A DNA stretch of 64,000 nt, taken from assembly GCF_030167915.1 (NCBI RefSeq), contig NZ_JARGNB010000010.1:1-64000 (forward strand). Direction: 5' to 3'. The notes beneath the pieces are model-generated. The model saw only the letters and a program-made list of their open reading frames with translations, was not told where the DNA came from and did not search any database. Position 1 is the stretch's first letter. Each line of letters starts with the position of its first letter. Positions 1 through 64,000 of this stretch are shown here, in pieces. The position numbers and the translations under genes were made by a program. The stretch is from Aquabacterium humicola (lineage in GTDB: Bacteria > Pseudomonadota > Gammaproteobacteria > Burkholderiales > Burkholderiaceae_C).

Positions 1-311
1 GAGCGAAGCTAAATGGACGGCGCGCCCCCGAGCCGCTCAAGCCCGGGAAGTCGGCCCCCCAGGGGCCGACCGCCGGACTCGCGCGATGCGGCCTGCCCGC
101 CCGCGCCTTTGTCGCTCTGAACATCGCAGTCCTTCGACCACCCACGCGAATGCCCGCAACGGGCTGCCAGAGGCCAGCGAGCAACAGGCCTTCTTCAATG
201 CACTTGTGTCGCGTCAGGTCGCCGGCTGTCGATCAACAGGCCCTGGAGCGCAGTCTGCCGAGCACTTCAGCAGGCATCACGGGCAGCGTGGCGGTGGACA
301 TCGGCGGGCCT
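1..311. other. Left edge without a recognised gene
   Basis: No reading frame here resembles a known protein on either strand. The only structure seen is the short hairpin at 50-70. The first bases (GAGCGAAGC) resemble the tail of the dispersed GC-hairpin repeat seen near 8331-8387, so this may be intergenic DNA beyond another copy of it. Confidence 0.4.
50..70. repeat. Perfect 9-bp inverted repeat
   Basis: Arms GTCGGCCCC and GGGGCCGAC are separated by three bases. No T-run follows on either strand, so an intrinsic terminator is only a weak possibility. Confidence 0.4.
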
Positions 312-743
312 TCACCGCGTGCGGCGGTACCAGAACGCGTCGGCGACGTGCGCCATGCCGGCGCGCTCGTAGAAACCCACGGCCTCGGGTACCGACAGCA
401 GCACCAGGCTGACCTGTGGACCCAGCTGCCGGCGCGCTTCGTCGAGCAGCGCGTGGCCGACGCCCAGGCCCTGCGCCGAGCCGCATACGGCCAGGTCCGA
501 GAGGTAGGCACACCAGCTGAAGTCGGTGATCGCGCGCGCGACGCCCACGATCTCGCCATCCGGGCCGCCGCGGCGTGCAACCAGCACGAGGTCGGCGGCA
601 TCGAGCATCTTCTGCAGCCGCGGCCGGTCGTCGATCGGGCGGATCGCGCCGAGGCCGGACTCGACCAGCACGCGTTGGAACTCGTCGACGGGCAGCGCCG
701 GCTCGACGGCGCAGTGCACGGAACAGGGTGTGGAATCAGCCAT
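312..743 (-). CDS. GNAT-family N-acetyltransferase
   Basis: A 143-residue protein with the GNAT fold. The acetyl-CoA binding stretch [10 protein letters not shown] lies near residue 90, and a C-terminal [13 protein letters not shown] segment matches GNAT beta-strand/helix motif B. The acceptor substrate cannot be told from sequence; many such small stand-alone GNATs acetylate amino groups of metabolites or proteins. The ATG at 743 is the only sensible start. The gene is convergent with nothing and lies just downstream of the PAS-AraC gene on the same strand, 60 bases away, so co-transcription is possible. Confidence 0.75.
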
Positions 744-803
744 GCCGCGACGATAGCGGCGCGGCCGTCGCGGGTCTTGGAAGAACCCGCAGCCGCCGGT
801 GGC

Positions 804-1580
804 TCAGCCGCCGGCGACCGCGCGTTGGTATTCGCTCGGCGTCACGCCGACATGCTTGCGAAAGCTGCGCGTGAACGCGCTGTGGTCGGCGAAACCGGCG
901 GCTTGCGCGATGGCCGCGACCGGCTGGCCGCCGGCCTCCAGCGCGCGCATCGCGGCTTCCAGCCGCACCGAGATCAACCAGCGTCGCGGCGGGATCTGCA
1001 TCACGCGGGCGAACTGCCGCTCGAACTGCGCGACCGACAGGTGGGCCATCGCGGCCAGCGCGCCGATGCGCCAGTCGTTCGCGGGGCGGGCCTGCACCTG
1101 ATCGATCACCTGGCGCAAGCGGCCCAGCACCTGCGCGCTCTGCGCGGACAGCTGCAGGTCGCGCGAGATGCCGACGACGCCGGTGACGCGGCCATCCACT
1201 TCGAGCGGCAGCTTGCGGGTCAGGCACCAGCCGTGCTGGTGGTTCGGGAACAGGTGGCGCTCCAGCTCGTCGAGCAGCGGCCGGCCGGATTCGATCACCG
1301 CGAGGTCCTGGGCGTGGTAGCTCGCGCCCAGCGGCTCGGGAAAGACGTCCTCGGGCGTGCGGCCGAGCAGCGCCGCTTCGTCGGCCAGGCCCAGGCGCTG
1401 CAGCAGCGTGCGGTTGGCGCAGCGGTAGCGGCCGGCGCGGTCCTTCGCGAAGAAGACGACGTCCGGGCAGGCGTCGAACAGCGTGCGGGCGGTGGCCAGG
1501 GACAGCGTCAGTGCCTGCCCGGCCGCCCGAAGGGCACTGCGCCCCTCGGGGGCCGCGAACGGAGTGAGCTGGGGGCTCAT
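804..1580 (-). CDS. AraC-family transcriptional regulator with PAS domain
   Basis: A 258-residue cytoplasmic regulator. Residues ~25-135 form a PAS-like domain ([20 protein letters not shown]), and residues ~150-255 hold an AraC-type double helix-turn-helix ending in [19 protein letters not shown]. It is divergent from the hydroxyproline epimerase operon and is most likely its regulator, with the ligand sensed by the PAS domain; this is inference from position. Its first ~18 codons lie inside a dispersed GC-hairpin repeat (1524-1578), so the N-terminus may be repeat-derived. No better downstream start was found. The fusion of PAS rather than a cupin to an AraC output domain is less common in this family. 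Confidence 0.8.
1524..1578. repeat. Dispersed GC-hairpin repeat, copy 1
   Basis: Contains CCCCTCGGGG followed by a CGAACGGAGTGAGC-like tail and GGGGGC, the same skeleton as 8331-8387 and 26361-26414. On the minus strand it supplies the start and first residues of the PAS-AraC gene. Confidence 0.5.
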
Positions 1581-1601
1581 GATTGCATTGTGCAGATTTC
1601 C

Positions 1602-1625
1602 GCATCGGCTTCGCGGCGCCGATGC
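1602..1625. promoter_or_regulatory. Inverted repeat in divergent promoter region
   Basis: Arms GCATCGGC and GCCGATGC (8 bp, perfect) are separated by 8 bases between the PAS-AraC start (1580) and the epimerase start (1662). Its position fits an operator for the adjacent regulator. No function has been shown. Confidence 0.35.
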
Positions 1626-1661
1626 AAGACGCGACGGCCCCTCGCATCGAAGAATCGGCGC

Positions 1662-2624
1662 ATGAAGCACCTCTCGTTCATCGATTCCCACACCGGCGGC
1701 GAACCCACCCGCGTGGTGCTCGACGGCTTCCCGCCGCTCGATCCGGCCCTGTCGCTGGCCGAGCGGCGCGGGCTGATGCAGCGCGAGCACGATGCCTGGC
1801 GGCGCGCTGTGGTGAACGAGCCGCGTGGCTCGGACGTGCTGGTCGGCGCGCTGCTGCTGGCGGCGGTCACGCCGGGCGCCGCGGCGTCGGTGATCTTCTT
1901 CAACAACGTCGGCACGCTCGGCATGTGCGGGCATGGCGCGATCGGCGTCATCGCGACGCTGCAGCACCTGGGCCGCATCGCGCCGGGCCTGCATGTGCTC
2001 GACACGCCGGTCGGTAGCGTGCGCTGCCTGCTGCACGGGGACGGCCGGGTGACTGTGCAGAACGTGCCGTCGTACCGACTGCACGCACAGGTCGCGGTCG
2101 AGGTGCCGGGTCTCGGCCCCGTGCGCGGCGACGTGGCCTGGGGCGGCAACTGGTTCTTCCTGGTCGACTGGCCGTCGACGCCGATCGCGCACGCGCATGT
2201 CGAGGCGCTGACCGATGCCGCTTGGCGCATCCGCCAGGCGCTGGGGGCGGCCGGAATCACCGGCCGTGACGGTGCGGAGATCGACCACATCGAGCTGTTC
2301 GGCGCCAGCGACGACGCCGACAGCCGCAGCTTCGTGCTGTGCCCCGGCCGGGCCTACGACCGCTCGCCCTGCGGCACCGGCACCAGCGCCAAGCTGGCAT
2401 GCCTCGCGGCCGACGGCAAGCTGGCACCCGGGGCCGTGTGGCGCCAGCAAAGCGTGGTCGGCAGCGTCTTCGAGGCGCGCTACGGGCGCGCCGACGGCGG
2501 GCCGGACGGGGCGATCCTGCCGGAGATCACCGGCCAGGCCTTCGTCACCGCCGAAGGCCGGCTGCTGATCGACGAGCGCGACGCCTTCGGCTGGGGTTTC
2601 GGCGTGCGGAGCGTGGACGCGTGA
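1662..2624 (+). CDS. 4-hydroxyproline 2-epimerase (proline racemase family)
   Basis: A 320-residue enzyme of the proline racemase family, close to the usual ~310-330. It should interconvert trans-4-hydroxy-L-proline and cis-4-hydroxy-D-proline in the cytoplasm, the first step of hydroxyproline catabolism. The two catalytic cysteines are visible: Cys89 in MCGHG and Cys237 in SPCGTGTS. A Cys at both positions argues for epimerase or racemase rather than 3-hydroxyproline dehydratase, which has Thr at the second site. The start is the ATG at 1662; upstream in-frame sequence is not protein-like. Its stop overlaps the GTG of the FAD subunit gene, so the two are translationally coupled. Known equivalents in Pseudomonas are called lhpA. 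Confidence 0.88.
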
Positions 2625-3736
2625 CGCGTGCGGACGTGCTGGTGATCGGCGCCGGCATCGTCGGGGCGTCGATCGCCTCCGCGCTGGCGGCGGAGGGCCG
2701 GCAGGTGCATGTGCTGAGCACGCTGGCGCCCGGCGACGGCGCGACGGCGGCCGGTATGGGTCACCTCGTGGTGCTCGACGACGATCCGGCGGAGCTGGAC
2801 CTGAGCCGCTGGTCGCTCGAGCTCTGGCGCGACAGCCCGCACCTCGCGACCGGCGAGTACCGCGACTGCGGCACCTTGTGGCTGGCCACCGCCGACCACG
2901 AGCTGGCGGCGCTGCGCGACAAGCAGCAGCGCCTGCAGGCGGCCGGCATCGGCTGCGAGTGGATCGACCCGCAGGCGCTGGCGGTGGCCGAGCCGTCGCT
3001 GCGGCGCGGGCTGGTCGCCGGCCTGCGCGTCGCGGGCGACGGCGTGCTCTACGCGCCTCGCGTGGCGTGGGCGCTGTTGCACGACGAAGGACGCGGCCGC
3101 ATCACCTGGGAGAGCGGCGCCACGGTGCGTGCGCTGCTGCCCGGCGGCGTGCAGCTCGACGATGGCCGGCGCCTGGATGCCGGCGCGGTCGTGCTCGCGG
3201 CCGGCCTCGACAGTGCGCGGCTGCTGCCGGAGCTGCGCTTCCTCCCCCGAAAAGGTCACCTGGCGATCACCGACCGCTGCGCGCTGCCGCTGCGCCACCA
3301 GGTGGTCGAGGTGGGCTACGGCGCCAGCGCGCATGGCGGCGCCGATTCGCTGGCCTTCAACCTGCAGCCCAGGCCGACGGGCCAGCTGCTGATTGGCTCG
3401 TGCCGCCAGGTCGGCCGCGACGACCGCACCATCGATCCGGCGATGCTGGGCCGCATGGTGGGCCGCGCGGTGGCGTTCGTGCCGGCGCTGGCCGACGTGC
3501 CGGTGCTGCGCGCCTGGACCGGCGTGCGCCCCGGCAGCGCCGATGGCCGGCCGTGCATCGGCCGCTGGCCGCTGCTGCGCGATGTGTGGATCGCCGCGGG
3601 TCACGAGGGCCTGGGCATCACGACGGCGCCGGCCACCGCGCAGCTGATCGTCGCGCAGATGGCCGGCCAGGCGACGCCGATCGATGCCACGCCATTCGAT
3701 CCCGCGCGCATGGTGGCGACCGAGGCCGCGGCATGA
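2621..3736 (+). CDS. FAD-dependent D-hydroxyproline dehydrogenase, DAO-type subunit
   Basis: A 371-residue flavoprotein of the D-amino-acid-oxidase superfamily. The dinucleotide motif [10 protein letters not shown] is at residues ~8-17, and the C-terminal FAD motif [11 protein letters not shown] is followed by [14 protein letters not shown]. Together with the next two genes it should oxidise cis-4-hydroxy-D-proline to a pyrroline, as in the heteromeric LhpBEF enzyme. The start is GTG at 2621, inside the GTGA that also ends the epimerase, and there is an ATGA overlap with the next gene. Glycine/sarcosine oxidase-type specificity cannot be excluded, but the epimerase neighbour favours D-hydroxyproline. 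Confidence 0.85.
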
Positions 3737-3984
3737 AGCTGACGGTGGTGATCGACGGCCGGCGCTGCGAGGCGCACGACGGCCAGAGTCTCGCGGCGCT
3801 GCTGTGGGCGCTGAAGCTGCCGGCGCGGCGCAGCGTATCGGGCGAGCCCCGGTTGCCCTGGTGCGGCATGGGCATCTGCGGCGAGTGTCGTGTCGCGGTG
3901 GACGGCCGCGATGGCGTGCTGGCCTGCCTGACGCCCTGCCGCGACGGCCAGCAGGTGCAGACGCAGCGGGGCGCGCGGCGATGA
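3733..3984 (+). CDS. Small [2Fe-2S] subunit of D-hydroxyproline dehydrogenase
   Basis: An 83-residue ferredoxin-like protein with cysteines 44, 49, 52 and 65 (CX4CX2CX12C), the plant-type/xanthine-dehydrogenase-like [2Fe-2S] pattern. It is too small to work alone. Between the DAO-type flavoprotein and the second flavoprotein it fits the gamma electron-transfer subunit of the heterotrimeric dehydrogenase (also seen in HcnABC and octopine/nopaline oxidases). Start and stop both overlap neighbours by ATGA, implying fixed stoichiometric translation. Confidence 0.85.
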   Translation: MKLTVVIDGRRCEAHDGQSLAALLWALKLPARRSVSGEPRLPWCGMGICGECRVAVDGRDGVLACLTPCRDGQQVQTQRGARR

Positions 3985-5267
3985 AGCTGGTGGTGGTGGG
4001 CGCCGGTCCGGCCGGCTTGAACGCGGCGGTCGCCGCCGCCGGGTGCGGCGCGCACGTCACGCTGCTCGACCAGATGCCGGCGGCGGGCGGCCGCATCTGG
4101 GCCGGCAGTTCGGCGCCACCGGCACTCGACGCGTTGTGCGCGCGCGCCGCGGCGCTCGGCGTGAACCGGCTGCAGGGCGCGCGCGTGATCGCGGCCGACG
4201 GGTTGCGGCTGCTGGTCGAGATGCCCACCGATGCGCGCTGGCTGGCCGCGGACCGCATCGTCGTCGCCACCGGTGCGCGCGAGCTGCAGCTGCCGTTTCC
4301 CGGCTGGACGCTGCCCGGCGTGATCGCCGCCGGCGGCCTGCAGCTGATGGTCAAGAGCGGCCTCGACCTGCACGGGCGGCGCGTCGTGGTGGCCGGCAGC
4401 GGTCCGCTGCTGCTGGCGGTCGCCGAGAGCGCGCGCGCCGCGGGGGCCGAGGTGCTCGCGATCGCCGACCAGGCCGCGCCGGCGCGTGTGTGGCGCTTCG
4501 CGGCGGGGCTGGTGCACAGCCCTGCGCGCCTGGTGCAGGCGATGCGCCTGCGCGCGGCGCTGTGGCGCACGCCCTACCTCGCCGGCTGGCGCATCGCCGC
4601 GGCGGATGCGGGCGCGACGGCTGCCGCCGGTGCGACCGCTGCGGCCGACGGCGCGCTCGCCGCAGTTCGGCTGGTGCAGCGCGACGGCCGGCAGCAGTCG
4701 ATCAACTGCGACCTGCTCGCGGTCGGCCACGGCCTGGTGCCGGAACTGCAGCTGCCGGCGCTGCTCGGCTGCGCGCTCACGGCGCGCGGCGTGAAAGTCG
4801 ACGCGCTGGGCGCGAGCTCGGTGCCGGGCATCTACGCCGCGGGTGAAAGCACCGGCATCGGCGGCGCGATCAAGGCGGCGCTGGAAGGGCGCATCGCGGG
4901 CCTGGCGGCCGCGGGCGACGACGCGGCGGCCCGCGCGCTCGGCCCCGCGCTGCGCCGCGAGCGTGACTTCGCGGACCGGCTGCACGAGGCCTTCGAGCCC
5001 CGCCTCGACGAATGCCCGCGGCCGGATGCGACGACGCTGATCTGCCGCTGCGAGGACGTGCCGTGGCGCGCGGTGCAGGCCTGCGGCAGCTGGCGCGAGG
5101 CGCGCTTGATGACCCGCTGCGGCATGGGCCACTGCCAGGGCCGGCTGTGCGGCGCCGCGGCGGCGCGGCTGCAGGGCTGGACGGTGAACGATGCGCGGCC
5201 GCCGTTCATGCCGGCGCGCGCCGGCACGCTGGCGGCGCTGGCGTCTCGCGCGAACGCGCAGGAATGA
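3981..5267 (+). CDS. FAD/NAD(P)-binding subunit with BFD-like [2Fe-2S] domain
   Basis: A 428-residue flavoprotein. VVGAGPAGLNAA (residues ~4-15) binds FAD, and a second Rossmann motif (VVVAGSGPLLLA, near residue 140) is of the pyridine nucleotide-disulfide oxidoreductase type. Near the C-terminus CRCEDVPW and CGMGHCQGRLC supply four cysteines typical of the bacterioferredoxin-associated/copZ-like cluster found in HcnB and LhpE-type subunits. It should pass electrons from the DAO-type subunit. It is the last gene of the four-gene overlapping operon; the later pathway steps (deaminase, semialdehyde dehydrogenase) are not in this window. Confidence 0.85.
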   Translation: MKLVVVGAGPAGLNAAVAAAGCGAHVTLLDQMPAAGGRIWAGSSAPPALDALCARAAALGVNRLQGARVIAADGLRLLVEMPTDARWLAADRIVVATGARELQLPFPGWTLPGVIAAGGLQLMVKSGLDLHGRRVVVAGSGPLLLAVAESARAAGAEVLAIADQAAPARVWRFAAGLVHSPARLVQAMRLRAALWRTPYLAGWRIAAADAGATAAAGATAAADGALAAVRLVQRDGRQQSINCDLLAVGHGLVPELQLPALLGCALTARGVKVDALGASSVPGIYAAGESTGIGGAIKAALEGRIAGLAAAGDDAAARALGPALRRERDFADRLHEAFEPRLDECPRPDATTLICRCEDVPWRAVQACGSWREARLMTRCGMGHCQGRLCGAAAARLQGWTVNDARPPFMPARAGTLAALASRANAQE

Positions 5268-5298
5268 ACGGCGATCCGCGGCGCCGTGCCGCGGGTGA

Positions 5299-5811
5299 TC
5301 AGGCCAGCGCCAGCGGGTCGACGCGACGGTGCGCGGCCTCGCTCAGGTCGCGGCGGTGCCAGCCCTCGCCGGGCCGGATCGGGTACTCGGCCGCGTAGCA
5401 GCCGTCGGCCGAGACGATCTCCAGGTACAGCACCGGTGCGTCCTCGCGTTCGATGCGTTCCGCCACGTAGGCGAACATCGTGTCGGGCCGGTCCTCGGCC
5501 AGCAGCTGCTCGAACAGCGCGCGGCGCCGTCCCGGGTCGCGCAGGCTCTCGGCGTCGAGGATGCCGCGCGAGGGCAGCGGAATCCAGTCGGTGGCCAGCA
5601 GCTCGCCCGGGATGCAGATGTCCATCTCGATCGAGTAGACCTGCCCGTCGGTCTGCATGCCGCGGCGGATGTAGCTGCGCAGCGGCGTGAAGAACTCGCG
5701 GAACGCCGCGTTGACGTCGGCCGCTTCCATGAAGCGGTGCCGGCGGCGGCCGCGGTAATCGTCGGGCGGCTGGCCGTTGACCAGGGTCTGGGCGAGGGCG
5801 GCGAAATCCAT
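5299..5811 (-). CDS. Hypothetical protein
   Basis: A 170-residue soluble protein with no signal peptide or membrane segment. I do not recognise the family. It is rich in acidic and aromatic residues, with a conserved-looking core (EMDICIPGELLATDWIPL) and a C-terminal stretch around PIRPGEGWHRRD. An alternative ATG at 5823 adds four residues; neither has a clear ribosome site. It is convergent with the hydroxyproline operon and divergent from the helicase gene. Confidence 0.6.
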   Translation of the reverse strand: MDFAALAQTLVNGQPPDDYRGRRRHRFMEAADVNAAFREFFTPLRSYIRRGMQTDGQVYSIEMDICIPGELLATDWIPLPSRGILDAESLRDPGRRRALFEQLLAEDRPDTMFAYVAERIEREDAPVLYLEIVSADGCYAAEYPIRPGEGWHRRDLSEAAHRRVDPLALA

Positions 5812-5981
5812 GCGCCAAAGCATGCCGCAGGGACCTGCGGCGTGAATTGTGACGTCCGTGATTGATTTCGCCGGTTTTGCGGGTTTGAAGTGCGGCGCAG
5901 CCCGATCACCTCCGGAAGGTCCGCCCGGCCCGGCGTCCGTCTCGTCGCGTCGCGCTGGTCCGCCGGCGCGAGGCAGGTAGA

Positions 5982-8477
5982 GTGACGCGCCGCTCGAACC
6001 AACCATCCCCTTCGCCTTTCAACTTCTTCATGCGTGCCCACAACGAGAGCGTGCCCACGACCGCGCCGCACCTGCCGGACCCGCGGCACGCCCGTCGCGT
6101 CCCCTCCCACATCCGCCCCGAGCAGCTGGAGCGTGTGCGGCAGGCCGCCTACGTGCTGCCGCAGGTCGTGAAGCCGGCCGATTACCTGGCTCCGCACAGC
6201 CCCGGCTTCGAAGCCCACCTCGACCAGCTTGGCTTCGTGCTGCTGCAGAAGGCCGCCGGCACGCGGCCGAGCCGCTGGATCGACCCGGCGTTGATCGACG
6301 CCGCACTCGCGCACCTGGACGCGGTCGGCAGCGGACCGCCCGCTCGGCAGCTGATGCTCGAGCGGCAGTCGGTGCTCGACGCGATGGGCCTCACGCGCCA
6401 TGCCGGTGCCTTCACGCGCGCGCTGCAGCACACGCTCGAGGTGCCGGTGCCCGATGGCGCGCCGTGGCGCCTGCTGCTGCCCTGGCGTCTGCCCGTGCCG
6501 GACGAGCCGGTCTGGACCTTCTACCGCAGCGGCGACAAGGCCGCGCTGCGCGACGCGCTGGGGCCGGTGCCGCCGCATCCCCAGGCCGACGAGATCGGCC
6601 GGCACCTGGCGGCCCTGGTCGCGCGCAGCCATGCCTGGGCACCGGACGAGCTCGATTCGCTGCTGCCGCGCCTGCAGGCCGAGGTGAATGCACCCCCCAG
6701 CGCACTCGGCCCTGTCCCTTCGGACGGCCCGGCCGGACTGACCCCGCAGGGCCTGGCGGAGCTGAAGGCCGCCTGCAGCCGCGCCCAGGACCGCTGGGAG
6801 CAGCGGATCAACGAGCTGAACGCGCTGCAGGGCCTGAACAGCGAGCTCGCGTTCCAGGGCTATCCGGACAGCTTCGTCCACGCGCGTGCGCTGCAGCGCA
6901 GCGTCACCTTGTACGTCGGCCCACCCAACAGCGGAAAGACGCATGCAGCGTTCGAGCGCTTGGCGCAGGCGCATGACGGCGCCTACCTCGCGCCGCTGCG
7001 GCTGCTGGCGCTGGAAGGGCGCGACCGGCTCGTCGCGCGCGGCGTGCCGTGCTCGCTGCTGACCGGCGAGGAGAACGTGCCGGCGCCGGGCGCGCGCGTG
7101 GTGTCGAGCACGATCGAGATGGTCGATACGAACCGGCCGATCGACGTCGCGGTGATCGACGAGGCGCAGATGGTCTTCGACGCCTCGCGTGGCTGGGCCT
7201 GGACGCAGGCCATCGTCGGCGTGCCGGCGAACGAGCTGGTCATCATCTGCTCCGAGTACGCCGTGCCCGCGTTGCAGAACCTGCTGGGCCTGTGCGGCGA
7301 GCGCTGCCGCGTGCGCGTCTTCGAGCGCAAGCAGCATGTCGAGCTGCTGCCGCGGCCGCAGGCGCTGAAGAGCCTGCGCCACGGCGACGCGGTGGTGGCC
7401 TTCAGCCGCCGCGAGGTGTTGACGCTGCGCGACGGCATCGCCGCGAACGGGCACCCGGTGTCGGTGGTCTATGGCGCGCTGCCGCCCGAAGTGCGACGGC
7501 GCGAGGCCGAGCGCTTCGCCAGCGGCGAGTCGCACATCCTGGTCGCCACCGACGCCATCGGCATGGGCCTGAACCTGCCGATCCGGCGCGTGCTGTTCAG
7601 CACGCTGGTCAAGTTCGACGGCCTCGACGACCGCCTGCTGACCGAAGCCGAGGTGCACCAGATCGCGGGCCGCGCCGGCCGCTTCGGCATCCACGAGGAG
7701 GGCTTTGCCGGCGTGCTTGAAACAGCCGAGCCGACCGCGCTGCGCCACCTGCGCGACCTGCACCACAAGACGCCGAAGGCGCCGCGCCACTTCAAGGCGC
7801 CGGTGGCGCCGAACCGCTGGCATGTCGAGACCATCGCCGCGCGGCTGCACCTGGTGCGGCTGCGCGATGTGCTGGGGGTGTTCGTCGAGCGGCTGAAGCT
7901 CGACGACGCGCACTTCGCGGTGGCCGACCTCGACGAGATGCTCGCGCTGGCCGAAGCGCTGGACCGCAGTGCGCCGTCGCTGCGCCTGGGCGACCGCTTC
8001 ACCTATGCGCAGGCGCCGGTGGACTCCCGCAGCGAGGGCCAGCTGATGGAGTTCCTCGACTGGGCCGCGAACCATGCCGCGGCGGGGCGCGCGGGCCGGC
8101 CGTGGTTCCTCGACGCGGTGGACGGCCACAGCCGGCTCGACCGTATCGAGCAGGCCCTGCGCGCCTGTTCGCTGTGGCTGTGGCTCGACCTGCGCTTCCC
8201 CGGCGTCTACGGCCATGTCGACGCCGTGAACGCGCTGCGCGACGCGCTGAACGACGGCATCGAGCGCCAGCTGAAGGGCGCGCGACCGCTCGCGCAGCGG
8301 CGCGGACCCTCGGGCGTCAGCCGCCGCCGGGCCGCCCCAAGGCGGCTGAGGTCCCCTCGGGGGGCAGGAGCGAAGCGACGTGGGGGTCCATTCAGTGCTC
8401 GTCGGCAGCGGCCTGGGCGACGAGGCTGGACTGCGCATCCGGCGTGCGCTCGCCGCGCAGGATCTCGCGGCCGGTGA
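5982..8477 (+). CDS. SUV3-type ATP-dependent RNA helicase
   Basis: An 831-residue superfamily 2 helicase. Walker A GPPNSGKTH is near residue 313, the Walker B DEAQ near 393, motif VI QIAGRAGRFG near 560, and SUV3-like C-terminal sequence follows. Mitochondrial SUV3 unwinds RNA and partners with exonucleases; a role in RNA turnover is inferred. The N-terminal ~290 residues are a non-catalytic extension. The GTG at 5982 has an AGG-rich stretch upstream; an ATG at 6030 has only pyrimidines. The last ~45 residues are encoded by a dispersed GC repeat and overlap the DMT gene antisense, so this basic tail (RRRAAPRRLRS) is probably a read-through extension, not a domain. Confidence 0.82.
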   Translation: MTRRSNQPSPSPFNFFMRAHNESVPTTAPHLPDPRHARRVPSHIRPEQLERVRQAAYVLPQVVKPADYLAPHSPGFEAHLDQLGFVLLQKAAGTRPSRWIDPALIDAALAHLDAVGSGPPARQLMLERQSVLDAMGLTRHAGAFTRALQHTLEVPVPDGAPWRLLLPWRLPVPDEPVWTFYRSGDKAALRDALGPVPPHPQADEIGRHLAALVARSHAWAPDELDSLLPRLQAEVNAPPSALGPVPSDGPAGLTPQGLAELKAACSRAQDRWEQRINELNALQGLNSELAFQGYPDSFVHARALQRSVTLYVGPPNSGKTHAAFERLAQAHDGAYLAPLRLLALEGRDRLVARGVPCSLLTGEENVPAPGARVVSSTIEMVDTNRPIDVAVIDEAQMVFDASRGWAWTQAIVGVPANELVIICSEYAVPALQNLLGLCGERCRVRVFERKQHVELLPRPQALKSLRHGDAVVAFSRREVLTLRDGIAANGHPVSVVYGALPPEVRRREAERFASGESHILVATDAIGMGLNLPIRRVLFSTLVKFDGLDDRLLTEAEVHQIAGRAGRFGIHEEGFAGVLETAEPTALRHLRDLHHKTPKAPRHFKAPVAPNRWHVETIAARLHLVRLRDVLGVFVERLKLDDAHFAVADLDEMLALAEALDRSAPSLRLGDRFTYAQAPVDSRSEGQLMEFLDWAANHAAAGRAGRPWFLDAVDGHSRLDRIEQALRACSLWLWLDLRFPGVYGHVDAVNALRDALNDGIERQLKGARPLAQRRGPSGVSRRRAAPRRLRSPRGAGAKRRGGPFSARRQRPGRRGWTAHPACARRAGSRGR
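8331..8387. repeat. Dispersed GC-hairpin repeat, copy 2
   Basis: GCCGCC-CCAA-GGCGGC hairpin, then CCCCTCGGGG, then GGAGCGAAGCGACGTGGGGG. It has the same layout as 1524-1578 and 26361-26414. It lies at the convergent ends of the helicase and DMT genes and may act as a bidirectional terminator, but it is translated as the helicase C-terminus. Confidence 0.6.
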
Positions 8478-9351
8478 GCCAGGTGCCGCAGACGCCGCAG
8501 AAGACGATGATGGCGATGCCCAGCATCGACCACTCGTCCGGCACGTGCGCGAAGACCAGCCAGCCGCCGATGGCGCCGAAGAAGATCTGCAGGTAGAGGT
8601 AGGGCGTCAGCACCGCGACCGGCGCGCGCGCGTAGGCCATGATCAGCAGGAAGTGGCCGGCCGCGCCGAACACGCCCATCAGCCCCATGCCCCACCAGAT
8701 CGTCGGCGGCACCGCCTGCCAGACGAAGGGCAGCGAGACGCTGGTGACCGCCAGCCCGCCGAGGCCCGAGTAGAGGTGGATGGTGCCCGGCTGGTCGACA
8801 CGCGCGAGCTGGCTGGTCAGCACCTGGAACCCGAGGTTCGCAGCGACCAGCAGCAGCGGCAGCAGCAGCACCGGCGTGAACATCTCGCGGCCCGGCCGCA
8901 GCACGACCAGCGTGCCGACGAAGCCGCCGGCGATGCAGGCCCAGCGCAGCCACGAGACGCGCTCGCCCATGCCGAAAGCCGCGATCACCGTCAGCAGCAG
9001 CGGCGTCAGCATCACGATGGCGGTGAACTCGCCGACGTGCATGCGCCCGAGCGCGATGAAGCCGATGCCATTGCAGGTGACCAGCAGCAGCGCACGCAGC
9101 GCCTGCAGGCCGGGCCGCTCGCTCTTCAGCAGCCGCAGGCCCTGCTGCGGCAGCAGCATCGCCGCGGTGGCCACGGTCTGCACGACGTAGCGCACCCACA
9201 GCGCCATCAGCACCGGCGCGGCCGCGGTGGCGACGAACTTCGACGTGGTGTCCAGCGCGCCGAAGCACAGCAGCGCCAGCACGATGCAGGCGACGCCGCC
9301 GATGCGCGGCACGGAACGGGGCGGCAGCAGCTCGGCCGGCGTGGAATGCAT
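8392..9351 (-). CDS. DMT-superfamily permease (EamA type)
   Basis: A 319-residue inner-membrane protein with about ten hydrophobic segments in two EamA repeats, the usual layout and length of drug/metabolite transporters. The first repeat holds ALLCFGALDTTSKF and the second ends GGWLVFAHVPDEWSMLGIAIIV. The substrate is unknown; relatives export amino acids, purines or other small metabolites. It overlaps the 3' end of the helicase gene on the opposite strand by 86 bases. Confidence 0.82.
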   Translation of the reverse strand: MHSTPAELLPPRSVPRIGGVACIVLALLCFGALDTTSKFVATAAAPVLMALWVRYVVQTVATAAMLLPQQGLRLLKSERPGLQALRALLLVTCNGIGFIALGRMHVGEFTAIVMLTPLLLTVIAAFGMGERVSWLRWACIAGGFVGTLVVLRPGREMFTPVLLLPLLLVAANLGFQVLTSQLARVDQPGTIHLYSGLGGLAVTSVSLPFVWQAVPPTIWWGMGLMGVFGAAGHFLLIMAYARAPVAVLTPYLYLQIFFGAIGGWLVFAHVPDEWSMLGIAIIVFCGVCGTWLTGREILRGERTPDAQSSLVAQAAADEH

Positions 9352-9400
9352 GCGGCCGACTATCGCATCGAGCGCGCGCCGGTCCCCGCGGCGGCGGCGC

Positions 9401-10984
9401 TCAGGTCACCGGCGCCGGGTTGAACAGCACCAGCGCGTTGTGCAGCTTCCACTGTTCGGCCCAGGTCCGGCGGCGGCCGCTGGCGACGTCGAGCATGCAG
9501 CGAAAGAGCTCCCAGCCGACGTCCTCGATCGTCGCGTCGCCATCGGCGATGCGGCCGGCGTTGATGTCCATCAGGTCGTGCCAGCGGCGCGCGAGGTCGC
9601 TGCGCGTGGCGACCTTGATCACCGGCACCTCGGCCAGGCCGTAGGGCGTGCCGCGGCCGGTGGTGAAGACATGCAGGTTCATGCCGGCGGCCACCTGCAA
9701 GGTGCCGCAGATGAAGTCCGACGCGGGCGTGGCCGCGTAGACCAGGCCGCGCTCGATGCCGCGGTCCTTCAGGCTTTCGCCGGGCGACAGCACGCCGGCG
9801 ATCGGCGCGCTGCCGCTCTTGACGATCGAGCCCATCGCCTTCTCGACGATGTTCGACAGCCCGCCCTTCTTGTTGCCCGGCGTGGTGTTGGCGCTGCGGT
9901 CGGCGCTGCCGCGCTGCAGGTAGGCGTCGTACCAGGCCATCTCGCGGATCATCGCGTCGGCGATCTCCGGCGTCGCGGCGCGCGACGTGAGCTGGTCGAT
10001 GCCGTCGCGCACCTCGGTGACCTCGCTGAACATCACCGTCGCGCCGGCGCGCACCAGCAGGTCGGTGCAGAAGCCGACCGCCGGGTTCGCCGTCACGCCG
10101 CTGAAGGCATCGCTGCCGCCGCACTGCACGCCGACGACCAGCGCGCTGGCCGGCACCGTCTCGCGACGGCGTGCGTTCAGGCGCTCGAGGTGCTCCTCGG
10201 CGGTGGTCATGATCGACTGGATCATCGACAGGAAGCCGACGTGCGCGTCGTCCTGCAGGCAGACGACGTCGAGCGCGGCTTCGGCCGTCGCCCCGACATC
10301 CGCGACGTTGCGCTCGTCGACGATCGCGAACGTGCCCGGCGGAAGCAGGCGCTCCGGCTGCAGCTTCTCGCAGCCCAGGCTCACCACCATCACCTCGTTG
10401 CCGAAGTTCGGGTTCTTCGTGATGTTGCGCAGCGTGCGGATCGGCACCACCGCGTCGGGTGCGTCGATCGCCACGCCGCAGCCGTAGCCGTGCGCAAGGC
10501 CGACCACGTCGTCGACGTTCGGGTACTTCGGCAGCAGCTCGCGCTTGATGCGCTCGACCGCGAACTCGACGACGCCGGCGACACACTGCACCGTCTCGGT
10601 GATCGCCAGGATGTTGCGCGTGCCGACCGAGCCGTCGGCATTGCGGTAGCCCTCGAAGCTGTGGCCTTCCAGCGGCGGCAGCGGCGGTGCTTTCACGGTG
10701 CCGATCGGCAGGCCGTCGAGCGACCGCGCGGCCGGCATCTCGAGCAGCCGCTCGTGCACCCAGCTGCCCTTCGGTATCGCCTTCGCGGCGCGGCCGATCA
10801 CGACGTTGTAGCGCCGCACGGCGTCGCCGGCGGCGAGGTCGACCAGCGCGACCTTGTGCCCCTGCGGCACGCGCTCGACCAGTGTCAGCCCGTCGGCGAA
10901 CACGGTGCCGGCGGGCAGGCCGCCGTCGTTGGCGACGATCGCGACGTTGTCGCGCTCGTCCATGCGAATGGTCAGCGGCTCCAT
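9401..10984 (-). CDS. garD: Galactarate dehydratase
   Basis: A 527-residue enzyme that dehydrates galactarate to 5-keto-4-deoxyglucarate. The N-terminal ~90 residues are an SAF domain ([18 protein letters not shown]), then the UxaA/GarD catalytic core with [25 protein letters not shown] and [12 protein letters not shown], all strongly GarD-like. Length matches GarD (~523) better than altronate dehydratase (~495). It is the third gene of a leftward operon, 22 bases after the TctC-type gene. The window holds no aldolase or tartronate semialdehyde reductase, so later steps must be encoded elsewhere. Confidence 0.9.
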
Positions 10985-11006
10985 GGCGCGTGCTCCACGT
11001 GCGGGA

Positions 11007-11984
11007 TCAGTCTGCGGTGATCTTGCCGACTTCGATGACCTTCTTCCAGCGTGCGAACTCGGCGGCCTGGAAGGCGGTGAACTGCTCGGGCGTATTGCCG
11101 ACGATCTCGAAGCCGAGCTCCAGCAGCTTGGGCTTGACGCTGGCGTCGTTCAGCGCGGCGACGATGCCCTCGTGCAGCCTGGCCTTGATGTCCGCCGGCA
11201 GCCCCTTCGGCGCCGCGAAGGCCTGCCACGAATAGACGGTGACGCCCTTGATGCCCAGTTCCTCCATCGTCGGCACGTCGGGCAGCAGCGGCGAGCGCTT
11301 CGTGCTGGTGATCGCCAGCGGCCGCAGCTTGCCGGCCTTGAAGTTCGGCATGCCGGTGTTGATGTTCATGAAGGTCGCGTCGACCTGGCCGCCGATCAGG
11401 TCGGACATCGCCGGCGCGCCGCCCTTGTAGGGCACGTGGATCGCCTTCGTGCCGGTCTCCTGCCAGAACAGCTCGGCGGTCAGGTGGTCCGAGGTGCCGT
11501 TGCCCGCCGACGCGAAGGTCATCTTCTCCGGGTTGGCCTTGATGAACTTCATCAGGTCGGCGAAGGTCTTGTGCGGCGACGTGGCCGGCACCGTCAGCAC
11601 GTTCGGCGCCTGTACCGCGACGGTGATGTAGTCGAAATCCTTCAGCGGGTCGTAGCCGGCGCTCTTCACCAGGTGCGGGCCGATCACGAAGGGGCCCAGC
11701 GACGAGACGAAGACCAGCGTGCCGTCGGGCGGCGCGCGCTTGGCCTGCGCCGCGCCGACCGTGCCGCCGGCACCGGCCTTGTTCTCGATCACGAAGGTGC
11801 TGCCGGCGAACTTCTCCTGCAGCTTGGCGCCGACGGTGCGTGCGATCAGGTCGGTCGAGCCGCCGGGCGGGAAGGGCACCAGCAGCGTGACGGGCTTCGA
11901 CGGCCAGGCCTGGGCCTGGGCGCCGCCGGCTGCGGCGAGGGCCAGGGTGAATGCGATCGCGAAGGGGGCGAGCAACTGTCTCAT
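11007..11984 (-). CDS. Tripartite tricarboxylate transporter substrate-binding protein (Bug/TctC family)
   Basis: A 325-residue periplasmic binding protein. A signal peptide ends at AQAQA (~residue 26), followed by the Bug signature [20 protein letters not shown] good ribosome site (AGGAGA) precedes the ATG at 11984. Between two galactarate dehydratase genes it most likely binds galactarate or a related aldarate; Bug proteins bind carboxylates, but specificity here is inferred. No TctA/TctB membrane genes are nearby, as is common for orphan Bug proteins in Burkholderiales. Confidence 0.85.
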
Positions 11985-12022
11985 TCGACTGTCTCCTAAC
12001 GTTTTAAGGGCGTGGCATGACA

Positions 12023-13180
12023 TCAGGGCCGGCGGCCGAACTCGGCCTGCGCGCGAGTCCAGCGGCGGGCCTGCTCGCTCAACGAGAAGCCCAGGCCCGG
12101 CCGGGTCGGCACCTGGATGCGGCCGCCGCCGATCTGCAGCCGCTCGTTGAACAGCGGCTCCAGCCAGTCGAAGTGCTCGACCCAGGGCTCGGTGGGATAG
12201 GCGGCGGCGAGGTGCACATGCAGCTCCATCGCGAAATGCGGCGCCAGCATCAGCCCGGCGGCCTCGGCCTGCGCAACAATCTTCAGGAAGGGCGTGACGC
12301 CGCCCACGCGCGGTGCATCGGGCATCAGGTAGTCCGCCGCACGATGCCGGATCAGGTCGCCATGCTCGGCCGGGCTGGTCAGCATCTCGCCGGTGGCGAT
12401 CGGCGTGTCGAAGGCGGCGGCCAGCGCGGCATGGCCCTCGTGGTCGTAGGCGTCGAGCGGCTCCTCGATCCACACCAGGTCGCAGTCCTCGAAGGTGCGG
12501 CACATGCGTTGCGCGGTCGGCCGGTCCCACTGCTGGTTGGCGTCGACCATCAGCGGCACGTGGTCGCCCAGGTGCTGGCGCACCGCGGCCACGCGGCGGA
12601 TGTCCTCGGCGCGGTCGGGCTGGCCGACTTTGAGCTTGATGCCGCCGATGCCGCGCTCGATCGACGCCGCGGCATTGACCAGCAACTGGTCCAGCGGCGT
12701 GTGCAGGAAGCCGCCCGAGGTGTTGTAGCAGGCGACCGAGTCACGGTACGCGCCCAGCAGCTTGGCCAGCGACAGCCCCGCGCGCCTGGCCTTCAGGTCC
12801 CACAGCGCGACGTCGAAGGCGCCGATGGCCTGCGTCGCCAGCCCGCTGCGGCCGACCGATGCGCCGGCCCAGCAGAGCTTGGTCCACAGCCGGCCGATGT
12901 CGCTCGGGTCTTCGCCGATCAGCGCCGGCGCGATCTCCTGCGCATGCGCGAACTGGCCCGGTCCGCCGGCGCGCTTCGAGTAGCTGAAGCCCAGGCCCTC
13001 GTGGCCGTCGGCGGTGCGCAGCTCGACGAACAGCAGCGCGACCTCGGTCATCGGCTTCTGGCGGCCGGTCAGCACCTTGGCGTCACTGATCGGCGTGGCC
13101 AGCGGCAGCGCGCAGGCCGACAGGCGCAGCCAGGCGATGGTGTCGGAGCCGGCAGGCGAGGTTGTGGCTAACGTTGTCAT
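12023..13180 (-). CDS. Enolase-superfamily L-talarate/galactarate dehydratase-like enzyme
   Basis: A 385-residue member of the mandelate racemase group. It has the KLK base motif (GGIKLKVGQPD), metal ligands in VDANQQW, WIEEPLDAYD and IATGEMLT, and a late catalytic histidine in LAPHFAMELH. This pattern matches the L-talarate/galactarate dehydratases described from Salmonella and Polaromonas. It is the first gene of the leftward operon with a TctC-type gene and garD, and would give the same product as GarD from galactarate. Its ATG overlaps one copy of a candidate LacI-type operator. Confidence 0.82.
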   Translation of the reverse strand: MTTLATTSPAGSDTIAWLRLSACALPLATPISDAKVLTGRQKPMTEVALLFVELRTADGHEGLGFSYSKRAGGPGQFAHAQEIAPALIGEDPSDIGRLWTKLCWAGASVGRSGLATQAIGAFDVALWDLKARRAGLSLAKLLGAYRDSVACYNTSGGFLHTPLDQLLVNAAASIERGIGGIKLKVGQPDRAEDIRRVAAVRQHLGDHVPLMVDANQQWDRPTAQRMCRTFEDCDLVWIEEPLDAYDHEGHAALAAAFDTPIATGEMLTSPAEHGDLIRHRAADYLMPDAPRVGGVTPFLKIVAQAEAAGLMLAPHFAMELHVHLAAAYPTEPWVEHFDWLEPLFNERLQIGGGRIQVPTRPGLGFSLSEQARRWTRAQAEFGRRP

Positions 13181-13184
13181 TTCG
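13169..13184. promoter_or_regulatory. Candidate LacI-type operator, copy 1
   Basis: TAACGTTGTCATTTCG, identical to 13262-13277, centred on AACGTT and overlapping the start codon of the enolase-type dehydratase. Only the right half matches the palindrome of copy 2. Confidence 0.45.
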
Positions 13185-13257
13185 GGGGATTGGAGTAGTG
13201 CGAACAGCTTTGATACTCACCCTGAGCGGCGCCAGGGTTTGCTTCGGCGTGGCGCGA

Positions 13258-13277
13258 ATGATAACGTTGTCATTTCG
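13258..13277. promoter_or_regulatory. Candidate LacI-type operator, copy 2
   Basis: ATGATAACGTTGTCAT is a 16-bp palindrome with one mismatched pair and the central CG typical of LacI-family sites. It lies upstream of the regulator gene, 93 bp from copy 1, close to nine helical turns. Confidence 0.6.
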
Positions 13278-13337
13278 CTGGTCATCAAAGCCCCGATGCC
13301 GGGGTCGGACAATGGCCGGCCGCCACCGATGCCCGCC

Positions 13338-14336
13338 ATGAGCGCCCTTCCTCCCAAGACCGCCACCCTGCACGACGTCGCCCAAGCCGCCGGCGTCTCG
13401 CTGATCACCGCGTCGCGCGCGCTGAGCAATCCCGAGCGGGTGTCGAAGCCGACGATCGAGCGCGTGCTGAAGGCCGTCGAGGCCACCGGCTACATCCCGA
13501 ACCGCATGGCCGGCGGCCTGAAGTCCAGGCGCAGCCTGACCGTCGGCGCGCTGGTGCCGGTGATCTCGGTGCCGCAGTTCCTGCCGACGGTGCAGACCCT
13601 GACGCAGTCGCTGGACGCCGCGGGCTACCAGCTGCTGCTCGGGCAGACCGGCTACGACCACGGGCGCGAGGCAGCGCTGCTCGACACCTTCATCGGCCGC
13701 CGCGTCGACGGCATCGTCGTCGCCGGCCTGCTGCAGCACTCGCCGGCGGTCGATCGGCTGCGACGGCTTGGCATTCCCGTGGTCGAGACCTGGGATGCGA
13801 ACGAGCGGCCGCTGGACATGCTGGTCGGCTTCTCGCATGTGAAGGTGGGCAGCGCGGTGGCCGGCTTCTTCCTGTCGCGCGGCTGGCAGCGGGTGGGCAT
13901 CGCGTCGGGCGACGACGAACGCGCGCGCACGCGGCGCGACGGCTTTCTCGCCGCCTTCGGCCGCGACGTCCCGACCGCCTTCGTCAAGGCGCCGAGCAAC
14001 CTCGCGCTCGGCCGCTCCGCGCTGCGCGAGCTGCTCACCCACGACCGTGGCCTGCGCGCGGTTTTCTGCAGCTCCGACGGCCTCGCCAGCGGTGTGCTGA
14101 CCGAGGCCCGTGCGCAGGGCCTGCGCGTGCCCGAAGACCTGGCGGTGATCGGCTTCGGCGATGCCGACTTCGCCGCCTACCTGGAACCCGCGCTGAGCAC
14201 CGTGCAGATCGACGGCGCCGCCATCGGCCGCCACGCCGCGCAGCTGCTGCTGGCGCGCTGCCGCGGCGAACCGGTGGCGCAGCACGTCGTCGATGTCGGC
14301 TTCCGCATCATCGAACGGGCATCGACGGCGGCCTGA
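13338..14336 (+). CDS. LacI-family transcriptional repressor
   Basis: A 332-residue regulator. The N-terminal helix-turn-helix TLHDVAQAAGVSLITASRAL is followed by the hinge (IPNRMAGGLKS) and a periplasmic-binding-protein-like sugar-binding domain. It is divergent from the galactarate operon and very likely controls it, with an aldarate or derived acid as inducer (inference). It resembles gluconate-type GntR repressors. In-frame ATGs at 13296 and 13329 are possible starts; 13338 gives the most typical N-terminus. Two operator-like repeats lie in the intergenic region. Confidence 0.85.
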   Translation: MSALPPKTATLHDVAQAAGVSLITASRALSNPERVSKPTIERVLKAVEATGYIPNRMAGGLKSRRSLTVGALVPVISVPQFLPTVQTLTQSLDAAGYQLLLGQTGYDHGREAALLDTFIGRRVDGIVVAGLLQHSPAVDRLRRLGIPVVETWDANERPLDMLVGFSHVKVGSAVAGFFLSRGWQRVGIASGDDERARTRRDGFLAAFGRDVPTAFVKAPSNLALGRSALRELLTHDRGLRAVFCSSDGLASGVLTEARAQGLRVPEDLAVIGFGDADFAAYLEPALSTVQIDGAAIGRHAAQLLLARCRGEPVAQHVVDVGFRIIERASTAA

Positions 14337-14497
14337 AGACAGTGGTTTCCGATACGCGGCGCAAACTTTCGCACCGCCGCTTGCAAAAGTGGCAATCGCC
14401 GCGGGCGGTCGTGTGACTTCCCACAGTCGCGTGCCGGCAAGGCCCCCTTAAGCTCGTGCCGTTTGCCTCGTGTCGTCGTCTGTTGCCGCCTCGTCCC

Positions 14498-14788
14498 ATG
14501 AAACTCATCGGAATCTCTCTTCGCAAGCCGAGCTTCGGCGAACTGACCGCCGCCGCCGTCATGGCCACCGGGCTGTGGCTGGCCGCGCTCGGGCTGCTGC
14601 GACTGCTCCATGCCGACGTGAGCAAGGCGGATGCCGGCGCCCTTTTGCTGGTGTCGGCCTGGGCCTGCGTTTCGGCGCGGCTGGGCATCCGCATCGGAAT
14701 GGGCCGCGCGCACCTGCTGGCCAACCTGATGGGCAGTGGCGCGCTGCTGCTGGTCTACGAAGGCGCACGCCAGTTCGTCGGTGCCTGA
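14498..14788 (+). CDS. Small membrane protein, function unknown
   Basis: A 96-residue protein with two to three hydrophobic segments (AAVMATGLWLAALGLLRLL near residues 16-34, GALLLVSAWACVSARLGI near 45-62, ANLMGSGALLLVYEG near 75). I do not recognise a family. Start at ATG 14498 gives a short charged N-terminus before the first segment. It lies alone between the LacI gene and the stress membrane protein gene. Confidence 0.6.
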   Translation: MKLIGISLRKPSFGELTAAAVMATGLWLAALGLLRLLHADVSKADAGALLLVSAWACVSARLGIRIGMGRAHLLANLMGSGALLLVYEGARQFVGA

Positions 14789-14922
14789 GTTGCCGTCAGT
14801 CCTACGCGCCGCGCGGCGCTTGTAGGCCTCGGACGACTCGACGGCAGGCCGTGCTCCGATAGTGCGGGCCTGCCGCATGCCCTAGCGTTGCAGCATCCAA
14901 AACTTCTTTCGCGAGGCATGCC

Positions 14923-15192
14923 ATGAACATCATCCTGTGGTTGGTTGTCGGTGGTCTGATCGGCTGGGTCGCCAGCCTGATCATGCGAACCGACGCGCAG
15001 CAGGGCATGATCCTGAACGTCGTGGTCGGCATCATCGGCGCGCTGCTCGGCGGTTTCCTGCTGGCACCGATGCTCGGGACCGGCACGATCAACAGCAACG
15101 ACTTCAGCGTCGCCTCGCTCGGGGTGTCGCTGCTGGGCGCGATCATCCTGCTGGCGATCGTGAATCTGGTGCGCCGCGGCACCGCACGCTAA
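14923..15192 (+). CDS. GlsB/YeaQ/YmgE-family stress membrane protein
   Basis: An 89-residue inner-membrane protein of the former transglycosylase-associated family. It has the conserved glycine-rich helices LVVGGLIGWVASLIM and VVVGIIGALLGGFLLAPM. Relatives in E. coli are induced by general or acid stress, but their biochemical role is unknown. Length and topology are typical. A terminator-like hairpin follows at 15213. Confidence 0.88.
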   Translation: MNIILWLVVGGLIGWVASLIMRTDAQQGMILNVVVGIIGALLGGFLLAPMLGTGTINSNDFSVASLGVSLLGAIILLAIVNLVRRGTAR

Positions 15193-15212
15193 CCGTCACC
15201 ATCCCAGGGACC

Positions 15213-15239
15213 GAGGGCCGGAGCTTGCTCCAGGCCCTC
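15213..15239 (+). terminator. Hairpin after stress membrane protein gene
   Basis: GAGGGCC-GGAGC pairs with GCTCC-A-GGCCCTC, giving about 12 base pairs with one bulged A. It is followed by a short pyrimidine stretch (TGTCTCGT) rather than a full T-run. It could serve both this gene and the convergent dctD. Confidence 0.5.
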
Positions 15240-15288
15240 TGTCTCGTGGAATCCGCTCAAGCGGCACTGCCGTGCCGTGGTCAGCGCG

Positions 15289-16636
<1,348 letters not shown>

Positions 16637-16644
<8 letters not shown>

Positions 16645-18574
16645 GGCGTTCCTCGGAAGGGGTGGGCAAGGCCGGCGGGCCGGCGTCGGTGCCGGCGTCG
16701 GCCAGCGCCAGGTCGAATTCGAACACCGCGCCGCTGGCCGCGGGCACCGAGCGCAGCTGGCCGCCGAACTCGCGCACGATGTGCGACGAGATCACCAGGC
16801 CCAGGCCCAGGCCTTCGCCCGGCGGCTTGGTGGTGAAGAAGGGTTCGAAGAGGCGCTCGTTCAATGCCGCCGAGATGCCCGGCCCGCTGTCGATCACGCG
16901 CACGCGGGCGCGGCCACCGGTGACCTCGGCCTGCACCGTCAGCCGGCGCTCGGCCGTGCCGCGCAGCGCATCGGCGGCATTGCCCATCAGGTTGACCAGC
17001 ACCTGCTCCAGGCGGTAGCCGTCGCACTGCACCTCGAGCGCGTCGGGCAGCTCGATGCGCAGCGTGATGTCCTCGTCCTGCAACCGCGTCGCGAGCAGCT
17101 GGCAGGCATTGGCCACCGCATCGGCCAGCGCCACCGGCCGCACCGACGACGGCGACTTGCGTGTGAAGGCCTTCAGCTGCGAGGTGATGCGGCCCATGCG
17201 CTCGACCAGCGAGGCGATCGACGACAGGTTCTCGCGCACCTGGTCGCCGCGGCCGCGGTCGAGCAGCAGCCGGCCGTTGGCGGCCAGCGCGCGCAGCGCG
17301 GTCAGCGGCTGCCCGAGCTCGTGCGAGATGCCGGCCGACAGCTGCCCCAGCAGCGCGAGCTTGCCGGACTGCACCAGCTCTTCCTGCGCCTGCCGCAGCA
17401 CCTGCTCGGCATGGTGGCGCTCGTCGATCTCGTGGCGCAGCTCGCGGTTCGAGGCTTCGAGCTCGGCGGTGCGCTGGCGCACCTTGGCCTCGAGCTCGTC
17501 GTTGGCGCGCTGCAGCGCCGCGCGCGTGGCGAGCTTCTGCGCCACGACGCGCCTGCGCTGCACCACCAGCATCAGCAGGAGGGCGATGCAGGTGACCAGC
17601 GTGCCCGCGCCCCAGGCGGCGGTGCGCGCGTCGCGCTGCACGCTGGCGGCCGAAGACAGGATCAGCAGGCGCCAGCCGAAGCGCGCCAGCGGCCGCTCGT
17701 GCAGCACGTGCAGGCCCGTGCCGGGGCTGCCCGGCGCCTGCAGCCGCACCAGCTGCACGCCCCCGGGCAGCATGCGCGAGGGCACCGTCAGCGAGCCGAG
17801 CGGACGGTACTTCCAGCCCGGCACCGAGGACATGATCACCATGCCCTGCTGGTCGACGACCAGCGGCTTCTCGCTCTCGGCGCGGAACGCGGCATCGACC
17901 CACGTCGCCTCGATCGGCTCCAGGCTGATGCGCACCAGCAGCGCCCCCAGCGTGCGGCCGTCGCGCACCAGCGGCCGAGCCAGGCAGACCTCGGGCGCGC
18001 CGCTGGTCGGGTCGACCGCGAAGCGGCGCGCGTCCTGCCCGGCCAGCGCCTCGGCGACGCAGGGCTCGCTGGCGGCGATATGGTCGAGCTGCGAATCGGG
18101 CCGGTACCAGTCGCTGGTGGCGACGACGCGGCCGCGGCCGTCGATCACCGCCGCCCACAGCGCGCCGGAGCGGGTCGCGAAGCGCGTGAGCCGGCGGTTG
18201 ACCGCGCCGCGGATGGCGTTCGGCTCGGGCGTGCGCAGCAGCGACTCGATCTCGCCGTCGGCATCGATCAGCCACGGCAGGTCGGCCTGCTTGCCGAGCT
18301 CGATGTCGAGCACCGCGGCATAGAGGTCGAGCTGGTGCGCGGCCGCGTCGTCCAGCCGCGCGAACTCGCGCCGCTCGCCCCAGGCGTAGGCGAGGGTGGC
18401 GGCCAGCGCCACCAGGGCCAGCATCAGCAGGGCGCCGATCAGCGGGACGGCGCGGCGGGCGAGCCGGGAGCGCGAGGGATTCAAACCGTCTTGGCAGGAA
18501 TGGCGATCGCAGGCGATCGCCAGGGGGGAGAACGATGGCGGCGGCGGCCGCACGGGCGGCGCATCTTGGGCCAT
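16637..18574 (-). CDS. dctB: DctB-type C4-dicarboxylate sensor histidine kinase
   Basis: A 645-residue membrane kinase. Transmembrane segments at ~42-65 and ~345-365 bracket a ~280-residue periplasmic Cache-type sensor. A coiled coil ([20 protein letters not shown]) leads to the H-box ISHELGQPL, then HATPase motifs [17 protein letters not shown] and GLGLGL. It should sense succinate/malate-type acids and phosphorylate DctD. The N-terminal ~40 residues are longer than usual; a start nearer the first membrane helix cannot be excluded. Its upstream region carries the sigma-54 elements assigned to the divergent lrp-type gene. Confidence 0.86.
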
Positions 18575-18640
18575 GGCGCAGGGCGGGTCAATCTACTGGC
18601 AAACCCGCGTAACCGGGGCGTGACGGGCGTCCGGCGGCCC

Positions 18641-18658
18641 TGTGCGGAAGTCCACACA
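18641..18658. promoter_or_regulatory. Candidate DctD enhancer (upstream activating dyad)
   Basis: TGTGCGGA-AG-TCCACACA is an 18-bp dyad with 7 of 8 paired positions. It lies ~80 bp upstream of the -24/-12 element at 18738, a usual distance for an NtrC-family activator. It resembles DctD-type sites as I know them, but binding is inferred. Confidence 0.5.
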
Positions 18659-18737
18659 TCGCATCGGCGGGCGGTCCGGCCGCGCGCGCCGGTTTTACCT
18701 GTGACACACGCGATGCAGCCGGCCGGGGCTTCTGTGC

Positions 18738-18753
18738 TGGCACGGCGGCTGCA
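18738..18753 (+). promoter_or_regulatory. Sigma-54 (-24/-12) promoter upstream of lrp-type gene
   Basis: TGGCACG-GCGG-CTGCA matches the consensus TGGCACG-N4-TTGCW with one change. The invariant GG and GC are exactly ten bases apart. Transcription would start ~12 bases downstream, ~30 bases before the lrp-type ATG. Confidence 0.65.
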
Positions 18754-18793
18754 TTGGCGGCTGCCACGTCACACGCCCGCCCTGGAGCTTCCG

Positions 18794-19345
18794 ATGATGA
18801 ACACCACCGTCCGGCCCCCGCTGTCCACGACCAGCCGCCCGCTGCCGCCCCCGCCCGACGCCGAGCCGGCCCAGCGCCTGCTGCCGCCGGTCGATGCGAT
18901 CGATGCGCAGTTGCTGCGCCAGCTGCAGGACGACGGCCGCATCACGATCACGCGGCTGGCGGAGCTGGTCGGCCTGTCGCCGGCGGCGACGCACGACCGG
19001 GTGGCCCGCCTGAAGCGCGAGGGCTACATCCTGGGCTACGAGGCGGTGCTGAACACCGAGAAGCTCACCACCGGCCTGCTGGTCTTCGCCGAGATCAGCA
19101 TCAACGACCCCGCGCCCGGCATCGGCCGCGCGATCAAGGCTGCGGTGCAGGTGCGCCACGAGGTCATCGAATGCCACGAGGTCGACGGCGGCCGCTTCGA
19201 CTACCTGCTGAAGACCCGCGTGCCGGACATCTACGCCTACCGCGATTTCGTGACGTCGGTCGTGTGGAAGCTGCCGGGCGTGCGCGAGGTGCGTACCTAC
19301 GCGGTGATCGACGAGATCAAGAACACGTCGCGCATTCCGCTCTGA
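18794..19345 (+). CDS. Lrp/AsnC-family transcriptional regulator
   Basis: A 183-residue regulator. An unusual proline-rich N-terminal ~30 residues precede the helix-turn-helix (ITRLAELVGLSPAATHDRVARLKREG) and the RAM ligand-binding domain (CHEVDGGRFDYLLKTRVPD). It lies divergent from dctBD behind a strong sigma-54-like promoter, so DctD may control it, linking dicarboxylate supply to an amino-acid-type regulator. The target genes are not evident. ATG at 18794 is chosen; an adjacent ATG at 18797 would drop one residue. Confidence 0.82.
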   Translation: MMNTTVRPPLSTTSRPLPPPPDAEPAQRLLPPVDAIDAQLLRQLQDDGRITITRLAELVGLSPAATHDRVARLKREGYILGYEAVLNTEKLTTGLLVFAEISINDPAPGIGRAIKAAVQVRHEVIECHEVDGGRFDYLLKTRVPDIYAYRDFVTSVVWKLPGVREVRTYAVIDEIKNTSRIPL

Positions 19346-19524
19346 GCGTCGGTCCCGTCGCCGGGCCGCGGGGCGCCCCGGCGGCGGCCGGGGAACCGCG
19401 CTCCGGGATGCGTGTATGCTGCAGCGAGCGGGGCGCTGGCCGTGACACCCCCGCCCCATCACACCGCTTGATGCGGCACCAGTAGCAGCGTTGCTCGTGT
19501 CCTGGCAAGTCGACAGGAGCCGCC

Positions 19525-20442
19525 TTGAACCCCCTCAGCACACCCCCGCGCTGCGACACGCCCGTCGCGGCAGGCGTCGTGCGCATCGAGCTGCAGCTCG
19601 AGCTGGCCTATCGCGTCGAGGCGCCGGGGGCCGACTTCGTCTTCAACATCCATCCGGCACACACGGACTGCCAGACCATCTCGACCGAGCGGCTGTCGCT
19701 GAACCAGCCGATCGGCGTCGATGTCGAGACCGATGCCCGCACGGGCAACCGATGCATGCGCCTGGTGGCCGGGCCCGGCGAGTTGCGGGTGTCGTACCAG
19801 GCCACCGTCGACCTGCGGCACCACCGGGAGGACCCGGCCCGGTTGCCGGAGGTGCCGATCCATCGCCTGCCGCTGGATGCGCTGGGCTACATCTACCCGA
19901 GCCGCTACTGCGAGTCCGACAAGCTGATGCGCATGGCCACCAAGCAGTTCGGCGGCATGGCCCCGGGCTACCGGCGCGTGGAGGCCATCATGGCCTGGGT
20001 GCAGCAGCAGGTCGCCTTCACGTCGAACACCTCGAGCTCAAGCACCTCGGCCGTCGAGACGCTGCTCGACCAGGTGGGCGTGTGCCGCGATTTCGCCCAC
20101 CTGATGATCGCGTTGTGCCGGGCGGTGAACATCCCGGCGCGTTTCACCACGGGAACCGACTACGGGGCCGATCCGGCTCTCGGGCCGCCGGACTTTCATG
20201 CCTATGTCGAGGTCTTCCTCGGCGACCGCTGGTACATCTTCGACCCTTCCGGCACCGGCATCCCGATGGGATTCGTGCGCATCGGGACCGGTCGCGACGC
20301 GGCCGACGCCGCGTTCGCCACCATCTTCGGCGGCGTGACGCCCATCACCGGGCCGATGGTCCGTGCGGTGGCCGTGGGGGAGGGGACGGAGGGATTCGTC
20401 CTGCCGCACCACACGCACCTCGGCCTTTCGACCGGCACCTGA
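19525..20442 (+). CDS. Transglutaminase-like cysteine peptidase-family protein
   Basis: A 305-residue protein with a transglutaminase-like core. The triad is visible: Cys187 in GVCRDFAHL, His225 in DFHAYVEVFL and Asp240 in FDPSGTG. The N-terminal ~110 residues form the beta-rich domain often found in bacterial members. There is no signal peptide, so it is probably cytoplasmic. Such proteins may act as peptidases or amidases; the substrate is unknown. It is convergent with the rpoD-type gene and appears monocistronic. Confidence 0.8.
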   Translation: MNPLSTPPRCDTPVAAGVVRIELQLELAYRVEAPGADFVFNIHPAHTDCQTISTERLSLNQPIGVDVETDARTGNRCMRLVAGPGELRVSYQATVDLRHHREDPARLPEVPIHRLPLDALGYIYPSRYCESDKLMRMATKQFGGMAPGYRRVEAIMAWVQQQVAFTSNTSSSSTSAVETLLDQVGVCRDFAHLMIALCRAVNIPARFTTGTDYGADPALGPPDFHAYVEVFLGDRWYIFDPSGTGIPMGFVRIGTGRDAADAAFATIFGGVTPITGPMVRAVAVGEGTEGFVLPHHTHLGLSTGT

Positions 20443-20521
20443 TCTCGACCGGTACTCGAGAGCGACGTGGCCGCACCGCCGCAATGGGCGGGGCCCAGCC
20501 CTTCCGCGACGCCAGCCGGAC

Positions 20522-22507
20522 CTACCCGTTGACGTAGGCCCGAAGCCGTTCCGACAGCTTCGGGTGCTTCAGCTTGCGCAGGGCCTTGGCCTCGATCTGG
20601 CGAATGCGTTCGCGCGTCACGTCGAACTGCCGGCCGACTTCCTCGAGCGTGTGGTCGGTGCTCATGTCGATGCCGAAGCGCATGCGCAGCACCTTGGCTT
20701 CGCGGGGCGAGAGGCCGTCGAGCAGTTCGGCGACCACCGCCCGCAGATCCATCTGCATCACCGCATCCAGCGGCGCGACGGTGTCGGTGTCCTCGATGAA
20801 GTCACCCAGCGTGGTGTCACCGTCGTCGCCGACCGACACCTCCAGCGAGATCGGCTCCTTGGCGATCTTCATGATCTGCCGCACCTTGTCCTCGGGCAGC
20901 TCGAGCTTGCCGGCGATGGTCGCGACGTCCGGCTCGAAGCCGAACTCCTGCAGGTGCGCGCGACTCATGCGGTTGAGCTTGTTGACCGCTTCGATCATGT
21001 GCACCGGAACGCGGATGGTCCGCGCCTGGTCGGCGATCGCCCGGGTGATGGCCTGCCGGATCCACCAGGTCGCATAGGTCGAGAACTTGAAGCCGCGGCG
21101 GTATTCGAACTTGTCCACCGCCTTCATCAGGCCGACATTGCCTTCCTGGATCAGGTCCAGGAACATCAGGCCGCGATTGGTGTACTTCTTGGCGATGGAG
21201 ATCACGAGGCGCAGGTTCGCTTCGACCAGCTCCTCCTTGGCCGCCAGCGACGTGCGCTCGGCGTCGTTCATCGCCTTGTGGATGGCCTTCAACGTGTCGA
21301 GCGGAACCAGCGTCCGGGACTGCAGGTCGATCAGCCGCTGCTGCAGTTCCTGGATCGCGTGCCGGTGGCGGCCCAGCGCCGCGCTGCAGGACAGGGCGGC
21401 CGCCGACTCGCGTTCGCTCCAGTCGAGGTTCAGCGCGTTGGGCGGAAAGCGTTCGACGAAGCGCTCCTGCGGCATGCCGCAGCGGTCCACCGCGATCCTG
21501 CGGATCTCGCGCTCGCAGCGGCGCACGTCCTCGACCTGCGCGCGCGCGATGCCGCACAGCCGGTCGATCGTCTTGACCGTGAACCGGATGCCCATCAGCT
21601 CCTCGCTGAGCATCTGCTGCGCCTTCTCGTAGGCCGACGAGCCGCAGCCGGTCTTGGCGTGCGCCTTGCGCAGCTTGTCGAACCCGGTCCGCAGCGACGC
21701 GAAGCGGTCGAGCGCCGCGGCCTTCAGTTCCTCCAGGCGCCTGCTCGTGAGCTGGCCGTTCGCGTCGTCATCGTCGACGTCGTCGAAGGCATCGATGTCT
21801 TCCTCGGCGACGTAGTCATCGGCCTCGCCAGCCACGACGATGCCGTCGACGACCTCCGAGATGCTCATCTGCCCGGCGGCGATGCGCTCGCCGCAGGCCA
21901 GGATCTCGGCCATGATCGACGGCGAGCCGGAGATCGCCAGCATCATCGCCTGCAGGCCGGCCTCGATGCGCTTGGCGATCTCGACCTCGCCCTCGCGCGT
22001 GAGCAGTTCGAACGAGCCCATCTCGCGCATGTACATGCGCACCGGGTCCGTCGTGCGGCCGAACTCCGAGTCGACGGTCGACAGCGCGGCTTCGGCGGCC
22101 TCCTCGGCTTCCTCGTCGCTGGCCGCCGCGACGGTGCCGCCGGCGACCAGCAGCGTCGCTGCATCCGGTGCGCGTTCGTAGACCGCGATGCCCATGTCGT
22201 TGAGCATCTTTACCGTCGCTTCGAGCACCTCGGCGTCGACGAGCCTCTCGGGCAGGTGATCGTGGATCTCCTGCTGGGTCAGGAAGCCCCGCGTCTTGCC
22301 CATCTTCACGAGGTCCCTGAGCTCGCTGCGGCGCCGGTTCTCCTCGTCGGGGCTGAGCGTCGTCTCGTCCAGTCCGAATTCGCGGATCAGCGCCCGCACC
22401 TTCGACTTCGGGACCTTGACGCGCAAGGGCTTTCCCGAAGGGGCGTCGGCAACGGCCACGTCGGTGGCCGGGGGCGTCTTGAGAGCTTGACTGGACTTCT
22501 TGGCCAC
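20522..22507 (-). CDS. RNA polymerase sigma factor, RpoD type
   Basis: A 661-residue primary-type sigma-70. It has region 1.1 (~35-110), [21 protein letters not shown] (1.2), an acidic non-conserved insert (~220-260), region 2 ([20 protein letters not shown] and [18 protein letters not shown]), region 3 and region 4.2 ([24 protein letters not shown]). All promoter-recognition helices look intact. The usual dnaG-rpoD neighbourhood is missing, so this may be a second RpoD-like factor rather than the housekeeping one. Cysteine-containing changes in the insert ([18 protein letters not shown]) look diverged from standard betaproteobacterial RpoD. Confidence 0.85.
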
Positions 22508-22582
22508 GGTGCGAGGGTTCTGCGAAGGGAAAAAGCGGGCAAGCCTTCGCAGGCGCGCCCTCGACTGTGCCGGAAGGCCTGA

Positions 22583-22936
22583 TCAGTAGCCGCGGCCGCC
22601 GCCGTAGCCGCCGCCACCGCCGTAGCCGCCGCCACCGCCGCGACGTTGACCGCCGCCGCCGCCGCCACCGAAACCGCCCGGCCGGTCTTCCTTGGGACGC
22701 GCCTCGTTCACGACCAGCGCGCGGCCGTCGACCATCTGGCCGTTCATGCCGCGGATGGCCGCCTGCGCTTCCGCGTCGGACCCCATTTCCACGAACCCGA
22801 AGCCCTTGGAGCGGCCGGTGTCACGGTCCATCATGACCTTGGCCGAGGTGACCGTGCCGAAGCCGGAGAACTGCTGTTGGAGGGTGTCGTCGCGCATCGC
22901 GTAGGAGAGATTGCCGACGTAGAGCTTGTTGCCCAC
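22583..22936 (-). CDS. Glycine-rich RRM RNA-binding protein
   Basis: A 117-residue protein with one RNA recognition motif. RNP2 is KLYVGNLSY and RNP1 is SKGFGFVEM, and a C-terminal Gly/Arg/Tyr-rich tail (GGGGGYGGGRGY) follows. Such small RRM proteins in betaproteobacteria and cyanobacteria bind RNA and are often cold-induced. The GTG at 22936 gives the family's standard N-terminus (VGNKLYVGN); no ATG is suitably placed. A long gene-free stretch upstream may be a regulated leader. Confidence 0.85.
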   Translation of the reverse strand: MGNKLYVGNLSYAMRDDTLQQQFSGFGTVTSAKVMMDRDTGRSKGFGFVEMGSDAEAQAAIRGMNGQMVDGRALVVNEARPKEDRPGGFGGGGGGGQRRGGGGGYGGGGGYGGGRGY

Positions 22937-23365
22937 TGGAGTTGCCTTTGAGAGAGGTGGCTGCAGGTTTCCAGCGTGACCTGCGTTGCATGGAGCGGCT
23001 TCGGGTGAACCCGCGCGACGGGAAACGCGTTGCGCAGAGCGCCGCGCGTTGCTGGACCGTGTATGGAAACAAGGGAGGCGCGGCGTGCGCCATCCCTGGA
23101 GTGTGGTTTGTCGGTGGTGGCGGCGTTCCGACGCCGTAAAGCCGGTCGAGAGGAAGAAAGGACCGGAGTAGGGCTCGCCGCAAGGAGACCGGCGCAAGCA
23201 CGACCGGCGAAGCCGGTCTGGCGGCTTGGCAGCGGTGCGAAATGGGCCGGAGGACGTTCAACAAGGTTGCCGCGCCAGTGAGCAATGCGCGGCAGGGTGG
23301 CGGATTATAGGTTCGTGCGGCAGCGTCCGGGGCGATTCATGACGAATGCCACGCCCGCGCAGGGC
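22937..23365 (-). other. Long gene-free leader region of the RRM gene
   Basis: No convincing coding sequence was found in these ~430 bases. They contain a perfect 7-bp hairpin with a three-base loop at 23202-23218 (GACCGGC / GCCGGTC). The region could be a long structured 5' leader of the RRM transcript, as in cold-shock mRNAs; this is inference. Confidence 0.35.
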
Positions 23366-23389
23366 ACGCCGGCATTGAGACGCCGGCGT
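23366..23389 (-). terminator. Hairpin after the 35-residue peptide gene
   Basis: ACGCCGGC and GCCGGCGT (8 bp, perfect) flank an 8-base loop and begin 7 bases past the stop of the small gene. No clear T-run follows. Confidence 0.45.
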
Positions 23390-23395
23390 TCGCTG

Positions 23396-23503
23396 TCACC
23401 ACCAGCCGTACAGCGCGACCAGGAACAACGCCGGCGCGCCGATGCCGAGCAGGATCGCCGCCAGCGGCAGCGCGAGCTCGCCGAGGAATTGCCTGATCGC
23501 CAT
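23396..23503 (-). CDS. Short single-span membrane peptide
   Basis: A 35-residue peptide starting MAIRQFLGEL and continuing with one strongly hydrophobic helix (LPLAAILLGIGAPALFLVAL) that ends YGWW. An AAGGA ribosome site lies ~8 bases before the ATG at 23503, and a hairpin follows the stop, which supports a real gene. Small inner-membrane peptides of this form often modulate a partner complex; no partner is suggested by context. It is upstream of the RRM gene on the same strand. Confidence 0.55.
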   Translation of the reverse strand: MAIRQFLGELALPLAAILLGIGAPALFLVALYGWW

Positions 23504-23758
23504 GGGGAGTCCTTCGGAACTGCGGGGAGGGAGTGGCGCCACTGTAGGCAGCAGGCCCCGTGCTGCGGCATGCACTCTTGCCGTCACGGGTTGTGAAGTC
23601 CGTCACAGGCCACCGGCACGGTCGCGACTCGGAACTGGGGGGCATTCAGGCCGGCTTTCGGCCGATCGCGCGCGGGCCCGCTGGCGTCCAATCGGCAGGC
23701 TGCCTGGGCTGCGCTCGTTGCGCACGTCCCCAAGGCCTCACGCCGGAGCCCGACGCGC

Positions 23759-24433
23759 ATGTTGATGAAACAGACCCCCGCCCACAGCATCGTCAACCAG
23801 GACCTGCTGGGCCTGATTCCGCCGAACGCACGCCGCGTCGTCGAGGTCGGCTGCATGCATGGCGCGATGGCCCAGGCCTACCGCGCAAAGAACCCGACGG
23901 CCGAGTACGTCGGCATCGACATCGACCCCGATTACGCCGCCGTCGCCGCGAGCCAGTGCACGCAGGCCCTGGCCGGCGACATCGAGACCTTCACGCCCGC
24001 GGCCTTCGACAAGCTGTTCCCGAGCGACGTGTGGATCTTCGGCGACTGCCTCGAGCACCTGCGCGACCCCTGGCGCATCGTCAAGACCATCCGCGCCGGC
24101 ATCGACGCCGACGGCTGCCTGCTGGCCTGCATCCCGAACGCCCAGCATTGGAGCGTGCAGATGCGCCTGGCGACCGGGCTCTTCCGCTACGAGGATTCGG
24201 GGCTGATGGACCGCACCCACGTGCGCTGGTTCACCCGCATCACGATGATGGAAATGTTCCTGCAGGCCGGCTGGAAGATCGAAACCGCCTTCAGCCGCCA
24301 GCTGCCGACGCAGGCGCCCGGCACGCTGATGGCCGGCATCCGCGCAATCGCCGAGACCGGCGGCACCGACCCCGACCAGGCCGAACGCGACGCGAACGCG
24401 TTCCAGTACCTCTTCAAGGTCACGCCGGCCTGA
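23759..24433 (+). CDS. SAM-dependent methyltransferase, class I
   Basis: A 224-residue methyltransferase. Motif I VVEVGCMHGAMAQAY is near residue 28, motif II YVGIDIDPDYA near 53, and FGDCLEHLRDPW near 95 is typical of the type 11/12 group that acts on glycans, lipids or small molecules. It begins the glycan region ahead of a TolC-like gene and pseB, so a sugar or aglycone substrate is plausible. ATG 23759 is used; the second Met two codons later is equally possible. It is followed by a 550-base stretch with large inverted repeats. Confidence 0.8.
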   Translation: MLMKQTPAHSIVNQDLLGLIPPNARRVVEVGCMHGAMAQAYRAKNPTAEYVGIDIDPDYAAVAASQCTQALAGDIETFTPAAFDKLFPSDVWIFGDCLEHLRDPWRIVKTIRAGIDADGCLLACIPNAQHWSVQMRLATGLFRYEDSGLMDRTHVRWFTRITMMEMFLQAGWKIETAFSRQLPTQAPGTLMAGIRAIAETGGTDPDQAERDANAFQYLFKVTPA

Positions 24434-24497
24434 TTGGCAAGTGGCCGTTCTCGGCACGGTTGCGGACATTCGCCGCGGCGTGCTTCGGTCTGCACAA

Positions 24498-24625
24498 GAT
24501 CAGGCCGGCGGGGCGCTCTGTTCCGCTCATGTCCCCCGGGCCGGGCTGCGTCGATATGCCCCGGGTCGTGCTCGGCCGGCCCTCCTCCTTGACTTCGCTC
24601 CACAGAGCGCCCCGCCGTCCTGATC
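24498..24625. repeat. Long stem-loop, member 1 of an inverted pair
   Basis: Arms 24498-24521 and 24602-24625 pair over 24 bp with one mismatch, enclosing an 80-base loop. The loop carries two blocks, 24524-24543 (20 nt) and 24574-24599 (26 nt), that recur exactly, in inverted orientation, in the loop of the element at 24670-24794. The ~30 bases between the blocks differ. The stem sequences of the two elements are unrelated. Confidence 0.8.
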
Positions 24626-24669
24626 CGCACCGCCCTGGCAGGCCATCGCATGCCGCGATGGTGATGGAG

Positions 24670-24794
24670 CCAAGGCCGCTGGGTGCCCGGCGTAGCGAAG
24701 TCAAGGAGGAGGGCCGGCCGGGATTGAGCCTGAGGTGTATCAGCGGCGCACGGCCCGGGGGACATGAGCGGAGCCGGGCACCCAGTGGCCTTGG
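24670..24794. repeat. Long stem-loop, member 2 of an inverted pair
   Basis: Arms 24670-24690 and 24774-24794 pair over 21 bp with one mismatch, enclosing an 83-base loop. Loop blocks 24694-24719 and 24751-24770 are exact reverse complements of the blocks in member 1, so the two loops could pair with each other. A small hairpin (24643-24661, CCATCGC / GCGATGG) lies between the members. Confidence 0.8.
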
Positions 24795-24897
24795 CGCGCT
24801 CGGTGCCGGCACGCAAGATCCGAGCACAAACGACCGCAACGGGCCGACACCCGTCGTCCGCCGGATGCCCGTCGGCACCGCCCGACGCAAATTGAGC

Positions 24898-24969
24898 CTG
24901 AAAAGCGGCAGCTTTTCAGCCGATTGCGACCAAGCCCCCCCGGGTCTACTTCCAGGTGTCGAACACCTG
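24898..24969. repeat. Two small hairpins before the TolC-like gene
   Basis: CTGAAAAGC-GGCA-GCTTTTCAG (24898-24919) is a perfect 9-bp stem, and CAGGTGT-CGA-ACACCTG (24953-24969) a perfect 7-bp stem ending 16 bases before the ATG at 24986. The first may terminate upstream transcription; the second could mask or control the TolC gene start. Confidence 0.45.
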
Positions 24970-24985
24970 ATCCGTCGCCCCACCC

Positions 24986-26344
24986 ATGCCCCGCCTCCGC
25001 CGACTCCTCGCACCGCTGCAGCGCGGCGCCGTGGCGGCCGTGGTGTTGCTGGCGGCGGCGGTCGGGGCGGCGGCCCAGTCCACCTGCCCCGACGACGCCC
25101 CGCTGCCGTCGGGCAGCGTACCGCCCGAGCAGGCCCGCACGGCGCTGCGCACGCTGGTGCGCCAGGCCATCGAGCAGAGCCCGCAGGCCGGCGCCACCCG
25201 CCTGCTGGCCGAAGCCGCGCTCGACGACACCGCCGAGGCCCGCGCCGCGAAGTCGCCGCAGGCCTCGCTGAACGCCAGCATCGGCCCCAGCGTCGAGCGC
25301 GTGCGCAGCAAGAACGAAACCAATGCCGCGCAGGGCGGCGTCTCCGTGGCCATCAGCCAGCTGATCTGGGATGGCGGCCGCACCGACCGCCTGGTGAACT
25401 GGCGCGAGCGCCTCGCCGACGCCGCCCGCTTCGGCGACCTGAGCAGCCGCGAGGCGCTGGCGCTGTCCACCGTGTCGCTGGCGCTGGAGCGCAGCCGCTT
25501 CCGCCAGCAGGTGCAGGTCTATGGCCAGTACGTGCGCAAGATGCAGTGCCTGGCGAGGGCGCTCGAGCAGATCGTCGCCGCCGACCGCGGACGCCTGTCC
25601 GAGCTGGTGCAGGTGCGCAAGTCGCTGCAGCAGGCCGAGCTGTCGCGCACGCAGACCGAATCGCAGCTGCGCCAGGTGGAAGTGCGCCTGCGCCGGCTGG
25701 TCGGCGACACGCTGCCGGCCACCGAGCATGACTGGTCCGCGCTGCTGAGCGCCGTGCCCGACGTGCGGGGCCTGCAGGCCGACGCGCTGCGCTCGGCCGA
25801 GATCGCGCAGCTCGAGGCCAGCGCCGAAGCCGCGCAGCAGCTCGCGCGCTCGGTCGAAGCCAGCCACCAGCCGCGCGTCTCGTGGACCGGCGGCGCCAAT
25901 GCGGCGTCCGGCTTCGGCGGCACGATCGGCACCAACCATTCGAAGGGCCTGTCCTTCGGCCTCGCGATCAGCATCCCGCTGATCGACCAGGGCATCGCCG
26001 CCGCCTCGGCCGCCGCGAAGAAGCGCGCGCAGGCCGCGCAGCTGCAGCGCGACGAAGCGCTGCAGGCGCGCCGCGCCCGCATCGCCGAGGTGCACGAGCA
26101 GACCACCTCGTCCTTCGACCGTGCCGAACGTGTCGGCGCCGTGCTGCGCGACAGCGAGCGCCTGCGCGACTTCACGCTGCAGCAGTGGCAGCAGCTCGGC
26201 CGCCGGTCCCTGTTCGACGTGATGGCCGCCGAGAGCGACCACTACGGCCTGCGCATCTCGCTGGTCAATGCCCAGCACGACGGGCAGCAGATGAACGCGA
26301 TCCTGCTGTCCTTGGGGCAGGGGCTGCAGGGGTGGCTGCAATGA
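24986..26344 (+). CDS. TolC-family outer membrane channel protein
   Basis: A 452-residue protein. A signal peptide ends near residue 31 (VGAAAQS), followed by two related halves rich in long helices (AAKSPQASLNASIGPSVERV and LSFGLAISIPLIDQGIAAASAA), the TolC/OprM-type pattern with ~440-residue length. It should form the outer-membrane duct of a type I secretion or efflux system. No ABC transporter or membrane-fusion gene is adjacent. Between the methyltransferase and the glycan genes, export of a glycosylated or surface protein is possible but only inferred. Confidence 0.85.
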   Translation: MPRLRRLLAPLQRGAVAAVVLLAAAVGAAAQSTCPDDAPLPSGSVPPEQARTALRTLVRQAIEQSPQAGATRLLAEAALDDTAEARAAKSPQASLNASIGPSVERVRSKNETNAAQGGVSVAISQLIWDGGRTDRLVNWRERLADAARFGDLSSREALALSTVSLALERSRFRQQVQVYGQYVRKMQCLARALEQIVAADRGRLSELVQVRKSLQQAELSRTQTESQLRQVEVRLRRLVGDTLPATEHDWSALLSAVPDVRGLQADALRSAEIAQLEASAEAAQQLARSVEASHQPRVSWTGGANAASGFGGTIGTNHSKGLSFGLAISIPLIDQGIAAASAAAKKRAQAAQLQRDEALQARRARIAEVHEQTTSSFDRAERVGAVLRDSERLRDFTLQQWQQLGRRSLFDVMAAESDHYGLRISLVNAQHDGQQMNAILLSLGQGLQGWLQ

Positions 26345-26360
26345 GCGCCGCGCGGCCGTT

Positions 26361-26414
26361 CCGGAGGCGCTCGCTCCCCCTCGGGGGGACCGGCGCGCAG
26401 CGCCGTAGGGGGCT
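26361..26414. repeat. Dispersed GC-hairpin repeat, copy 3
   Basis: CCCCCTCGGGGGG followed by CGGCG-CGCAG-CGCCG and TAGGGGGCTCC, ending three bases before the next gene's ATG. It shares the skeleton of 1524-1578 and 8331-8387 and may form the leader of the 26418 gene. Confidence 0.5.
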
Positions 26415-26417
26415 CCA

Positions 26418-28154
26418 ATGATCGACGCGCTCTTCGTCCTGCAGCGCAGCGACGTGATCCACCTGGCCGCTCACCAGGAGCGTTACGCCGACACCCGCAT
26501 GCTCTTCGTCGACCCCGGCATTCTCGATGCCGCCGTCGCCGCAGGCTTCCGCCACTACGAGTTCCGCCGCCTCGACGTCGGCGCCGACATCGCCACCGCG
26601 GTGTACGCCGAAGCGCAGGCCCGCGCGAGCCGCATCGACCAGCTGCTGACGCGCGAGCGCGTGCGACTGTTCGGCCGCGGCCAATGGTCGGGCTGGGATC
26701 AGGCCCACCTGTACCTCTTCTTCCAGCGCGCGCTGACCATCGAACGGCTCGGCCAGGCGGCCGAAGCGCAGTTCCCGGAAGCGCGCCTGGGGCTGCTGCG
26801 GCCGTCGAACCCGCAACTGTTCAACTTCGACTCGATGCTGTCGACCGAGATCGTCGCCGGCAACAGCGCGCGCTGGCAGGTGATCGACCGCTACGACGCC
26901 GGCCGCTTCTGGAACCCGGCGATGCTGGAGTGGTGCTTCGATGCCGAGGGCGTGCGCGCCGCGGCGGCGGACGGCCTGGACGCGCTGACCCACATCCCGA
27001 CCTGCTTCTACGACGCGCGCTGGTTCGCGCAGTCCATCGAGGCGACGTTTCCGCGTTCGGTCGACCTGCCGGGCCTCTATTGCGACGTGCCGGTGCGCCG
27101 CGGCGACACGCTGCTGCTGAAGCGCCTGGACGAGCTGACGCCGGCGCAGCGGCCGCTGGCCTGCGAGCTGTACGCCGAACGCGCGCGCCGCCTCTTCATC
27201 GACGAGCTGCAGGGCCTGGTGCCCGACCGCGCCGCGCTCGAGCTGCAGGCCGCGACGCTGGCGCGCCGCTGCCTGATGCAGGCGATCAACTACCACGGGT
27301 TGTACGCGGCCCTCGAAGGCCGCCAGCCGCGCGTGATCGTCGCCGACCACGACACCGGCAACAACGGCCCGCTGTTCTCGCTGGCGCATGCGCTGCGCTC
27401 GCCGGTCACCGTGCTGCCGCATTCGGCCTATCCGACCTCGCCGCTGCCGCATGCCGACAACGTCGAGGCGGTCGAGCTGCCCGGCTTCTCGCCGCCGGTG
27501 CGCACCGTGCTGGGCCAGCCTGTCGCGCGCCGCGCGGTCGCGTTCCGCGCACGCCCGCAAGCGCAGGCGCGGCCGGCCGCCCGTCGCGTATGCCTGCTGC
27601 TGAACACGATGCAGAGCGAAGGCCTGTCGTACATCGACTTCTTCGGCCTGATCGGCTTCTACAAGGCCCTGCGCGCGCTGTGCGCACACCATGACCGCGA
27701 CCTCGTCGTGCGGCTGAAGCCCAGCACGCCGGCGCTGAACGTCGTCTCGGGCGCACTCGGCGAGCCGGCGGGCTTCTTCCAGCGCACGATGGCGCAGCCG
27801 CTGGACCAGCTGGCCGCGGAAGCGGATGTCTGCGTGGCCTACGGCGAGCCCACGAGCGGCACCGTGACCTTCCTCGATGCCGGCAGCTACGTGATGCATG
27901 TCGGCGACCAGCACTGGGCTGCCGACTACGTGATCACGCCGCCCTACGTCAGCGACGGCCTGGTGCCGTCGTACGGCGGCGCCGCCGCGCTGCAGGCGCT
28001 CGACGCGCTGTTCACGTCCAGCGAGCGCTACCTCGAATCGCAAGCCGCGCAGGCCACCGCCTACGCCGCGCGCTGCCGTGCCACGCACGACACGCTGTTT
28101 CCCGTTCCCACCGTTTTCCCTTCTGCCAGCTCAACCGCAACCCCAGGAGCCTGA
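26418..28154 (+). CDS. Large protein of the Pse locus, possible glycosyltransferase
   Basis: A 578-residue cytoplasmic protein that I cannot place in a family with certainty. The N-terminal half has mixed alpha/beta sequence (SGWDQAHLYLFFQRALTIERLG). The C-terminal half (ARRVCLLLNTMQSEGLSYIDF, then VVRLKPSTPALN, then DVCVAYGEPTSGTVTFLDAGS) resembles the nucleotide-sugar half of GT-B enzymes such as capsule KpsS/CDP-glycerol transferases. It sits 5 bases before pseB, so it is coupled to Pse synthesis, and no other transferase is present. A CMP-Pse transferase role is therefore a reasonable guess, no more. The last ~20 residues are low-complexity (Pro/Ser/Thr). Confidence 0.55.
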   Translation: MIDALFVLQRSDVIHLAAHQERYADTRMLFVDPGILDAAVAAGFRHYEFRRLDVGADIATAVYAEAQARASRIDQLLTRERVRLFGRGQWSGWDQAHLYLFFQRALTIERLGQAAEAQFPEARLGLLRPSNPQLFNFDSMLSTEIVAGNSARWQVIDRYDAGRFWNPAMLEWCFDAEGVRAAAADGLDALTHIPTCFYDARWFAQSIEATFPRSVDLPGLYCDVPVRRGDTLLLKRLDELTPAQRPLACELYAERARRLFIDELQGLVPDRAALELQAATLARRCLMQAINYHGLYAALEGRQPRVIVADHDTGNNGPLFSLAHALRSPVTVLPHSAYPTSPLPHADNVEAVELPGFSPPVRTVLGQPVARRAVAFRARPQAQARPAARRVCLLLNTMQSEGLSYIDFFGLIGFYKALRALCAHHDRDLVVRLKPSTPALNVVSGALGEPAGFFQRTMAQPLDQLAAEADVCVAYGEPTSGTVTFLDAGSYVMHVGDQHWAADYVITPPYVSDGLVPSYGGAAALQALDALFTSSERYLESQAAQATAYAARCRATHDTLFPVPTVFPSASSTATPGA

Positions 28155-28158
28155 CGCC

Positions 28159-29169
28159 ATGCTGAGCAACAAGTCCATCCTCATCACCGGCGGCACCGGC
28201 TCGTTCGGCAAGGCCTTCGTGCACACGGTGCTGTCGCGCTACCCCGACGTCAAGCGCCTGGTGATCTACTCGCGCGACGAGCTGAAGCAGTTCGAGATGC
28301 AGCAGCTGCTGCCGCCCAGCAAGTACCCGCAGCTGCGCTACTTCATCGGCGACATCCGCGACCAGGCCCGCCTGACGCGTGCGCTCGAAGGCATCGACAT
28401 CGTCGTGCACGCCGCCGCGCTGAAGCAGGTGCCCACCGCCGAGTACAACCCGTTCGAGTGCATCAAGACCAATGTGCTGGGTGCGCAGAACCTGATCGAG
28501 GCCTGCCTGGACACCAAGGTGCAGCGCGTCGTGGCCCTCTCGACCGACAAGGCCGCCGCGCCGATCAACCTGTACGGCGCCACCAAGCTGTGCTCGGACA
28601 AGCTGTTCGTCGCCGGCAACAACATCAAGGGCTCGCGCGACCTGCGCTTTTCCGTCGTGCGCTACGGCAACGTGATGGGCAGCCGCGGCTCGGTGATCCC
28701 GTTCTTCGCCGAGAAGCGCGCCACCGGCGTGCTGCCGATCACCGACCCGCAGATGACGCGCTTCAACATCTCGCTGCAGGAAGGCGTCGACATGGTGCTG
28801 TGGTCGATCGAGCATGCCTGGGGCGGCGAGATCCTGGTGCCGAAGATCCCGTCCTACCGCATCACCGACGTGGCCTCGGCCGTGGCGCCGGAAGCGGAGC
28901 AGAAGATCGTCGGCATCCGCCCGGGCGAGAAGATCCACGAGGAGATGATCACCGCCAGCGACAGCCCGAACACGGTGGACCTGGGCGGCTACTACGCGAT
29001 CCTGCCGTCGGGCGCGGAGTACTCGATCGACGACTACTGCGCGCGCATGAACGCCAAGCGCGTCGCGCCGGGCTTCTCGTACGACAGTGGCAGCAACACC
29101 GATTTCCTGTCAGTGCCGCAGCTGCAGACGATGATCCAGGCCGAGCTCGGTCCGCAACAGAGCCACTGA
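28159..29169 (+). CDS. pseB: UDP-N-acetylglucosamine 4,6-dehydratase (inverting)
   Basis: A 336-residue SDR enzyme, the first step of pseudaminic acid synthesis (UDP-GlcNAc to the UDP-4-keto-6-deoxy-L-arabino sugar). The NADP-binding GGTGSFG spans residues 11-17, and the catalytic set is T129-D130-K131 with Y139xxxK143 (NLYGATK). Length and sequence match PseB rather than membrane-bound FlaA1/WbpM-type dehydratases. The ATG at 28159 closely follows the upstream gene. The pathway continues at 31665 after an intervening LysR/peptidase pair. Confidence 0.93.
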   Translation: MLSNKSILITGGTGSFGKAFVHTVLSRYPDVKRLVIYSRDELKQFEMQQLLPPSKYPQLRYFIGDIRDQARLTRALEGIDIVVHAAALKQVPTAEYNPFECIKTNVLGAQNLIEACLDTKVQRVVALSTDKAAAPINLYGATKLCSDKLFVAGNNIKGSRDLRFSVVRYGNVMGSRGSVIPFFAEKRATGVLPITDPQMTRFNISLQEGVDMVLWSIEHAWGGEILVPKIPSYRITDVASAVAPEAEQKIVGIRPGEKIHEEMITASDSPNTVDLGGYYAILPSGAEYSIDDYCARMNAKRVAPGFSYDSGSNTDFLSVPQLQTMIQAELGPQQSH

Positions 29170-29176
29170 ACCCGCA

Positions 29177-30082
29177 TCACGGCCGGCGCGCGGCGAGCCC
29201 GCGTGCGGCCGTCTGCAGGCAGGCCAGGAACTGCGTGGCCACCGGCGTCGGCCGGTAGGACTTGCGCATCACCACGGCCATCTGCACCCGCGCCAGCGGC
29301 CGGCGCAGCTTCACCGGCTGCAGCCCGAAGGCGGCCAGGCGTTCGGCCAGCGGCCGCGAGGCCGCGCCCAGCAGGTCGGTCGACGACACCAGGCCCAGCA
29401 TCACCGCGAAGGACGCGTAGCGCACGCGCCCCTGCGGCGGTGGCAGCCCGGCCTCGCGGAACGCGGTGGCGACGACCGAGCCCGCCTGCCCCCCGGCCAG
29501 CGATTGCAGCCATTGCGCATCGGCCAGCTCGGCCAGCGTGCGCGCCTTGATCAGCGGATGGCCGGCCCGCGCCACCGCGACGAAATCGGTATCCAGCAGC
29601 GGGATGCTGCGCAGGTCGTCGTCCAGCATGTCCGGCAGCAGGTGCATCGCGACGAAGTCGGCCTGGCCGTCGCGCAGCCGCTGCAGCCCGTGCGGGTACT
29701 TCAGCTCGACGATTGCCAGCTCTGCCTGCGGCGCCGCCTGCCGGAACTGCAGCACCGCCTGCGGCAGCAGGGTCAGCGCGATCGACGACGTGGTGCCGAA
29801 GGTGATCGTGCCGCGCAGGTCGCCCTGCAACTGCGCGATCTCCTCGCGTGCCCGGCGCGCGTCCTCCAGCAGCTGGCTCGCGCGCACCTGCAGCGCCTGG
29901 CCGGCGGGCGTCAGCTCCACGCCGCGCGCGCTGCGCCTGAGCAGCACCGCGCCGAGGTCGGCTTCCAGCTCCTGGATCGTGCGGGTGATCGCGGGTTGCG
30001 TCAGCGCCTGCCCGCGCGCGGCGGCGCGCAGGCTGCCCTCGCGCGCGACGCTGACGAAGACCTCCAGTTGCTGCAGCTTCAT
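29177..30082 (-). CDS. LysR-family transcriptional regulator
   Basis: A 301-residue LTTR. The N-terminal winged helix-turn-helix (SLRAAARGQALTQPAITRTIQELE) is followed by a two-lobed effector domain (RGTITFGTTSSIALTLLPQAV). It is divergent from the M20 peptidase gene, and a perfect 9-bp inverted repeat lies in between, so it probably regulates that peptidase and perhaps itself. It is convergent with pseB, separated by only 7 bases. The effector is unknown. Confidence 0.88.
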   Translation of the reverse strand: MKLQQLEVFVSVAREGSLRAAARGQALTQPAITRTIQELEADLGAVLLRRSARGVELTPAGQALQVRASQLLEDARRAREEIAQLQGDLRGTITFGTTSSIALTLLPQAVLQFRQAAPQAELAIVELKYPHGLQRLRDGQADFVAMHLLPDMLDDDLRSIPLLDTDFVAVARAGHPLIKARTLAELADAQWLQSLAGGQAGSVVATAFREAGLPPPQGRVRYASFAVMLGLVSSTDLLGAASRPLAERLAAFGLQPVKLRRPLARVQMAVVMRKSYRPTPVATQFLACLQTAARGLAARRP

Positions 30083-30130
30083 GCCGTTGGGGTGACCGGG
30101 GTGGGTGATCAGGAAGTCTGATCGCGCTCA

Positions 30131-30155
30131 AGATGCTGACATCTTTTCAGCATCT
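30131..30155. promoter_or_regulatory. Candidate LysR operator
   Basis: AGATGCTGA and TCAGCATCT form a perfect 9-bp inverted repeat with a 7-base spacer in the divergent LysR/M20 promoter region. Size and position fit an LTTR binding site. Confidence 0.6.
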
Positions 30156-30227
30156 GGCCAAGCGCTTAGAGTCCCGCCGCACACCCCGTCTTCCGATCCA
30201 CCGGGTCCCTCGAAGGAGAGCTGCCGC

Positions 30228-31511
30228 ATGCGTTTCCGCACGTCTTGCCTGAGCGTCTGGCTCGGCGCCACCCTGGTGCTCGCCGCCGCATCGAGCCCGC
30301 TGCAGGCGCAACCCGCCGCACGTGTGCAGGCGCTGGCCCAGGCCGAGCAGGCGCCGCTGCTGGACACGCTGCGCGACCTGGTGAACATCGAGTCCGGCAG
30401 CAAGGACCCGCAAGGCCTGGCGCAGCTGGCCGCGCTGATCCGCGACCGCCTGGCGCAGCTGGGCGGCCAGGCGCAGCTGATCCGCGCCGACGAGGTCTAC
30501 CGCATGGAAGACACGCCCGAGCAGACGGGCGCGATGGTGCACGCGGTCTTCAAGGGCCAGGGCCGCAGCAAGCTGATGCTGATCGCGCACATGGACACGG
30601 TGTACCTGCGCGGCATGCTGAAGGACCAGCCCTTTCGCATCGACGGCGAGCGCGCCTACGGGCTGGGCATCCTCGACGACAAGCAGGGCGTCGCGCTGAT
30701 CCTGCACACCGTCGCGATGCTGAACAAGCTGGACTTCCGCGACTACGGCACCCTGACCGTGCTGGTCAACGGCGACGAGGAGATCAGCTCGCCGGCTTCG
30801 CGCGCCACCATCACCCGCCTGGCCGCGGACCAGGACGCGGTGTTCTCGTTCGAGGGCGGCGGCGAGCAGGGCCATCTGCGTCTGGCCACCAGCGGCATCG
30901 GCTCGGCCTACCTGCACGTCGAGGGCCGCGCCTCGCATGCCGGCTCGGCCTGGTCCCAGGGTGTCAATGCGCTGACCGAGCTGTCGCACCAGCTGCTGCA
31001 GCTGTCCGACCTGACGCAGCCCGCCAAGGGCCTGAGCCTGAACTGGACCGTCGCGCAGGCCGGCACCAACCGCAACGTGATCCCGGCGCAGGCCAGTGCG
31101 CAGGCCGATGCGCGTGCGCTGCGCCTGGCCGACTTCGACGAGCTGCAGGCCACGCTGCAGCAGCGGGTGAAGCAGCAGCGCGTGCCCGACGCGAAGGTGC
31201 AGCTGCGCTTCGAGACCCGCCGTCCGCCGCTGGAGGCCACGCCGGCGTCGCGCGCGCTCGGTGCGCGCGCCGTGGCGGTCTACGGGGAGCTCGGCCTGCC
31301 GCTGAAGGTGCTGGACGTGCCCACCGGCGGTGGCACCGATGCGGCCTTCGCCGCGCTGAAGGCCCGCGGCCCGGTGATCGAGGGGCTCGGCCTGAGCGGC
31401 GCGGGCTCGCACTCCAACATGGCCGAGTACGTGAAGCTCGACTCGATCGTGCCGCGGCTGTACCTCGCGACGCGGCTGGTGATGGACCTGTCGCGCGGCG
31501 CCATGAACTGA
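30228..31511 (+). CDS. Secreted M20-family metallopeptidase (glutamate carboxypeptidase type)
   Basis: A 427-residue zinc peptidase resembling Pseudomonas carboxypeptidase G2. A signal peptide ends at LQAQP (~residue 27). The metal-site residues are in LIAHMDTVY, GLGILDDKQG and GDEEISS; the final ligand lies in SGAGSHSNMAEYV. It should release C-terminal glutamate or related residues from peptides or folate-like compounds in the periplasm. AAGGAG precedes the ATG. It is controlled, presumably, by the divergent LysR gene and is not functionally related to the Pse genes on either side. Confidence 0.87.
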   Translation: MRFRTSCLSVWLGATLVLAAASSPLQAQPAARVQALAQAEQAPLLDTLRDLVNIESGSKDPQGLAQLAALIRDRLAQLGGQAQLIRADEVYRMEDTPEQTGAMVHAVFKGQGRSKLMLIAHMDTVYLRGMLKDQPFRIDGERAYGLGILDDKQGVALILHTVAMLNKLDFRDYGTLTVLVNGDEEISSPASRATITRLAADQDAVFSFEGGGEQGHLRLATSGIGSAYLHVEGRASHAGSAWSQGVNALTELSHQLLQLSDLTQPAKGLSLNWTVAQAGTNRNVIPAQASAQADARALRLADFDELQATLQQRVKQQRVPDAKVQLRFETRRPPLEATPASRALGARAVAVYGELGLPLKVLDVPTGGGTDAAFAALKARGPVIEGLGLSGAGSHSNMAEYVKLDSIVPRLYLATRLVMDLSRGAMN

Positions 31512-31664
31512 GCCACGCCGGATTTCCGCGCCAATTCGGCGCTTCGCGGCGCCTGGATTGCGGGATCATGCACAGCGAAAGTCCTGCGCCTGCCGCAGCC
31601 GCGCGTGCACCCGCCTCGTGCACCGGCGTTCCGGCGGCCACCGGGACTGTCGGAGCACCGCACG

Positions 31665-32816
31665 ATGGCCTTCATCCCGTACAGCCGCCAGCACATCACC
31701 GACGAGGACATCGCCGCCGTCGCCGCGGTGCTGCGGTCCGAGTTCCTGACGCAGGGCCCGGCGGTACCGGCCTTCGAGCGCGCGTTCGCCGACCTGCACC
31801 AGGTGAAGCACGCGGTCGCGGTCGGCAATGCCACCGAAGGCCTGCACATGGCCTGCCTGGCGCTCGGCGTCGGGCCCGGCTCGCGGGTCTGGACCAGCCC
31901 GAACAGTTTTCTCGCGTCGGCCAACTGCGCGCTGTACTGCGGGGCGATCATCGACTTCGTCGACATCGACCCGGCCACGCGCAACCTGTCGGTGGCGGCG
32001 CTGGGCGCGAAGCTCGAAGCCGCGCAGGCCACCGGCACCCTGCCGCAGGTGGTGATCCCGGTCGACTTCGCCGGCCTGCCGACCGATCTGCGCGAGATCC
32101 GCGCGCTGGCCGACCACTACGGCTTCCGCATCCTGCAGGATGCCTCGCATGCCACCGGCGCGCGTTACCTCGGCGCCCCGGTGGGCAGCGCGTGGGCCGA
32201 TGCCACGGTCTTCAGCTTCCATGCGGTGAAGATCGTCACCACCGGCGAAGGCGGCCTGGTGACGACGAACGACGACGCGCTGGCGCAGGAACTGCAGCTG
32301 CTGCGCTCGCACGGCATGACGCGCGATGCCGCGCTGATGGACGGCACGCCCGAAGGCCCCTGGTACTACGAGCAGCAGCGCCTGGGTTTCAATTTCCGCA
32401 TGACCGACCTGCAGGCCGCGCTCGGGCTGTCGCAGCTGAAGCGCCTGGACGGCATGCACGCCAGGCGCGCGGCCCGTGCCGAACGCTACGACCTGCTGCT
32501 GGCGGAGCTGCCGGTGAAGCGGCCGGCGCGACTGCCGGACCGGGTGTCGGCCTGGCACCTTTACGCGATCGAGCTCGACGCCGGCCATGACCGCCGCGCC
32601 GTGTTCGACGCGCTGCGCGCGGCCGACATCGGCGTCAACGTGCACTACATCCCGATCCACACGCAGCCGCATTACCGGCGCCTGGGCTTCCAGCGCGGCG
32701 ACTTTCCCGCGGCCGAGGCCTATTACGCGCGGGCCATCAGCCTGCCGCTGTTCCCCGAGATGACGGACGCCGAGCAGGACCGCGTGGTCGCGGTGCTGCG
32801 CGCGGCGCTCGGCTAG
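31665..32816 (+). CDS. pseC: UDP-4-amino-4,6-dideoxy-N-acetyl-beta-L-altrosamine transaminase
   Basis: A 383-residue PLP aminotransferase of the DegT/DnrJ/EryC1 group, the second step of Pse synthesis, adding the 4-amino group to the PseB product. The PLP lysine is Lys189 (FSFHAVKIVTTGEGG), with GNATEGLHMA binding phosphate and YIPIHTQPHYRRLGF matching PseC. Start ATG 31665 gives MAFIPYSRQHI, the standard PseC N-terminus; the upstream in-frame Met lacks similarity. pseF follows after 10 bases. Confidence 0.92.
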   Translation: MAFIPYSRQHITDEDIAAVAAVLRSEFLTQGPAVPAFERAFADLHQVKHAVAVGNATEGLHMACLALGVGPGSRVWTSPNSFLASANCALYCGAIIDFVDIDPATRNLSVAALGAKLEAAQATGTLPQVVIPVDFAGLPTDLREIRALADHYGFRILQDASHATGARYLGAPVGSAWADATVFSFHAVKIVTTGEGGLVTTNDDALAQELQLLRSHGMTRDAALMDGTPEGPWYYEQQRLGFNFRMTDLQAALGLSQLKRLDGMHARRAARAERYDLLLAELPVKRPARLPDRVSAWHLYAIELDAGHDRRAVFDALRAADIGVNVHYIPIHTQPHYRRLGFQRGDFPAAEAYYARAISLPLFPEMTDAEQDRVVAVLRAALG

Positions 32817-32826
32817 CGAGCGGACG

Positions 32827-33534
32827 ATGCGCCTGGCCGTCATCCCCGCGCGCGGCGGCAGCAAGCGCATCCCGCGCAAGAACATCCGCGCCTTCGCCGG
32901 CCGGCCGATGATCGGCTACGCGATCGCCGCGGCACGCGAGGCGGCGGTGTTCGACCGCATCGTCGTTTCCACCGACGATGCACAGATCGCTGCGATCGCG
33001 CGCGAGCAGGGCGCCGAGGTGCCGTTCCAGCGGCCGCCCGAGCTGTCCGACGACACCGCCGGCACGATGCCGGTGATCCAGCATGCCATCGCCGCGCTGG
33101 CCGCCGAGGGCTGGCAGGCCGACGCGGTCTGCTGCATCTACCCGGCGGTGCCTCTGCTGCAGGCGCGGGCGCTGCGCGATGCGCTGGCCTTGCTGGACCA
33201 GGGCGGCTGCGACTACGTGTTCCCGGTGCTCGAGTTCCCGTCGGCGGTGCAGCGCGCGCTGCTGCGCGCGCCCGATGGAACGACCCGCGCGATGTACCCC
33301 GAGCATGCGGACACCCGCTCGCAGGACCTTGCGCCGGCGTACCACGATGCCGGCCAGTTCTACTGGGGCCGCGCCGACGCGTGGCGACGCGGCACCAGCC
33401 CGCACCTGGGTGCCAAGACGCTCGTCCTGCCGCACTGGGCGGCGGTGGACATCGACACGCCGGACGACTGGGCACGCGCCGAGGCGCTGTTCGCGGCGGC
33501 GCAGTCGACGCAGAGGCCACAGGACGGCCGATGA
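32827..33534 (+). CDS. pseF: Pseudaminic acid cytidylyltransferase
   Basis: A 235-residue CMP-sugar synthetase that activates Pse with CTP. The N-terminal ARGGSKRIPRKN (residues 8-19) is the CTP-binding signature of the NeuA/PseF family, and the core continues with VSTDDAQIAAIA and VDIDTPDDWARAE. It is the final synthetic step, making CMP-Pse for transfer. Its stop overlaps the pseG start by ATGA. Confidence 0.92.
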   Translation: MRLAVIPARGGSKRIPRKNIRAFAGRPMIGYAIAAAREAAVFDRIVVSTDDAQIAAIAREQGAEVPFQRPPELSDDTAGTMPVIQHAIAALAAEGWQADAVCCIYPAVPLLQARALRDALALLDQGGCDYVFPVLEFPSAVQRALLRAPDGTTRAMYPEHADTRSQDLAPAYHDAGQFYWGRADAWRRGTSPHLGAKTLVLPHWAAVDIDTPDDWARAEALFAAAQSTQRPQDGR

Positions 33535-34637
33535 AGGTCGCGGTCCGCACCGACGCGTCGCGTCGCATCGGCTGGGGCCACCTGAAGCGTTGCCTGTCGC
33601 TGGCGCAGGCCTTGCGCGAGCGCGGTGACGAGGTGGCCTTCGTCGCGCGGCCGGCGGACGTCGACGTGGCCTCGCTGCTCGCGCAGGCGGGCTTCGCCGC
33701 GCTGCCGATGCCGCGCATCGACGATGGCGCCGGCGACGACCCCGACGAGACACCGCCGCCGCACGGCGCCTGGCTGGAACGCCGCTGGGACCGCGACGCC
33801 ACCGACACCACCTGCGCGGTGCATGCCTGGGGGCCCGACGTGGTGCTGGTCGACCACTACGGCATCGATGCCCGCTGGCATAGCGCGTTAGGCGCTGCGA
33901 CCGGCGCCACGATCGCGGTGATCGACGACCTGGCCGACCGGCCGCTGGCCACCGAACTGGTGATCGACCACAACCCCGCCGCCGACCATGCGGCCAAGTA
34001 CCGCGGGGTGCTGCGCTATCCGGCAGGGATCTGCGGCGGGCCGTCGTACGCGCTGCTCGACGCGGTGTACCGCGACCATGCCCGCTGCGTGGTCACACCG
34101 CAGGTGACCAGCATCGGCGTCTTCATGGGCGGCACCGACCCCGGCAACTTCTCGGCCTTCGCCGTGAACGCCTGCCGCCAGGACGCCGGCTGGACCGGCC
34201 CGATCGAGATCGCGACCACCTCGGCCAACCCGTCGCTGCCGCTGCTGCAGGCGCTGGCCGCGGCCGACGCGCAACTGCACATCGTGCTCGACCAGCCCCA
34301 CCTCGCGGACTTCCATGCCCGCCACGGCCTGCAGATCGGCGCTGGCGGCGGCGCATTGTGGGAACGCTGCAGCCTCGGCACGCCGACGATCGCGCTGATC
34401 ACCGCCGACAACCAGCGCCTGTCGGTCCCGCTGCTGGCAGCGGACGGCGTGGTGGTCGGCCTCGATGCGATCGGGCAGGGCGCCGACGTGGCCCGCGCCC
34501 TCGGCTCCGCCGTGCGCCGCCTGCTCGATGCACCCGATGAGCGCCGCGCGCTGCATCAATCATCGATCGCGCTGGTCGATGGCCACGGCGCCGCGCGCGC
34601 CGCGGCCGCGATCGCCGCGCTTCGCCCATCCGCCTGA
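33531..34637 (+). CDS. pseG: UDP-2,4-diacetamido-2,4,6-trideoxy-beta-L-altropyranose hydrolase
   Basis: A 368-residue hydrolase related to GT-B/MurG that removes UDP from the PseH product. The signature RRIGWGHLKRC lies at residues 11-21, with His17 at the catalytic position known from Campylobacter PseG. The C-terminal half holds GAGGGALWERCSLGTPTI, the UDP-binding loop. Presence of a UDP hydrolase at this point marks the pathway as Pse rather than the GDP-based legionaminic route. It is somewhat longer than Campylobacter PseG (~275) through insertions around residues 70-90 and in the C-terminus. Confidence 0.9.
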   Translation: MKVAVRTDASRRIGWGHLKRCLSLAQALRERGDEVAFVARPADVDVASLLAQAGFAALPMPRIDDGAGDDPDETPPPHGAWLERRWDRDATDTTCAVHAWGPDVVLVDHYGIDARWHSALGAATGATIAVIDDLADRPLATELVIDHNPAADHAAKYRGVLRYPAGICGGPSYALLDAVYRDHARCVVTPQVTSIGVFMGGTDPGNFSAFAVNACRQDAGWTGPIEIATTSANPSLPLLQALAAADAQLHIVLDQPHLADFHARHGLQIGAGGGALWERCSLGTPTIALITADNQRLSVPLLAADGVVVGLDAIGQGADVARALGSAVRRLLDAPDERRALHQSSIALVDGHGAARAAAAIAALRPSA

Positions 34638-34649
34638 AGGAGGCCTCCG

Positions 34650-35219
34650 ATGAGCTACCGCCTGCGCCTGATGCGCGAAGACGATTGCGAACGCGTGCGG
34701 CAGTGGCGCATGCTGCCCGAGGTCACGAAGTACATGTACACCGATCCGCAGATCACGCCCGAGCAGCAACGCGCGTGGTTCGAGCGCATCGCGGTGTCCG
34801 ATCGAGACCGCGTGTGGATCATCGAGTCGGTCGACGACGCCGGCACGCCGGCGCCGATCGGCGTGCTGAGCCTGTCCGAGATCGATCCGGTCAACCAGCG
34901 CTGCGCCTGGGCCTACTACCTCGGCGAAACGAGCGCACGCGGCATCGGCCTGGCCAAGTCGCTGGAGCTCAGCGTCTATGCCTACGTGTTCGACACGCTC
35001 GGCCTGAACAAGCTCTGGTGCGAGGTCTTCGCCTTCAACGACCGCGTCGTCGCGCTGCACGAGAAGTTCGGCTCCAAGGTCGAGGGCATCGCGCGCCAGC
35101 ACATCCGCAAGAACGGCGAGTGGTTCGACGTCGTGCGCATGGGCATCCTGAAATCGGAGTGGGACGCCACGCGCGAGAAGTGGACCTACACGCCGATCGA
35201 GATCGAGCACCGGGCCTGA
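34650..35219 (+). CDS. pseH: UDP-4-amino-4,6-dideoxy-beta-L-AltNAc N-acetyltransferase
   Basis: A 189-residue GNAT protein, the third Pse step, acetylating the 4-amino group. Typical PseH features are RQWRMLPEVTKYMYTDPQIT at the start and the acyl-CoA loop ETSARGIGLAKSLELSVY. AAGGAGGC lies just before the ATG. It is the last gene of the pseC-F-G-H block, and a hairpin spans its stop codon. Confidence 0.88.
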   Translation: MSYRLRLMREDDCERVRQWRMLPEVTKYMYTDPQITPEQQRAWFERIAVSDRDRVWIIESVDDAGTPAPIGVLSLSEIDPVNQRCAWAYYLGETSARGIGLAKSLELSVYAYVFDTLGLNKLWCEVFAFNDRVVALHEKFGSKVEGIARQHIRKNGEWFDVVRMGILKSEWDATREKWTYTPIEIEHRA

Positions 35220-35226
35220 GCCCGGT
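35209..35226. terminator. Hairpin over the pseH stop codon
   Basis: ACCGGGC-CTGA-GCCCGGT: a perfect 7-bp stem whose loop contains the stop codon. It lies between convergent pseH and a GNAT gene and could end transcription in both directions; T-runs are absent. Confidence 0.4.
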
Positions 35227-35229
35227 CGG

Positions 35230-35730
35230 TCAATCGACCAGCGTCTTGAACATCACGTAGGCATCGACGTAGCCGCGCTGCGCATGCCGGAAGGCGCCGG
35301 GCAGGGTGCTGACGATGGCGAAGCCGAGCTTCTGCCACAGCCGTACCGCGCCGTCGTTCGTCGACACGACGAGGTTGAACTGCATCGCACGGAAGCCCCG
35401 TGCCCGCGCTTCGTCCTGCGAGTGCGCGCACATCGCCGAAGCGATGCCGCGGCCGCGCGCCGCCGGCGCCACGACGTAGCCGCAATTGCACACGTGCCCG
35501 CCGAGCCCCGGCTGGTTGGGCTTCAGGATGTAGGTGCCGAGCAGCGTGCCGTCGTCCTCGTCCACCGACACCCACGTCGACTGCGGCGCTTCGATCCACG
35601 CGCGATGAATCTCGGCCTCGGTGCTGTCGGGCGCGAAGGCGTAGGTGTCGCCGGACGCGAAGGTGTCCCGCAGCAGCGGCCACACGGTGGCCCAGTCGTC
35701 GGGTTGATGGCGGCGGATCGTGAAGCCCAT
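35230..35730 (-). CDS. GNAT-family N-acetyltransferase
   Basis: A 166-residue acetyltransferase. IRRHQPDDWATVWPLLRDTF begins the fold, and the CoA loop APAARGRGIASAM follows near residue 90. It resembles general GNATs acting on amines or antibiotics; the substrate is unknown. The ATG at 35730 is a clear start. It follows the thioesterase gene on the same strand after 5 bases and so probably belongs to an IclR-thioesterase-GNAT transcript. Confidence 0.8.
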   Translation of the reverse strand: MGFTIRRHQPDDWATVWPLLRDTFASGDTYAFAPDSTEAEIHRAWIEAPQSTWVSVDEDDGTLLGTYILKPNQPGLGGHVCNCGYVVAPAARGRGIASAMCAHSQDEARARGFRAMQFNLVVSTNDGAVRLWQKLGFAIVSTLPGAFRHAQRGYVDAYVMFKTLVD

Positions 35731-35735
35731 CGAAT

Positions 35736-36182
35736 TCAGTGCGATGCGAGCGCGACGAACTCGCCGTCGAAGCGGCCGGCGACGGCATCGCCGGTGCGAA
35801 CGGTCGATGCGACGGCGATGCGCGCCTTGCCCTTGCGGTCGAGCATGCGGATGAACGAAGACCAGGCGGCCGGATCGGGTGCCAGCGCCTCGGCCGTGAA
35901 GTCGCCGAGCACGGCCGCTTCGTAGTGCATCGCATTGCGCTGGATCACCAGCCGCGGCACCGGCCCGGCCGCGGCCAGCCGCACATGCAGCAGCGACCAC
36001 GCGCTGAGGATCGCCAGCGCCGAGAGGCTGCCGCCGAAGGCGGTCTCGCGGTGGTTGATGTTCGGCGCCAGCGGCGCCTGCAGCAGGATGCGTTCGGGCG
36101 AGGCGTGCAGCACGCTGACGTCCATGGCGCGCGACAGCGGGATGTGCTCGTGCAGGTAGCGCTGCAGGTCGTCGGGGATCAT
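35736..36182 (-). CDS. YiiD C-terminal-domain-type thioesterase
   Basis: A 148-residue hotdog-fold protein. NINHRETAFGGSLSALAILSAW matches the catalytic loop and helix of the YiiD_C putative thioesterase family, with QRNAMHYEAAVLGDFTAEA following. It probably hydrolyses an acyl-CoA or acyl carrier thioester. It lies 8 bases after the IclR gene and just before the GNAT gene, all leftward. Confidence 0.75.
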   Translation of the reverse strand: MIPDDLQRYLHEHIPLSRAMDVSVLHASPERILLQAPLAPNINHRETAFGGSLSALAILSAWSLLHVRLAAAGPVPRLVIQRNAMHYEAAVLGDFTAEALAPDPAAWSSFIRMLDRKGKARIAVASTVRTGDAVAGRFDGEFVALASH

Positions 36183-36190
36183 CGCGGCGC

Positions 36191-36943
36191 TCAACCCGGC
36201 CACCCCAGCTCGCGCGACAGCGCCTGCGCGGCGCCGGTCAGCGCATGGATCTGCGGCGACAGGTCGTCCGGCGCGCGCACCTCGGGAATCGACATGCCGA
36301 GCGCCGCGATGACCTCGCCGCGCGCGTCGAGCACCGGCACCGCAACCGCGACGACACCGCCGAAGACCTCGCCCTTCGACACCGCGTAGCCCTGCTCGCG
36401 CACCTGCGCGATCTCGCGTGCCAGCTTGGTCTTCTGCGACGGCGTCTGCGCGGTGAAGCGGTCGAGCGGGCCGTCGAGCACCTGGCTCTGCAGCGCCTCG
36501 GGCGCGAAGGCCAGCAGCAGCTTGCCGGACGCACCGGCATGCAGTGCGCGGCGCACGCCGATCTCGCTGTGCACGCGCACGCCCTGCGAGGAATCCCACT
36601 TCGCCACCGTCACCGACTCGAGCCCGTCGCGCACGCGGATCTGCACGTTCTCGTCGAAGCGCTGGCCCAGCGCCTCGAGGTGCCTGCGGCCCAGCCGCGC
36701 CAGGCTGACCTGCTCCTGCGCCGCCAGGCCCAGCACCAGCGCCATCGGCCCCAGCACGTAGTCGGTGTCGGTCGGTCCGCGCTGCACGAAGCCGGACTGC
36801 TCCAGCGTCGACAGCAGGCGGAAGGCGCGCGCCTTGGTATTGCCCGAGCGGCGCGCGAGCTCGGTGACGCCGAGGCCCGGCGCATGGGCGACGTGCATCA
36901 GCACACGCAGGGCTTCGTGGACGGCAGCGACCGTGTATTCCAT
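36191..36943 (-). CDS. IclR-family transcriptional regulator
   Basis: A 250-residue regulator. An N-terminal winged helix (GLGVTELARRSGNTKARAFRLLSTLEQSG) is followed by an IclR effector domain (ASGKLLLAFAPEALQ and GEVFGGVVAVAVPVLDARGEV). It is divergent from the N-formylglutamate amidohydrolase operon, which it most likely controls. Start ATG 36943 gives a compact N-terminus. The inducer is unknown but may be a degradation product of that operon. Confidence 0.85.
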   Translation of the reverse strand: MEYTVAAVHEALRVLMHVAHAPGLGVTELARRSGNTKARAFRLLSTLEQSGFVQRGPTDTDYVLGPMALVLGLAAQEQVSLARLGRRHLEALGQRFDENVQIRVRDGLESVTVAKWDSSQGVRVHSEIGVRRALHAGASGKLLLAFAPEALQSQVLDGPLDRFTAQTPSQKTKLAREIAQVREQGYAVSKGEVFGGVVAVAVPVLDARGEVIAALGMSIPEVRAPDDLSPQIHALTGAAQALSRELGWPG

Positions 36944-37004
36944 CGCGGCGATTGTGCGTCGGGCCACGCGGGCGCTTGCGCCGTCCGCGGGACTGGCGCA
37001 CAAT

Positions 37005-37041
37005 GTTTCGTATATCGTGACGTCGTATCGCTCAACGAAAC
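37005..37041. promoter_or_regulatory. Candidate IclR operator region
   Basis: GTTTCGT (37005-37011) and ACGAAAC (37035-37041) form a perfect 7-bp inverted repeat with arm centres 30 bp apart, about three helical turns, midway between the IclR and amidohydrolase starts. Confidence 0.45.
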
Positions 37042-37105
37042 GCACCACAAAACGCCGTACAAGACGATCGACCAGAGACAAGCAGCGAGACCACCGCCGG
37101 ACCCC

Positions 37106-38056
37106 ATGAATCGTCCCCCCGATCCTGCCGCATCGTTCACCGTCATCGGCCCGACCGAGCCGGTGCACGGCCCGCTGGTCTTCGACTCGCCGCACAGCTG
37201 GCGCCACTGGCCGGCCGACGGCACGCCGACCATCGCCACGCCAGAACAGCTGGACACCAGCTGGGATGCCTGGGTCGACGAGCTCTGGGTCGCCGCGATC
37301 GGCCGCCGCGCGCCGCTGCTCGCGGCGCGTTTCCACCGGGCCTACATCGATGCCAACCGGGCCCGCGACGACCTCGACCCCGCGCTGCTGGCCGCGCCGT
37401 GGCCGACGCCGCTGAACCCGGCGGCCACCTCGGCGCGCGGCATGGGCCTGATCCGCCGCGACGTGCTGCCGGGCGTGCCGATGGCCGCCTGGCCGCTGGC
37501 GGTGGACGAGGTGCGCGACCGCATCGCGCGCTGCTACGACCCCTACCACGTGCGCCTCGCCCAGCTCGTCGAGGCCGCGCATGCGCGCTGGGGCTTCAGC
37601 GTGCACATCGACTGCCACTCGATGAAGACCGTGGGCAACGCGATGAACGAGGACAACGGCCGCCCGCGGCCCGACCTCGTGGTCAGCGACCTCGACGGCG
37701 CCACCTGCGATGGCGAGCTGCTCGGCTGGGTGGCGAAGGCGCTGCGTGGCCTGGGCTACAGCGTCGGCATCAACGACCCCTACCGCGGTGGCGAGCTGGT
37801 GCGCCGCCATGGCCGGCCGGCCGAGGGCCGGCACAGCCTGCAGATCGAGGTCAAGCGCTCGCTCTACATGGACGAGCTGCGCTGCGAACGCCATGCCGGC
37901 TTCGCGCACCTGGTGCTCGACCTCGGCCGCTTCGTGCGCGGGCTCGAGGCCGAGCTCGCCGGCGCGCTGGGCGAGCGCCTGAAGCGGACGTGCCCGCCCG
38001 GTTCCTCGACCACCTCCCCCGTCACCTCCCACCCACCCACTGGAGTCCGCGCGTGA
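37106..38056 (+). CDS. N-formylglutamate amidohydrolase-family enzyme
   Basis: A 316-residue zinc amidohydrolase. The family motifs are DSPHSW (residues ~28-33), the arginine-rich FHRAYIDANRARDDLD, VHIDCHSMKTVG and SLQIEVKRSLYMDE. It should hydrolyse N-formyl-L-glutamate or another N-formyl/acyl amino acid to the free amino acid. No histidine-utilisation genes are present, so a role other than the Hut pathway is likely, such as N-formyl peptide or amide scavenging. The last ~25 residues (PPGSSTTSPVTSHPP) are low-complexity. Its stop overlaps the porin GTG. Confidence 0.82.
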   Translation: MNRPPDPAASFTVIGPTEPVHGPLVFDSPHSWRHWPADGTPTIATPEQLDTSWDAWVDELWVAAIGRRAPLLAARFHRAYIDANRARDDLDPALLAAPWPTPLNPAATSARGMGLIRRDVLPGVPMAAWPLAVDEVRDRIARCYDPYHVRLAQLVEAAHARWGFSVHIDCHSMKTVGNAMNEDNGRPRPDLVVSDLDGATCDGELLGWVAKALRGLGYSVGINDPYRGGELVRRHGRPAEGRHSLQIEVKRSLYMDELRCERHAGFAHLVLDLGRFVRGLEAELAGALGERLKRTCPPGSSTTSPVTSHPPTGVRA

Positions 38057-39078
38057 AGCCGTTCCCCGTTTGCCGATCCTGGCCCGTCGCCTGTTCCCTC
38101 GCCGCCGCCGCGCTGGCGCTGCCCACCATCGCGCAGGCCCAGGCCGTGCAGGTCGGCGGCCAGATCCGCCTGACCGTCAACCGCGTGCAGACCGGCCACC
38201 AGAGCGCCGTGAAGGAACTGCGCGACAACGCGTCGCGGCTGTCGTTCCGCGGCACCGAGGACCTGGGCGACGGCCTGCGCGCGCAGTTCGGCCTGGAGAT
38301 GGGCTTCAACGCCGACTCGGGCGAGCTGACCAGTCCCGCCTACCGATACTCCTACGTCGCGCTCGGGGGCGCGTTCGGCACCCTCGCGCTCGGCCGGCTC
38401 GACTCCGGCAACCCGACCGGCTCGCCGCTGTACTCGCAGGTCACTGCGATCACCACCTTCGCGGCCAACGACGCCGGGGCGACGGCGATCGGCACCTCGA
38501 TGCTCAATTCGCGCAACCGCACGTCGAATTCCATCGGCTACCGCAGCCCGGCCTTCGGCGGGGCCGAGCTGATGGCGCGCTACTACTGGCGGGGCGCCGG
38601 CACTGCCGCCGAAGCGGAAGACGATGCCCGCTCGCTCGACCTCGGCGTGCTGTACCGCGCCGGCCCGGTGATCGCCGGGCTCGGCTATGCAAAGGACGCG
38701 CGCTCGGGCGGCCTGAAGACCAACGAGCTCGACGACAAGTGGCAGGCCGGCCTGCGCTTCGATGCCGGCGACATCGAGCCCTATGTGCTGTTCGGCGTCG
38801 ACCGCTACCGCGCCACCGCCAGCACGCGGCGCGACGTGAAGTTCGCGATCGTCGGTGCGCTCGCCAAGCGGGGCCAGCACAGCGTGGTGCTGAACCTGCT
38901 GCAGCGCGACGTGCAGGCCAACCGCAGCGGCGAGCGCAAGCGCTGGCAGGCGGCCTGGCTCTATGCGCTGTCGAAGCGCACCGAACTGCAGGCCTTCGCC
39001 GACAGCGACGGCATCGACTCGACGAAGTCCGACGTGCGGGTGCGGGCGATCGGCGCGGGCATCAAGCATGTCTTCTGA
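38053..39078 (+). CDS. Gram-negative porin (PorB/OmpC type)
   Basis: A 341-residue outer-membrane protein. A signal peptide ends at AQAQAVQ (~residue 31), followed by SRLSFRGTEDLGDGLRAQF, the conserved porin start, and a C-terminal IGAGIKHVF with terminal Phe, the BAM signal. It would admit small peptides or amino acid derivatives for this operon. The start is GTG inside a GTGA overlap with the amidohydrolase gene. A porin within a catabolic operon suggests substrate-induced uptake across the outer membrane. Confidence 0.87.
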   Translation: MKPFPVCRSWPVACSLAAAALALPTIAQAQAVQVGGQIRLTVNRVQTGHQSAVKELRDNASRLSFRGTEDLGDGLRAQFGLEMGFNADSGELTSPAYRYSYVALGGAFGTLALGRLDSGNPTGSPLYSQVTAITTFAANDAGATAIGTSMLNSRNRTSNSIGYRSPAFGGAELMARYYWRGAGTAAEAEDDARSLDLGVLYRAGPVIAGLGYAKDARSGGLKTNELDDKWQAGLRFDAGDIEPYVLFGVDRYRATASTRRDVKFAIVGALAKRGQHSVVLNLLQRDVQANRSGERKRWQAAWLYALSKRTELQAFADSDGIDSTKSDVRVRAIGAGIKHVF

Positions 39079-39115
39079 CGCCCTCGCGAGGCCGGTTCAC
39101 ACTGCGGGGATCATC

Positions 39116-40081
39116 ATGATGAACAAGCGCCACCTCCTCATGCTCGCCGCCGCGTTGATGGCCGCTGGCGGCGCCGCGCGTGCCAGCGACTTTCCGGAGC
39201 GACCGGTGCGGGTGATCGTGCCGTTCCCGGCCGGCGGCGCGGCCGACGCTGCGATGCGCGTGGTCGCGAAGAAGCTCGGCGAGACCTGGAAGCAGCAGGT
39301 GCTGGTCGAGAACAGCGCCGGCGTGCACGCGATCAAGGCCGGCGCCGCCGCGCCCGCCGACGGCCACCACCTGCTGCTGGCGGCCGGGTCGCAGATCGTC
39401 ACCGGCCCGCTGCTGCGCAGCAAGCTGCCGTACCACCCGCAGCGCGACCTCGTGCCGGTCGGGCGCCTGGTCACCAACCCGCCGGTGCTGCTGGCGCATC
39501 CTTCGCTCGGGGTGAAGTCGGTCAAGGACCTGATCGCGCTGGCGAAGAAGCGGCCCGGCGAGCTGAACTTCAGCTCCAGCGGCATCGGCAGCCCGAACCA
39601 GCTGGCGATGGAGATGTTCCAGGCGATGACCGGCACCGACATGGTCCACGTGCCCTACAAGGGCGGGGCGCCCTCGGTGATCGAGCTGGTCGGCGGCCAG
39701 GTGCAGATCGGCATCAATGCGATCCCCAGCGTGCTGACCCATGTGCGGGCGAACAAGCTGGTCGCGCTGGCGGTGGCCAGCAGCCAGCGCGCCCGCTCGC
39801 TGCCGGATCTGCCGACGATCGCCGAGGCCGCCGTGCCGGGTTTCGAATACACGATCTGGTACGGCCTGTTCGCGCCGGCGAAGACGCCGCAGGCCATCGT
39901 CGACCGCCTCAGCGACGACCTGCAGCGCGCGCTCGCCGACGCCGAGGTGCAGCGCCTGCTGGTCGAGCAGGGCAACGAGCCGGCGCCGACCTCGTCGGCC
40001 AAGCTCGCGCAGTTCATCCAGCAGGACCAGCATCGCTGGGCCAAGCTGGTGCGCGAGCGCAATCTGAAGATCGAGGATTGA
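39116..40081 (+). CDS. Tripartite tricarboxylate transporter substrate-binding protein (Bug/TctC family)
   Basis: A 321-residue periplasmic binding protein. The signal peptide ends near ARASD, then the Bug signature FPERPVRVIVPFPAGGAAD follows, with the carboxylate loop PYKGGAPSVIELVGGQVQ. It probably binds a carboxylate such as an amino acid derivative freed or imported by its operon partners. ATG 39116 or 39119 are both possible. Its stop overlaps a TTG candidate start of the next gene. Confidence 0.85.
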   Translation: MMNKRHLLMLAAALMAAGGAARASDFPERPVRVIVPFPAGGAADAAMRVVAKKLGETWKQQVLVENSAGVHAIKAGAAAPADGHHLLLAAGSQIVTGPLLRSKLPYHPQRDLVPVGRLVTNPPVLLAHPSLGVKSVKDLIALAKKRPGELNFSSSGIGSPNQLAMEMFQAMTGTDMVHVPYKGGAPSVIELVGGQVQIGINAIPSVLTHVRANKLVALAVASSQRARSLPDLPTIAEAAVPGFEYTIWYGLFAPAKTPQAIVDRLSDDLQRALADAEVQRLLVEQGNEPAPTSSAKLAQFIQQDQHRWAKLVRERNLKIED

Positions 40082-40083
40082 TC

Positions 40084-41691
40084 GTGGGCCGCGCCCTTGG
40101 CGTGCTGGCGTTCCTGGCCGCGCTGCTGGCGGCCACCGGCGCCGTCGCGCAGTTCGACCCGGCGAAGGTGGTGCGCGAGGCCCCGGCCGTCGCCGCGCGA
40201 TATCCCGATCCGCCGCTGCGCTACGACACGCCGGCCTTCCTCGAGGACCGCACCGATTTCACGTCGCTGGCCGAGGCGCTGGCCTTCGCCGATCGCCTCG
40301 CGGCCGGGTCGAGGCATCTGCAGCTGACGCAGGCCGGCGTCTCGCAGCGGGGCCGGCCGGTGCCGCTGCTCGTGCTGACCGGCCAGGGCCGCATCGACCC
40401 GGCGTTGCCGACGGTGCTGGTGATCGGCCAGCAGCACGGCAACGAACCGGCCGGCGGCGAGGCGGTGCTGGCGCTGGCGCAGCTGTTCGCCGGCCCGCGC
40501 GCCGCGCTGCTCGACCGGGTGAACCTGCTGCTGATGCCGCGCGCCAACCCCGATGGCGCCGAAGCCTTCGAGCGCGCGACGGCCAACGGCATCGACGTCA
40601 ACCGCGACCACCTGCTGCTGCGCACGCCGGAAGGCCGCGCGGTGGCCGAGGTGATCGCGCAGTACCGGCCGCAGGTGGTGCTGGACCTGCACGAGTTCAC
40701 TGTCGCCGGGCGCTGGATCGCGAAGTTCGGCGGGCTGCAGCGGGTCGACGCGCAACTGCAGCCGGCCACCGTCGGCAACCTCGACCCCGGCCTCGCGGCG
40801 GCGACGCGGCGCGAGTTCGCCGAACGTGTGCAGGCCGCGTGGACGTCGCACGGCCTCGGCCACGACGACTACCAGACCGGCTCGTCCGATCCGCAGGACC
40901 GCGTGGTGTCGATGGGCGGCGTGCAGCCCGACACCGGCCGCAACGTCGCGGGACTGCGGCCGGCGGTGAGCCTGCTGGTCGAGGTGCGCGGCGTCGGCCT
41001 GGGGCGCGCGCACCTGGCGCGGCGGGTGCATGCGCACGTGGTGGCCGCGAGCAGCGTGATCGACACCGCCGCGGCGCTGGGGCCGCGGCTGCTCGCGCTC
41101 ATCGAGCAGGCCGGCCGCGACACGGCCACGCGCGCCTGCGGCGGCGAGCTGGTGATCGCCGCGCGCCATTCACCCGCGCGCCGGCAGCTCGTGCTCGTCG
41201 ACGTGCGCACCGGTGCCGACGTGCCGGTGGAGGTCGAGTGGCGCGCCGCCGATCCGCTGCAGGTCGAGCGTGCACGGCCGCGGCCCTGCGGCTACCTCTT
41301 CGATGCGGCGGCGGCACCGGCGGCGCTGGAACGCCTGCGCCTGCTCGGTGCGCATTGGCAGCGCAGCGCGGCGGCCGGCCGCTGGTCGGTCGAACGGTAT
41401 GTCGTGTCCGCCGAAGCCGGCGGCCAGCGCCAGGATGCGCGCGGCGCGATCGACGATGGCGACGGCCCGCCGCTGCGCCTGCTGCGCGTGCGCACCGAAG
41501 CCGCCGACGAAGCGGTGGACGCCGGCCTGGTCTATGTGCCGCTCGACCAGCCGCTGGCCGGGCTGATCGCCGCGGCACTCGAGCCGGACAGCCAGAACAG
41601 CTTCGCCGCCAACCACCTGCTGGACCCGGATGCGGCGCGGCTGCGCCGGGTGATGAAGCGGCCCGAGCCGGGCCAGCTCGCGGCGCCGTGA
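40084..41691 (+). CDS. Secreted M14-family zinc carboxypeptidase
   Basis: A 535-residue protein. A signal peptide ends near TGAVAQF (~residue 22). The zinc site is HGNE in IGQQHGNEPAGGE (HxxE), the third ligand is His in VLDLHEF, and the likely catalytic Glu is in SLLVEVRG. It should trim C-terminal residues from peptides in the periplasm, feeding amino acid derivatives to the amidohydrolase. The C-terminal ~180 residues are not recognised. A TTG at 40078, overlapping the previous stop, is an alternative start; GTG 40084 is used here. Confidence 0.8.
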   Translation: MGRALGVLAFLAALLAATGAVAQFDPAKVVREAPAVAARYPDPPLRYDTPAFLEDRTDFTSLAEALAFADRLAAGSRHLQLTQAGVSQRGRPVPLLVLTGQGRIDPALPTVLVIGQQHGNEPAGGEAVLALAQLFAGPRAALLDRVNLLLMPRANPDGAEAFERATANGIDVNRDHLLLRTPEGRAVAEVIAQYRPQVVLDLHEFTVAGRWIAKFGGLQRVDAQLQPATVGNLDPGLAAATRREFAERVQAAWTSHGLGHDDYQTGSSDPQDRVVSMGGVQPDTGRNVAGLRPAVSLLVEVRGVGLGRAHLARRVHAHVVAASSVIDTAAALGPRLLALIEQAGRDTATRACGGELVIAARHSPARRQLVLVDVRTGADVPVEVEWRAADPLQVERARPRPCGYLFDAAAAPAALERLRLLGAHWQRSAAAGRWSVERYVVSAEAGGQRQDARGAIDDGDGPPLRLLRVRTEAADEAVDAGLVYVPLDQPLAGLIAAALEPDSQNSFAANHLLDPDAARLRRVMKRPEPGQLAAP

Positions 41692-41771
41692 AGTGACGGG
41701 CATGGGCGCGCCGCGGCCCCGGCCGTGGGGCCTCGTGCGATCCGGCCTCACCGCTCGTCTATAAACGCGAG

Positions 41772-43493
41772 GTGCACCACGACCTCCCGCTGATCACCAC
41801 GCTCGCCGCCGCGCTCGGTCTCGCGCTGGTGCTGGGCTTCGTCGCCGCGCGATTGAAGCTGCCGGTGCTCGTCGGCTACCTGCTGGCCGGCATCGTCCTC
41901 GGCCCGGCGACGCCGGGTTACGTCGCCGACGTCGGCATCGCCAGCCAGCTGTCCGAGATCGGCGTGATGCTGCTGATGTTCGGTGTCGGCCTGCACTTCT
42001 CGCTGGCCGACCTCATGGCGGTGCGCAAGATCGCGCTGCCCGGCGCGGTGGTGCAGATGGGCGTCGCGACGGCGCTGGGCATCGGCGTCAGTGCCGCCTG
42101 GGGCTGGAGCCTGGGTGCCGGGCTGGTGTTCGGGCTGGCGCTGTCGGTGGCCAGCACGGTGGTGCTGTTGAAGGCGCTCGAGGGGCGCGGTGCGCTCGAG
42201 ACGATGAACGGGCGCATCGCGATCGGCTGGCTGGTGGTCGAGGACCTCGCGATGGTGCTGGTCCTGGTGCTGCTGCCGGCGCTGGCCGGTCCGCTCGGTG
42301 GTGCTGCGGGGCAGGGCGCCGCCACGCCGCTCTGGCAGGCCCTCGGCCGCACGCTGCTCGAGGTTGGCGCCTTCGTCGCGCTGATGCTGATCGTCGGCCG
42401 GCGCCTGTTCCCGTGGCTCTTGTGGCTGGTGGCGAAGACTGGCTCGCGCGAGCTCTTCACGCTGTGCGTGGTCGCCGCGGCGGTCGGCATCGCCTACGGC
42501 TCGGCCGAGCTCTTCGGCGTGTCGTTCGCGCTCGGTGCCTTCTTCGCCGGCATGGTGCTGCGCGAATCGCCCTTCAGCCAGCGCGCGGCCGAAGAGTCGC
42601 TGCCGCTGCGCGATGCGTTCTCGGTGCTGTTCTTCGTCTCGGTGGGCATGCTGTTCGATCCGCGCGTGCTGGTCGAGCGGCCGCTGCAGGTGCTGGCGGT
42701 GGTGGCGATCATCGTGCTGGGCAAGTCGATCGCCGCCGGCGTGCTGGTGCTGCTGTTCCGTTATCCGCTGAACACCGCGCTGACCGTGTCGGCCAGCCTG
42801 GCGCAGATCGGCGAGTTCTCGTTCATCCTCGCCGCTTTGGGCGTGCAGCTGAAGCTGCTGCCGGTCGAGGGCCAGAGCCTGATCCTGGCCGGCGCGCTGA
42901 TCTCGATCACGCTGAACCCGCTGGTGTTCACGCTGATCGAGCCGGTGCAGCGCTGGGTCCGCGACCGCTCGGCGCTGGCGCGCCGGCTCGAGGCCCGCGA
43001 CGACCCGCTGGCCGAGCTGCCGTTGGAAACCGGCGAGGCCTTCCTGAAGCGCCAGGTGGTGATCGTCGGCCATGGCCGGGTCGGCCGCCACATCGCCGAA
43101 GCGCTGCTGCGCGCCGGCACGCCCTTCGTCATCGCCGAGCAGAACCGCGAGCGCGTCGAGGGGCTGCGCGCGCAGGGCCTCGCCGCGGTGGCCGGCGACG
43201 CCGCCGATCCGGCGGTGCTGATCCAGGCCCACGTCGCCGAAGCCCGCGTGCTGGTGATTGCGACGCCCGACACCGTCGGCGCCGCCGCGATGATCGAGAC
43301 CGCGCGCACGCTGAACCCGGGCATCCGCATCGTGCTGCGCTGCCACGACGAGGCCGAAGGGCGGCTGCTGGCGGCGATACCGAATACCCGCGTCTTCCTC
43401 GGCGAGCAGGCGCTGGCCGAGGCGATGCTGGCCGACGTGCAGCACAGCGGCCGCGGCCAGACGCCGGCGCCGGCCCAGCCGCGCGCCGCCTGA
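41772..43493 (+). CDS. Kef/YbaL-type CPA2 monovalent cation:proton antiporter
   Basis: A 573-residue inner-membrane protein. About 12 transmembrane helices (to ~residue 385) form the Na/H exchanger domain (GYLLAGIVLGPATPGYV and VASTVVLLKALEGRGAL). It is followed by a cytoplasmic TrkA-N/RCK domain (VVIVGHGRVGRHIAEALL, near 428). It should exchange K+ or Na+ for protons under nucleotide control, as in YbaL/KefB. The GTG at 41772 is preceded closely by TATAAA, hinting at a very short leader. No ancillary KefF/G gene is adjacent. Confidence 0.87.
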   Translation: MHHDLPLITTLAAALGLALVLGFVAARLKLPVLVGYLLAGIVLGPATPGYVADVGIASQLSEIGVMLLMFGVGLHFSLADLMAVRKIALPGAVVQMGVATALGIGVSAAWGWSLGAGLVFGLALSVASTVVLLKALEGRGALETMNGRIAIGWLVVEDLAMVLVLVLLPALAGPLGGAAGQGAATPLWQALGRTLLEVGAFVALMLIVGRRLFPWLLWLVAKTGSRELFTLCVVAAAVGIAYGSAELFGVSFALGAFFAGMVLRESPFSQRAAEESLPLRDAFSVLFFVSVGMLFDPRVLVERPLQVLAVVAIIVLGKSIAAGVLVLLFRYPLNTALTVSASLAQIGEFSFILAALGVQLKLLPVEGQSLILAGALISITLNPLVFTLIEPVQRWVRDRSALARRLEARDDPLAELPLETGEAFLKRQVVIVGHGRVGRHIAEALLRAGTPFVIAEQNRERVEGLRAQGLAAVAGDAADPAVLIQAHVAEARVLVIATPDTVGAAAMIETARTLNPGIRIVLRCHDEAEGRLLAAIPNTRVFLGEQALAEAMLADVQHSGRGQTPAPAQPRAA

Positions 43494-43667
43494 CCGGGGC
43501 GCGGGCCGGTCCCCGGCAGCGGCCGCAGCGCCCGGAACCGGCGCCCGAATCCCCCTTTTTTCCGCGCATGCCGGCGTCCGCGCTGGCCGATGATGGGCGA
43601 ACCTCCCAGGAGTCCCCTCGGCCATGGCCCAGCTCGTCCGTTTCCCGATCGTCACCGGAGCCCGCGC

Positions 43668-44714
43668 ATGAAGATCGCCCACCGCGGCATCGGCCGCGAG
43701 CACCGCCCCTACGTGATCGCCGAGATGTCGGGCAACCACAACCAGTCGCTCGACCGGGCGCTGGCGATCGTCGACGCGGCGGCCGATGCCGGCGCCGACG
43801 CGATCAAGCTGCAGACCTACACCGCCGAGACGATGACGCTGGACTCCACCGCGCCCGGCTTCGTGATCGACGATCCGAAGAGCCTGTGGGCCGGCCGCCA
43901 GCTGTTCGATCTGTACCACGAGGCCCACACGCGGTGGGCCTGGCATCCGGCGATCTTCGAGCGCGCCGCGGCGCGCGGCCTGCATGCGTTCTCGACCCCC
44001 TTCGACGAGACGGCGGTCGACTTCCTCGAAACGCTGGGCGTGCCCGCGTACAAGATCGCGTCCTTCGAGTGCACCGACCTGCCGTTGATCCGCAAGGTGG
44101 CGGCCACGGGCAAGCCGATGATCATCTCGACCGGCATGGCCTCGGTCGCCGAGATCGACGAGACGCTGCGAACCGCGCGCGCTGCCGGCGCGAAGGACAT
44201 CGTGCTGCTCAAGTGCACCAGCACCTACCCGGCGACCCCCGAGAACACCAACCTCAACACGATTCCCGTGTTGCGCCAGACCTTCGGCTGCGAAGTGGGC
44301 CTGTCGGACCACACGATGGGCTGCGGCGCGGCCATCGCCGCGGTCGCGCTGGGCGCCACGGTGATCGAGAAGCACTTCACCCTGGCGCGCGCCGACGGCG
44401 GCGTCGACTCCACCTTCTCGCTGGAACCGCAGGAGCTGAAGCTGCTGCGGATCGAGAGCGAACGCGCCTGGCAGGCGATGGGCGGCGTGGTCTTCGGCGG
44501 CACCGCGGCCGAAGAGAAGTCGCTGGCCTACCGGCGCTCGTTGTACGTCGTCAAGGACATGCAGCCGGGCGAAGCCTTCAGCGCCGACAACGTGCGCGCG
44601 ATCCGGCCCGGCATGGGCCTGGCGCCCAAGTACTTCGACACGGTGCTGGGCATGCGCGCGGTGAAGTCGATTGCGCGCGGCACGCCGCTGGACTGGGCCC
44701 TGCTGAAGGGTTGA
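43668..44714 (+). CDS. pseI: Pseudaminic acid synthase
   Basis: A 348-residue NeuB-family enzyme that condenses 2,4-diacetamido-trideoxy-altropyranose with phosphoenolpyruvate to give Pse. The N-terminal TIM barrel holds EMSGNHNQSLDRAL, IKLQTYTAETMTL and KCTSTYPATPENTNL; the C-terminal SAF antifreeze-like domain starts near residue 285 (SLYVVKDMQPGEAFSADNVR). Start ATG 43668 gives the usual length. It is separated from pseC-F-G-H by ~8 kb of unrelated genes but heads the amidotransferase set. Confidence 0.9.
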   Translation: MKIAHRGIGREHRPYVIAEMSGNHNQSLDRALAIVDAAADAGADAIKLQTYTAETMTLDSTAPGFVIDDPKSLWAGRQLFDLYHEAHTRWAWHPAIFERAAARGLHAFSTPFDETAVDFLETLGVPAYKIASFECTDLPLIRKVAATGKPMIISTGMASVAEIDETLRTARAAGAKDIVLLKCTSTYPATPENTNLNTIPVLRQTFGCEVGLSDHTMGCGAAIAAVALGATVIEKHFTLARADGGVDSTFSLEPQELKLLRIESERAWQAMGGVVFGGTAAEEKSLAYRRSLYVVKDMQPGEAFSADNVRAIRPGMGLAPKYFDTVLGMRAVKSIARGTPLDWALLKG

Positions 44715-44724
44715 AGGGGCCGCG

Positions 44725-45873
44725 ATGAAATACTGCTGCCGCTGCGTCCAGCCCGACACGCGCCCGAACACAGTCTTCTCCGCCGCCGGCATCTGCCCGG
44801 CCTGCGACTACGTCGAGGCGATCCGGCATGTCGACTGGCAGGAGCGCATCGACATCCTGGGCGACCTCTTCGGATCCCGCAAGCGCAAGCCCGGCGTCTT
44901 TCACGACTGCATCATCGGCGTCTCCGGCGGCAAGGACTCGACCCGCCAGGCGATGTGGGTGCGCGACAAGTTCGGCATCAACCCGCTGCTGGTCTGCCTG
45001 AGCTACCCGCCGGAGCAGGCCACCGAGCGCGGCATGGCCAACCTGTCCAACCTGATCGAGCTGGGCTTCGACGTGGTCGTCTCCGCGCCCGCGCCGAAGA
45101 CCTGGAAGGACCTGAAGCGCGACGGCTTCGCGAAGTTCACGAACTCCTTCCGCTCCACCGAGCTGGCGCTCTTTTCCGCGGTGCCGCAGATCGCGCTGCG
45201 CTACGGCATCGACCTGATCCTGTGGGGCGAGAACCCCGCGCTGCAGTTGGGCGACCTGAAGACGTTGGGCAAGACCGGCTACGACGGCAACAACCTGCGC
45301 CACATGAACACGCTGTCGTCGGGCACGCAGTGGATGCTCGACGGCGGCTACACGCCGCAGCAACTGCTGCCCTACAACTACCCGCAGAGCGAGGAGTTCC
45401 TCGCTTCCGGGCTGCAGATCATCTACCTGGGCTGGTTCCTCGGCGACTGGTCGCTGGTGAACAACGCGATGTACTCCTGCGGCGACGGCCTGGAGATCCG
45501 CGCGGACCGCGTCGGCAAGACCGGCGACCTCTACGGCGTGACCGCGCTGGACGAGGACTTCACGCCGATCAACCAGATGATCAAGTACTACAAGTTCGGC
45601 TTCGGCCGCACGACGGACTACGTGAACGAGGAGATCCGCCTCGGCCGGCTGTCGCGCGACGAAGGCATCAAGCTCGTCGAGCAGTTCGACGATGCCTGCG
45701 CGCCCGAGTACATCGCGAAGTACTGCGACTACCTCGGCATCACCGTGGCCGCCTTCTGGGCGCAGGTGCATGCGGCGACCAACCGGCGCCTCTTCGACAT
45801 CCACCCCGACGGCCGCATCACGCGCAAGTTCACGGTCGGCGTCGGCATGCCGGTGCTGGAGATGGCGGCATGA
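44725..45873 (+). CDS. N-acetyl sugar amidotransferase (PseA/WbpG family), paralogue 1
   Basis: A 382-residue PP-loop ATPase. An N-terminal zinc-like cysteine set (CCRC at 4-7, CPAC at 24-27) precedes the PP-loop SGGKDS at residues 67-72, intact here. Such enzymes convert an acetamido group of a nonulosonic or related sugar into an acetamidino group using ammonia from a HisH/HisF-type pair. It sits 10 bases after pseI and 4 bases overlapping hisH-like, so Pse carrying an acetamidino group (as in Campylobacter PseA products) is the likely product. The exact acceptor is inferred. Confidence 0.85.
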   Translation: MKYCCRCVQPDTRPNTVFSAAGICPACDYVEAIRHVDWQERIDILGDLFGSRKRKPGVFHDCIIGVSGGKDSTRQAMWVRDKFGINPLLVCLSYPPEQATERGMANLSNLIELGFDVVVSAPAPKTWKDLKRDGFAKFTNSFRSTELALFSAVPQIALRYGIDLILWGENPALQLGDLKTLGKTGYDGNNLRHMNTLSSGTQWMLDGGYTPQQLLPYNYPQSEEFLASGLQIIYLGWFLGDWSLVNNAMYSCGDGLEIRADRVGKTGDLYGVTALDEDFTPINQMIKYYKFGFGRTTDYVNEEIRLGRLSRDEGIKLVEQFDDACAPEYIAKYCDYLGITVAAFWAQVHAATNRRLFDIHPDGRITRKFTVGVGMPVLEMAA

Positions 45874-46478
45874 AGCGCATCACCGCCGGCCTCGTCGACT
45901 ACGGCGCGGGCAACATCGCGTCGGTCTCGCGCGCGCTCACCGGCCTCGGCTACCGCTGCCGCATCACGCGCGACATGGAAACGCTGGCGGCGGCCGACGT
46001 GATGATCCTGCCCGGTGTCGGCGCCTTCCCCGCCGCGATGGCCGCGCTGCACCAGCACCGTCTCGTCGACTTCATCCAGAACCAGGCGCGCCGCGGCCAG
46101 CCGATGATCGGCATCTGCCTCGGCATGCAGCTGCTGGCGGAGACGTCGAGCGAACACCGGCTGACCTCCGGCCTCGGCCTGATCCCCGGCCAGGTGGTGC
46201 CGCTCGGCGACGCGCGCTGGCACATCGGCTGGAACACCATCGAGGTGCTCGGCGACGAGCCGTTGCTGAAGCCCAGCGACGCGAAGTCGCTGTACTTCAA
46301 CCACTCCTATGTCTTCGAGGCGCCCGCGGAGTACCGCGTCTGCGTCTCGCGACTGGAGTCTCCTTTCACCGTGGCCGTGCGCCGCGGCAACATCGTCGGG
46401 TTGCAGTTCCACCCGGAAAAGAGCCAGATCGCCGGGCGCGAGCTGCTCAAGAACGTCATCGAAGGACTGGTGCAGTGA
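45870..46478 (+). CDS. HisH-like glutamine amidotransferase of the sugar amidotransferase set
   Basis: A 202-residue class I glutaminase with nucleophile Cys83 in GICLGMQLL and the His/Glu pair in QFHPEKS near residue 185. It should release ammonia from glutamine for the amidotransferase through the HisF-like partner, as in WbpG-HisH2-HisF2 of Pseudomonas. It is a paralogue of histidine-biosynthesis HisH, with no other his gene nearby. ATGA overlaps tie it to both neighbours. Confidence 0.85.
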   Translation: MKRITAGLVDYGAGNIASVSRALTGLGYRCRITRDMETLAAADVMILPGVGAFPAAMAALHQHRLVDFIQNQARRGQPMIGICLGMQLLAETSSEHRLTSGLGLIPGQVVPLGDARWHIGWNTIEVLGDEPLLKPSDAKSLYFNHSYVFEAPAEYRVCVSRLESPFTVAVRRGNIVGLQFHPEKSQIAGRELLKNVIEGLVQ

Positions 46479-47248
46479 TCAAGAAGCGATTGGTGGGCGT
46501 GGTGACCGTCAAGGACGGCTGGGCCGTGCAGTCGATGGGCTTCCAGCGCCACCTGCCGATGGGCAAGCCCGAGGTCGTCATCGAGAACCTCGACCGCTGG
46601 GGTGCCGACGAGATCCTCGTGCAGTGCATCGACCGCACGCGCGGCGACCTCGGTCCGGATCTGAAGCTGCTGGAGCGCATCAGCCGCAAGGGCCTGTCGA
46701 CGCCGCTGATCTATGTCGGCGGCATCCGCACGGTCGAAGAAGGTGTCGCCGCGGTGCAGGCCGGGGCCGAGCGCATCGGTGTCGATACGCTGCTGCGCGA
46801 CGATCCGAAGACCGCGGCCGCGCTGGCCGGGCCGCTGGGCGCGCAGGCGCTGATCGCGGTGCTGCCGCTGGCGCTGAACGACGGCAAGATCGCCTGGCTG
46901 GACCACCGCGTCGGCCGTTCGACCGACATCGGCGCCGAGACCGCCGCCGTGCTGAAGGCCGGCGCGATCTCGGAAGCCCTGGTGATCGACTGGAAGCACG
47001 AAGGCCAGCGCGAAGGTTTCGACACCCGCCTGCTCGACCGCTTTCCGATCGCCGGCATGCCGCTGATCGCCTTCGGCGGCCTGAGCGATGCCGACCAGCT
47101 GCGCGCGGTGCTGGAGCGCCGCAACGTCGTCGCTGCCGGCGTCGGCAACTTCCTGAGCTATCGCGAGCACGCGGTGCAGCAGTTCAAGCAGCAGCTGCTC
47201 GGCCTGCCGCTGCGGCCGCCGACGTACGCGCAACCCGCGTGGGCCTGA
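46475..47248 (+). CDS. HisF-like protein lacking catalytic aspartates
   Basis: A 257-residue TIM barrel of the HisF family. Compared with Thermotoga HisF, catalytic Asp11 is replaced by Thr11 (RLVGVVTVKDG), and Asp130 falls in VLPLALNDG where no Asp aligns. The imidazole-forming cyclase reaction is therefore unlikely. It probably serves as an ammonia channel between the HisH-like glutaminase and the sugar amidotransferase. The GTG at 46475 is inside a GTGA overlap with the HisH-like gene. Confidence 0.82.
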   Translation: MIKKRLVGVVTVKDGWAVQSMGFQRHLPMGKPEVVIENLDRWGADEILVQCIDRTRGDLGPDLKLLERISRKGLSTPLIYVGGIRTVEEGVAAVQAGAERIGVDTLLRDDPKTAAALAGPLGAQALIAVLPLALNDGKIAWLDHRVGRSTDIGAETAAVLKAGAISEALVIDWKHEGQREGFDTRLLDRFPIAGMPLIAFGGLSDADQLRAVLERRNVVAAGVGNFLSYREHAVQQFKQQLLGLPLRPPTYAQPAWA

Positions 47249-47252
47249 GACC

Positions 47253-48506
47253 ATGACCTACGCGCGCCTGGGCTGCAAACGCTGCCTCTACACGCCGGAC
47301 CACGCGCTCGGGCTGACGCTGGATGCCGAGGGCATCTGCTCGGGCTGCCGCATCCACGAGGAGAAGGACACGCTCGACTGGGCGGCGCGCTGGGACAAGC
47401 TGGAAAAGCTGGTCGCGCCGTACCGCAGCGCCGGTGCGAAGAACTACGACTGCATCGTGCCGGTGTCGGGCGCCAACGATTCGTACTGGATCGTGCACCT
47501 GGTCAAGCACAAGCTGGGCTTGAACCCGCTGCTGGTCACCTACAACAAGTACTTCAATACCAGCCTGGGCATCCGCAACCTCGCGAATCTTCGGATCAAG
47601 TTCGACTGCGACATCTTCTACCAGAACGTCAACCCGCGTTCGGTGAAGAAGATCGTGCGCACGACCTTGCGCGAATTCGGCAGCCTCTATTGGCACTGCC
47701 TGGCCGGGCAGACCGTGTTTCCCGTGCAGACGGCGGTGCGCTACCAGGTGCCGCTGATCATCTGGGGCGCGCACCAGGGGCTGGAGCAGGTGGGCATGTT
47801 CTCGCACGAGCACGAGGTCGAGATGACCCGGCGCTACCGCAAGGACCACGACCTGATGGGCTACGAGGCCGATGACCTGCTGACCACCTTCGACACGCTG
47901 AAGGAAGAGGACATCTGGCAGTACCGCTATCCCGACGACGCGGCGCTGAACGGCATCGGCGTGCGCGGCATCTACCTCGGCAACTTCGTGCGCTGGGACC
48001 CGAAGGCGCAGCACGAGCAGATGGTCGAGCGGTTCGACTACCGCTCGGCCCGCTTCGCCCGCACCTTCGATACCTACGACCACGTCGACTGCTGGAACTT
48101 CATGGACCTGCACGACCAGCTGAAGCTCTACAAGCACGGCTATTCGAAGGTCACCGACCACGCCTGCCGCGAGATCCGCCACGGCCGCCTCACGCGCGAG
48201 CAGGCGATCGCGCTGGTCAAGCGGCATGAGCAGCAGCCGCTGCAGCATGTCGACAAGTTCTGCGAATGGCTCGGCCTCGACCGCAGCGGCCTGCAGTTCA
48301 TGATGGACCGCTGGCGCAACCCGGCGCACTGGTCTGCCACGTCGCCCGGCGAGTACGCGTTCACCGGCTGGAGCACGCGCTTCCAGGAAGATCCGGCGTA
48401 CACGCCGAGCGACCTCGGCGGCGCAGCGAGCTTCATCGCCAATGACGAGCTTGCGCACGACGGCAAGCCCGGCTACATCGTCGTCGGCAAGGGCTACCCG
48501 GCCTGA
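47253..48506 (+). CDS. N-acetyl sugar amidotransferase family protein, paralogue 2, altered PP-loop
   Basis: A 417-residue relative of the 44725 gene. The N-terminal cysteine set remains (CKRC at 8-11, CSGC at 29-32), but the PP-loop reads SGANDS at residues 72-77, losing the second Gly and the Lys of SGGKDS. The C-terminal part (residues ~280-400) is longer than in paralogue 1. It follows the HisF-like gene by 4 bases and must be co-expressed. It may be a second amidotransferase with another acceptor, or a non-catalytic partner; sequence alone does not decide. Confidence 0.75.
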   Translation: MTYARLGCKRCLYTPDHALGLTLDAEGICSGCRIHEEKDTLDWAARWDKLEKLVAPYRSAGAKNYDCIVPVSGANDSYWIVHLVKHKLGLNPLLVTYNKYFNTSLGIRNLANLRIKFDCDIFYQNVNPRSVKKIVRTTLREFGSLYWHCLAGQTVFPVQTAVRYQVPLIIWGAHQGLEQVGMFSHEHEVEMTRRYRKDHDLMGYEADDLLTTFDTLKEEDIWQYRYPDDAALNGIGVRGIYLGNFVRWDPKAQHEQMVERFDYRSARFARTFDTYDHVDCWNFMDLHDQLKLYKHGYSKVTDHACREIRHGRLTREQAIALVKRHEQQPLQHVDKFCEWLGLDRSGLQFMMDRWRNPAHWSATSPGEYAFTGWSTRFQEDPAYTPSDLGGAASFIANDELAHDGKPGYIVVGKGYPA

Positions 48507-48575
48507 GCGATCATTGCCCCTTCGCTGCGTGCGGCGTCCGCCGCATGGCCCGTCCACCACCTGAAGCCGTCCCCG

Positions 48576-50144
48576 GTGAGCGACGATCCCACCCTCAAGC
48601 AGATCGACCGCGACAAGCTGTTCGCCCTGTCGGTGGACATGCTGGTCGTCGCGAACTTCTCCGGCACCTTCGACCAGGTGAACCCGGCGTGGATGCGCAC
48701 CTTCGGCTGGAGCGAGGCCGAGCTGCTGAAGGTGACCTGGCGTGAGCTTGTTCATCCCGATGACCTGCGCGCGACGCGCGAGGCCGGCAAGCGCCTGTTC
48801 GCCGGCCAGGCCGCGGTGCAGTTCGAGAACCGGCTGCAGTGCAAGGACGGCGGCTGGCGCTGGGTGTCGTGGAACGCGTTCCCGGTGATCGCCGAGCAGA
48901 AGATCTACGCGGTGGTGCGCGACATCACCGCGCAGAAGGCCGCCGAGGCCCAGCAGCGCGAGCTGCAGGATCACCAGCGCCAGCTGACCGAACGTCTTCG
49001 CGAATCGCAGAAGCTCGAAGCGCTGGGCACGCTGGCCGCCGGCATCGCGCACGACTTCAGCAACATCCTCGCCACCGTGCTCGGCAACGCCGCGCTGGCG
49101 CTCGACGACCTCGGCCCCGGCCATCCGGCGGCCGCGCGGCTGCAGCAGATCAACCAGGCCGGGCACCGCGCCGGCGAGCTGGTGCGCCAGGTGCTGGCCT
49201 TCGGCAAGAACTTCGCGCCGGAGCTGCGGCCGCTGGCGCTGCGCGGGCTGGTGGAGCAGGCGCTCGAGCGGCTGTCGGCGACGCTGCCGGCCGGCGTCGG
49301 ACTGCAGCTGGTGCTGGCCGACGAACCCTTCGCCGCACTGGCCGATGCCGCGCAGCTGCACCACGTGCTCGACCAGCTGTGGCGCAATGCGGTGCAAGCC
49401 TTCGACGGCGAGCCGGGCCGGCTGGAGCTGGGCCTGGAACGCTGGGACCGCCGCACGAAGCTCGATGCGTTCGCCGACGCGCTGCCCGAAGGGCCGTATG
49501 CGCGCCTGTGGCTGCGCGACAGCGGCCGCGGCATGGACGGCGCGACGCTGCAGCGCATCTTCGAACCGTTCTTCACGACGCGTCAGGCCGGCCGCGGCAG
49601 CGGCCTGGGGCTGTCGGCGGTGCACGGCATCGTCTCGGCGCACGGCGGGCTGGTGCAGGTGGAGAGCCTGCCGGGGCAGGGCACGACGGTGCACCTGCTG
49701 CTGCCGCTGACGGACAAGGTGAGCGTCCAGGCCGCGCCGGAGCGATGCACCACCGAGGCCGGCCGCACGCCGCGCCACGTGCTCTACGTCGACGATGACG
49801 AGACGGTGATGACGCTGATGCTCGCGCTGCTCGAGCGCCAGGGCCTGCGCGCCACCGGCCACCGCGACCCGGACGCCGCGCTCGATGCGGTGCGGGCCGC
49901 GCCCGGCGGCTTCGACCTGGTGATCACCGACTTCAACATGCCCGCGCGCAACGGGCTGGACCTGGCCGCCGACCTGGTACGCATCCGCGCCGACCTGCCG
50001 GTGGTGATCCTGTCCGGCTATGTCTCCGACCGCGTGCGCGCCGACGCCGAGAAGCTCGGCGTGCGCCGGGTGGTCTCCAAGGGCGGCTCGGTCGACGAGC
50101 TCAACGGCCTGGTGCGGCGGCTGCTGGACGACCTGGCGAGCTGA
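48576..50144 (+). CDS. PAS-domain hybrid sensor histidine kinase with receiver
   Basis: A 522-residue soluble kinase. A PAS/PAC domain spans residues ~15-125 (ANFSGTFDQVNPAWMRTFGWSEAE; YAVVRDITAQKAAE). The H-box AAGIAHDFSNILATVLGN is near 155, HATPase motifs RDSGRGMD and GRGSGLGLSAVHG follow, and a receiver domain (~400-515) has DLVITDFNMPARNG. There is no membrane segment, so a cytoplasmic signal is sensed. It starts at GTG 48576, 70 bases after the amidotransferase set, and is convergent with the next kinase. Confidence 0.85.
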   Translation: MSDDPTLKQIDRDKLFALSVDMLVVANFSGTFDQVNPAWMRTFGWSEAELLKVTWRELVHPDDLRATREAGKRLFAGQAAVQFENRLQCKDGGWRWVSWNAFPVIAEQKIYAVVRDITAQKAAEAQQRELQDHQRQLTERLRESQKLEALGTLAAGIAHDFSNILATVLGNAALALDDLGPGHPAAARLQQINQAGHRAGELVRQVLAFGKNFAPELRPLALRGLVEQALERLSATLPAGVGLQLVLADEPFAALADAAQLHHVLDQLWRNAVQAFDGEPGRLELGLERWDRRTKLDAFADALPEGPYARLWLRDSGRGMDGATLQRIFEPFFTTRQAGRGSGLGLSAVHGIVSAHGGLVQVESLPGQGTTVHLLLPLTDKVSVQAAPERCTTEAGRTPRHVLYVDDDETVMTLMLALLERQGLRATGHRDPDAALDAVRAAPGGFDLVITDFNMPARNGLDLAADLVRIRADLPVVILSGYVSDRVRADAEKLGVRRVVSKGGSVDELNGLVRRLLDDLAS

Positions 50145-50159
50145 CGCCGCCTCGAAGCC

Positions 50160-50175
50160 GGCGCCGTCCGGCGCC
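50160..50175. terminator. Hairpin between convergent kinase genes
   Basis: GGCGCCG-TC-CGGCGCC, about 6 usable base pairs with a tight loop, in the 33-base gap between two convergent genes. No T-run. Confidence 0.3.
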
Positions 50176-50177
50176 CG

Positions 50178-51719
50178 CTATCCGCCGTTGCGCGGGTGCG
50201 CCTGCAGCACGCCGATCAGCGCGGCCGCATCGGCGGGCTTGAGCATGTGGTGGTCGAAACCGGCCTCGTTGATGCGCTGCTTGTCGGCTTCCTGGCCCCA
50301 GCCGGTCAGCGCGATCAGCAGCATCGCCGAATGCGCCGGCGAGCCGCGCAGGCGGCGTGCGAGATCGCAGCCGTCCATGCCCGGCATGCCGATGTCGAGC
50401 ACCGCGGCGTCCAGGCGCCGCTCGGCGGCCAACTGCAGGGCCTGGGCGCCGCTGTAGGCCGCGAACGCCGTGGCGCCCAGGGCGCGCAGCAGCTCGGCCA
50501 GGCTGTCGGCGGCGTCGCGGTTGTCGTCGACGACGAGGATGCTGTGCGGGACGCTGGCCGCCTCCCAGGCGGGCGCGTGCTCGGCCGCGGCGACCTGTCC
50601 GGCCTGGCGCGACAACGGCAGCCGTACGCTGAAGGTCGAGCCGCGATTGCGGCCCTCGCTGCGCGCGCTGACCTGGCCGCCATGCAGCTCGACGAGGCTC
50701 TTCACCAGCGTCAGCCCGATGCCGAGGCCGCCCTGCGCCGCGCGCGCCGCGCCCCCCACCTGCACGAACATGTCGAAGATCGGTTCCAGCATGTCCTCGT
50801 CGAGGCCGACACCGCTGTCGACGACCTCGACCAGCGCGTCGGCACCGTCGGGGCGCGCGTCGATCGCCACCCGGCCGCCGGCGGGCGTGTACTTCGCGGC
50901 GTTGTTCAGCAGGTTCGAGAAGACCTGCGTCAGGCGCACGAGGTCGCCGTCGACGATCAGCGCATCGTCCGGCATCGTCACCTGCAGCGTGTGCTTCGCG
51001 GCATCGATCAGCGGCCGGCTCAGCTCCACCGCATCGCGGATGGCCGCGTCCAGCGGCACCGGCAGCCGCTGCAGGTCGACCTTGCCGCGGGTGATGCGCG
51101 ACACCTCGAGCAGGTCGTCGACCAGCCGCACCATGTGGTCGACCTGCCGGCGCATGACCTCGTGCTGGCGCTGGCTGTCGTCCGCCGTGGCCAGCGGATG
51201 CGCGAGCAGCGACAGCGCGGTGCTGATCGGCGCCAGCGGGTTGCGCAGCTCGTGCGCCAGCGTGGCCAGGAACTCGGTCTTGCGCCGGTCGGCCTGGTGC
51301 AGGCCGTCGAGCAGGGCGCGCAGCTCGTACTGGCGCGTGCGCGCGCGCAGCGCGGTGCGCAGCGCGCTGACCAGCGCCGCCACGCGCACCGGCCGCTCGA
51401 TCACCGTCACGTTCGGCAGCTGGGCCATCACGTCGGCGATCAGCGGCGAGTCGGCCCCCGGGCGCGCGAGGATCAGCACGGGGATGTCGGACCAGGGCGG
51501 CTGCGCGGCCAGTGCTGTCGTCAGCTGGGCCCGCGCCGGGGGCGTCAGCACCTCTTCGGCGACCAGCAGCGCGCCGGCGCCACGCGGCAGCTCGGCGGCC
51601 AGATCGGTCATCGCGGCGAAGGCCTGCACCGCGATGCCGGACTGCGCCAGCACGGCGTCGGCCATCGCGGCGTCCCTGCCGGTCGCCACGCGAAGCAGCA
51701 CGCGCCGTTCGAGGTTCAC
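50178..51719 (-). CDS. Hybrid histidine kinase with N- and C-terminal receiver-like domains
   Basis: A 513-residue soluble protein. A receiver-like N-terminal domain (~1-125) lacks the usual phospho-acceptor context. HisKA (LATLAHELRNPLAPIS, near 155) and HATPase (NLLNNAAKYTPAG; VVDSGVGLDEDML; GLGIGLTLVKSLVELHGG) follow, then a full C-terminal receiver (HSILVVDDNRDAADS; AVLDIGMPGMDG). It lies 23 bases downstream of the KaiC-like gene on the same strand, so the two are probably co-transcribed and may act together. Confidence 0.84.
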   Translation of the reverse strand: MNLERRVLLRVATGRDAAMADAVLAQSGIAVQAFAAMTDLAAELPRGAGALLVAEEVLTPPARAQLTTALAAQPPWSDIPVLILARPGADSPLIADVMAQLPNVTVIERPVRVAALVSALRTALRARTRQYELRALLDGLHQADRRKTEFLATLAHELRNPLAPISTALSLLAHPLATADDSQRQHEVMRRQVDHMVRLVDDLLEVSRITRGKVDLQRLPVPLDAAIRDAVELSRPLIDAAKHTLQVTMPDDALIVDGDLVRLTQVFSNLLNNAAKYTPAGGRVAIDARPDGADALVEVVDSGVGLDEDMLEPIFDMFVQVGGAARAAQGGLGIGLTLVKSLVELHGGQVSARSEGRNRGSTFSVRLPLSRQAGQVAAAEHAPAWEAASVPHSILVVDDNRDAADSLAELLRALGATAFAAYSGAQALQLAAERRLDAAVLDIGMPGMDGCDLARRLRGSPAHSAMLLIALTGWGQEADKQRINEAGFDHHMLKPADAAALIGVLQAHPRNGG

Positions 51720-51742
51720 GGGCAGCGCCCCGGTCCGCGCGT

Positions 51743-53233
51743 TCAGCCGGATCTCTCCGCGCCGATCGGCACCGGCAAGCCGCTCAGGATGCCGCGGAAG
51801 TGACGCAGCGGTTCACCGACGTGGATGCCGGTGTTGCTCATCGTGAACGCCCGGATCGTGCGCTCGTGCGCGCCGCCGCGCTTCTTGATGATCGAGATCG
51901 CCTGGCGCACCTCGCCCTCGAGCTCGTAGTAGCGCAGCATCAGCACCGCGTCGGCAAGGTAGCTCGCTTCGACCGGCGTCGACATCTGCATGCCGATCAG
52001 GCCGTGCTGGGCGCCGACGAGCATGGTCGCGACGCCGGCCTGGCCGAGGAAGGTCAGCAGCTCGTGCAGCTGGATGATCAGGAATCGTTCGTCGGGCATC
52101 GCGTTGAGGTAGCCGTTCAGGCTGTCGATGACGACGACGGCGGCGTGCCGGCGCGTCACCGCGTCGCGGATCGCGTGCACCAGCTCGCCCGGCGACAGCT
52201 CGGCCGGGTCGACCTGCCGCAGCGAGATCCGGCCGGCGTCGACATGCGGCCGCAGGTCCATGCCCATGCCCTGGCAGCGGGTCAGCAGCGTCGCGATGCT
52301 CTCGTCGAACAGGTACAGCGCGGCGTGCTCGCCGCGCCGGGCCGCGGCGAGCGCGAACTGCACCGCCACCGTGGACTTGCCGGTGCCCGGTGCGCCGACC
52401 AGCAGCGTGCTGGTGCCTTGTTCGATGCCCCCGCCGAGCAGATCGTCCAGCGCCGTGATGCCGCTGGCGATGCGCTGCTGCGTCCGAGGCGGCGCGTGCT
52501 CGGCGGCAACCAGTCGCGGATACACCTGCAGGCCGCCGTGCGTGATCTTGTAGTCATGGAAGCCGTCGCGGAACTGGCGGCCGCGGAACTTGCTGACCAG
52601 CAGGCGGCGCCGGGTGGCACCGAAGTCGGAGTTCAACTGCTCGAGCCGGATCACCGCGTGCGCGATGCTGCGCACCTGCAGGTCGCGCTCGCCCGCGGTC
52701 ATGTCGTCGAGCAGCAGCACCGTGCACTGGCGGCCGGCGAAGAACTGCTTCAGCGCCAGGATCTGCCGTCGATAGCGCAACGAGTTGCCGGCGAGCAGCC
52801 GCATCTCGGACAGCGAGTCGAAGACCACGCGTGACGGCCGCACCTGCTCCACGTCGGCCAGCATCTTCATCGTCGCCTGGCCCAGTTCCACCTCCGACGG
52901 ATGGAACATCGTGTACTGCTCGTCCGGCTCGAGCGCATTCGCCGTCGGGAGCATTTCCCGGACCTGCACGTTGGTCAGGTCCCAGCCGTGCGACTGCGCG
53001 ACGCCGAGCAGTTCGTCGAGCGTCTCTGACAGCGTGATGTACAGCACCGGCTCGCCGCGCGCCGCGCCTTCCATCAGGAACTGCAGCGCGAGCGTCGTCT
53101 TGCCGGACCCGGGCTGCCCTTCGACGAGGTACAGGCAGCCGGCGGTGAGGCCCCCGGCGAGCACGTCGTCGAGTCCCGGCACGCCGGTGCCGTGCATGGC
53201 CGGTGGTCCGCCGTTGGTAACCGTTCCTTTCAT
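51743..53233 (-). CDS. KaiC-like double RecA-domain ATPase
   Basis: A 496-residue protein with two KaiC/RadA-type domains. CI has Walker A EGQPGSGKTT at 38-47; CII has VGAPGTGKST near 283. At the place of the CII phosphosites of cyanobacterial KaiC (Ser-Thr) the sequence reads EASYLADAV, keeping Ser but with Tyr for Thr. No KaiA or KaiB gene is present. A GAGGAG ribosome site precedes the ATG at 53233. Genes of this form in non-cyanobacteria pair with kinases and are thought to regulate stress or signalling; here a hybrid kinase gene follows directly. Confidence 0.85.
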   Translation of the reverse strand: MKGTVTNGGPPAMHGTGVPGLDDVLAGGLTAGCLYLVEGQPGSGKTTLALQFLMEGAARGEPVLYITLSETLDELLGVAQSHGWDLTNVQVREMLPTANALEPDEQYTMFHPSEVELGQATMKMLADVEQVRPSRVVFDSLSEMRLLAGNSLRYRRQILALKQFFAGRQCTVLLLDDMTAGERDLQVRSIAHAVIRLEQLNSDFGATRRRLLVSKFRGRQFRDGFHDYKITHGGLQVYPRLVAAEHAPPRTQQRIASGITALDDLLGGGIEQGTSTLLVGAPGTGKSTVAVQFALAAARRGEHAALYLFDESIATLLTRCQGMGMDLRPHVDAGRISLRQVDPAELSPGELVHAIRDAVTRRHAAVVVIDSLNGYLNAMPDERFLIIQLHELLTFLGQAGVATMLVGAQHGLIGMQMSTPVEASYLADAVLMLRYYELEGEVRQAISIIKKRGGAHERTIRAFTMSNTGIHVGEPLRHFRGILSGLPVPIGAERSG

Positions 53234-53336
53234 TCCTGGCTCCTCTGAGATCACCAGCAAACGACGGGCCGGCAGTATGCCGCTGTAGCAACCTTTAGCA
53301 CACTCAACATTCTTCCCACCCGTCCGATAGGCAGGC

Positions 53337-55871
53337 ATGCACCGACTGTTGTCGATCGAACCGTCGCCGACGCTGCGCCGCGCCATCGAGCGCCTGCTGC
53401 TCGAGCGCGGTTACGTCGTGCGTTCGGTGGATGCCGACGACGCGGCGGTGGCGGCATTGGACGAGGAACTGGCGCTCGGCGCATCGGCGGTGCTGGTCGG
53501 CTGGGAGGGCGTTTCGCCGGACGTGCAGGCGGCGCTGGCCGACCGGCTGCAGCAGCCTGACGCGCAGGCGCTGGCGCTGCTGGTGCTGAGTGCGCGCCCC
53601 GACGCGCTGCCCGCGGCGCTGGCGGCGCGCCCTCACACCCGCGTGGAGCGGCTGATCTTCCCGGAGCAGGTGCCCGGCTTCGTGCGCAGCGTGCTGACGC
53701 TGGCCGGCAGGCCGCCGCCGGCGCCCCCGCGCGCGGCGCTGAAGGTGCTGCTGGTCGACGATTCGAAGACCAGCCGCACCAAGTACCGGCGGCTGCTGCA
53801 GTCACGCGGCTACCTGGTGACGGCCTGCGACGACCCGCAGCAGGCGCTCGAGCGCGTGCAGGCCGGCGGCGAGGCCTTCGACCTCGGCATCATCGACTAC
53901 TTCATGCCCGGCATGACCGGCGCCGCGCTGTGCCGCACGCTGCGCGCGCTGCCGGCCACGGCCGACCTGCCGCTGGCGATCCTGACGGCGGCCTACGCCG
54001 ACGACGTGATCCGCGACGCGCTGCAGTCCGGCGCCACCGAGTGCATGTTCAAGGACGAGTCGAACGCGCTGTTCGTCGCCCGGGTGCAGGGCATGGCGCG
54101 GCTGCGCGAGCGCGAACAGCGCCTGCACGAGGAGCGCGAGCGCCTCGCGCTGATCCTCGACTCGGTCGGCGACGGCCTGTACGGCGTCGACCGCGCCGGC
54201 CATGTGCGTTTCGCGAACCGCGCCGCGCTGCGGCTGCTCGGCCATGCCGACGAAGCCGCGCTGGTCGGCCAGCTGGCCCACGAGCGCATCCATCCGGCCG
54301 ACGAGCAGGGGCGGCCGGTCGGGCCGGACGCCTGCTTCCTTCAGCATGCCTATGAGCTGGGCGATTCGCTGAGCGACTGGCAGACGGTGTTCTGGCGCGC
54401 CGACGGCGAACCGCTGGCGGTCGAATGCAACCTGCGCCCGCAGTACCAGGCCGGCCAGTGCACCGGCGTGGTCGTCGCCTTCCGCGACATCACCGAACGC
54501 AAGCGCTTCGAGGCCGAGCTGCAGTGGCAGCTGCAGCACGACCACCTGACGCGGCTGTTCAACCGCCGCCACTTCGAGCACCTGCTGGAGCAGGAGGTGA
54601 TCCGGCTGCGCCGCAGCACCGAGCAGTCGGCGCTGCTGTTCATCGACCTCGACCGCTTCAAGCACATCAACGACAGCGCCGGCCATGCCGCCGGCGATGC
54701 GCTGCTGGCCTCGATCGGCCGCAAGCTGCACGCGCGGGCGCGTGAATCCGATGCCGTCGCGCGGCTGTCGGGCGACGAGTTCGCGGTACTGCTGCGCAAT
54801 GTCGACGACCACGGCCTGCTGGCGCTGGCGGAGACCTTCCGCGCGATCCTCGACGACGGCCGCTTCGTGCACGCGGGGCGGGAGTTCGAGGTCTCCGGCA
54901 GCGTCGGCGCGATCCACCTGGATCGCCACACCGCATCGCCGGCCTATGCGATGAGCTGCGCCGACGCCGCCTGCCGGCTCGCCAAGCAGCAGGGCCGCAA
55001 CCGCATCCACCGTTTCGACCTGAGCTCGGACACCGGCGCCGTGGCCGAGCTGCACCAGTCCTGGTCGCAGCGGCTGCGCAGCGCGCTCGATTCCGACGGT
55101 TTCGTGCTGCAGTACCAGGCCATCGTCGACCTGCCGGGACTGCCGAGCGAGGTGCTGACCGGCGGCGATGCCGGCGCCGAGGCCGGGCTGCGGCGGGCCG
55201 CGCGGGCGGCGCGCCACGGCCAGGAAGTCTTCCTGCGGCTGGATGACCTCGGCACGCGGCTGCAGCCCAAGGCCTTCCTCGCCCATGCCGAGCGCTTCAA
55301 CCTGCTGCCGGCGCTCGATGCCTGGGTGCTCGAAAGAATCGGCGCGCAGCTGATCGCGGCCGGTGCCGGCGCGCGGGGCCGCTACCACGTCAACGTGGCG
55401 GCCGCGTCGCTGCTGGACGTGGGCTATGTGTCGAAGCTCGAGATGCTGGCGCGCCACGGCGCCTTCGCGCCCGGCAGCCTCTACCTCGAGCTGAAGGAGT
55501 CCGATCTCGCGCCGCAGCTGACCCGCCTGCTGCCGACGATGCACGCGCTGGCGGCGCTGGGCGTGCGCTTCGTGCTCGACGAGTTCGGCCGGGGGTTCGC
55601 GCCGCTGGACCGGCTGCGCGGGCTGCCGATCTCGGCGGTCAAGCTCGACGCGGGCCTGGTGCAGACACTGGCGCACGACCCCTTCGGCACGACGCTGGTG
55701 CGCACGATGACCGAGCTGGCGCACGCGATGAACCTGGCGGTGATCGCCCCCGCGGTCGAGGACCTCGCGACGCTGCGCCTGCTGCAGTCGCTGGGGCTGG
55801 ACCGCGCGCAGGGCTTCGTGCTCGACCGGCCGGCCGATCCGGCGACCGTCGACGACGTGCTGGTCTCCTGA
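53337..55871 (+). CDS. REC-REC-PAS-GGDEF-EAL protein with degenerate EAL domain
   Basis: An 844-residue cytoplasmic signalling protein. A receiver-like domain spans ~1-125, a full receiver ~135-250 (KVLLVDDSKTSRTKY; DLGIIDYFMPGMTG), PAS ~275-395, GGDEF ~405-565 with an intact SGDEF (near 478), and an EAL-like domain ~580-840. In the EAL part QYQAIVDL replaces the E-x-L signature, and LKESDL and DEFGRGFAPLDRL replace ELTES and DDFGTG. Cyclase activity is plausible; phosphodiesterase activity is not. It is divergent from kaiC-like, whose partner kinase could feed its receivers. Confidence 0.85.
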   Translation: MHRLLSIEPSPTLRRAIERLLLERGYVVRSVDADDAAVAALDEELALGASAVLVGWEGVSPDVQAALADRLQQPDAQALALLVLSARPDALPAALAARPHTRVERLIFPEQVPGFVRSVLTLAGRPPPAPPRAALKVLLVDDSKTSRTKYRRLLQSRGYLVTACDDPQQALERVQAGGEAFDLGIIDYFMPGMTGAALCRTLRALPATADLPLAILTAAYADDVIRDALQSGATECMFKDESNALFVARVQGMARLREREQRLHEERERLALILDSVGDGLYGVDRAGHVRFANRAALRLLGHADEAALVGQLAHERIHPADEQGRPVGPDACFLQHAYELGDSLSDWQTVFWRADGEPLAVECNLRPQYQAGQCTGVVVAFRDITERKRFEAELQWQLQHDHLTRLFNRRHFEHLLEQEVIRLRRSTEQSALLFIDLDRFKHINDSAGHAAGDALLASIGRKLHARARESDAVARLSGDEFAVLLRNVDDHGLLALAETFRAILDDGRFVHAGREFEVSGSVGAIHLDRHTASPAYAMSCADAACRLAKQQGRNRIHRFDLSSDTGAVAELHQSWSQRLRSALDSDGFVLQYQAIVDLPGLPSEVLTGGDAGAEAGLRRAARAARHGQEVFLRLDDLGTRLQPKAFLAHAERFNLLPALDAWVLERIGAQLIAAGAGARGRYHVNVAAASLLDVGYVSKLEMLARHGAFAPGSLYLELKESDLAPQLTRLLPTMHALAALGVRFVLDEFGRGFAPLDRLRGLPISAVKLDAGLVQTLAHDPFGTTLVRTMTELAHAMNLAVIAPAVEDLATLRLLQSLGLDRAQGFVLDRPADPATVDDVLVS

Positions 55872-55872
55872 C

Positions 55873-55889
55873 GCCGCGTTCGCCGCGGC
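55873..55889 (+). terminator. Weak hairpin after the GGDEF-EAL gene
   Basis: GCCGCG-TTCGC-CGCGGC, 6 bp, starting directly after the stop codon; no T-run. Confidence 0.3.
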
Positions 55890-55938
55890 CGCTACGCTGC
55901 CGCGCTAGCATGCCGGCTCCTTCGCACAGGAGCCTGCC

Positions 55939-56550
55939 GTGACCGTTTCCGACAAGCGTCGTTTCCTCGCCGTGACCGGCGCCACGGGCGCCGCCGGCCT
56001 GCTGCCGCTGCTGGCGCCGCGGGCCTACGCCGCAGCGCCGCCGCTGCCCGCGCAACCGGCGCTGCTGACCGTCAGCGGCGCGGTCGGCAAGAGCAACCGC
56101 GGCGCCTTCGATCCGGTGATCGACCAGATGATGGGCAAGCACGGCATCCAGTTCGACAAGGCGTTCGCCTTCGATGCCGCGGCGCTGGCGCAGCTGCCGG
56201 CCGTGACCATCAAGCCGACCCTGGAGTACGACGCCAAGGTGCACGAGCTGCGCGGCCCGCTGCTGGCCACCGTGCTGGCCGCCGCCGGAGTGGGCAGCGG
56301 CACGCCGGTGAAGCTGGGGCTGCGCGCGGTCGACGGCTACAACGTGGGCCTGAGCCTGGCCGACGCGACGCGCTACCGGATGATCGTCGCGACGCACATC
56401 GACGGCCGGCCGATGGCGCTGGGCGGCTTCGGGCCGCAGTGGGCCGTCTACGAGGCCGACACCGTGTCGCCGTTCAAGGACAAGCCGCTGAAGCAGCGCT
56501 TCGGGCTGTGCCCCTGGGGCCTGTACCACATCGACGTCCAGGCCGGGTGA
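55939..56550 (+). CDS. Periplasmic protein with oxidoreductase molybdopterin-binding fold
   Basis: A 203-residue exported protein. The N-terminus KRRFLAVTGATGAAGLLPLLA resembles a Tat or Sec signal, though the twin arginines are not in full S-R-R-x-F context. The mature part (ELRGPLLATVLAAAGVGSG; AVDGYNVGLSLADA; DGRPMALGGFGPQWAVYE) matches the YedY/sulfite-oxidase-like molybdopterin fold seen in many small bacterial proteins. The molybdenum-binding Cys expected in true oxidoreductases is not evident, so cofactor-free binding is possible. GTG start at 55939. Confidence 0.7.
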   Translation: MTVSDKRRFLAVTGATGAAGLLPLLAPRAYAAAPPLPAQPALLTVSGAVGKSNRGAFDPVIDQMMGKHGIQFDKAFAFDAAALAQLPAVTIKPTLEYDAKVHELRGPLLATVLAAAGVGSGTPVKLGLRAVDGYNVGLSLADATRYRMIVATHIDGRPMALGGFGPQWAVYEADTVSPFKDKPLKQRFGLCPWGLYHIDVQAG

Positions 56551-56561
56551 AGCCGACGAGG

Positions 56562-56580
56562 GCGGGCCGGGGAGGCCCGC
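56562..56580 (+). terminator. Hairpin after the molybdopterin-fold gene
   Basis: GCGGGCC-GGGGA-GGCCCGC, a perfect 7-bp stem 12 bases past the stop codon. No T-run. Confidence 0.4.
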
Positions 56581-56583
56581 GGA

Positions 56584-56646
56584 GGCTCCGGCGTGTCGTT
56601 CGATGGCGCCGGCCTGTCGTTCAATGGCTCCGGCCTGTCGTCGGTG
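56584..56646. repeat. Three tandem 21-bp repeats
   Basis: Units begin GGCTCCGGCGTGTCG, GGCGCCGGCCTGTCG and GGCTCCGGCCTGTCG, each 21 bases. They lie just downstream of uspA (minus strand). In one plus-strand frame they encode G-S/A-G-V/L-S-F-D/N heptads, but no gene containing them could be supported. Confidence 0.65.
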
Positions 56647-56655
56647 GCGACGGCC

Positions 56656-57084
56656 TCAGGAACCGCTGACCTGCACGCCGGCGCCGCCGAGCAGCTGGCG
56701 CACCTGCTGTGCGAGCGAGCCGAACAGGCGGCCGGTCAGGCCCGGTTCGTCGCGGCCGAAGACGATGCGGTCGCAGCCGAGCTCGCGCGCGGTCTCGACG
56801 ATCGTCGGCGCGCTGCGGCCGATGCGCACGGTGCTGGTGAACGGCAGCCCGGCCGCAGCCAGCAGGCCCTGCGCGAGCTGCAGGTCCTCGGCCCCGGCCT
56901 GCTGCTGCATCGCCTGCAGCTCGCCGGGCCGGAAGCACATCGCCACGTGGCTGGTGACACGCGGCTGCACGCGCAGCAGGTGCACGGTCACCGGTTCGTC
57001 GCGGCGCATGCCGAGCACTTCGTCGATCGCCGAGCGCGTGCGCGCCGGCTGGGCCGGATCGATCGGCATCAGGATGTGTTTCAT
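56656..57084 (-). CDS. UspA-type universal stress protein
   Basis: A 142-residue single-domain Usp. It starts MKHILMPIDPAQPARTRSAI with the ATP-site Asp, and the C-terminal strand reads CDRIVFGRDEPGLTGRLFGSLAQQV, close to the G-2X-G-9X-G(S/T) nucleotide motif. Such proteins respond to starvation or membrane stress. It follows terC by 10 bases on the same strand and is probably co-transcribed with it. Confidence 0.82.
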   Translation of the reverse strand: MKHILMPIDPAQPARTRSAIDEVLGMRRDEPVTVHLLRVQPRVTSHVAMCFRPGELQAMQQQAGAEDLQLAQGLLAAAGLPFTSTVRIGRSAPTIVETARELGCDRIVFGRDEPGLTGRLFGSLAQQVRQLLGGAGVQVSGS

Positions 57085-57094
57085 GCCATGGTCC

Positions 57095-57799
57095 TCAGGC
57101 AGCCTCGGCCTGGCCCGCGGCGTCGTCGGGCTGCGGCTGGCGGCTCAGCAGCCACTTGCCGACCGCCACCACCAGCACCGCGCCGGCCGCCGGCACCACG
57201 TTGTGCAGCGCGTGCTGCTGCGCGGCCCAGCCGGCGATCGCCGGATCGCTCATCGCCATCTCGCCGGCCACCCAGCCCAGCAGGCCGGCGCCGAGCGTGA
57301 TGATCACCGGGAAGCGGCCCATCAGCTTCAGGATCAGCGTGCTGCCGAAGATGATCAGCGGAATGCTGATGACGAGGCCGAAGACCAGCAGCGGCACATT
57401 GCCCTTGGCCGCGGCGGCGACGCCGATCACGTTGTCCAGGCTCATCACGAGGTCGGCGACGATGATGGTCTTGACCGCGGCGGCGAGGCTCGAGTGGCCT
57501 TCGAGGTGCTCCTCGCCGTCGTCGCCCTTGAGCAGGCCGATGCCGATCCACAAGAGCAGCGCGGCGCCCACCAGCTTCAGGTAGGGCAGGGTCAGCAGGT
57601 AGACGGCGAAGAACGTCAGCACGATGCGCAGCACGATCGCGCCGATGCTGCCGAACAGGATGGCCTGCTTCTGCTGGTGCGGCGGCAGCGAGCGCGACGC
57701 GAGCGCGATGACGACGGCGTTGTCGCCGCTGAGCACGATGTTGATCAGGATGATCTGGGCCAGGGCGACCCAGAAATCAGGACTGGACAGAAAGGACAC
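57095..57799 (-). CDS. TerC-family integral membrane protein
   Basis: A 234-residue inner-membrane protein with about seven helices and the two TerC acidic signatures LINIVLSGDNAVVIALASR and VADLVMSLDNVIGVAAAA. TerC/Alx-type proteins are linked to metal (Mn2+) homeostasis, tellurite resistance and pH stress. The GTG at 57799 has a GAGGAG site 11 bases upstream. Direct repeats of CTGTCAGCCAG lie ~90-120 bases upstream. Confidence 0.86.
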   Translation of the reverse strand: MSFLSSPDFWVALAQIILINIVLSGDNAVVIALASRSLPPHQQKQAILFGSIGAIVLRIVLTFFAVYLLTLPYLKLVGAALLLWIGIGLLKGDDGEEHLEGHSSLAAAVKTIIVADLVMSLDNVIGVAAAAKGNVPLLVFGLVISIPLIIFGSTLILKLMGRFPVIITLGAGLLGWVAGEMAMSDPAIAGWAAQQHALHNVVPAAGAVLVVAVGKWLLSRQPQPDDAAGQAEAA

Positions 57800-57886
57800 G
57801 GCGACTCCTCGGCAAGGCCACGGAACCCCCCTCGGGTTCCACCTCGTGAAGGCTAAGGAGCCGCGCTGTCGCCTTACTGCCGCCGC

Positions 57887-57927
57887 GCTGTCAGCCAGTT
57901 GGCGCGAAGCTGTCAGCCAGCTGACAG
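57887..57927. promoter_or_regulatory. Repeated CTGTCAG elements upstream of terC
   Basis: GCTGTCAGCCAG occurs at 57887-57898 and 57909-57920, 22 bp apart, and the second copy forms a hairpin CTGTCAG-CCAG-CTGACAG (57910-57927). The site may bind a regulator of terC (the adjacent OmpR-type protein is a candidate) or end the kinase transcript. Confidence 0.4.
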
Positions 57928-57948
57928 TGCCAGACCGGCCGGTCCCGC

Positions 57949-59364
57949 TCAGGCCGCCGACCGCAGCGGGAAGAACACGCTGAAGGTATTGCCGATGCCG
58001 TCGGTGTCCTCTTCCAGCGTGATGCGGGCGCCATGCAGGGTGGCGATCTCGCTGACGATGGCCAGGCCCAGCCCGCTGCCGTCCTGCTGCGTGCCGAGCA
58101 GCCGGTGGAAGCGCTCGAAGATGCGCGCGCGCTCCTCGACCGGGATGCTGGGGCCGTCGTCGCTGATCGCCAGCCGGCCTTGCGGCGCGGCGCTGTCGCC
58201 GCCCGCGCTGCGTTCGACCCGCACCGTCACCCGCCCGCCGGAACGGCTGTAGCGGACCGCGTTGTCGATCAGGTTGTTGATCAGCTCGCGCAGCCGGTCG
58301 TGGTCGGCGTCGATCTGCAGCGGTGCATCGGCACCCTCGAAGCCGAGATCGATCCGATGCTTCAGCGCCTCGGGCACCCAGTCCATGCTGACCTCGAGCG
58401 CGAAGGCGTTGAGGTCCAGCGGCCGCAGCTGCATCGACGCCAGGGCACCCGGCTCGTTGCGCGCCAGCGAGAGCAGCTGCCGCACCAGGCGCGACAGGCG
58501 GTCGGCGCTGATGTACAGCTGCGCCAGCGAATGGCGCACGCGCTCGGGGTCGGTCTCGCGCAGCGCCATCTCGATCTGCGCCTTCAGGCCGCTGACCGGC
58601 GTCTTCAGCTGGTGCGCGGCATCGGCGACGAAGCGGTTCTGGAAGTCGAAGGTGCGGCCCAGGCGCGCCATCAGGTCGTTCACCTCGTCGACCAGCGGCC
58701 GCACCTCGCCCGGCACGTCGTGCGTGGCGATGGGGCTCAGGTCGAGGTGCGAACGGTCGGACACCGCATGGCGCAGGCGCTGCAGCGGCTGCAGCCCGCG
58801 CGAGACGCCGAACCACACCACCGCGGTGGCGGCCACGATCAGCGCCAGCTGCGGCAGCACGACGTTGGCCACCATCTCCCAGGCGAGCCGGCGGCGCTTG
58901 TTGAGCGTCTCGGCCACCTGCACCTGCACCAGCGGCGCGCCCGCGCCGGCATCGAGCGGCAGCTGCGCGACCATCATGCGCACCGGCTCGCCGCCGACCT
59001 CGTCGGCGTAGAAGCGTGGCTTCGCCGGCGCGGCCTGGCGCGGTGGCGGCAGCTGCGCATCGCCGCCGAGCAGGCGGCCGTCGGGCGCGCTGACGCGGTA
59101 GTGCAGCCGGTCCTCCGGATCGAGCAGCAGGATCTTGGCCGCCGCCTCCGACAGCTCCAGCGTCAGCCGCGGTCCGTCGGCCTTGACGTGCAGCACGATC
59201 TCGCGGCCGATCTCGTGCAGCGCGCGGTCGTAGGCCAGGTTCGAGAAGCGCTGCGAGTTCCACCACGCCGCCGCGGTGTCCAGCACCAGCAGCACGACCA
59301 GCGGCCCGAGCAGCCAGGCCAGCAGCTTGCGCTGCAGCCGCGGCTCAGGCCGCGTCATCGGCAT
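57949..59364 (-). CDS. TctE/QseC-type sensor histidine kinase
   Basis: A 471-residue membrane kinase. Transmembrane helices lie at ~14-34 and ~170-190 with a periplasmic sensor between them (TctE-type N-terminal domain). HAMP follows, then the H-box DAAHQLKTPVSGL near 250 and HATPase motifs NLIDNAVRYSRSG, DDGPSIPVEE and GSGLGLAIVSEIA. The partner regulator gene overlaps its start by 20 bases. In the TctDE family the signal is a tricarboxylate; no tctCBA genes are here, so the signal is open. Confidence 0.85.
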   Translation of the reverse strand: MPMTRPEPRLQRKLLAWLLGPLVVLLVLDTAAAWWNSQRFSNLAYDRALHEIGREIVLHVKADGPRLTLELSEAAAKILLLDPEDRLHYRVSAPDGRLLGGDAQLPPPRQAAPAKPRFYADEVGGEPVRMMVAQLPLDAGAGAPLVQVQVAETLNKRRRLAWEMVANVVLPQLALIVAATAVVWFGVSRGLQPLQRLRHAVSDRSHLDLSPIATHDVPGEVRPLVDEVNDLMARLGRTFDFQNRFVADAAHQLKTPVSGLKAQIEMALRETDPERVRHSLAQLYISADRLSRLVRQLLSLARNEPGALASMQLRPLDLNAFALEVSMDWVPEALKHRIDLGFEGADAPLQIDADHDRLRELINNLIDNAVRYSRSGGRVTVRVERSAGGDSAAPQGRLAISDDGPSIPVEERARIFERFHRLLGTQQDGSGLGLAIVSEIATLHGARITLEEDTDGIGNTFSVFFPLRSAA

Positions 59365-60019
59365 GGTCCAGCAGGTAGCCCATGCCGCGCACGGTGCGGA
59401 TCTCGCAGCCCAGCGGCTCGAGCTTCTTGCGCAGCCGGTACACGTGAACCTCGATCGCGTTGTCGCCGACTTCGTCGGCCCAGCCGTAGAGGTGGTTGAC
59501 CATCTGCTCCTTGCTGACGACGCGGCCGCGCCGCAGCAGCAGCAGCTCCAGCACCGCGAGCTCGCGCGGCGACAGCTCGATCGGCCGCTTGTCCCAGAAG
59601 ACGCGGCGGCCCACGGTGTCGAAGCGCAGCAGCCCGTGCTCGAGGAAGGGCGTGCTGTTGCTGCCGCGGCGCAGCAGCGCGCGCACGCGGGCCTCCAGCT
59701 CGGGCAGGTCGAAGGGCTTCGCGAGGTAGTCGTCGGCGCCGAGGTCGAGGCCGCGCACCCGGTCTTCCAGCGTGTCGAAGGCGGTCAGCATCAGCACCGG
59801 CACCGTAGAGCGGCGCGCGCGCAGGTTGCGCAGCACGTCGAGCCCCGACAGCTCGGGCAGGCCGATGTCGAGGATCGCGAGGTCGTAGATGCCCAGCGCC
59901 AGCGCGCGGTCGGCTTCCTCGCCGGTGCCGACGGTGTCCACCGCATGGGCGGACTGCACCAGCGCGCGCGACAGCGCGTCGGCCAGCACCTTGTCGTCTT
60001 CCACCAGCAGGATGCGCAT
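59345..60019 (-). CDS. OmpR-family response regulator (TctD-like)
   Basis: A 224-residue regulator. The receiver has Asp51 (DLAILDIGLPELSG) and Lys in DDYLAKPFD; the C-terminal winged helix reads SPRELAVLELLLLRRGRVVSKE and ends DNAIEVHVYRLRKKLEPLG. It overlaps the kinase gene, so the pair is co-expressed. The ATG at 60019 starts MRILLVEDD, the family norm. Direct repeats upstream of terC are one possible target. Confidence 0.88.
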   Translation of the reverse strand: MRILLVEDDKVLADALSRALVQSAHAVDTVGTGEEADRALALGIYDLAILDIGLPELSGLDVLRNLRARRSTVPVLMLTAFDTLEDRVRGLDLGADDYLAKPFDLPELEARVRALLRRGSNSTPFLEHGLLRFDTVGRRVFWDKRPIELSPRELAVLELLLLRRGRVVSKEQMVNHLYGWADEVGDNAIEVHVYRLRKKLEPLGCEIRTVRGMGYLLDHADDAA

Positions 60020-60081
60020 CGTCTCGATGTCCGCGGCCGCAGCCGGCCGTGGCGCCGATCGTAGCGGAGGGCCGCGCGGCT

Positions 60082-60711
60082 TCAGCCGCCGTCGGTCAGC
60101 GCCGCCAGCAGCGTTTGCCGCAACCAGGTCTCGTAGCGGTCGGGCGTCCAGCCGGACTCGTGCACCAGCTTCGTGTAGATCTCGCGGGCGGTGTACAGCC
60201 ACATCAGCGTGGCTGCGGTGTCGGGGTCGAGACCGGGACGCGCGCGCCCGGCGCGGAACAGCGCGTCGATGCGCGCCTGCTGCATCTCGCGCCGCAGGGC
60301 CTCGAAGGCCTGCTGCGTCTTGCGCAACTCGGGCGAGAAGGCGGAGGCCTTGATCAGCAGGCTCAGGTCGGCGCTCTGGCCCTCGTAGATCGCACGCGCG
60401 ACCTCGGCGGTCAGCGCGATGCGCTGGACCGCGTCCTCGACGCCGGCCAGGCGCTGCTGCGCGGCCTGGAAGCGCGGGCCGAACATCGCGCCGCGCATCA
60501 GCGCGTTCAGCAGGCCGGACTTCGACTTGACGGTGGCGTAGACGGTCGCCTCCGACACCCCCGCGCGCTCGGCGATCTGCGCGATCGTCGTCGCGTCGAT
60601 GCCCTTGCGCGAGAACAGGAAGCGACCGGCGTCGAGCACCTTCGCCCGGGTGCGGTCGGCCGCCGCGTCGCGATGCGCCGATGCATAGGACCGCTTGCCA
60701 GTGTTTGCCAT
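60082..60711 (-). CDS. TetR-family transcriptional repressor
   Basis: A 209-residue repressor. The N-terminal helix-turn-helix is GIDATTIAQIAERAGVSEATVYATVKSK, followed by a helical ligand domain. The ATG at 60711 lies within the palindrome that also overlaps the promoter of the divergent DUF4287/DoxX genes, so autoregulation and control of those genes is likely. A start 15 bases upstream (ATG 60726) is possible but would sit inside the operator. The ligand is unknown. Confidence 0.85.
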   Translation of the reverse strand: MANTGKRSYASAHRDAAADRTRAKVLDAGRFLFSRKGIDATTIAQIAERAGVSEATVYATVKSKSGLLNALMRGAMFGPRFQAAQQRLAGVEDAVQRIALTAEVARAIYEGQSADLSLLIKASAFSPELRKTQQAFEALRREMQQARIDALFRAGRARPGLDPDTAATLMWLYTAREIYTKLVHESGWTPDRYETWLRQTLLAALTDGG

Positions 60712-60740
60712 ATTCAATACAGTCAACTACATTCAATATG
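60705..60740. promoter_or_regulatory. TetR operator overlapping divergent promoter
   Basis: CATATTCAAT (60709-60718) and ATTCAATATG (60731-60740) are an inverted pair with 9 of 10 matches. On the plus strand TTGCCA (60705-60710) and TACATT (60728-60733), 17 bp apart, form a plausible promoter for the 60752 gene inside the operator. Confidence 0.6.
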
Positions 60741-60751
60741 CGGGAGCCGCG

Positions 60752-61045
60752 ATGACCTTCGAAGCCTACATCAGCAACATCCACGCGAAGACCGGCAAGA
60801 CGCCGAAGGACTTCCACGACGAGGCGGTCGCCGCCGGCGTGCTCGGGCCGGACACGCGCACGATGGTCTTCGTCGACTGGCTCAAGCAGCACAGCGGACT
60901 CGGCCATGGGCATGCGATGGCCGTCTGGGAGGCCTTCCGGCGCAATGGCTGGCTGCCAGCGGCCGCACCCAAGGCGGCACGCAAGACAACATCCCGGCCG
61001 GCACCCACCGCCGCAAGCAAGGCGCCGCAGCGGAGGGTCCGGTGA
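60752..61045 (+). CDS. DUF4287-domain protein
   Basis: A 97-residue protein. Residues 1-65 match DUF4287 (MTFEAYISNIHAKTGKTPKDF; HSGLGHGHAMAVWEAFRRNG), and a basic Ala/Lys/Arg-rich tail follows. The family often occurs beside AHSA1/START-like or DoxX genes; its biochemical role is not known. It shares a regulated promoter with TetR and overlaps the DoxX gene by 4 bases. Confidence 0.8.
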   Translation: MTFEAYISNIHAKTGKTPKDFHDEAVAAGVLGPDTRTMVFVDWLKQHSGLGHGHAMAVWEAFRRNGWLPAAAPKAARKTTSRPAPTAASKAPQRRVR

Positions 61046-61476
61046 GCGCGGGGGGCCTGTCAGCCACCGCGGCGATCGATGCCGCGCCGGCGCGGCTGCG
61101 CCGGCGCATCGGCATCGGCCTGTCGGCGCTGGCCACGCTGTTCTTCCTGCTCGACGCGGCGGGCAAGCTGTTCCGCCTCGCGCCGGTGATGCAGGGCACG
61201 GTCGACATCGGCTGGCCGGCGACCGCCGTCGTGCCGCTGGGTCTGCTGCTGCTGATCGGCGCGGTGCTGCATGCGGTGCCGCGCACGGCGGTGCTGGGCG
61301 CGATCTACCTCACCGGCTTCCTCGGTGGCGCGATCGCGACGCACTACCGCATCGGCTCGCCCCTGTTCAGCCACGTGCTGTTCGGCGTTTACGTGGCGCT
61401 GGTGATGTGGGGCGGGCTGGTGCTGCGCCAGCCGCGCCTGCTGCAGGTGCTGACCGGGCAGTCGCCGCGTCCGTGA
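61042..61476 (+). CDS. DoxX-family membrane protein
   Basis: A 144-residue inner-membrane protein with four hydrophobic helices (ALATLFFLLDAAGKLFRL; VVPLGLLLLIGAVLHAV; AIYLTGFLGGAIATHYRIG; HVLFGVYVALVMWGGLVL), the DoxX-like pattern. Members are linked to redox or thiol stress; its function here is unproven. GTG start in a GTGA overlap with the DUF4287 gene, so the two form a TetR-controlled operon. Confidence 0.78.
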   Translation: MSAGGLSATAAIDAAPARLRRRIGIGLSALATLFFLLDAAGKLFRLAPVMQGTVDIGWPATAVVPLGLLLLIGAVLHAVPRTAVLGAIYLTGFLGGAIATHYRIGSPLFSHVLFGVYVALVMWGGLVLRQPRLLQVLTGQSPRP

Positions 61477-61557
61477 CGCCGGGCTGCTGGTCGGCCGCAG
61501 CGCGCGGGCCTATAGAATCTCGCCCCTCGATTGGGAACCTGGACGATCAGATTGGAC

Positions 61558-61746
61558 ATGACAGTCGCGCCGAAGGCACGCTTCGGCCAAGCAGAGGGCG
61601 CACCGAAGCGCCAGCGAGCATCCGCCGCGGCGTCGAAGCCGGTCGGCCCGGCGATCCCCGTCTTCAGGACCGTCCTGGTCGCTTCCGTCGGCTGGCCCAC
61701 CGAGGCATCGATCCCCGGCACGCGCAAGCGCCCGGCGAAGCGTTGA
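61558..61746 (+). CDS. Possible small basic protein
   Basis: A 62-residue, highly basic, unrecognised reading frame starting MTVAPKARFGQAEG. A TATAGAAT box lies ~45 bases upstream, and a perfect 23-base palindrome begins 10 bases after the stop; both hint at a short transcript. The product could instead be a non-coding RNA. Weak as a gene call. Confidence 0.25.
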   Translation: MTVAPKARFGQAEGAPKRQRASAAASKPVGPAIPVFRTVLVASVGWPTEASIPGTRKRPAKR

Positions 61747-61756
61747 TCGGCCGGGT

Positions 61757-61779
61757 CCACCGCGCGGTCCGCGCGGTGG
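61757..61779. terminator. Perfect 23-base palindrome
   Basis: CCACCGCGCGG-T-CCGCGCGGTGG between the small plus-strand frame and the GFA remnant on the minus strand. It can form a ~10-bp hairpin on either strand; no T-run follows. Confidence 0.45.
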
Positions 61780-61795
61780 CCGCTCCAGTTTCGCG

Positions 61796-61948
61796 CTAGA
61801 ACCAGCGGCGGTCTGCGGCAGGTCGTCGAAGCCGGGCCCGCAGCGTGCCGCAGCGCCTGCACACGGTGCAGTTGCAGGCGGTGGCCGATTCCGGCTCGCC
61901 ATCGAAACGCCATTGCACGGCGCCGCAGTGACAGGATCCTCGCAGCAT
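61796..61948 (-). pseudogene. Remnant of a GFA (DUF636) family gene
   Basis: A 50-residue frame starting MLRGSCHCGAVQWRFDG and continuing ACNCTVCRRCGTLRA, the zinc-binding N-terminus of glutathione-dependent formaldehyde-activating enzyme-like proteins. The family is usually ~120-150 residues. After CRRCGTL the similarity stops and a stop codon follows at 61796, so the core domain is missing. It looks like a truncated or frameshifted gene; a functional short zinc peptide is less likely. Confidence 0.65.
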
Positions 61949-61982
61949 GGGTGTCTTTCGGATGCGCCGTTCGCGGGGCCGT

Positions 61983-62477
61983 TCAGGGTTTGTGAAACGC
62001 GTGCACGACGAAGCGCATCGGTGATTCGTCGAACAGGCGCCACTGCGGGATCGGGTTGGGCTGCGGGTGCCAGTAGACGCCCGTCCGGGTGACCGGCACG
62101 ATCTTGGTCAGTCGTTCCGGCCCCGTGACGGTGAAATTCGCGGCCACCTTTTCCCGCTGCCGCAGGATGTCGATCGCGTGGGCATGCAGCCACTCTTCGG
62201 CGCTTTCGCCGGGGCTGGCGGTGTGACCGCGCTGGCGGCTGCCCGAGAAGTGGGTGTAGCCGCCGAGCTCGAATTCGCGGGCGGTGGGCGGCCGGTCGAC
62301 CATGAACAGCACGTACCAGCCCGCGGTCAACCGTCCGGGCGCGAAGCCGATGCGGCGCTCGAGCTCCGCCGCATTGGCCAGGTCGCCGAGGCAATGGCGC
62401 TTGGTGAAGTAGCCGGCACGTTGCACCGGCACGCCGACCGCCAGGGCGTCCGGGCTCGTCGAGCCGCTGGAACTCAT
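61983..62477 (-). CDS. Hypothetical protein
   Basis: A 164-residue soluble protein that I do not recognise. It has a central stretch GWYVLFMVDRPPTAREFELGGYTHFSG and a C-terminal VYWHPQPNPIPQWRLFDESP. AAGGAGGA lies directly upstream of the ATG at 62477, an unusually strong ribosome site for this window, which suggests high translation. No signal peptide or membrane segment. It is downstream of the Lrp gene on the same strand. Confidence 0.65.
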   Translation of the reverse strand: MSSSGSTSPDALAVGVPVQRAGYFTKRHCLGDLANAAELERRIGFAPGRLTAGWYVLFMVDRPPTAREFELGGYTHFSGSRQRGHTASPGESAEEWLHAHAIDILRQREKVAANFTVTGPERLTKIVPVTRTGVYWHPQPNPIPQWRLFDESPMRFVVHAFHKP

Positions 62478-62533
62478 GGCATTCCTCCTTGCGAGCTGGC
62501 GATCTTCTCATCGCGCCCGCGGCACGCTCATCC

Positions 62534-63001
62534 TCAGGACGCGGGAATCGCGACCGCGCCGCCGCGCTTCGCGGCCTCGAGCACAACCTGCGTCGTGAAG
62601 CTGCGCACATTGGCATCGTGCAGCAGGCACTGCGCGCAGAAGGTTTCGTAGGCGGCGAGGTCGGCCAGCACCACGATCAGCACGTAGTCCACGTTGCCGG
62701 CCACGCCGTAACACTGCTGCACCTCGGGCCGCGCGACCAGGCGGTCGCGGAAGGCGTGCGACGCGCGGGCCGATTCGTCGATCAGATCGACATGCACGAT
62801 CGCGGTCAGCCCGAGGCCGAGCGCCGCGCAATCGAGCTGCGCGGTTTCGGCGGTGATGACGCGGGTCTCGCGCAGGCGCTTGAGCCGGCGTTGCACCGCC
62901 GCGGCGGACAGACCGACCGTCGCGCCGATCTGCTCGGCGGGCAGGCGGGTGTCGCGCTGGTACAGGTCGAGGATGCGGCGGTCGAGCGCGTCGAGGGTCA
63001 T
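62534..63001 (-). CDS. Lrp/AsnC-family transcriptional regulator
   Basis: A 155-residue regulator. The helix-turn-helix is LPAEQIGATVGLSAAAVQRRLKRLRE, followed by a RAM domain (VQQCYGVAGNVDYVLIVVLADLAAYETF). It is divergent from the PLP-dependent dehydratase gene and likely controls it in response to an amino acid. Start ATG 63001. Confidence 0.86.
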   Translation of the reverse strand: MTLDALDRRILDLYQRDTRLPAEQIGATVGLSAAAVQRRLKRLRETRVITAETAQLDCAALGLGLTAIVHVDLIDESARASHAFRDRLVARPEVQQCYGVAGNVDYVLIVVLADLAAYETFCAQCLLHDANVRSFTTQVVLEAAKRGGAVAIPAS

Positions 63002-63119
63002 GGGCGTGGGCGAGGGCGGCGGTTGCGCCGCATCGGCAGGGGGCCGAACGCGGCTTGGCCGCAGCGGCGGGGGCGCGATCGCGGCCGGACGCCGCACCTG
63101 CCCGCCGACACTGCGGCGC

Positions 63120-64000
63120 ATGCCGATTATCGAGACCCCTCCACCCCGTCCCCATCGCCTGTCGCTCGAGGCCATCGACGCCGCGGCGACGCTGATCCAT
63201 CCGCTGTTCCGCAACAGCCCGCAGTTCGAGTGCGAGCCGCTCGCGCACGCCGTTGGCGCCGCATCGCTGCTGCTGAAGCTGGAGACGGCGAACCCGCTGC
63301 GCTCGTTCAAGGGCCGCGGCGCCGACTTCTTCATGCACCGCAATGCCGCGTCGCTCGCCGGCCGCACGCTGGTCTGCGCCACCGCCGGCAACTGGGGCCA
63401 GGCGATGGCGTGGGTGTGCCGCGCCCGCGGCTGGCCGCTGGTGGTCTACAGCGCGACCACCGCCAACCCGTTGAAGCTCGAGCGCATGCGCGCGATGGGC
63501 GCCGAGGTGCGGCTGGTCGGCGACGACTTCGATGCCTCGAAGGACGCGGCGCGGCGCTTCTGCGACGAGTCGGGCGCCGTCTTCGTCGAGGACGGCCGCG
63601 ATGCCGCGATCGCCGAAGGCGCCGGCACGATCGGTGTCGAGCTGCTCGCCGGCGGCGGCCCGCCGGCCTTCGACGTGCTGCTCGTGCCGCTGGGCAACGG
63701 CGCGCTGCTGACCGGCGTCGGCCGCTGGGTCAAGGCCCACGCGCCCGGCGTGCAGGTGATCGGCGTCGCGGCCGCCGCGGCCGATGCGATGGCGGTGTCG
63801 TGGCGCGAAGGCCGCGTGATCGACCGCGACAGCGCCCGCACGATCGCCGACGGCATCGCCGTGCGCCGCCCGGTGCCCGAGGCGGTCGCCGACATGGCCG
63901 GCACGGTCGACGACGTGCTGCTGGTGAACGAGGCGTCGATCGAGCGGGCGATGAAGCTCGTCTTCGCCACGGCGGGTCTGGTGGTGGAGCCGGCGGGTGT
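63120..64000 (+). CDS. PLP-dependent threonine/serine dehydratase-like enzyme (partial)
   Basis: At least 293 residues, running off the right edge. It is a fold-type II PLP enzyme with the Schiff-base Lys64 in RSFKGRGADFF, the substrate loop ATAGNWGQAMA, and the phosphate-binding PLGNGALLTG. It should deaminate or dehydrate a hydroxy-amino acid such as threonine or serine; related dehydratases acting on other substrates cannot be excluded. It is divergent from an Lrp/AsnC regulator, a common arrangement for amino acid catabolic enzymes. Confidence 0.82.
   Translation, partial: MPIIETPPPRPHRLSLEAIDAAATLIHPLFRNSPQFECEPLAHAVGAASLLLKLETANPLRSFKGRGADFFMHRNAASLAGRTLVCATAGNWGQAMAWVCRARGWPLVVYSATTANPLKLERMRAMGAEVRLVGDDFDASKDAARRFCDESGAVFVEDGRDAAIAEGAGTIGVELLAGGGPPAFDVLLVPLGNGALLTGVGRWVKAHAPGVQVIGVAAAAADAMAVSWREGRVIDRDSARTIADGIAVRRPVPEAVADMAGTVDDVLLVNEASIERAMKLVFATAGLVVEPAG

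Follow-up and report, generated by a model that had tools for sequence, protein, structure and literature searches.

A mobile paired-hairpin repeat of environmental Burkholderiales whose purine strand may work as a folded single strand

What kind of element keeps the interior of its hairpins while the stems around it vary? The question is raised by a 64,000-nucleotide stretch of Aquabacterium humicola (contig NZ_JARGNB010000010.1, positions 1 to 64,000; hereafter the window), in which two long stem-loops sit between a reading frame at 23759-24433, which we take from reading its protein to be methyltransferase-like, and one at 24986-26344, the latter on the same strand; in the open reading frame listing, reading frames cross the unit mechanically. 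The original prediction placed stems of 24 and 21 bp here, and a repeat search recovers both. Hairpin 1 (24498-24625) has 24-nt arms at 24498-24521 and 24602-24625 that are 96% complementary with 80 nt between them, and hairpin 2 (24669-24795) lies where expected but is one base longer at each end, its 23-nt arms at 24669-24691 and 24773-24795 being 96% complementary with 81 nt between them. A spacer at 24626-24668, defined from the sequence, separates the two.

By convention we read each hairpin on its purine strand, which is the minus strand for hairpin 1 and the plus strand for hairpin 2. The predicted identical blocks in opposite orientation are borne out by the inverted arrangement and by exact core matches on both strands: in hairpin 1 the 5' side of the core lies at 24582-24599 (AGCGAAGTCAAGGAGGAG on the minus strand) and the 3' side at 24523-24538 (CGGGGGACATGAGCGG on the minus strand), and in hairpin 2 the corresponding sides lie at 24694-24711 and 24756-24771 on the plus strand, the latter also read from the sequence. 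A covariance model of the family matches 24500-24623 on the minus strand with 82.8 bits and 24670-24794 on the plus strand with 90.3 bits. The inner variable part of hairpin 1 (24539-24581, minus strand, GGCCGGCC...CCCGGCC) is 43 nt long, which exceeds the length in most relatives, and the window hairpins together with other copies in the same genome have an inner part expanded to 43-44 nt that is not closed by a GNA triloop. Outside the hairpins, CGGCACGGTTGCGGAC at 24452-24467 (plus strand) is an imperfect inverted copy of CGGCCCGTTGCGGTC at 24832-24846 (minus strand, exact match); both resemble the ends of other copies and probably mark the left and right ends of the unit.

The interior had been described as a pair of conserved loops. 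The conserved blocks are there, but the open loop is not, since inner pairs form in the RNA fold and covary across the family. Folding of each window hairpin as RNA against 200 dinucleotide shuffles gives z values of −5.55 to −7.83 on either strand, with none of the 200 shuffles as good, and the supposed loop contains the pairings GC/GC and GUC/GAC together with a GC-rich inner stem. In a permissive search of Rfam 15, which was used for all known-RNA searches, MIR918 appeared with E values of 1.8e-10 and 2e-9 (62.6 and 57.7 bits, far under the 268-bit cut-off), a long-palindrome artefact.

A search for further copies, each with inverted repeats of its own, finds the core blocks at 16 loci of the same genome and at least 120 stretches with the core in named genomes by an exact-pattern scan, mostly in Burkholderiales. 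At one own-genome locus (C1:982 kb) a 5' core block is missing, two loci carry an insertion within one hairpin, and a one-mismatch match of the 3' block outside any pair (L030) looks like chance. Among 80 titled matches, 55 are Burkholderiales by name or genus (some genera being assigned to the order on our own assumption), 10 are labelled beta-proteobacterium and 15 are others, namely Pseudomonadota and Gammaproteobacteria MAGs, one Rhodocyclales MAG (three rows), one Lysobacterales MAG and Sulfurisoma. The genera include Rubrivivax, Hydrogenophaga, Rhodoferax, Variovorax, Aquabacterium, Ideonella, Caldimonas, Ramlibacter, Paucibacter, Polaromonas, Albitalea and more. With the covariance model, and with the own genome included in each count, matches occur in 32 of 100 relatives, while samples of 399 genomes from the order and 369 from the class gave 18 (in three families) and 4, of which two belong to one family outside the order; at most 40, 10 and 11 candidates per genome were scored in the three sets, so that copy numbers per genome are lower bounds. 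The match outside the order at L319 has the same core with its lower part changed. Literature searches for this or similar elements, which left most subscription papers outside reach, turned up no description, and these mobile paired hairpins of environmental Burkholderiales apparently form a widespread family not described before. The Burkholderiales-1 motif, listed for that order and marked uncertain as RNA (PMC2864571, seen in part), can be likened to it by description only, and the main text of the paper on triplex repeats (PMC4666352) carries no mention of the Burkholderiales names looked for.

The copies share one architecture, which on the purine strand runs from an outer stem of at least 22 bp through two linking bases, AGCGAAGTMAAGGAGGAG, an inner stem-loop, CGGGGGACATGARCGG and one linking base back to the outer stem. 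The conserved core thus consists of two strands, AGCGAAGTMAAGGAGGAG and CGGGGGACATGARCGG, with variable stems on both sides of it, the outer one about 22 bp long, and what was called a conserved loop is an internal loop with structure of its own. Free sequence variation in the outer stem leaves its complementarity intact: when hairpins are located by the core alone, the best stem of 199 out of 248 falls at an identical offset. In an alignment of 44 sequences and 32 pairs, whose rows were preselected for at least 17 of 22 stem pairs formed, the covariation score is 0.861 compared with 0.181 after shuffling and at most 0.128 after sliding; 28 of the 32 pairs, among them all 22 outer pairs, have changed on both sides. 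Conserved inner blocks on variable stems, as predicted, are what the further copies show, and the reverse pattern of a conserved stem around a variable loop was looked for across the copies and not seen. The copies are dispersed and mainly intergenic, and their stems have been kept complementary through compensatory changes.

The core is itself paired. Mutual information between its two sides peaks, among all cross-side position pairs, at 6/10', 3/13' and 14/4'. Because the exact search pattern fixes the core in its own matches, core counts were taken from 65 partner hairpins outside the pattern, found by allowing at most 5 mismatches a side. In these, pair 6/10' is AT in 33, GC in 29 and CG in 3, and pair 14/4' is AG in 57, GA in 7 and AA in 1, an exchange of one purine-purine pair for the other. 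G12, G13, G3', G5' and G6' are invariant (65/65), with G15, G16 and G2' conserved in 64/65, and, speculatively, the G runs might come together across the inner stem in a two-tetrad quadruplex. Variants of the core also occur: same-genus genomes carry one near GCAGGTMAAGGAGGAG / CGGGGGACACGGAG on similar paired hairpins (L068, L072 and L074), with one copy reading AAAAGAGGAG.

Which strand of the hairpin does the folding can be read from its mismatches, since G·T and A·C would be equally common if the two strands were equivalent. On the purine strand of 188 hairpins the outer stem contains 355 G·T, 23 A·C, 57 A·G and 4 C·T mismatches, and the inner stem 48 G·T and 5 A·C. Taken hairpin by hairpin, G·T is in excess in 214 and A·C in 5, with 45 ties. 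Where the flanking genes are codirectional, the G·T to A·C count is 104:4 with the purine strand sense (52 hairpins) and 78:4 with it antisense (46 hairpins), and between convergent and divergent genes it is 90:3 (44 hairpins) and 7:1 (5 hairpins). A strong one-strand signature thus marks the purine strand in every arrangement of the neighbouring genes. The purine strand appears to fold largely irrespective of transcription, which argues for DNA.

The apical loops give a second indication. A well-paired inner stem is present in 215 of 254 distinct hairpins; these reduce to 168 distinct inner stems, of which 124 end in triloops. GNA accounts for 104 of these 124 distinct triloops, compared with 6 of 161 triloops in background hairpins of the same loci (perfect stems of at least 7 bp anywhere in the loci, a rough control only). 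GNA loops on G-C stems form exceptionally stable DNA mini-hairpins, as described in the part of the source seen (PMC4686876), and we take the excess as a DNA mini-hairpin signature that points to DNA over RNA. The internal pairing, the strand asymmetry and the GNA loops had all been missed in the original prediction. The working form would then be the folded purine strand, most likely as single-stranded DNA, with RNA as a possibility.

At one position a hairpin has been retained across genomes. In seven genomes (L096, L108, L150, L156, L188, L203 and L210, some showing only one gene whole) it lies in the same orientation, purine strand sense, between genes that we take from reading their proteins to be pccB-like and pccA-like, of a presumed propionyl-CoA carboxylase / methylmalonyl-CoA mutase cluster; at L096 a second hairpin adjoins it. 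Across the six genomes other than L096, two or more Watson-Crick forms are seen at 13 of 22 stem pairs, and the mismatches number 15 G·T and 1 A·C. Template-switching repair of the arms could, with no selection acting, keep the arms complementary but not the core, and for this reason we read the retention as selection; some old copies seem to be kept for a host function. Leaving aside units less than 700 bases from a locus end, 70 of 84 units in named loci overlap no called gene (65 of 84 with a cruder caller), and a constant neighbour gene was not found, the 14 largest clusters of 654 predicted proteins (crude gene calls) being common families only, presumably ABC transporter parts, Bug-type receptors, regulators and metabolic enzymes.

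These contexts bear on the strongest competing explanation, which is that the purine hairpin acts in transcripts as a protein-binding site, a processing site or an mRNA-stabilising structure, the inverted pair giving a transcript of either direction one purine hairpin. We consider it possible but rather unlikely. Among the mismatches G·U-like wobble predominates by far, and because G·T/G·U wobble suits RNA as well as DNA we count it against a single-stranded-DNA form; an inverted pair would also serve both directions of transcription. With the same units left aside near locus ends, 69 clean units with genes on both sides divide into 44 codirectional, 21 convergent and 4 divergent, compared with 144, 44 and 30 for all gaps of at least 150 bp in the same loci. 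The sense orientation at the pccB-pccA position in 7/7 genomes is what an RNA element might show, and in the 14 codirectional single hairpins the purine strand is sense in 10 and antisense in 4; both weigh against the DNA reading, as does the lack of a GNA triloop in the window hairpins. The nearly equal asymmetry of antisense and sense hairpins speaks, however, against action in transcripts, and the apical loops are mostly GNA triloops where those of RNA are usually tetraloops. Nor did any Rfam family reach its gathering score for the window or seven other loci.

The second part of the preferred reading, that the unit moves, was examined at four own-genome loci (the window, C34, C40 and C1:1077 kb) in comparison with a same-genus relative, G015. 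At the orthologous site of the window G015 has 12 bp in place of 438 bp, so that 24434-24871 is without counterpart there, and the C34 copy is missing both from G015 and from a second relative, G016 (71 bp compared with 594 bp, from coordinates only). The predicted mobility thus receives support from two of four loci. At the other two G015 holds a unit of its own type, in opposite orientation in the same intergenic region at C40 and in the same orientation at C1:1077 kb, which counts against the preferred reading. Absence at orthologous sites could instead reflect loss; the C34 copy is missing from two relatives. Presence and absence at the same site in related species thus stand beside retention in seven genomes at one gene-cluster position. 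G015 also contains, among the regions fetched, eight complete and nearly identical pairs of one subtype (AGCGAGGTAAGAGGAGGAGGGAGCGGAGCGACCGGGGGACACGAGCG; L225-L232) and a ninth unit of it cut by a contig end (L233). We read these near-identical units as a recent burst inside one genome, and the family as one that has recently spread inside genomes, some sites having undergone insertion or conversion more than once.

The ends of the element are less sharply defined. Inverted ends like CGGCCCGTTGCGG occur in many, not all, copies, and no clear target-site duplication was seen in the eight G015 copies or at the two empty sites, where the flanks have diverged; we count this against the preferred reading as well. 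No autonomous relative was noticed among eight regions fetched. When a larger gene-carrying element with the same ends was looked for, a second and larger repeat family was found instead, made of giant inverted hairpins (the one folded, at L311, is 239 nt long), with sequences such as GCGAAGCTAAATGGACGGCGC and with the same CGGCCCGTTGCGG ends. It occurs at L311, L312 and L315, for which Rfam gave no match, and at 12 of 19 fetched contig ends of the own genome, several of them picked for a pattern match (L291, L293-L295, L297-L299, L301-L303, L305 and L308), and assembly breaks at contig ends seem to be due to it. A different small palindromic repeat, GTGAGCCCGGACACAAACAGTCC..., seems to be seated after GGGGGA of the hairpin core in the same orientation in three copies (L001 in own C1 at about 214.9 kb, L028 in own C41 at about 260.7 kb and L286 in G015 C23 at about 27.4 kb), apparently by site-specific insertion into the hairpin.

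Integron attC sites and the ends of IS200/IS605 elements offer a precedent for one folded strand as the active substrate, with stem sequences that vary around a structure that is kept. The present element has variable stems as they do and would share the folded-strand substrate with them, but no attC-type boxes were recognised by eye, and its core lies inside the hairpin. With MITEs it has in common that it is short, multi-copy, present or absent between species and, in many copies, bounded by imperfect inverted ends (CGGCCCGTTGCGG), and it differs in that neither a target-site duplication nor an autonomous partner was seen and in that its interior holds conserved paired hairpins.

Membership in a REP/BIME family moved by a REP-associated tyrosine transposase (TnpA_REP/RAYT) is the next explanation to weigh, and we hold it improbable. 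Dispersed intergenic palindromes of alternating orientation are common to both, 73 of 78 neighbouring pairs in named loci having the inverted '-+' order here, and REP-related enzymes act on folded single-stranded DNA (PMC6006769, seen in part). By the definition in the same part of that source, a REP carries GTAG or GTGG 0-2 nt 5' of the hairpin, and its basal stem, 7-20 nt long, either carries a 2-5 nt loop or leads to a second stem through a 1-3 nt bulge (PMC6006769). The present element has a long 22-bp outer stem and a two-strand core, an internal loop of 18/16 nt rather than a bulge of 1-3 nt, and it lacks the GT[AG]G guide, with no excess of that motif in the 12 nt beside the 22-bp stem (15/201 compared with 17.2 shuffled). 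It numbers tens of copies, not hundreds. The own genome has no match to Y1_Tnp (PF01797), the RAYT domain searched for, which is missing from 9 of 32 genomes with the hairpin and from 22 of 68 without, so that there is no association. The repeat is thus a dispersed inverted mobile palindrome like a REP/BIME or a MITE, yet it fails the REP definition tested.

It had also been proposed that the two loops could pair with one another as DNA cruciforms or RNA. A joint structure, made of kissing RNA loops or of one large DNA cruciform, would on this view be the functional form. The cores are inverted copies and can pair, and the cross-paired RNA fold of the window unit is favoured at −220.4 kcal/mol compared with a sum of −179.1 kcal/mol for the separate hairpins. 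The unrelatedness of the two stems, as first described, can now be put more precisely: over 78 pairs in named loci, arm identity is 0.457 within a unit and 0.463 between units, and arms within a hairpin pair at 86%. Arms no more alike within than between units, inner stems that covary inside hairpins and the occurrence of single hairpins (20 of 69 clean units have no detected partner, and one single hairpin is retained at an orthologous position) make mutual pairing very improbable as the working form, and the claim is not upheld. The spacer has a median of 52 nt in the 73 '-+' pairs. One locus (L206:6171-6795) instead holds three tandem hairpin copies in one orientation, which repeat every 261 bases and whose stems are nearly identical. 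Bidirectional terminators or inert, passively spread palindromes would suit the rarity of units between divergent genes (4/69), but in the window no T run follows either stem on either strand and the conserved core and strand asymmetry would be left unexplained, so that we regard this as the least probable account.

The unit is thus a mobile repeat without coding function that spans about 390 bp and consists of two long, oppositely oriented hairpins between imperfect inverted ends. That its purine strand works folded as single-stranded DNA and is moved in trans is an account to which we give roughly even chances on sequence evidence. On this account the purine strand would fold when exposed as single-stranded DNA, for example in replication or as a transposition intermediate; a putative protein would bind the core, with the inner stem, often GNA-capped, serving as a rigid cap; and a putative enzyme acting on folded single strands would probably move the unit in trans. 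We suggest more tentatively that it may represent a new class of folded single-stranded-DNA mobile element. Its conserved purine core might form a two-tetrad quadruplex, or else a purine-purine helix that a GNA mini-hairpin closes; a single-strand enzyme unrelated to RAYT would move it, and the host would have adopted some copies.

Many dispersed bacterial palindromes are known merely as sequence repeats, and here the asymmetry of the mismatches indicates which strand folds. The G·T/A·C strand test, together with the GNA-loop test, could serve to find the functional strand of other palindromic repeats. If the account given above is true, the family would provide a defined DNA substrate with which to find a new single-strand-specific enzyme in environmental bacteria such as Hydrogenophaga, Variovorax, Rhodoferax and Rubrivivax.
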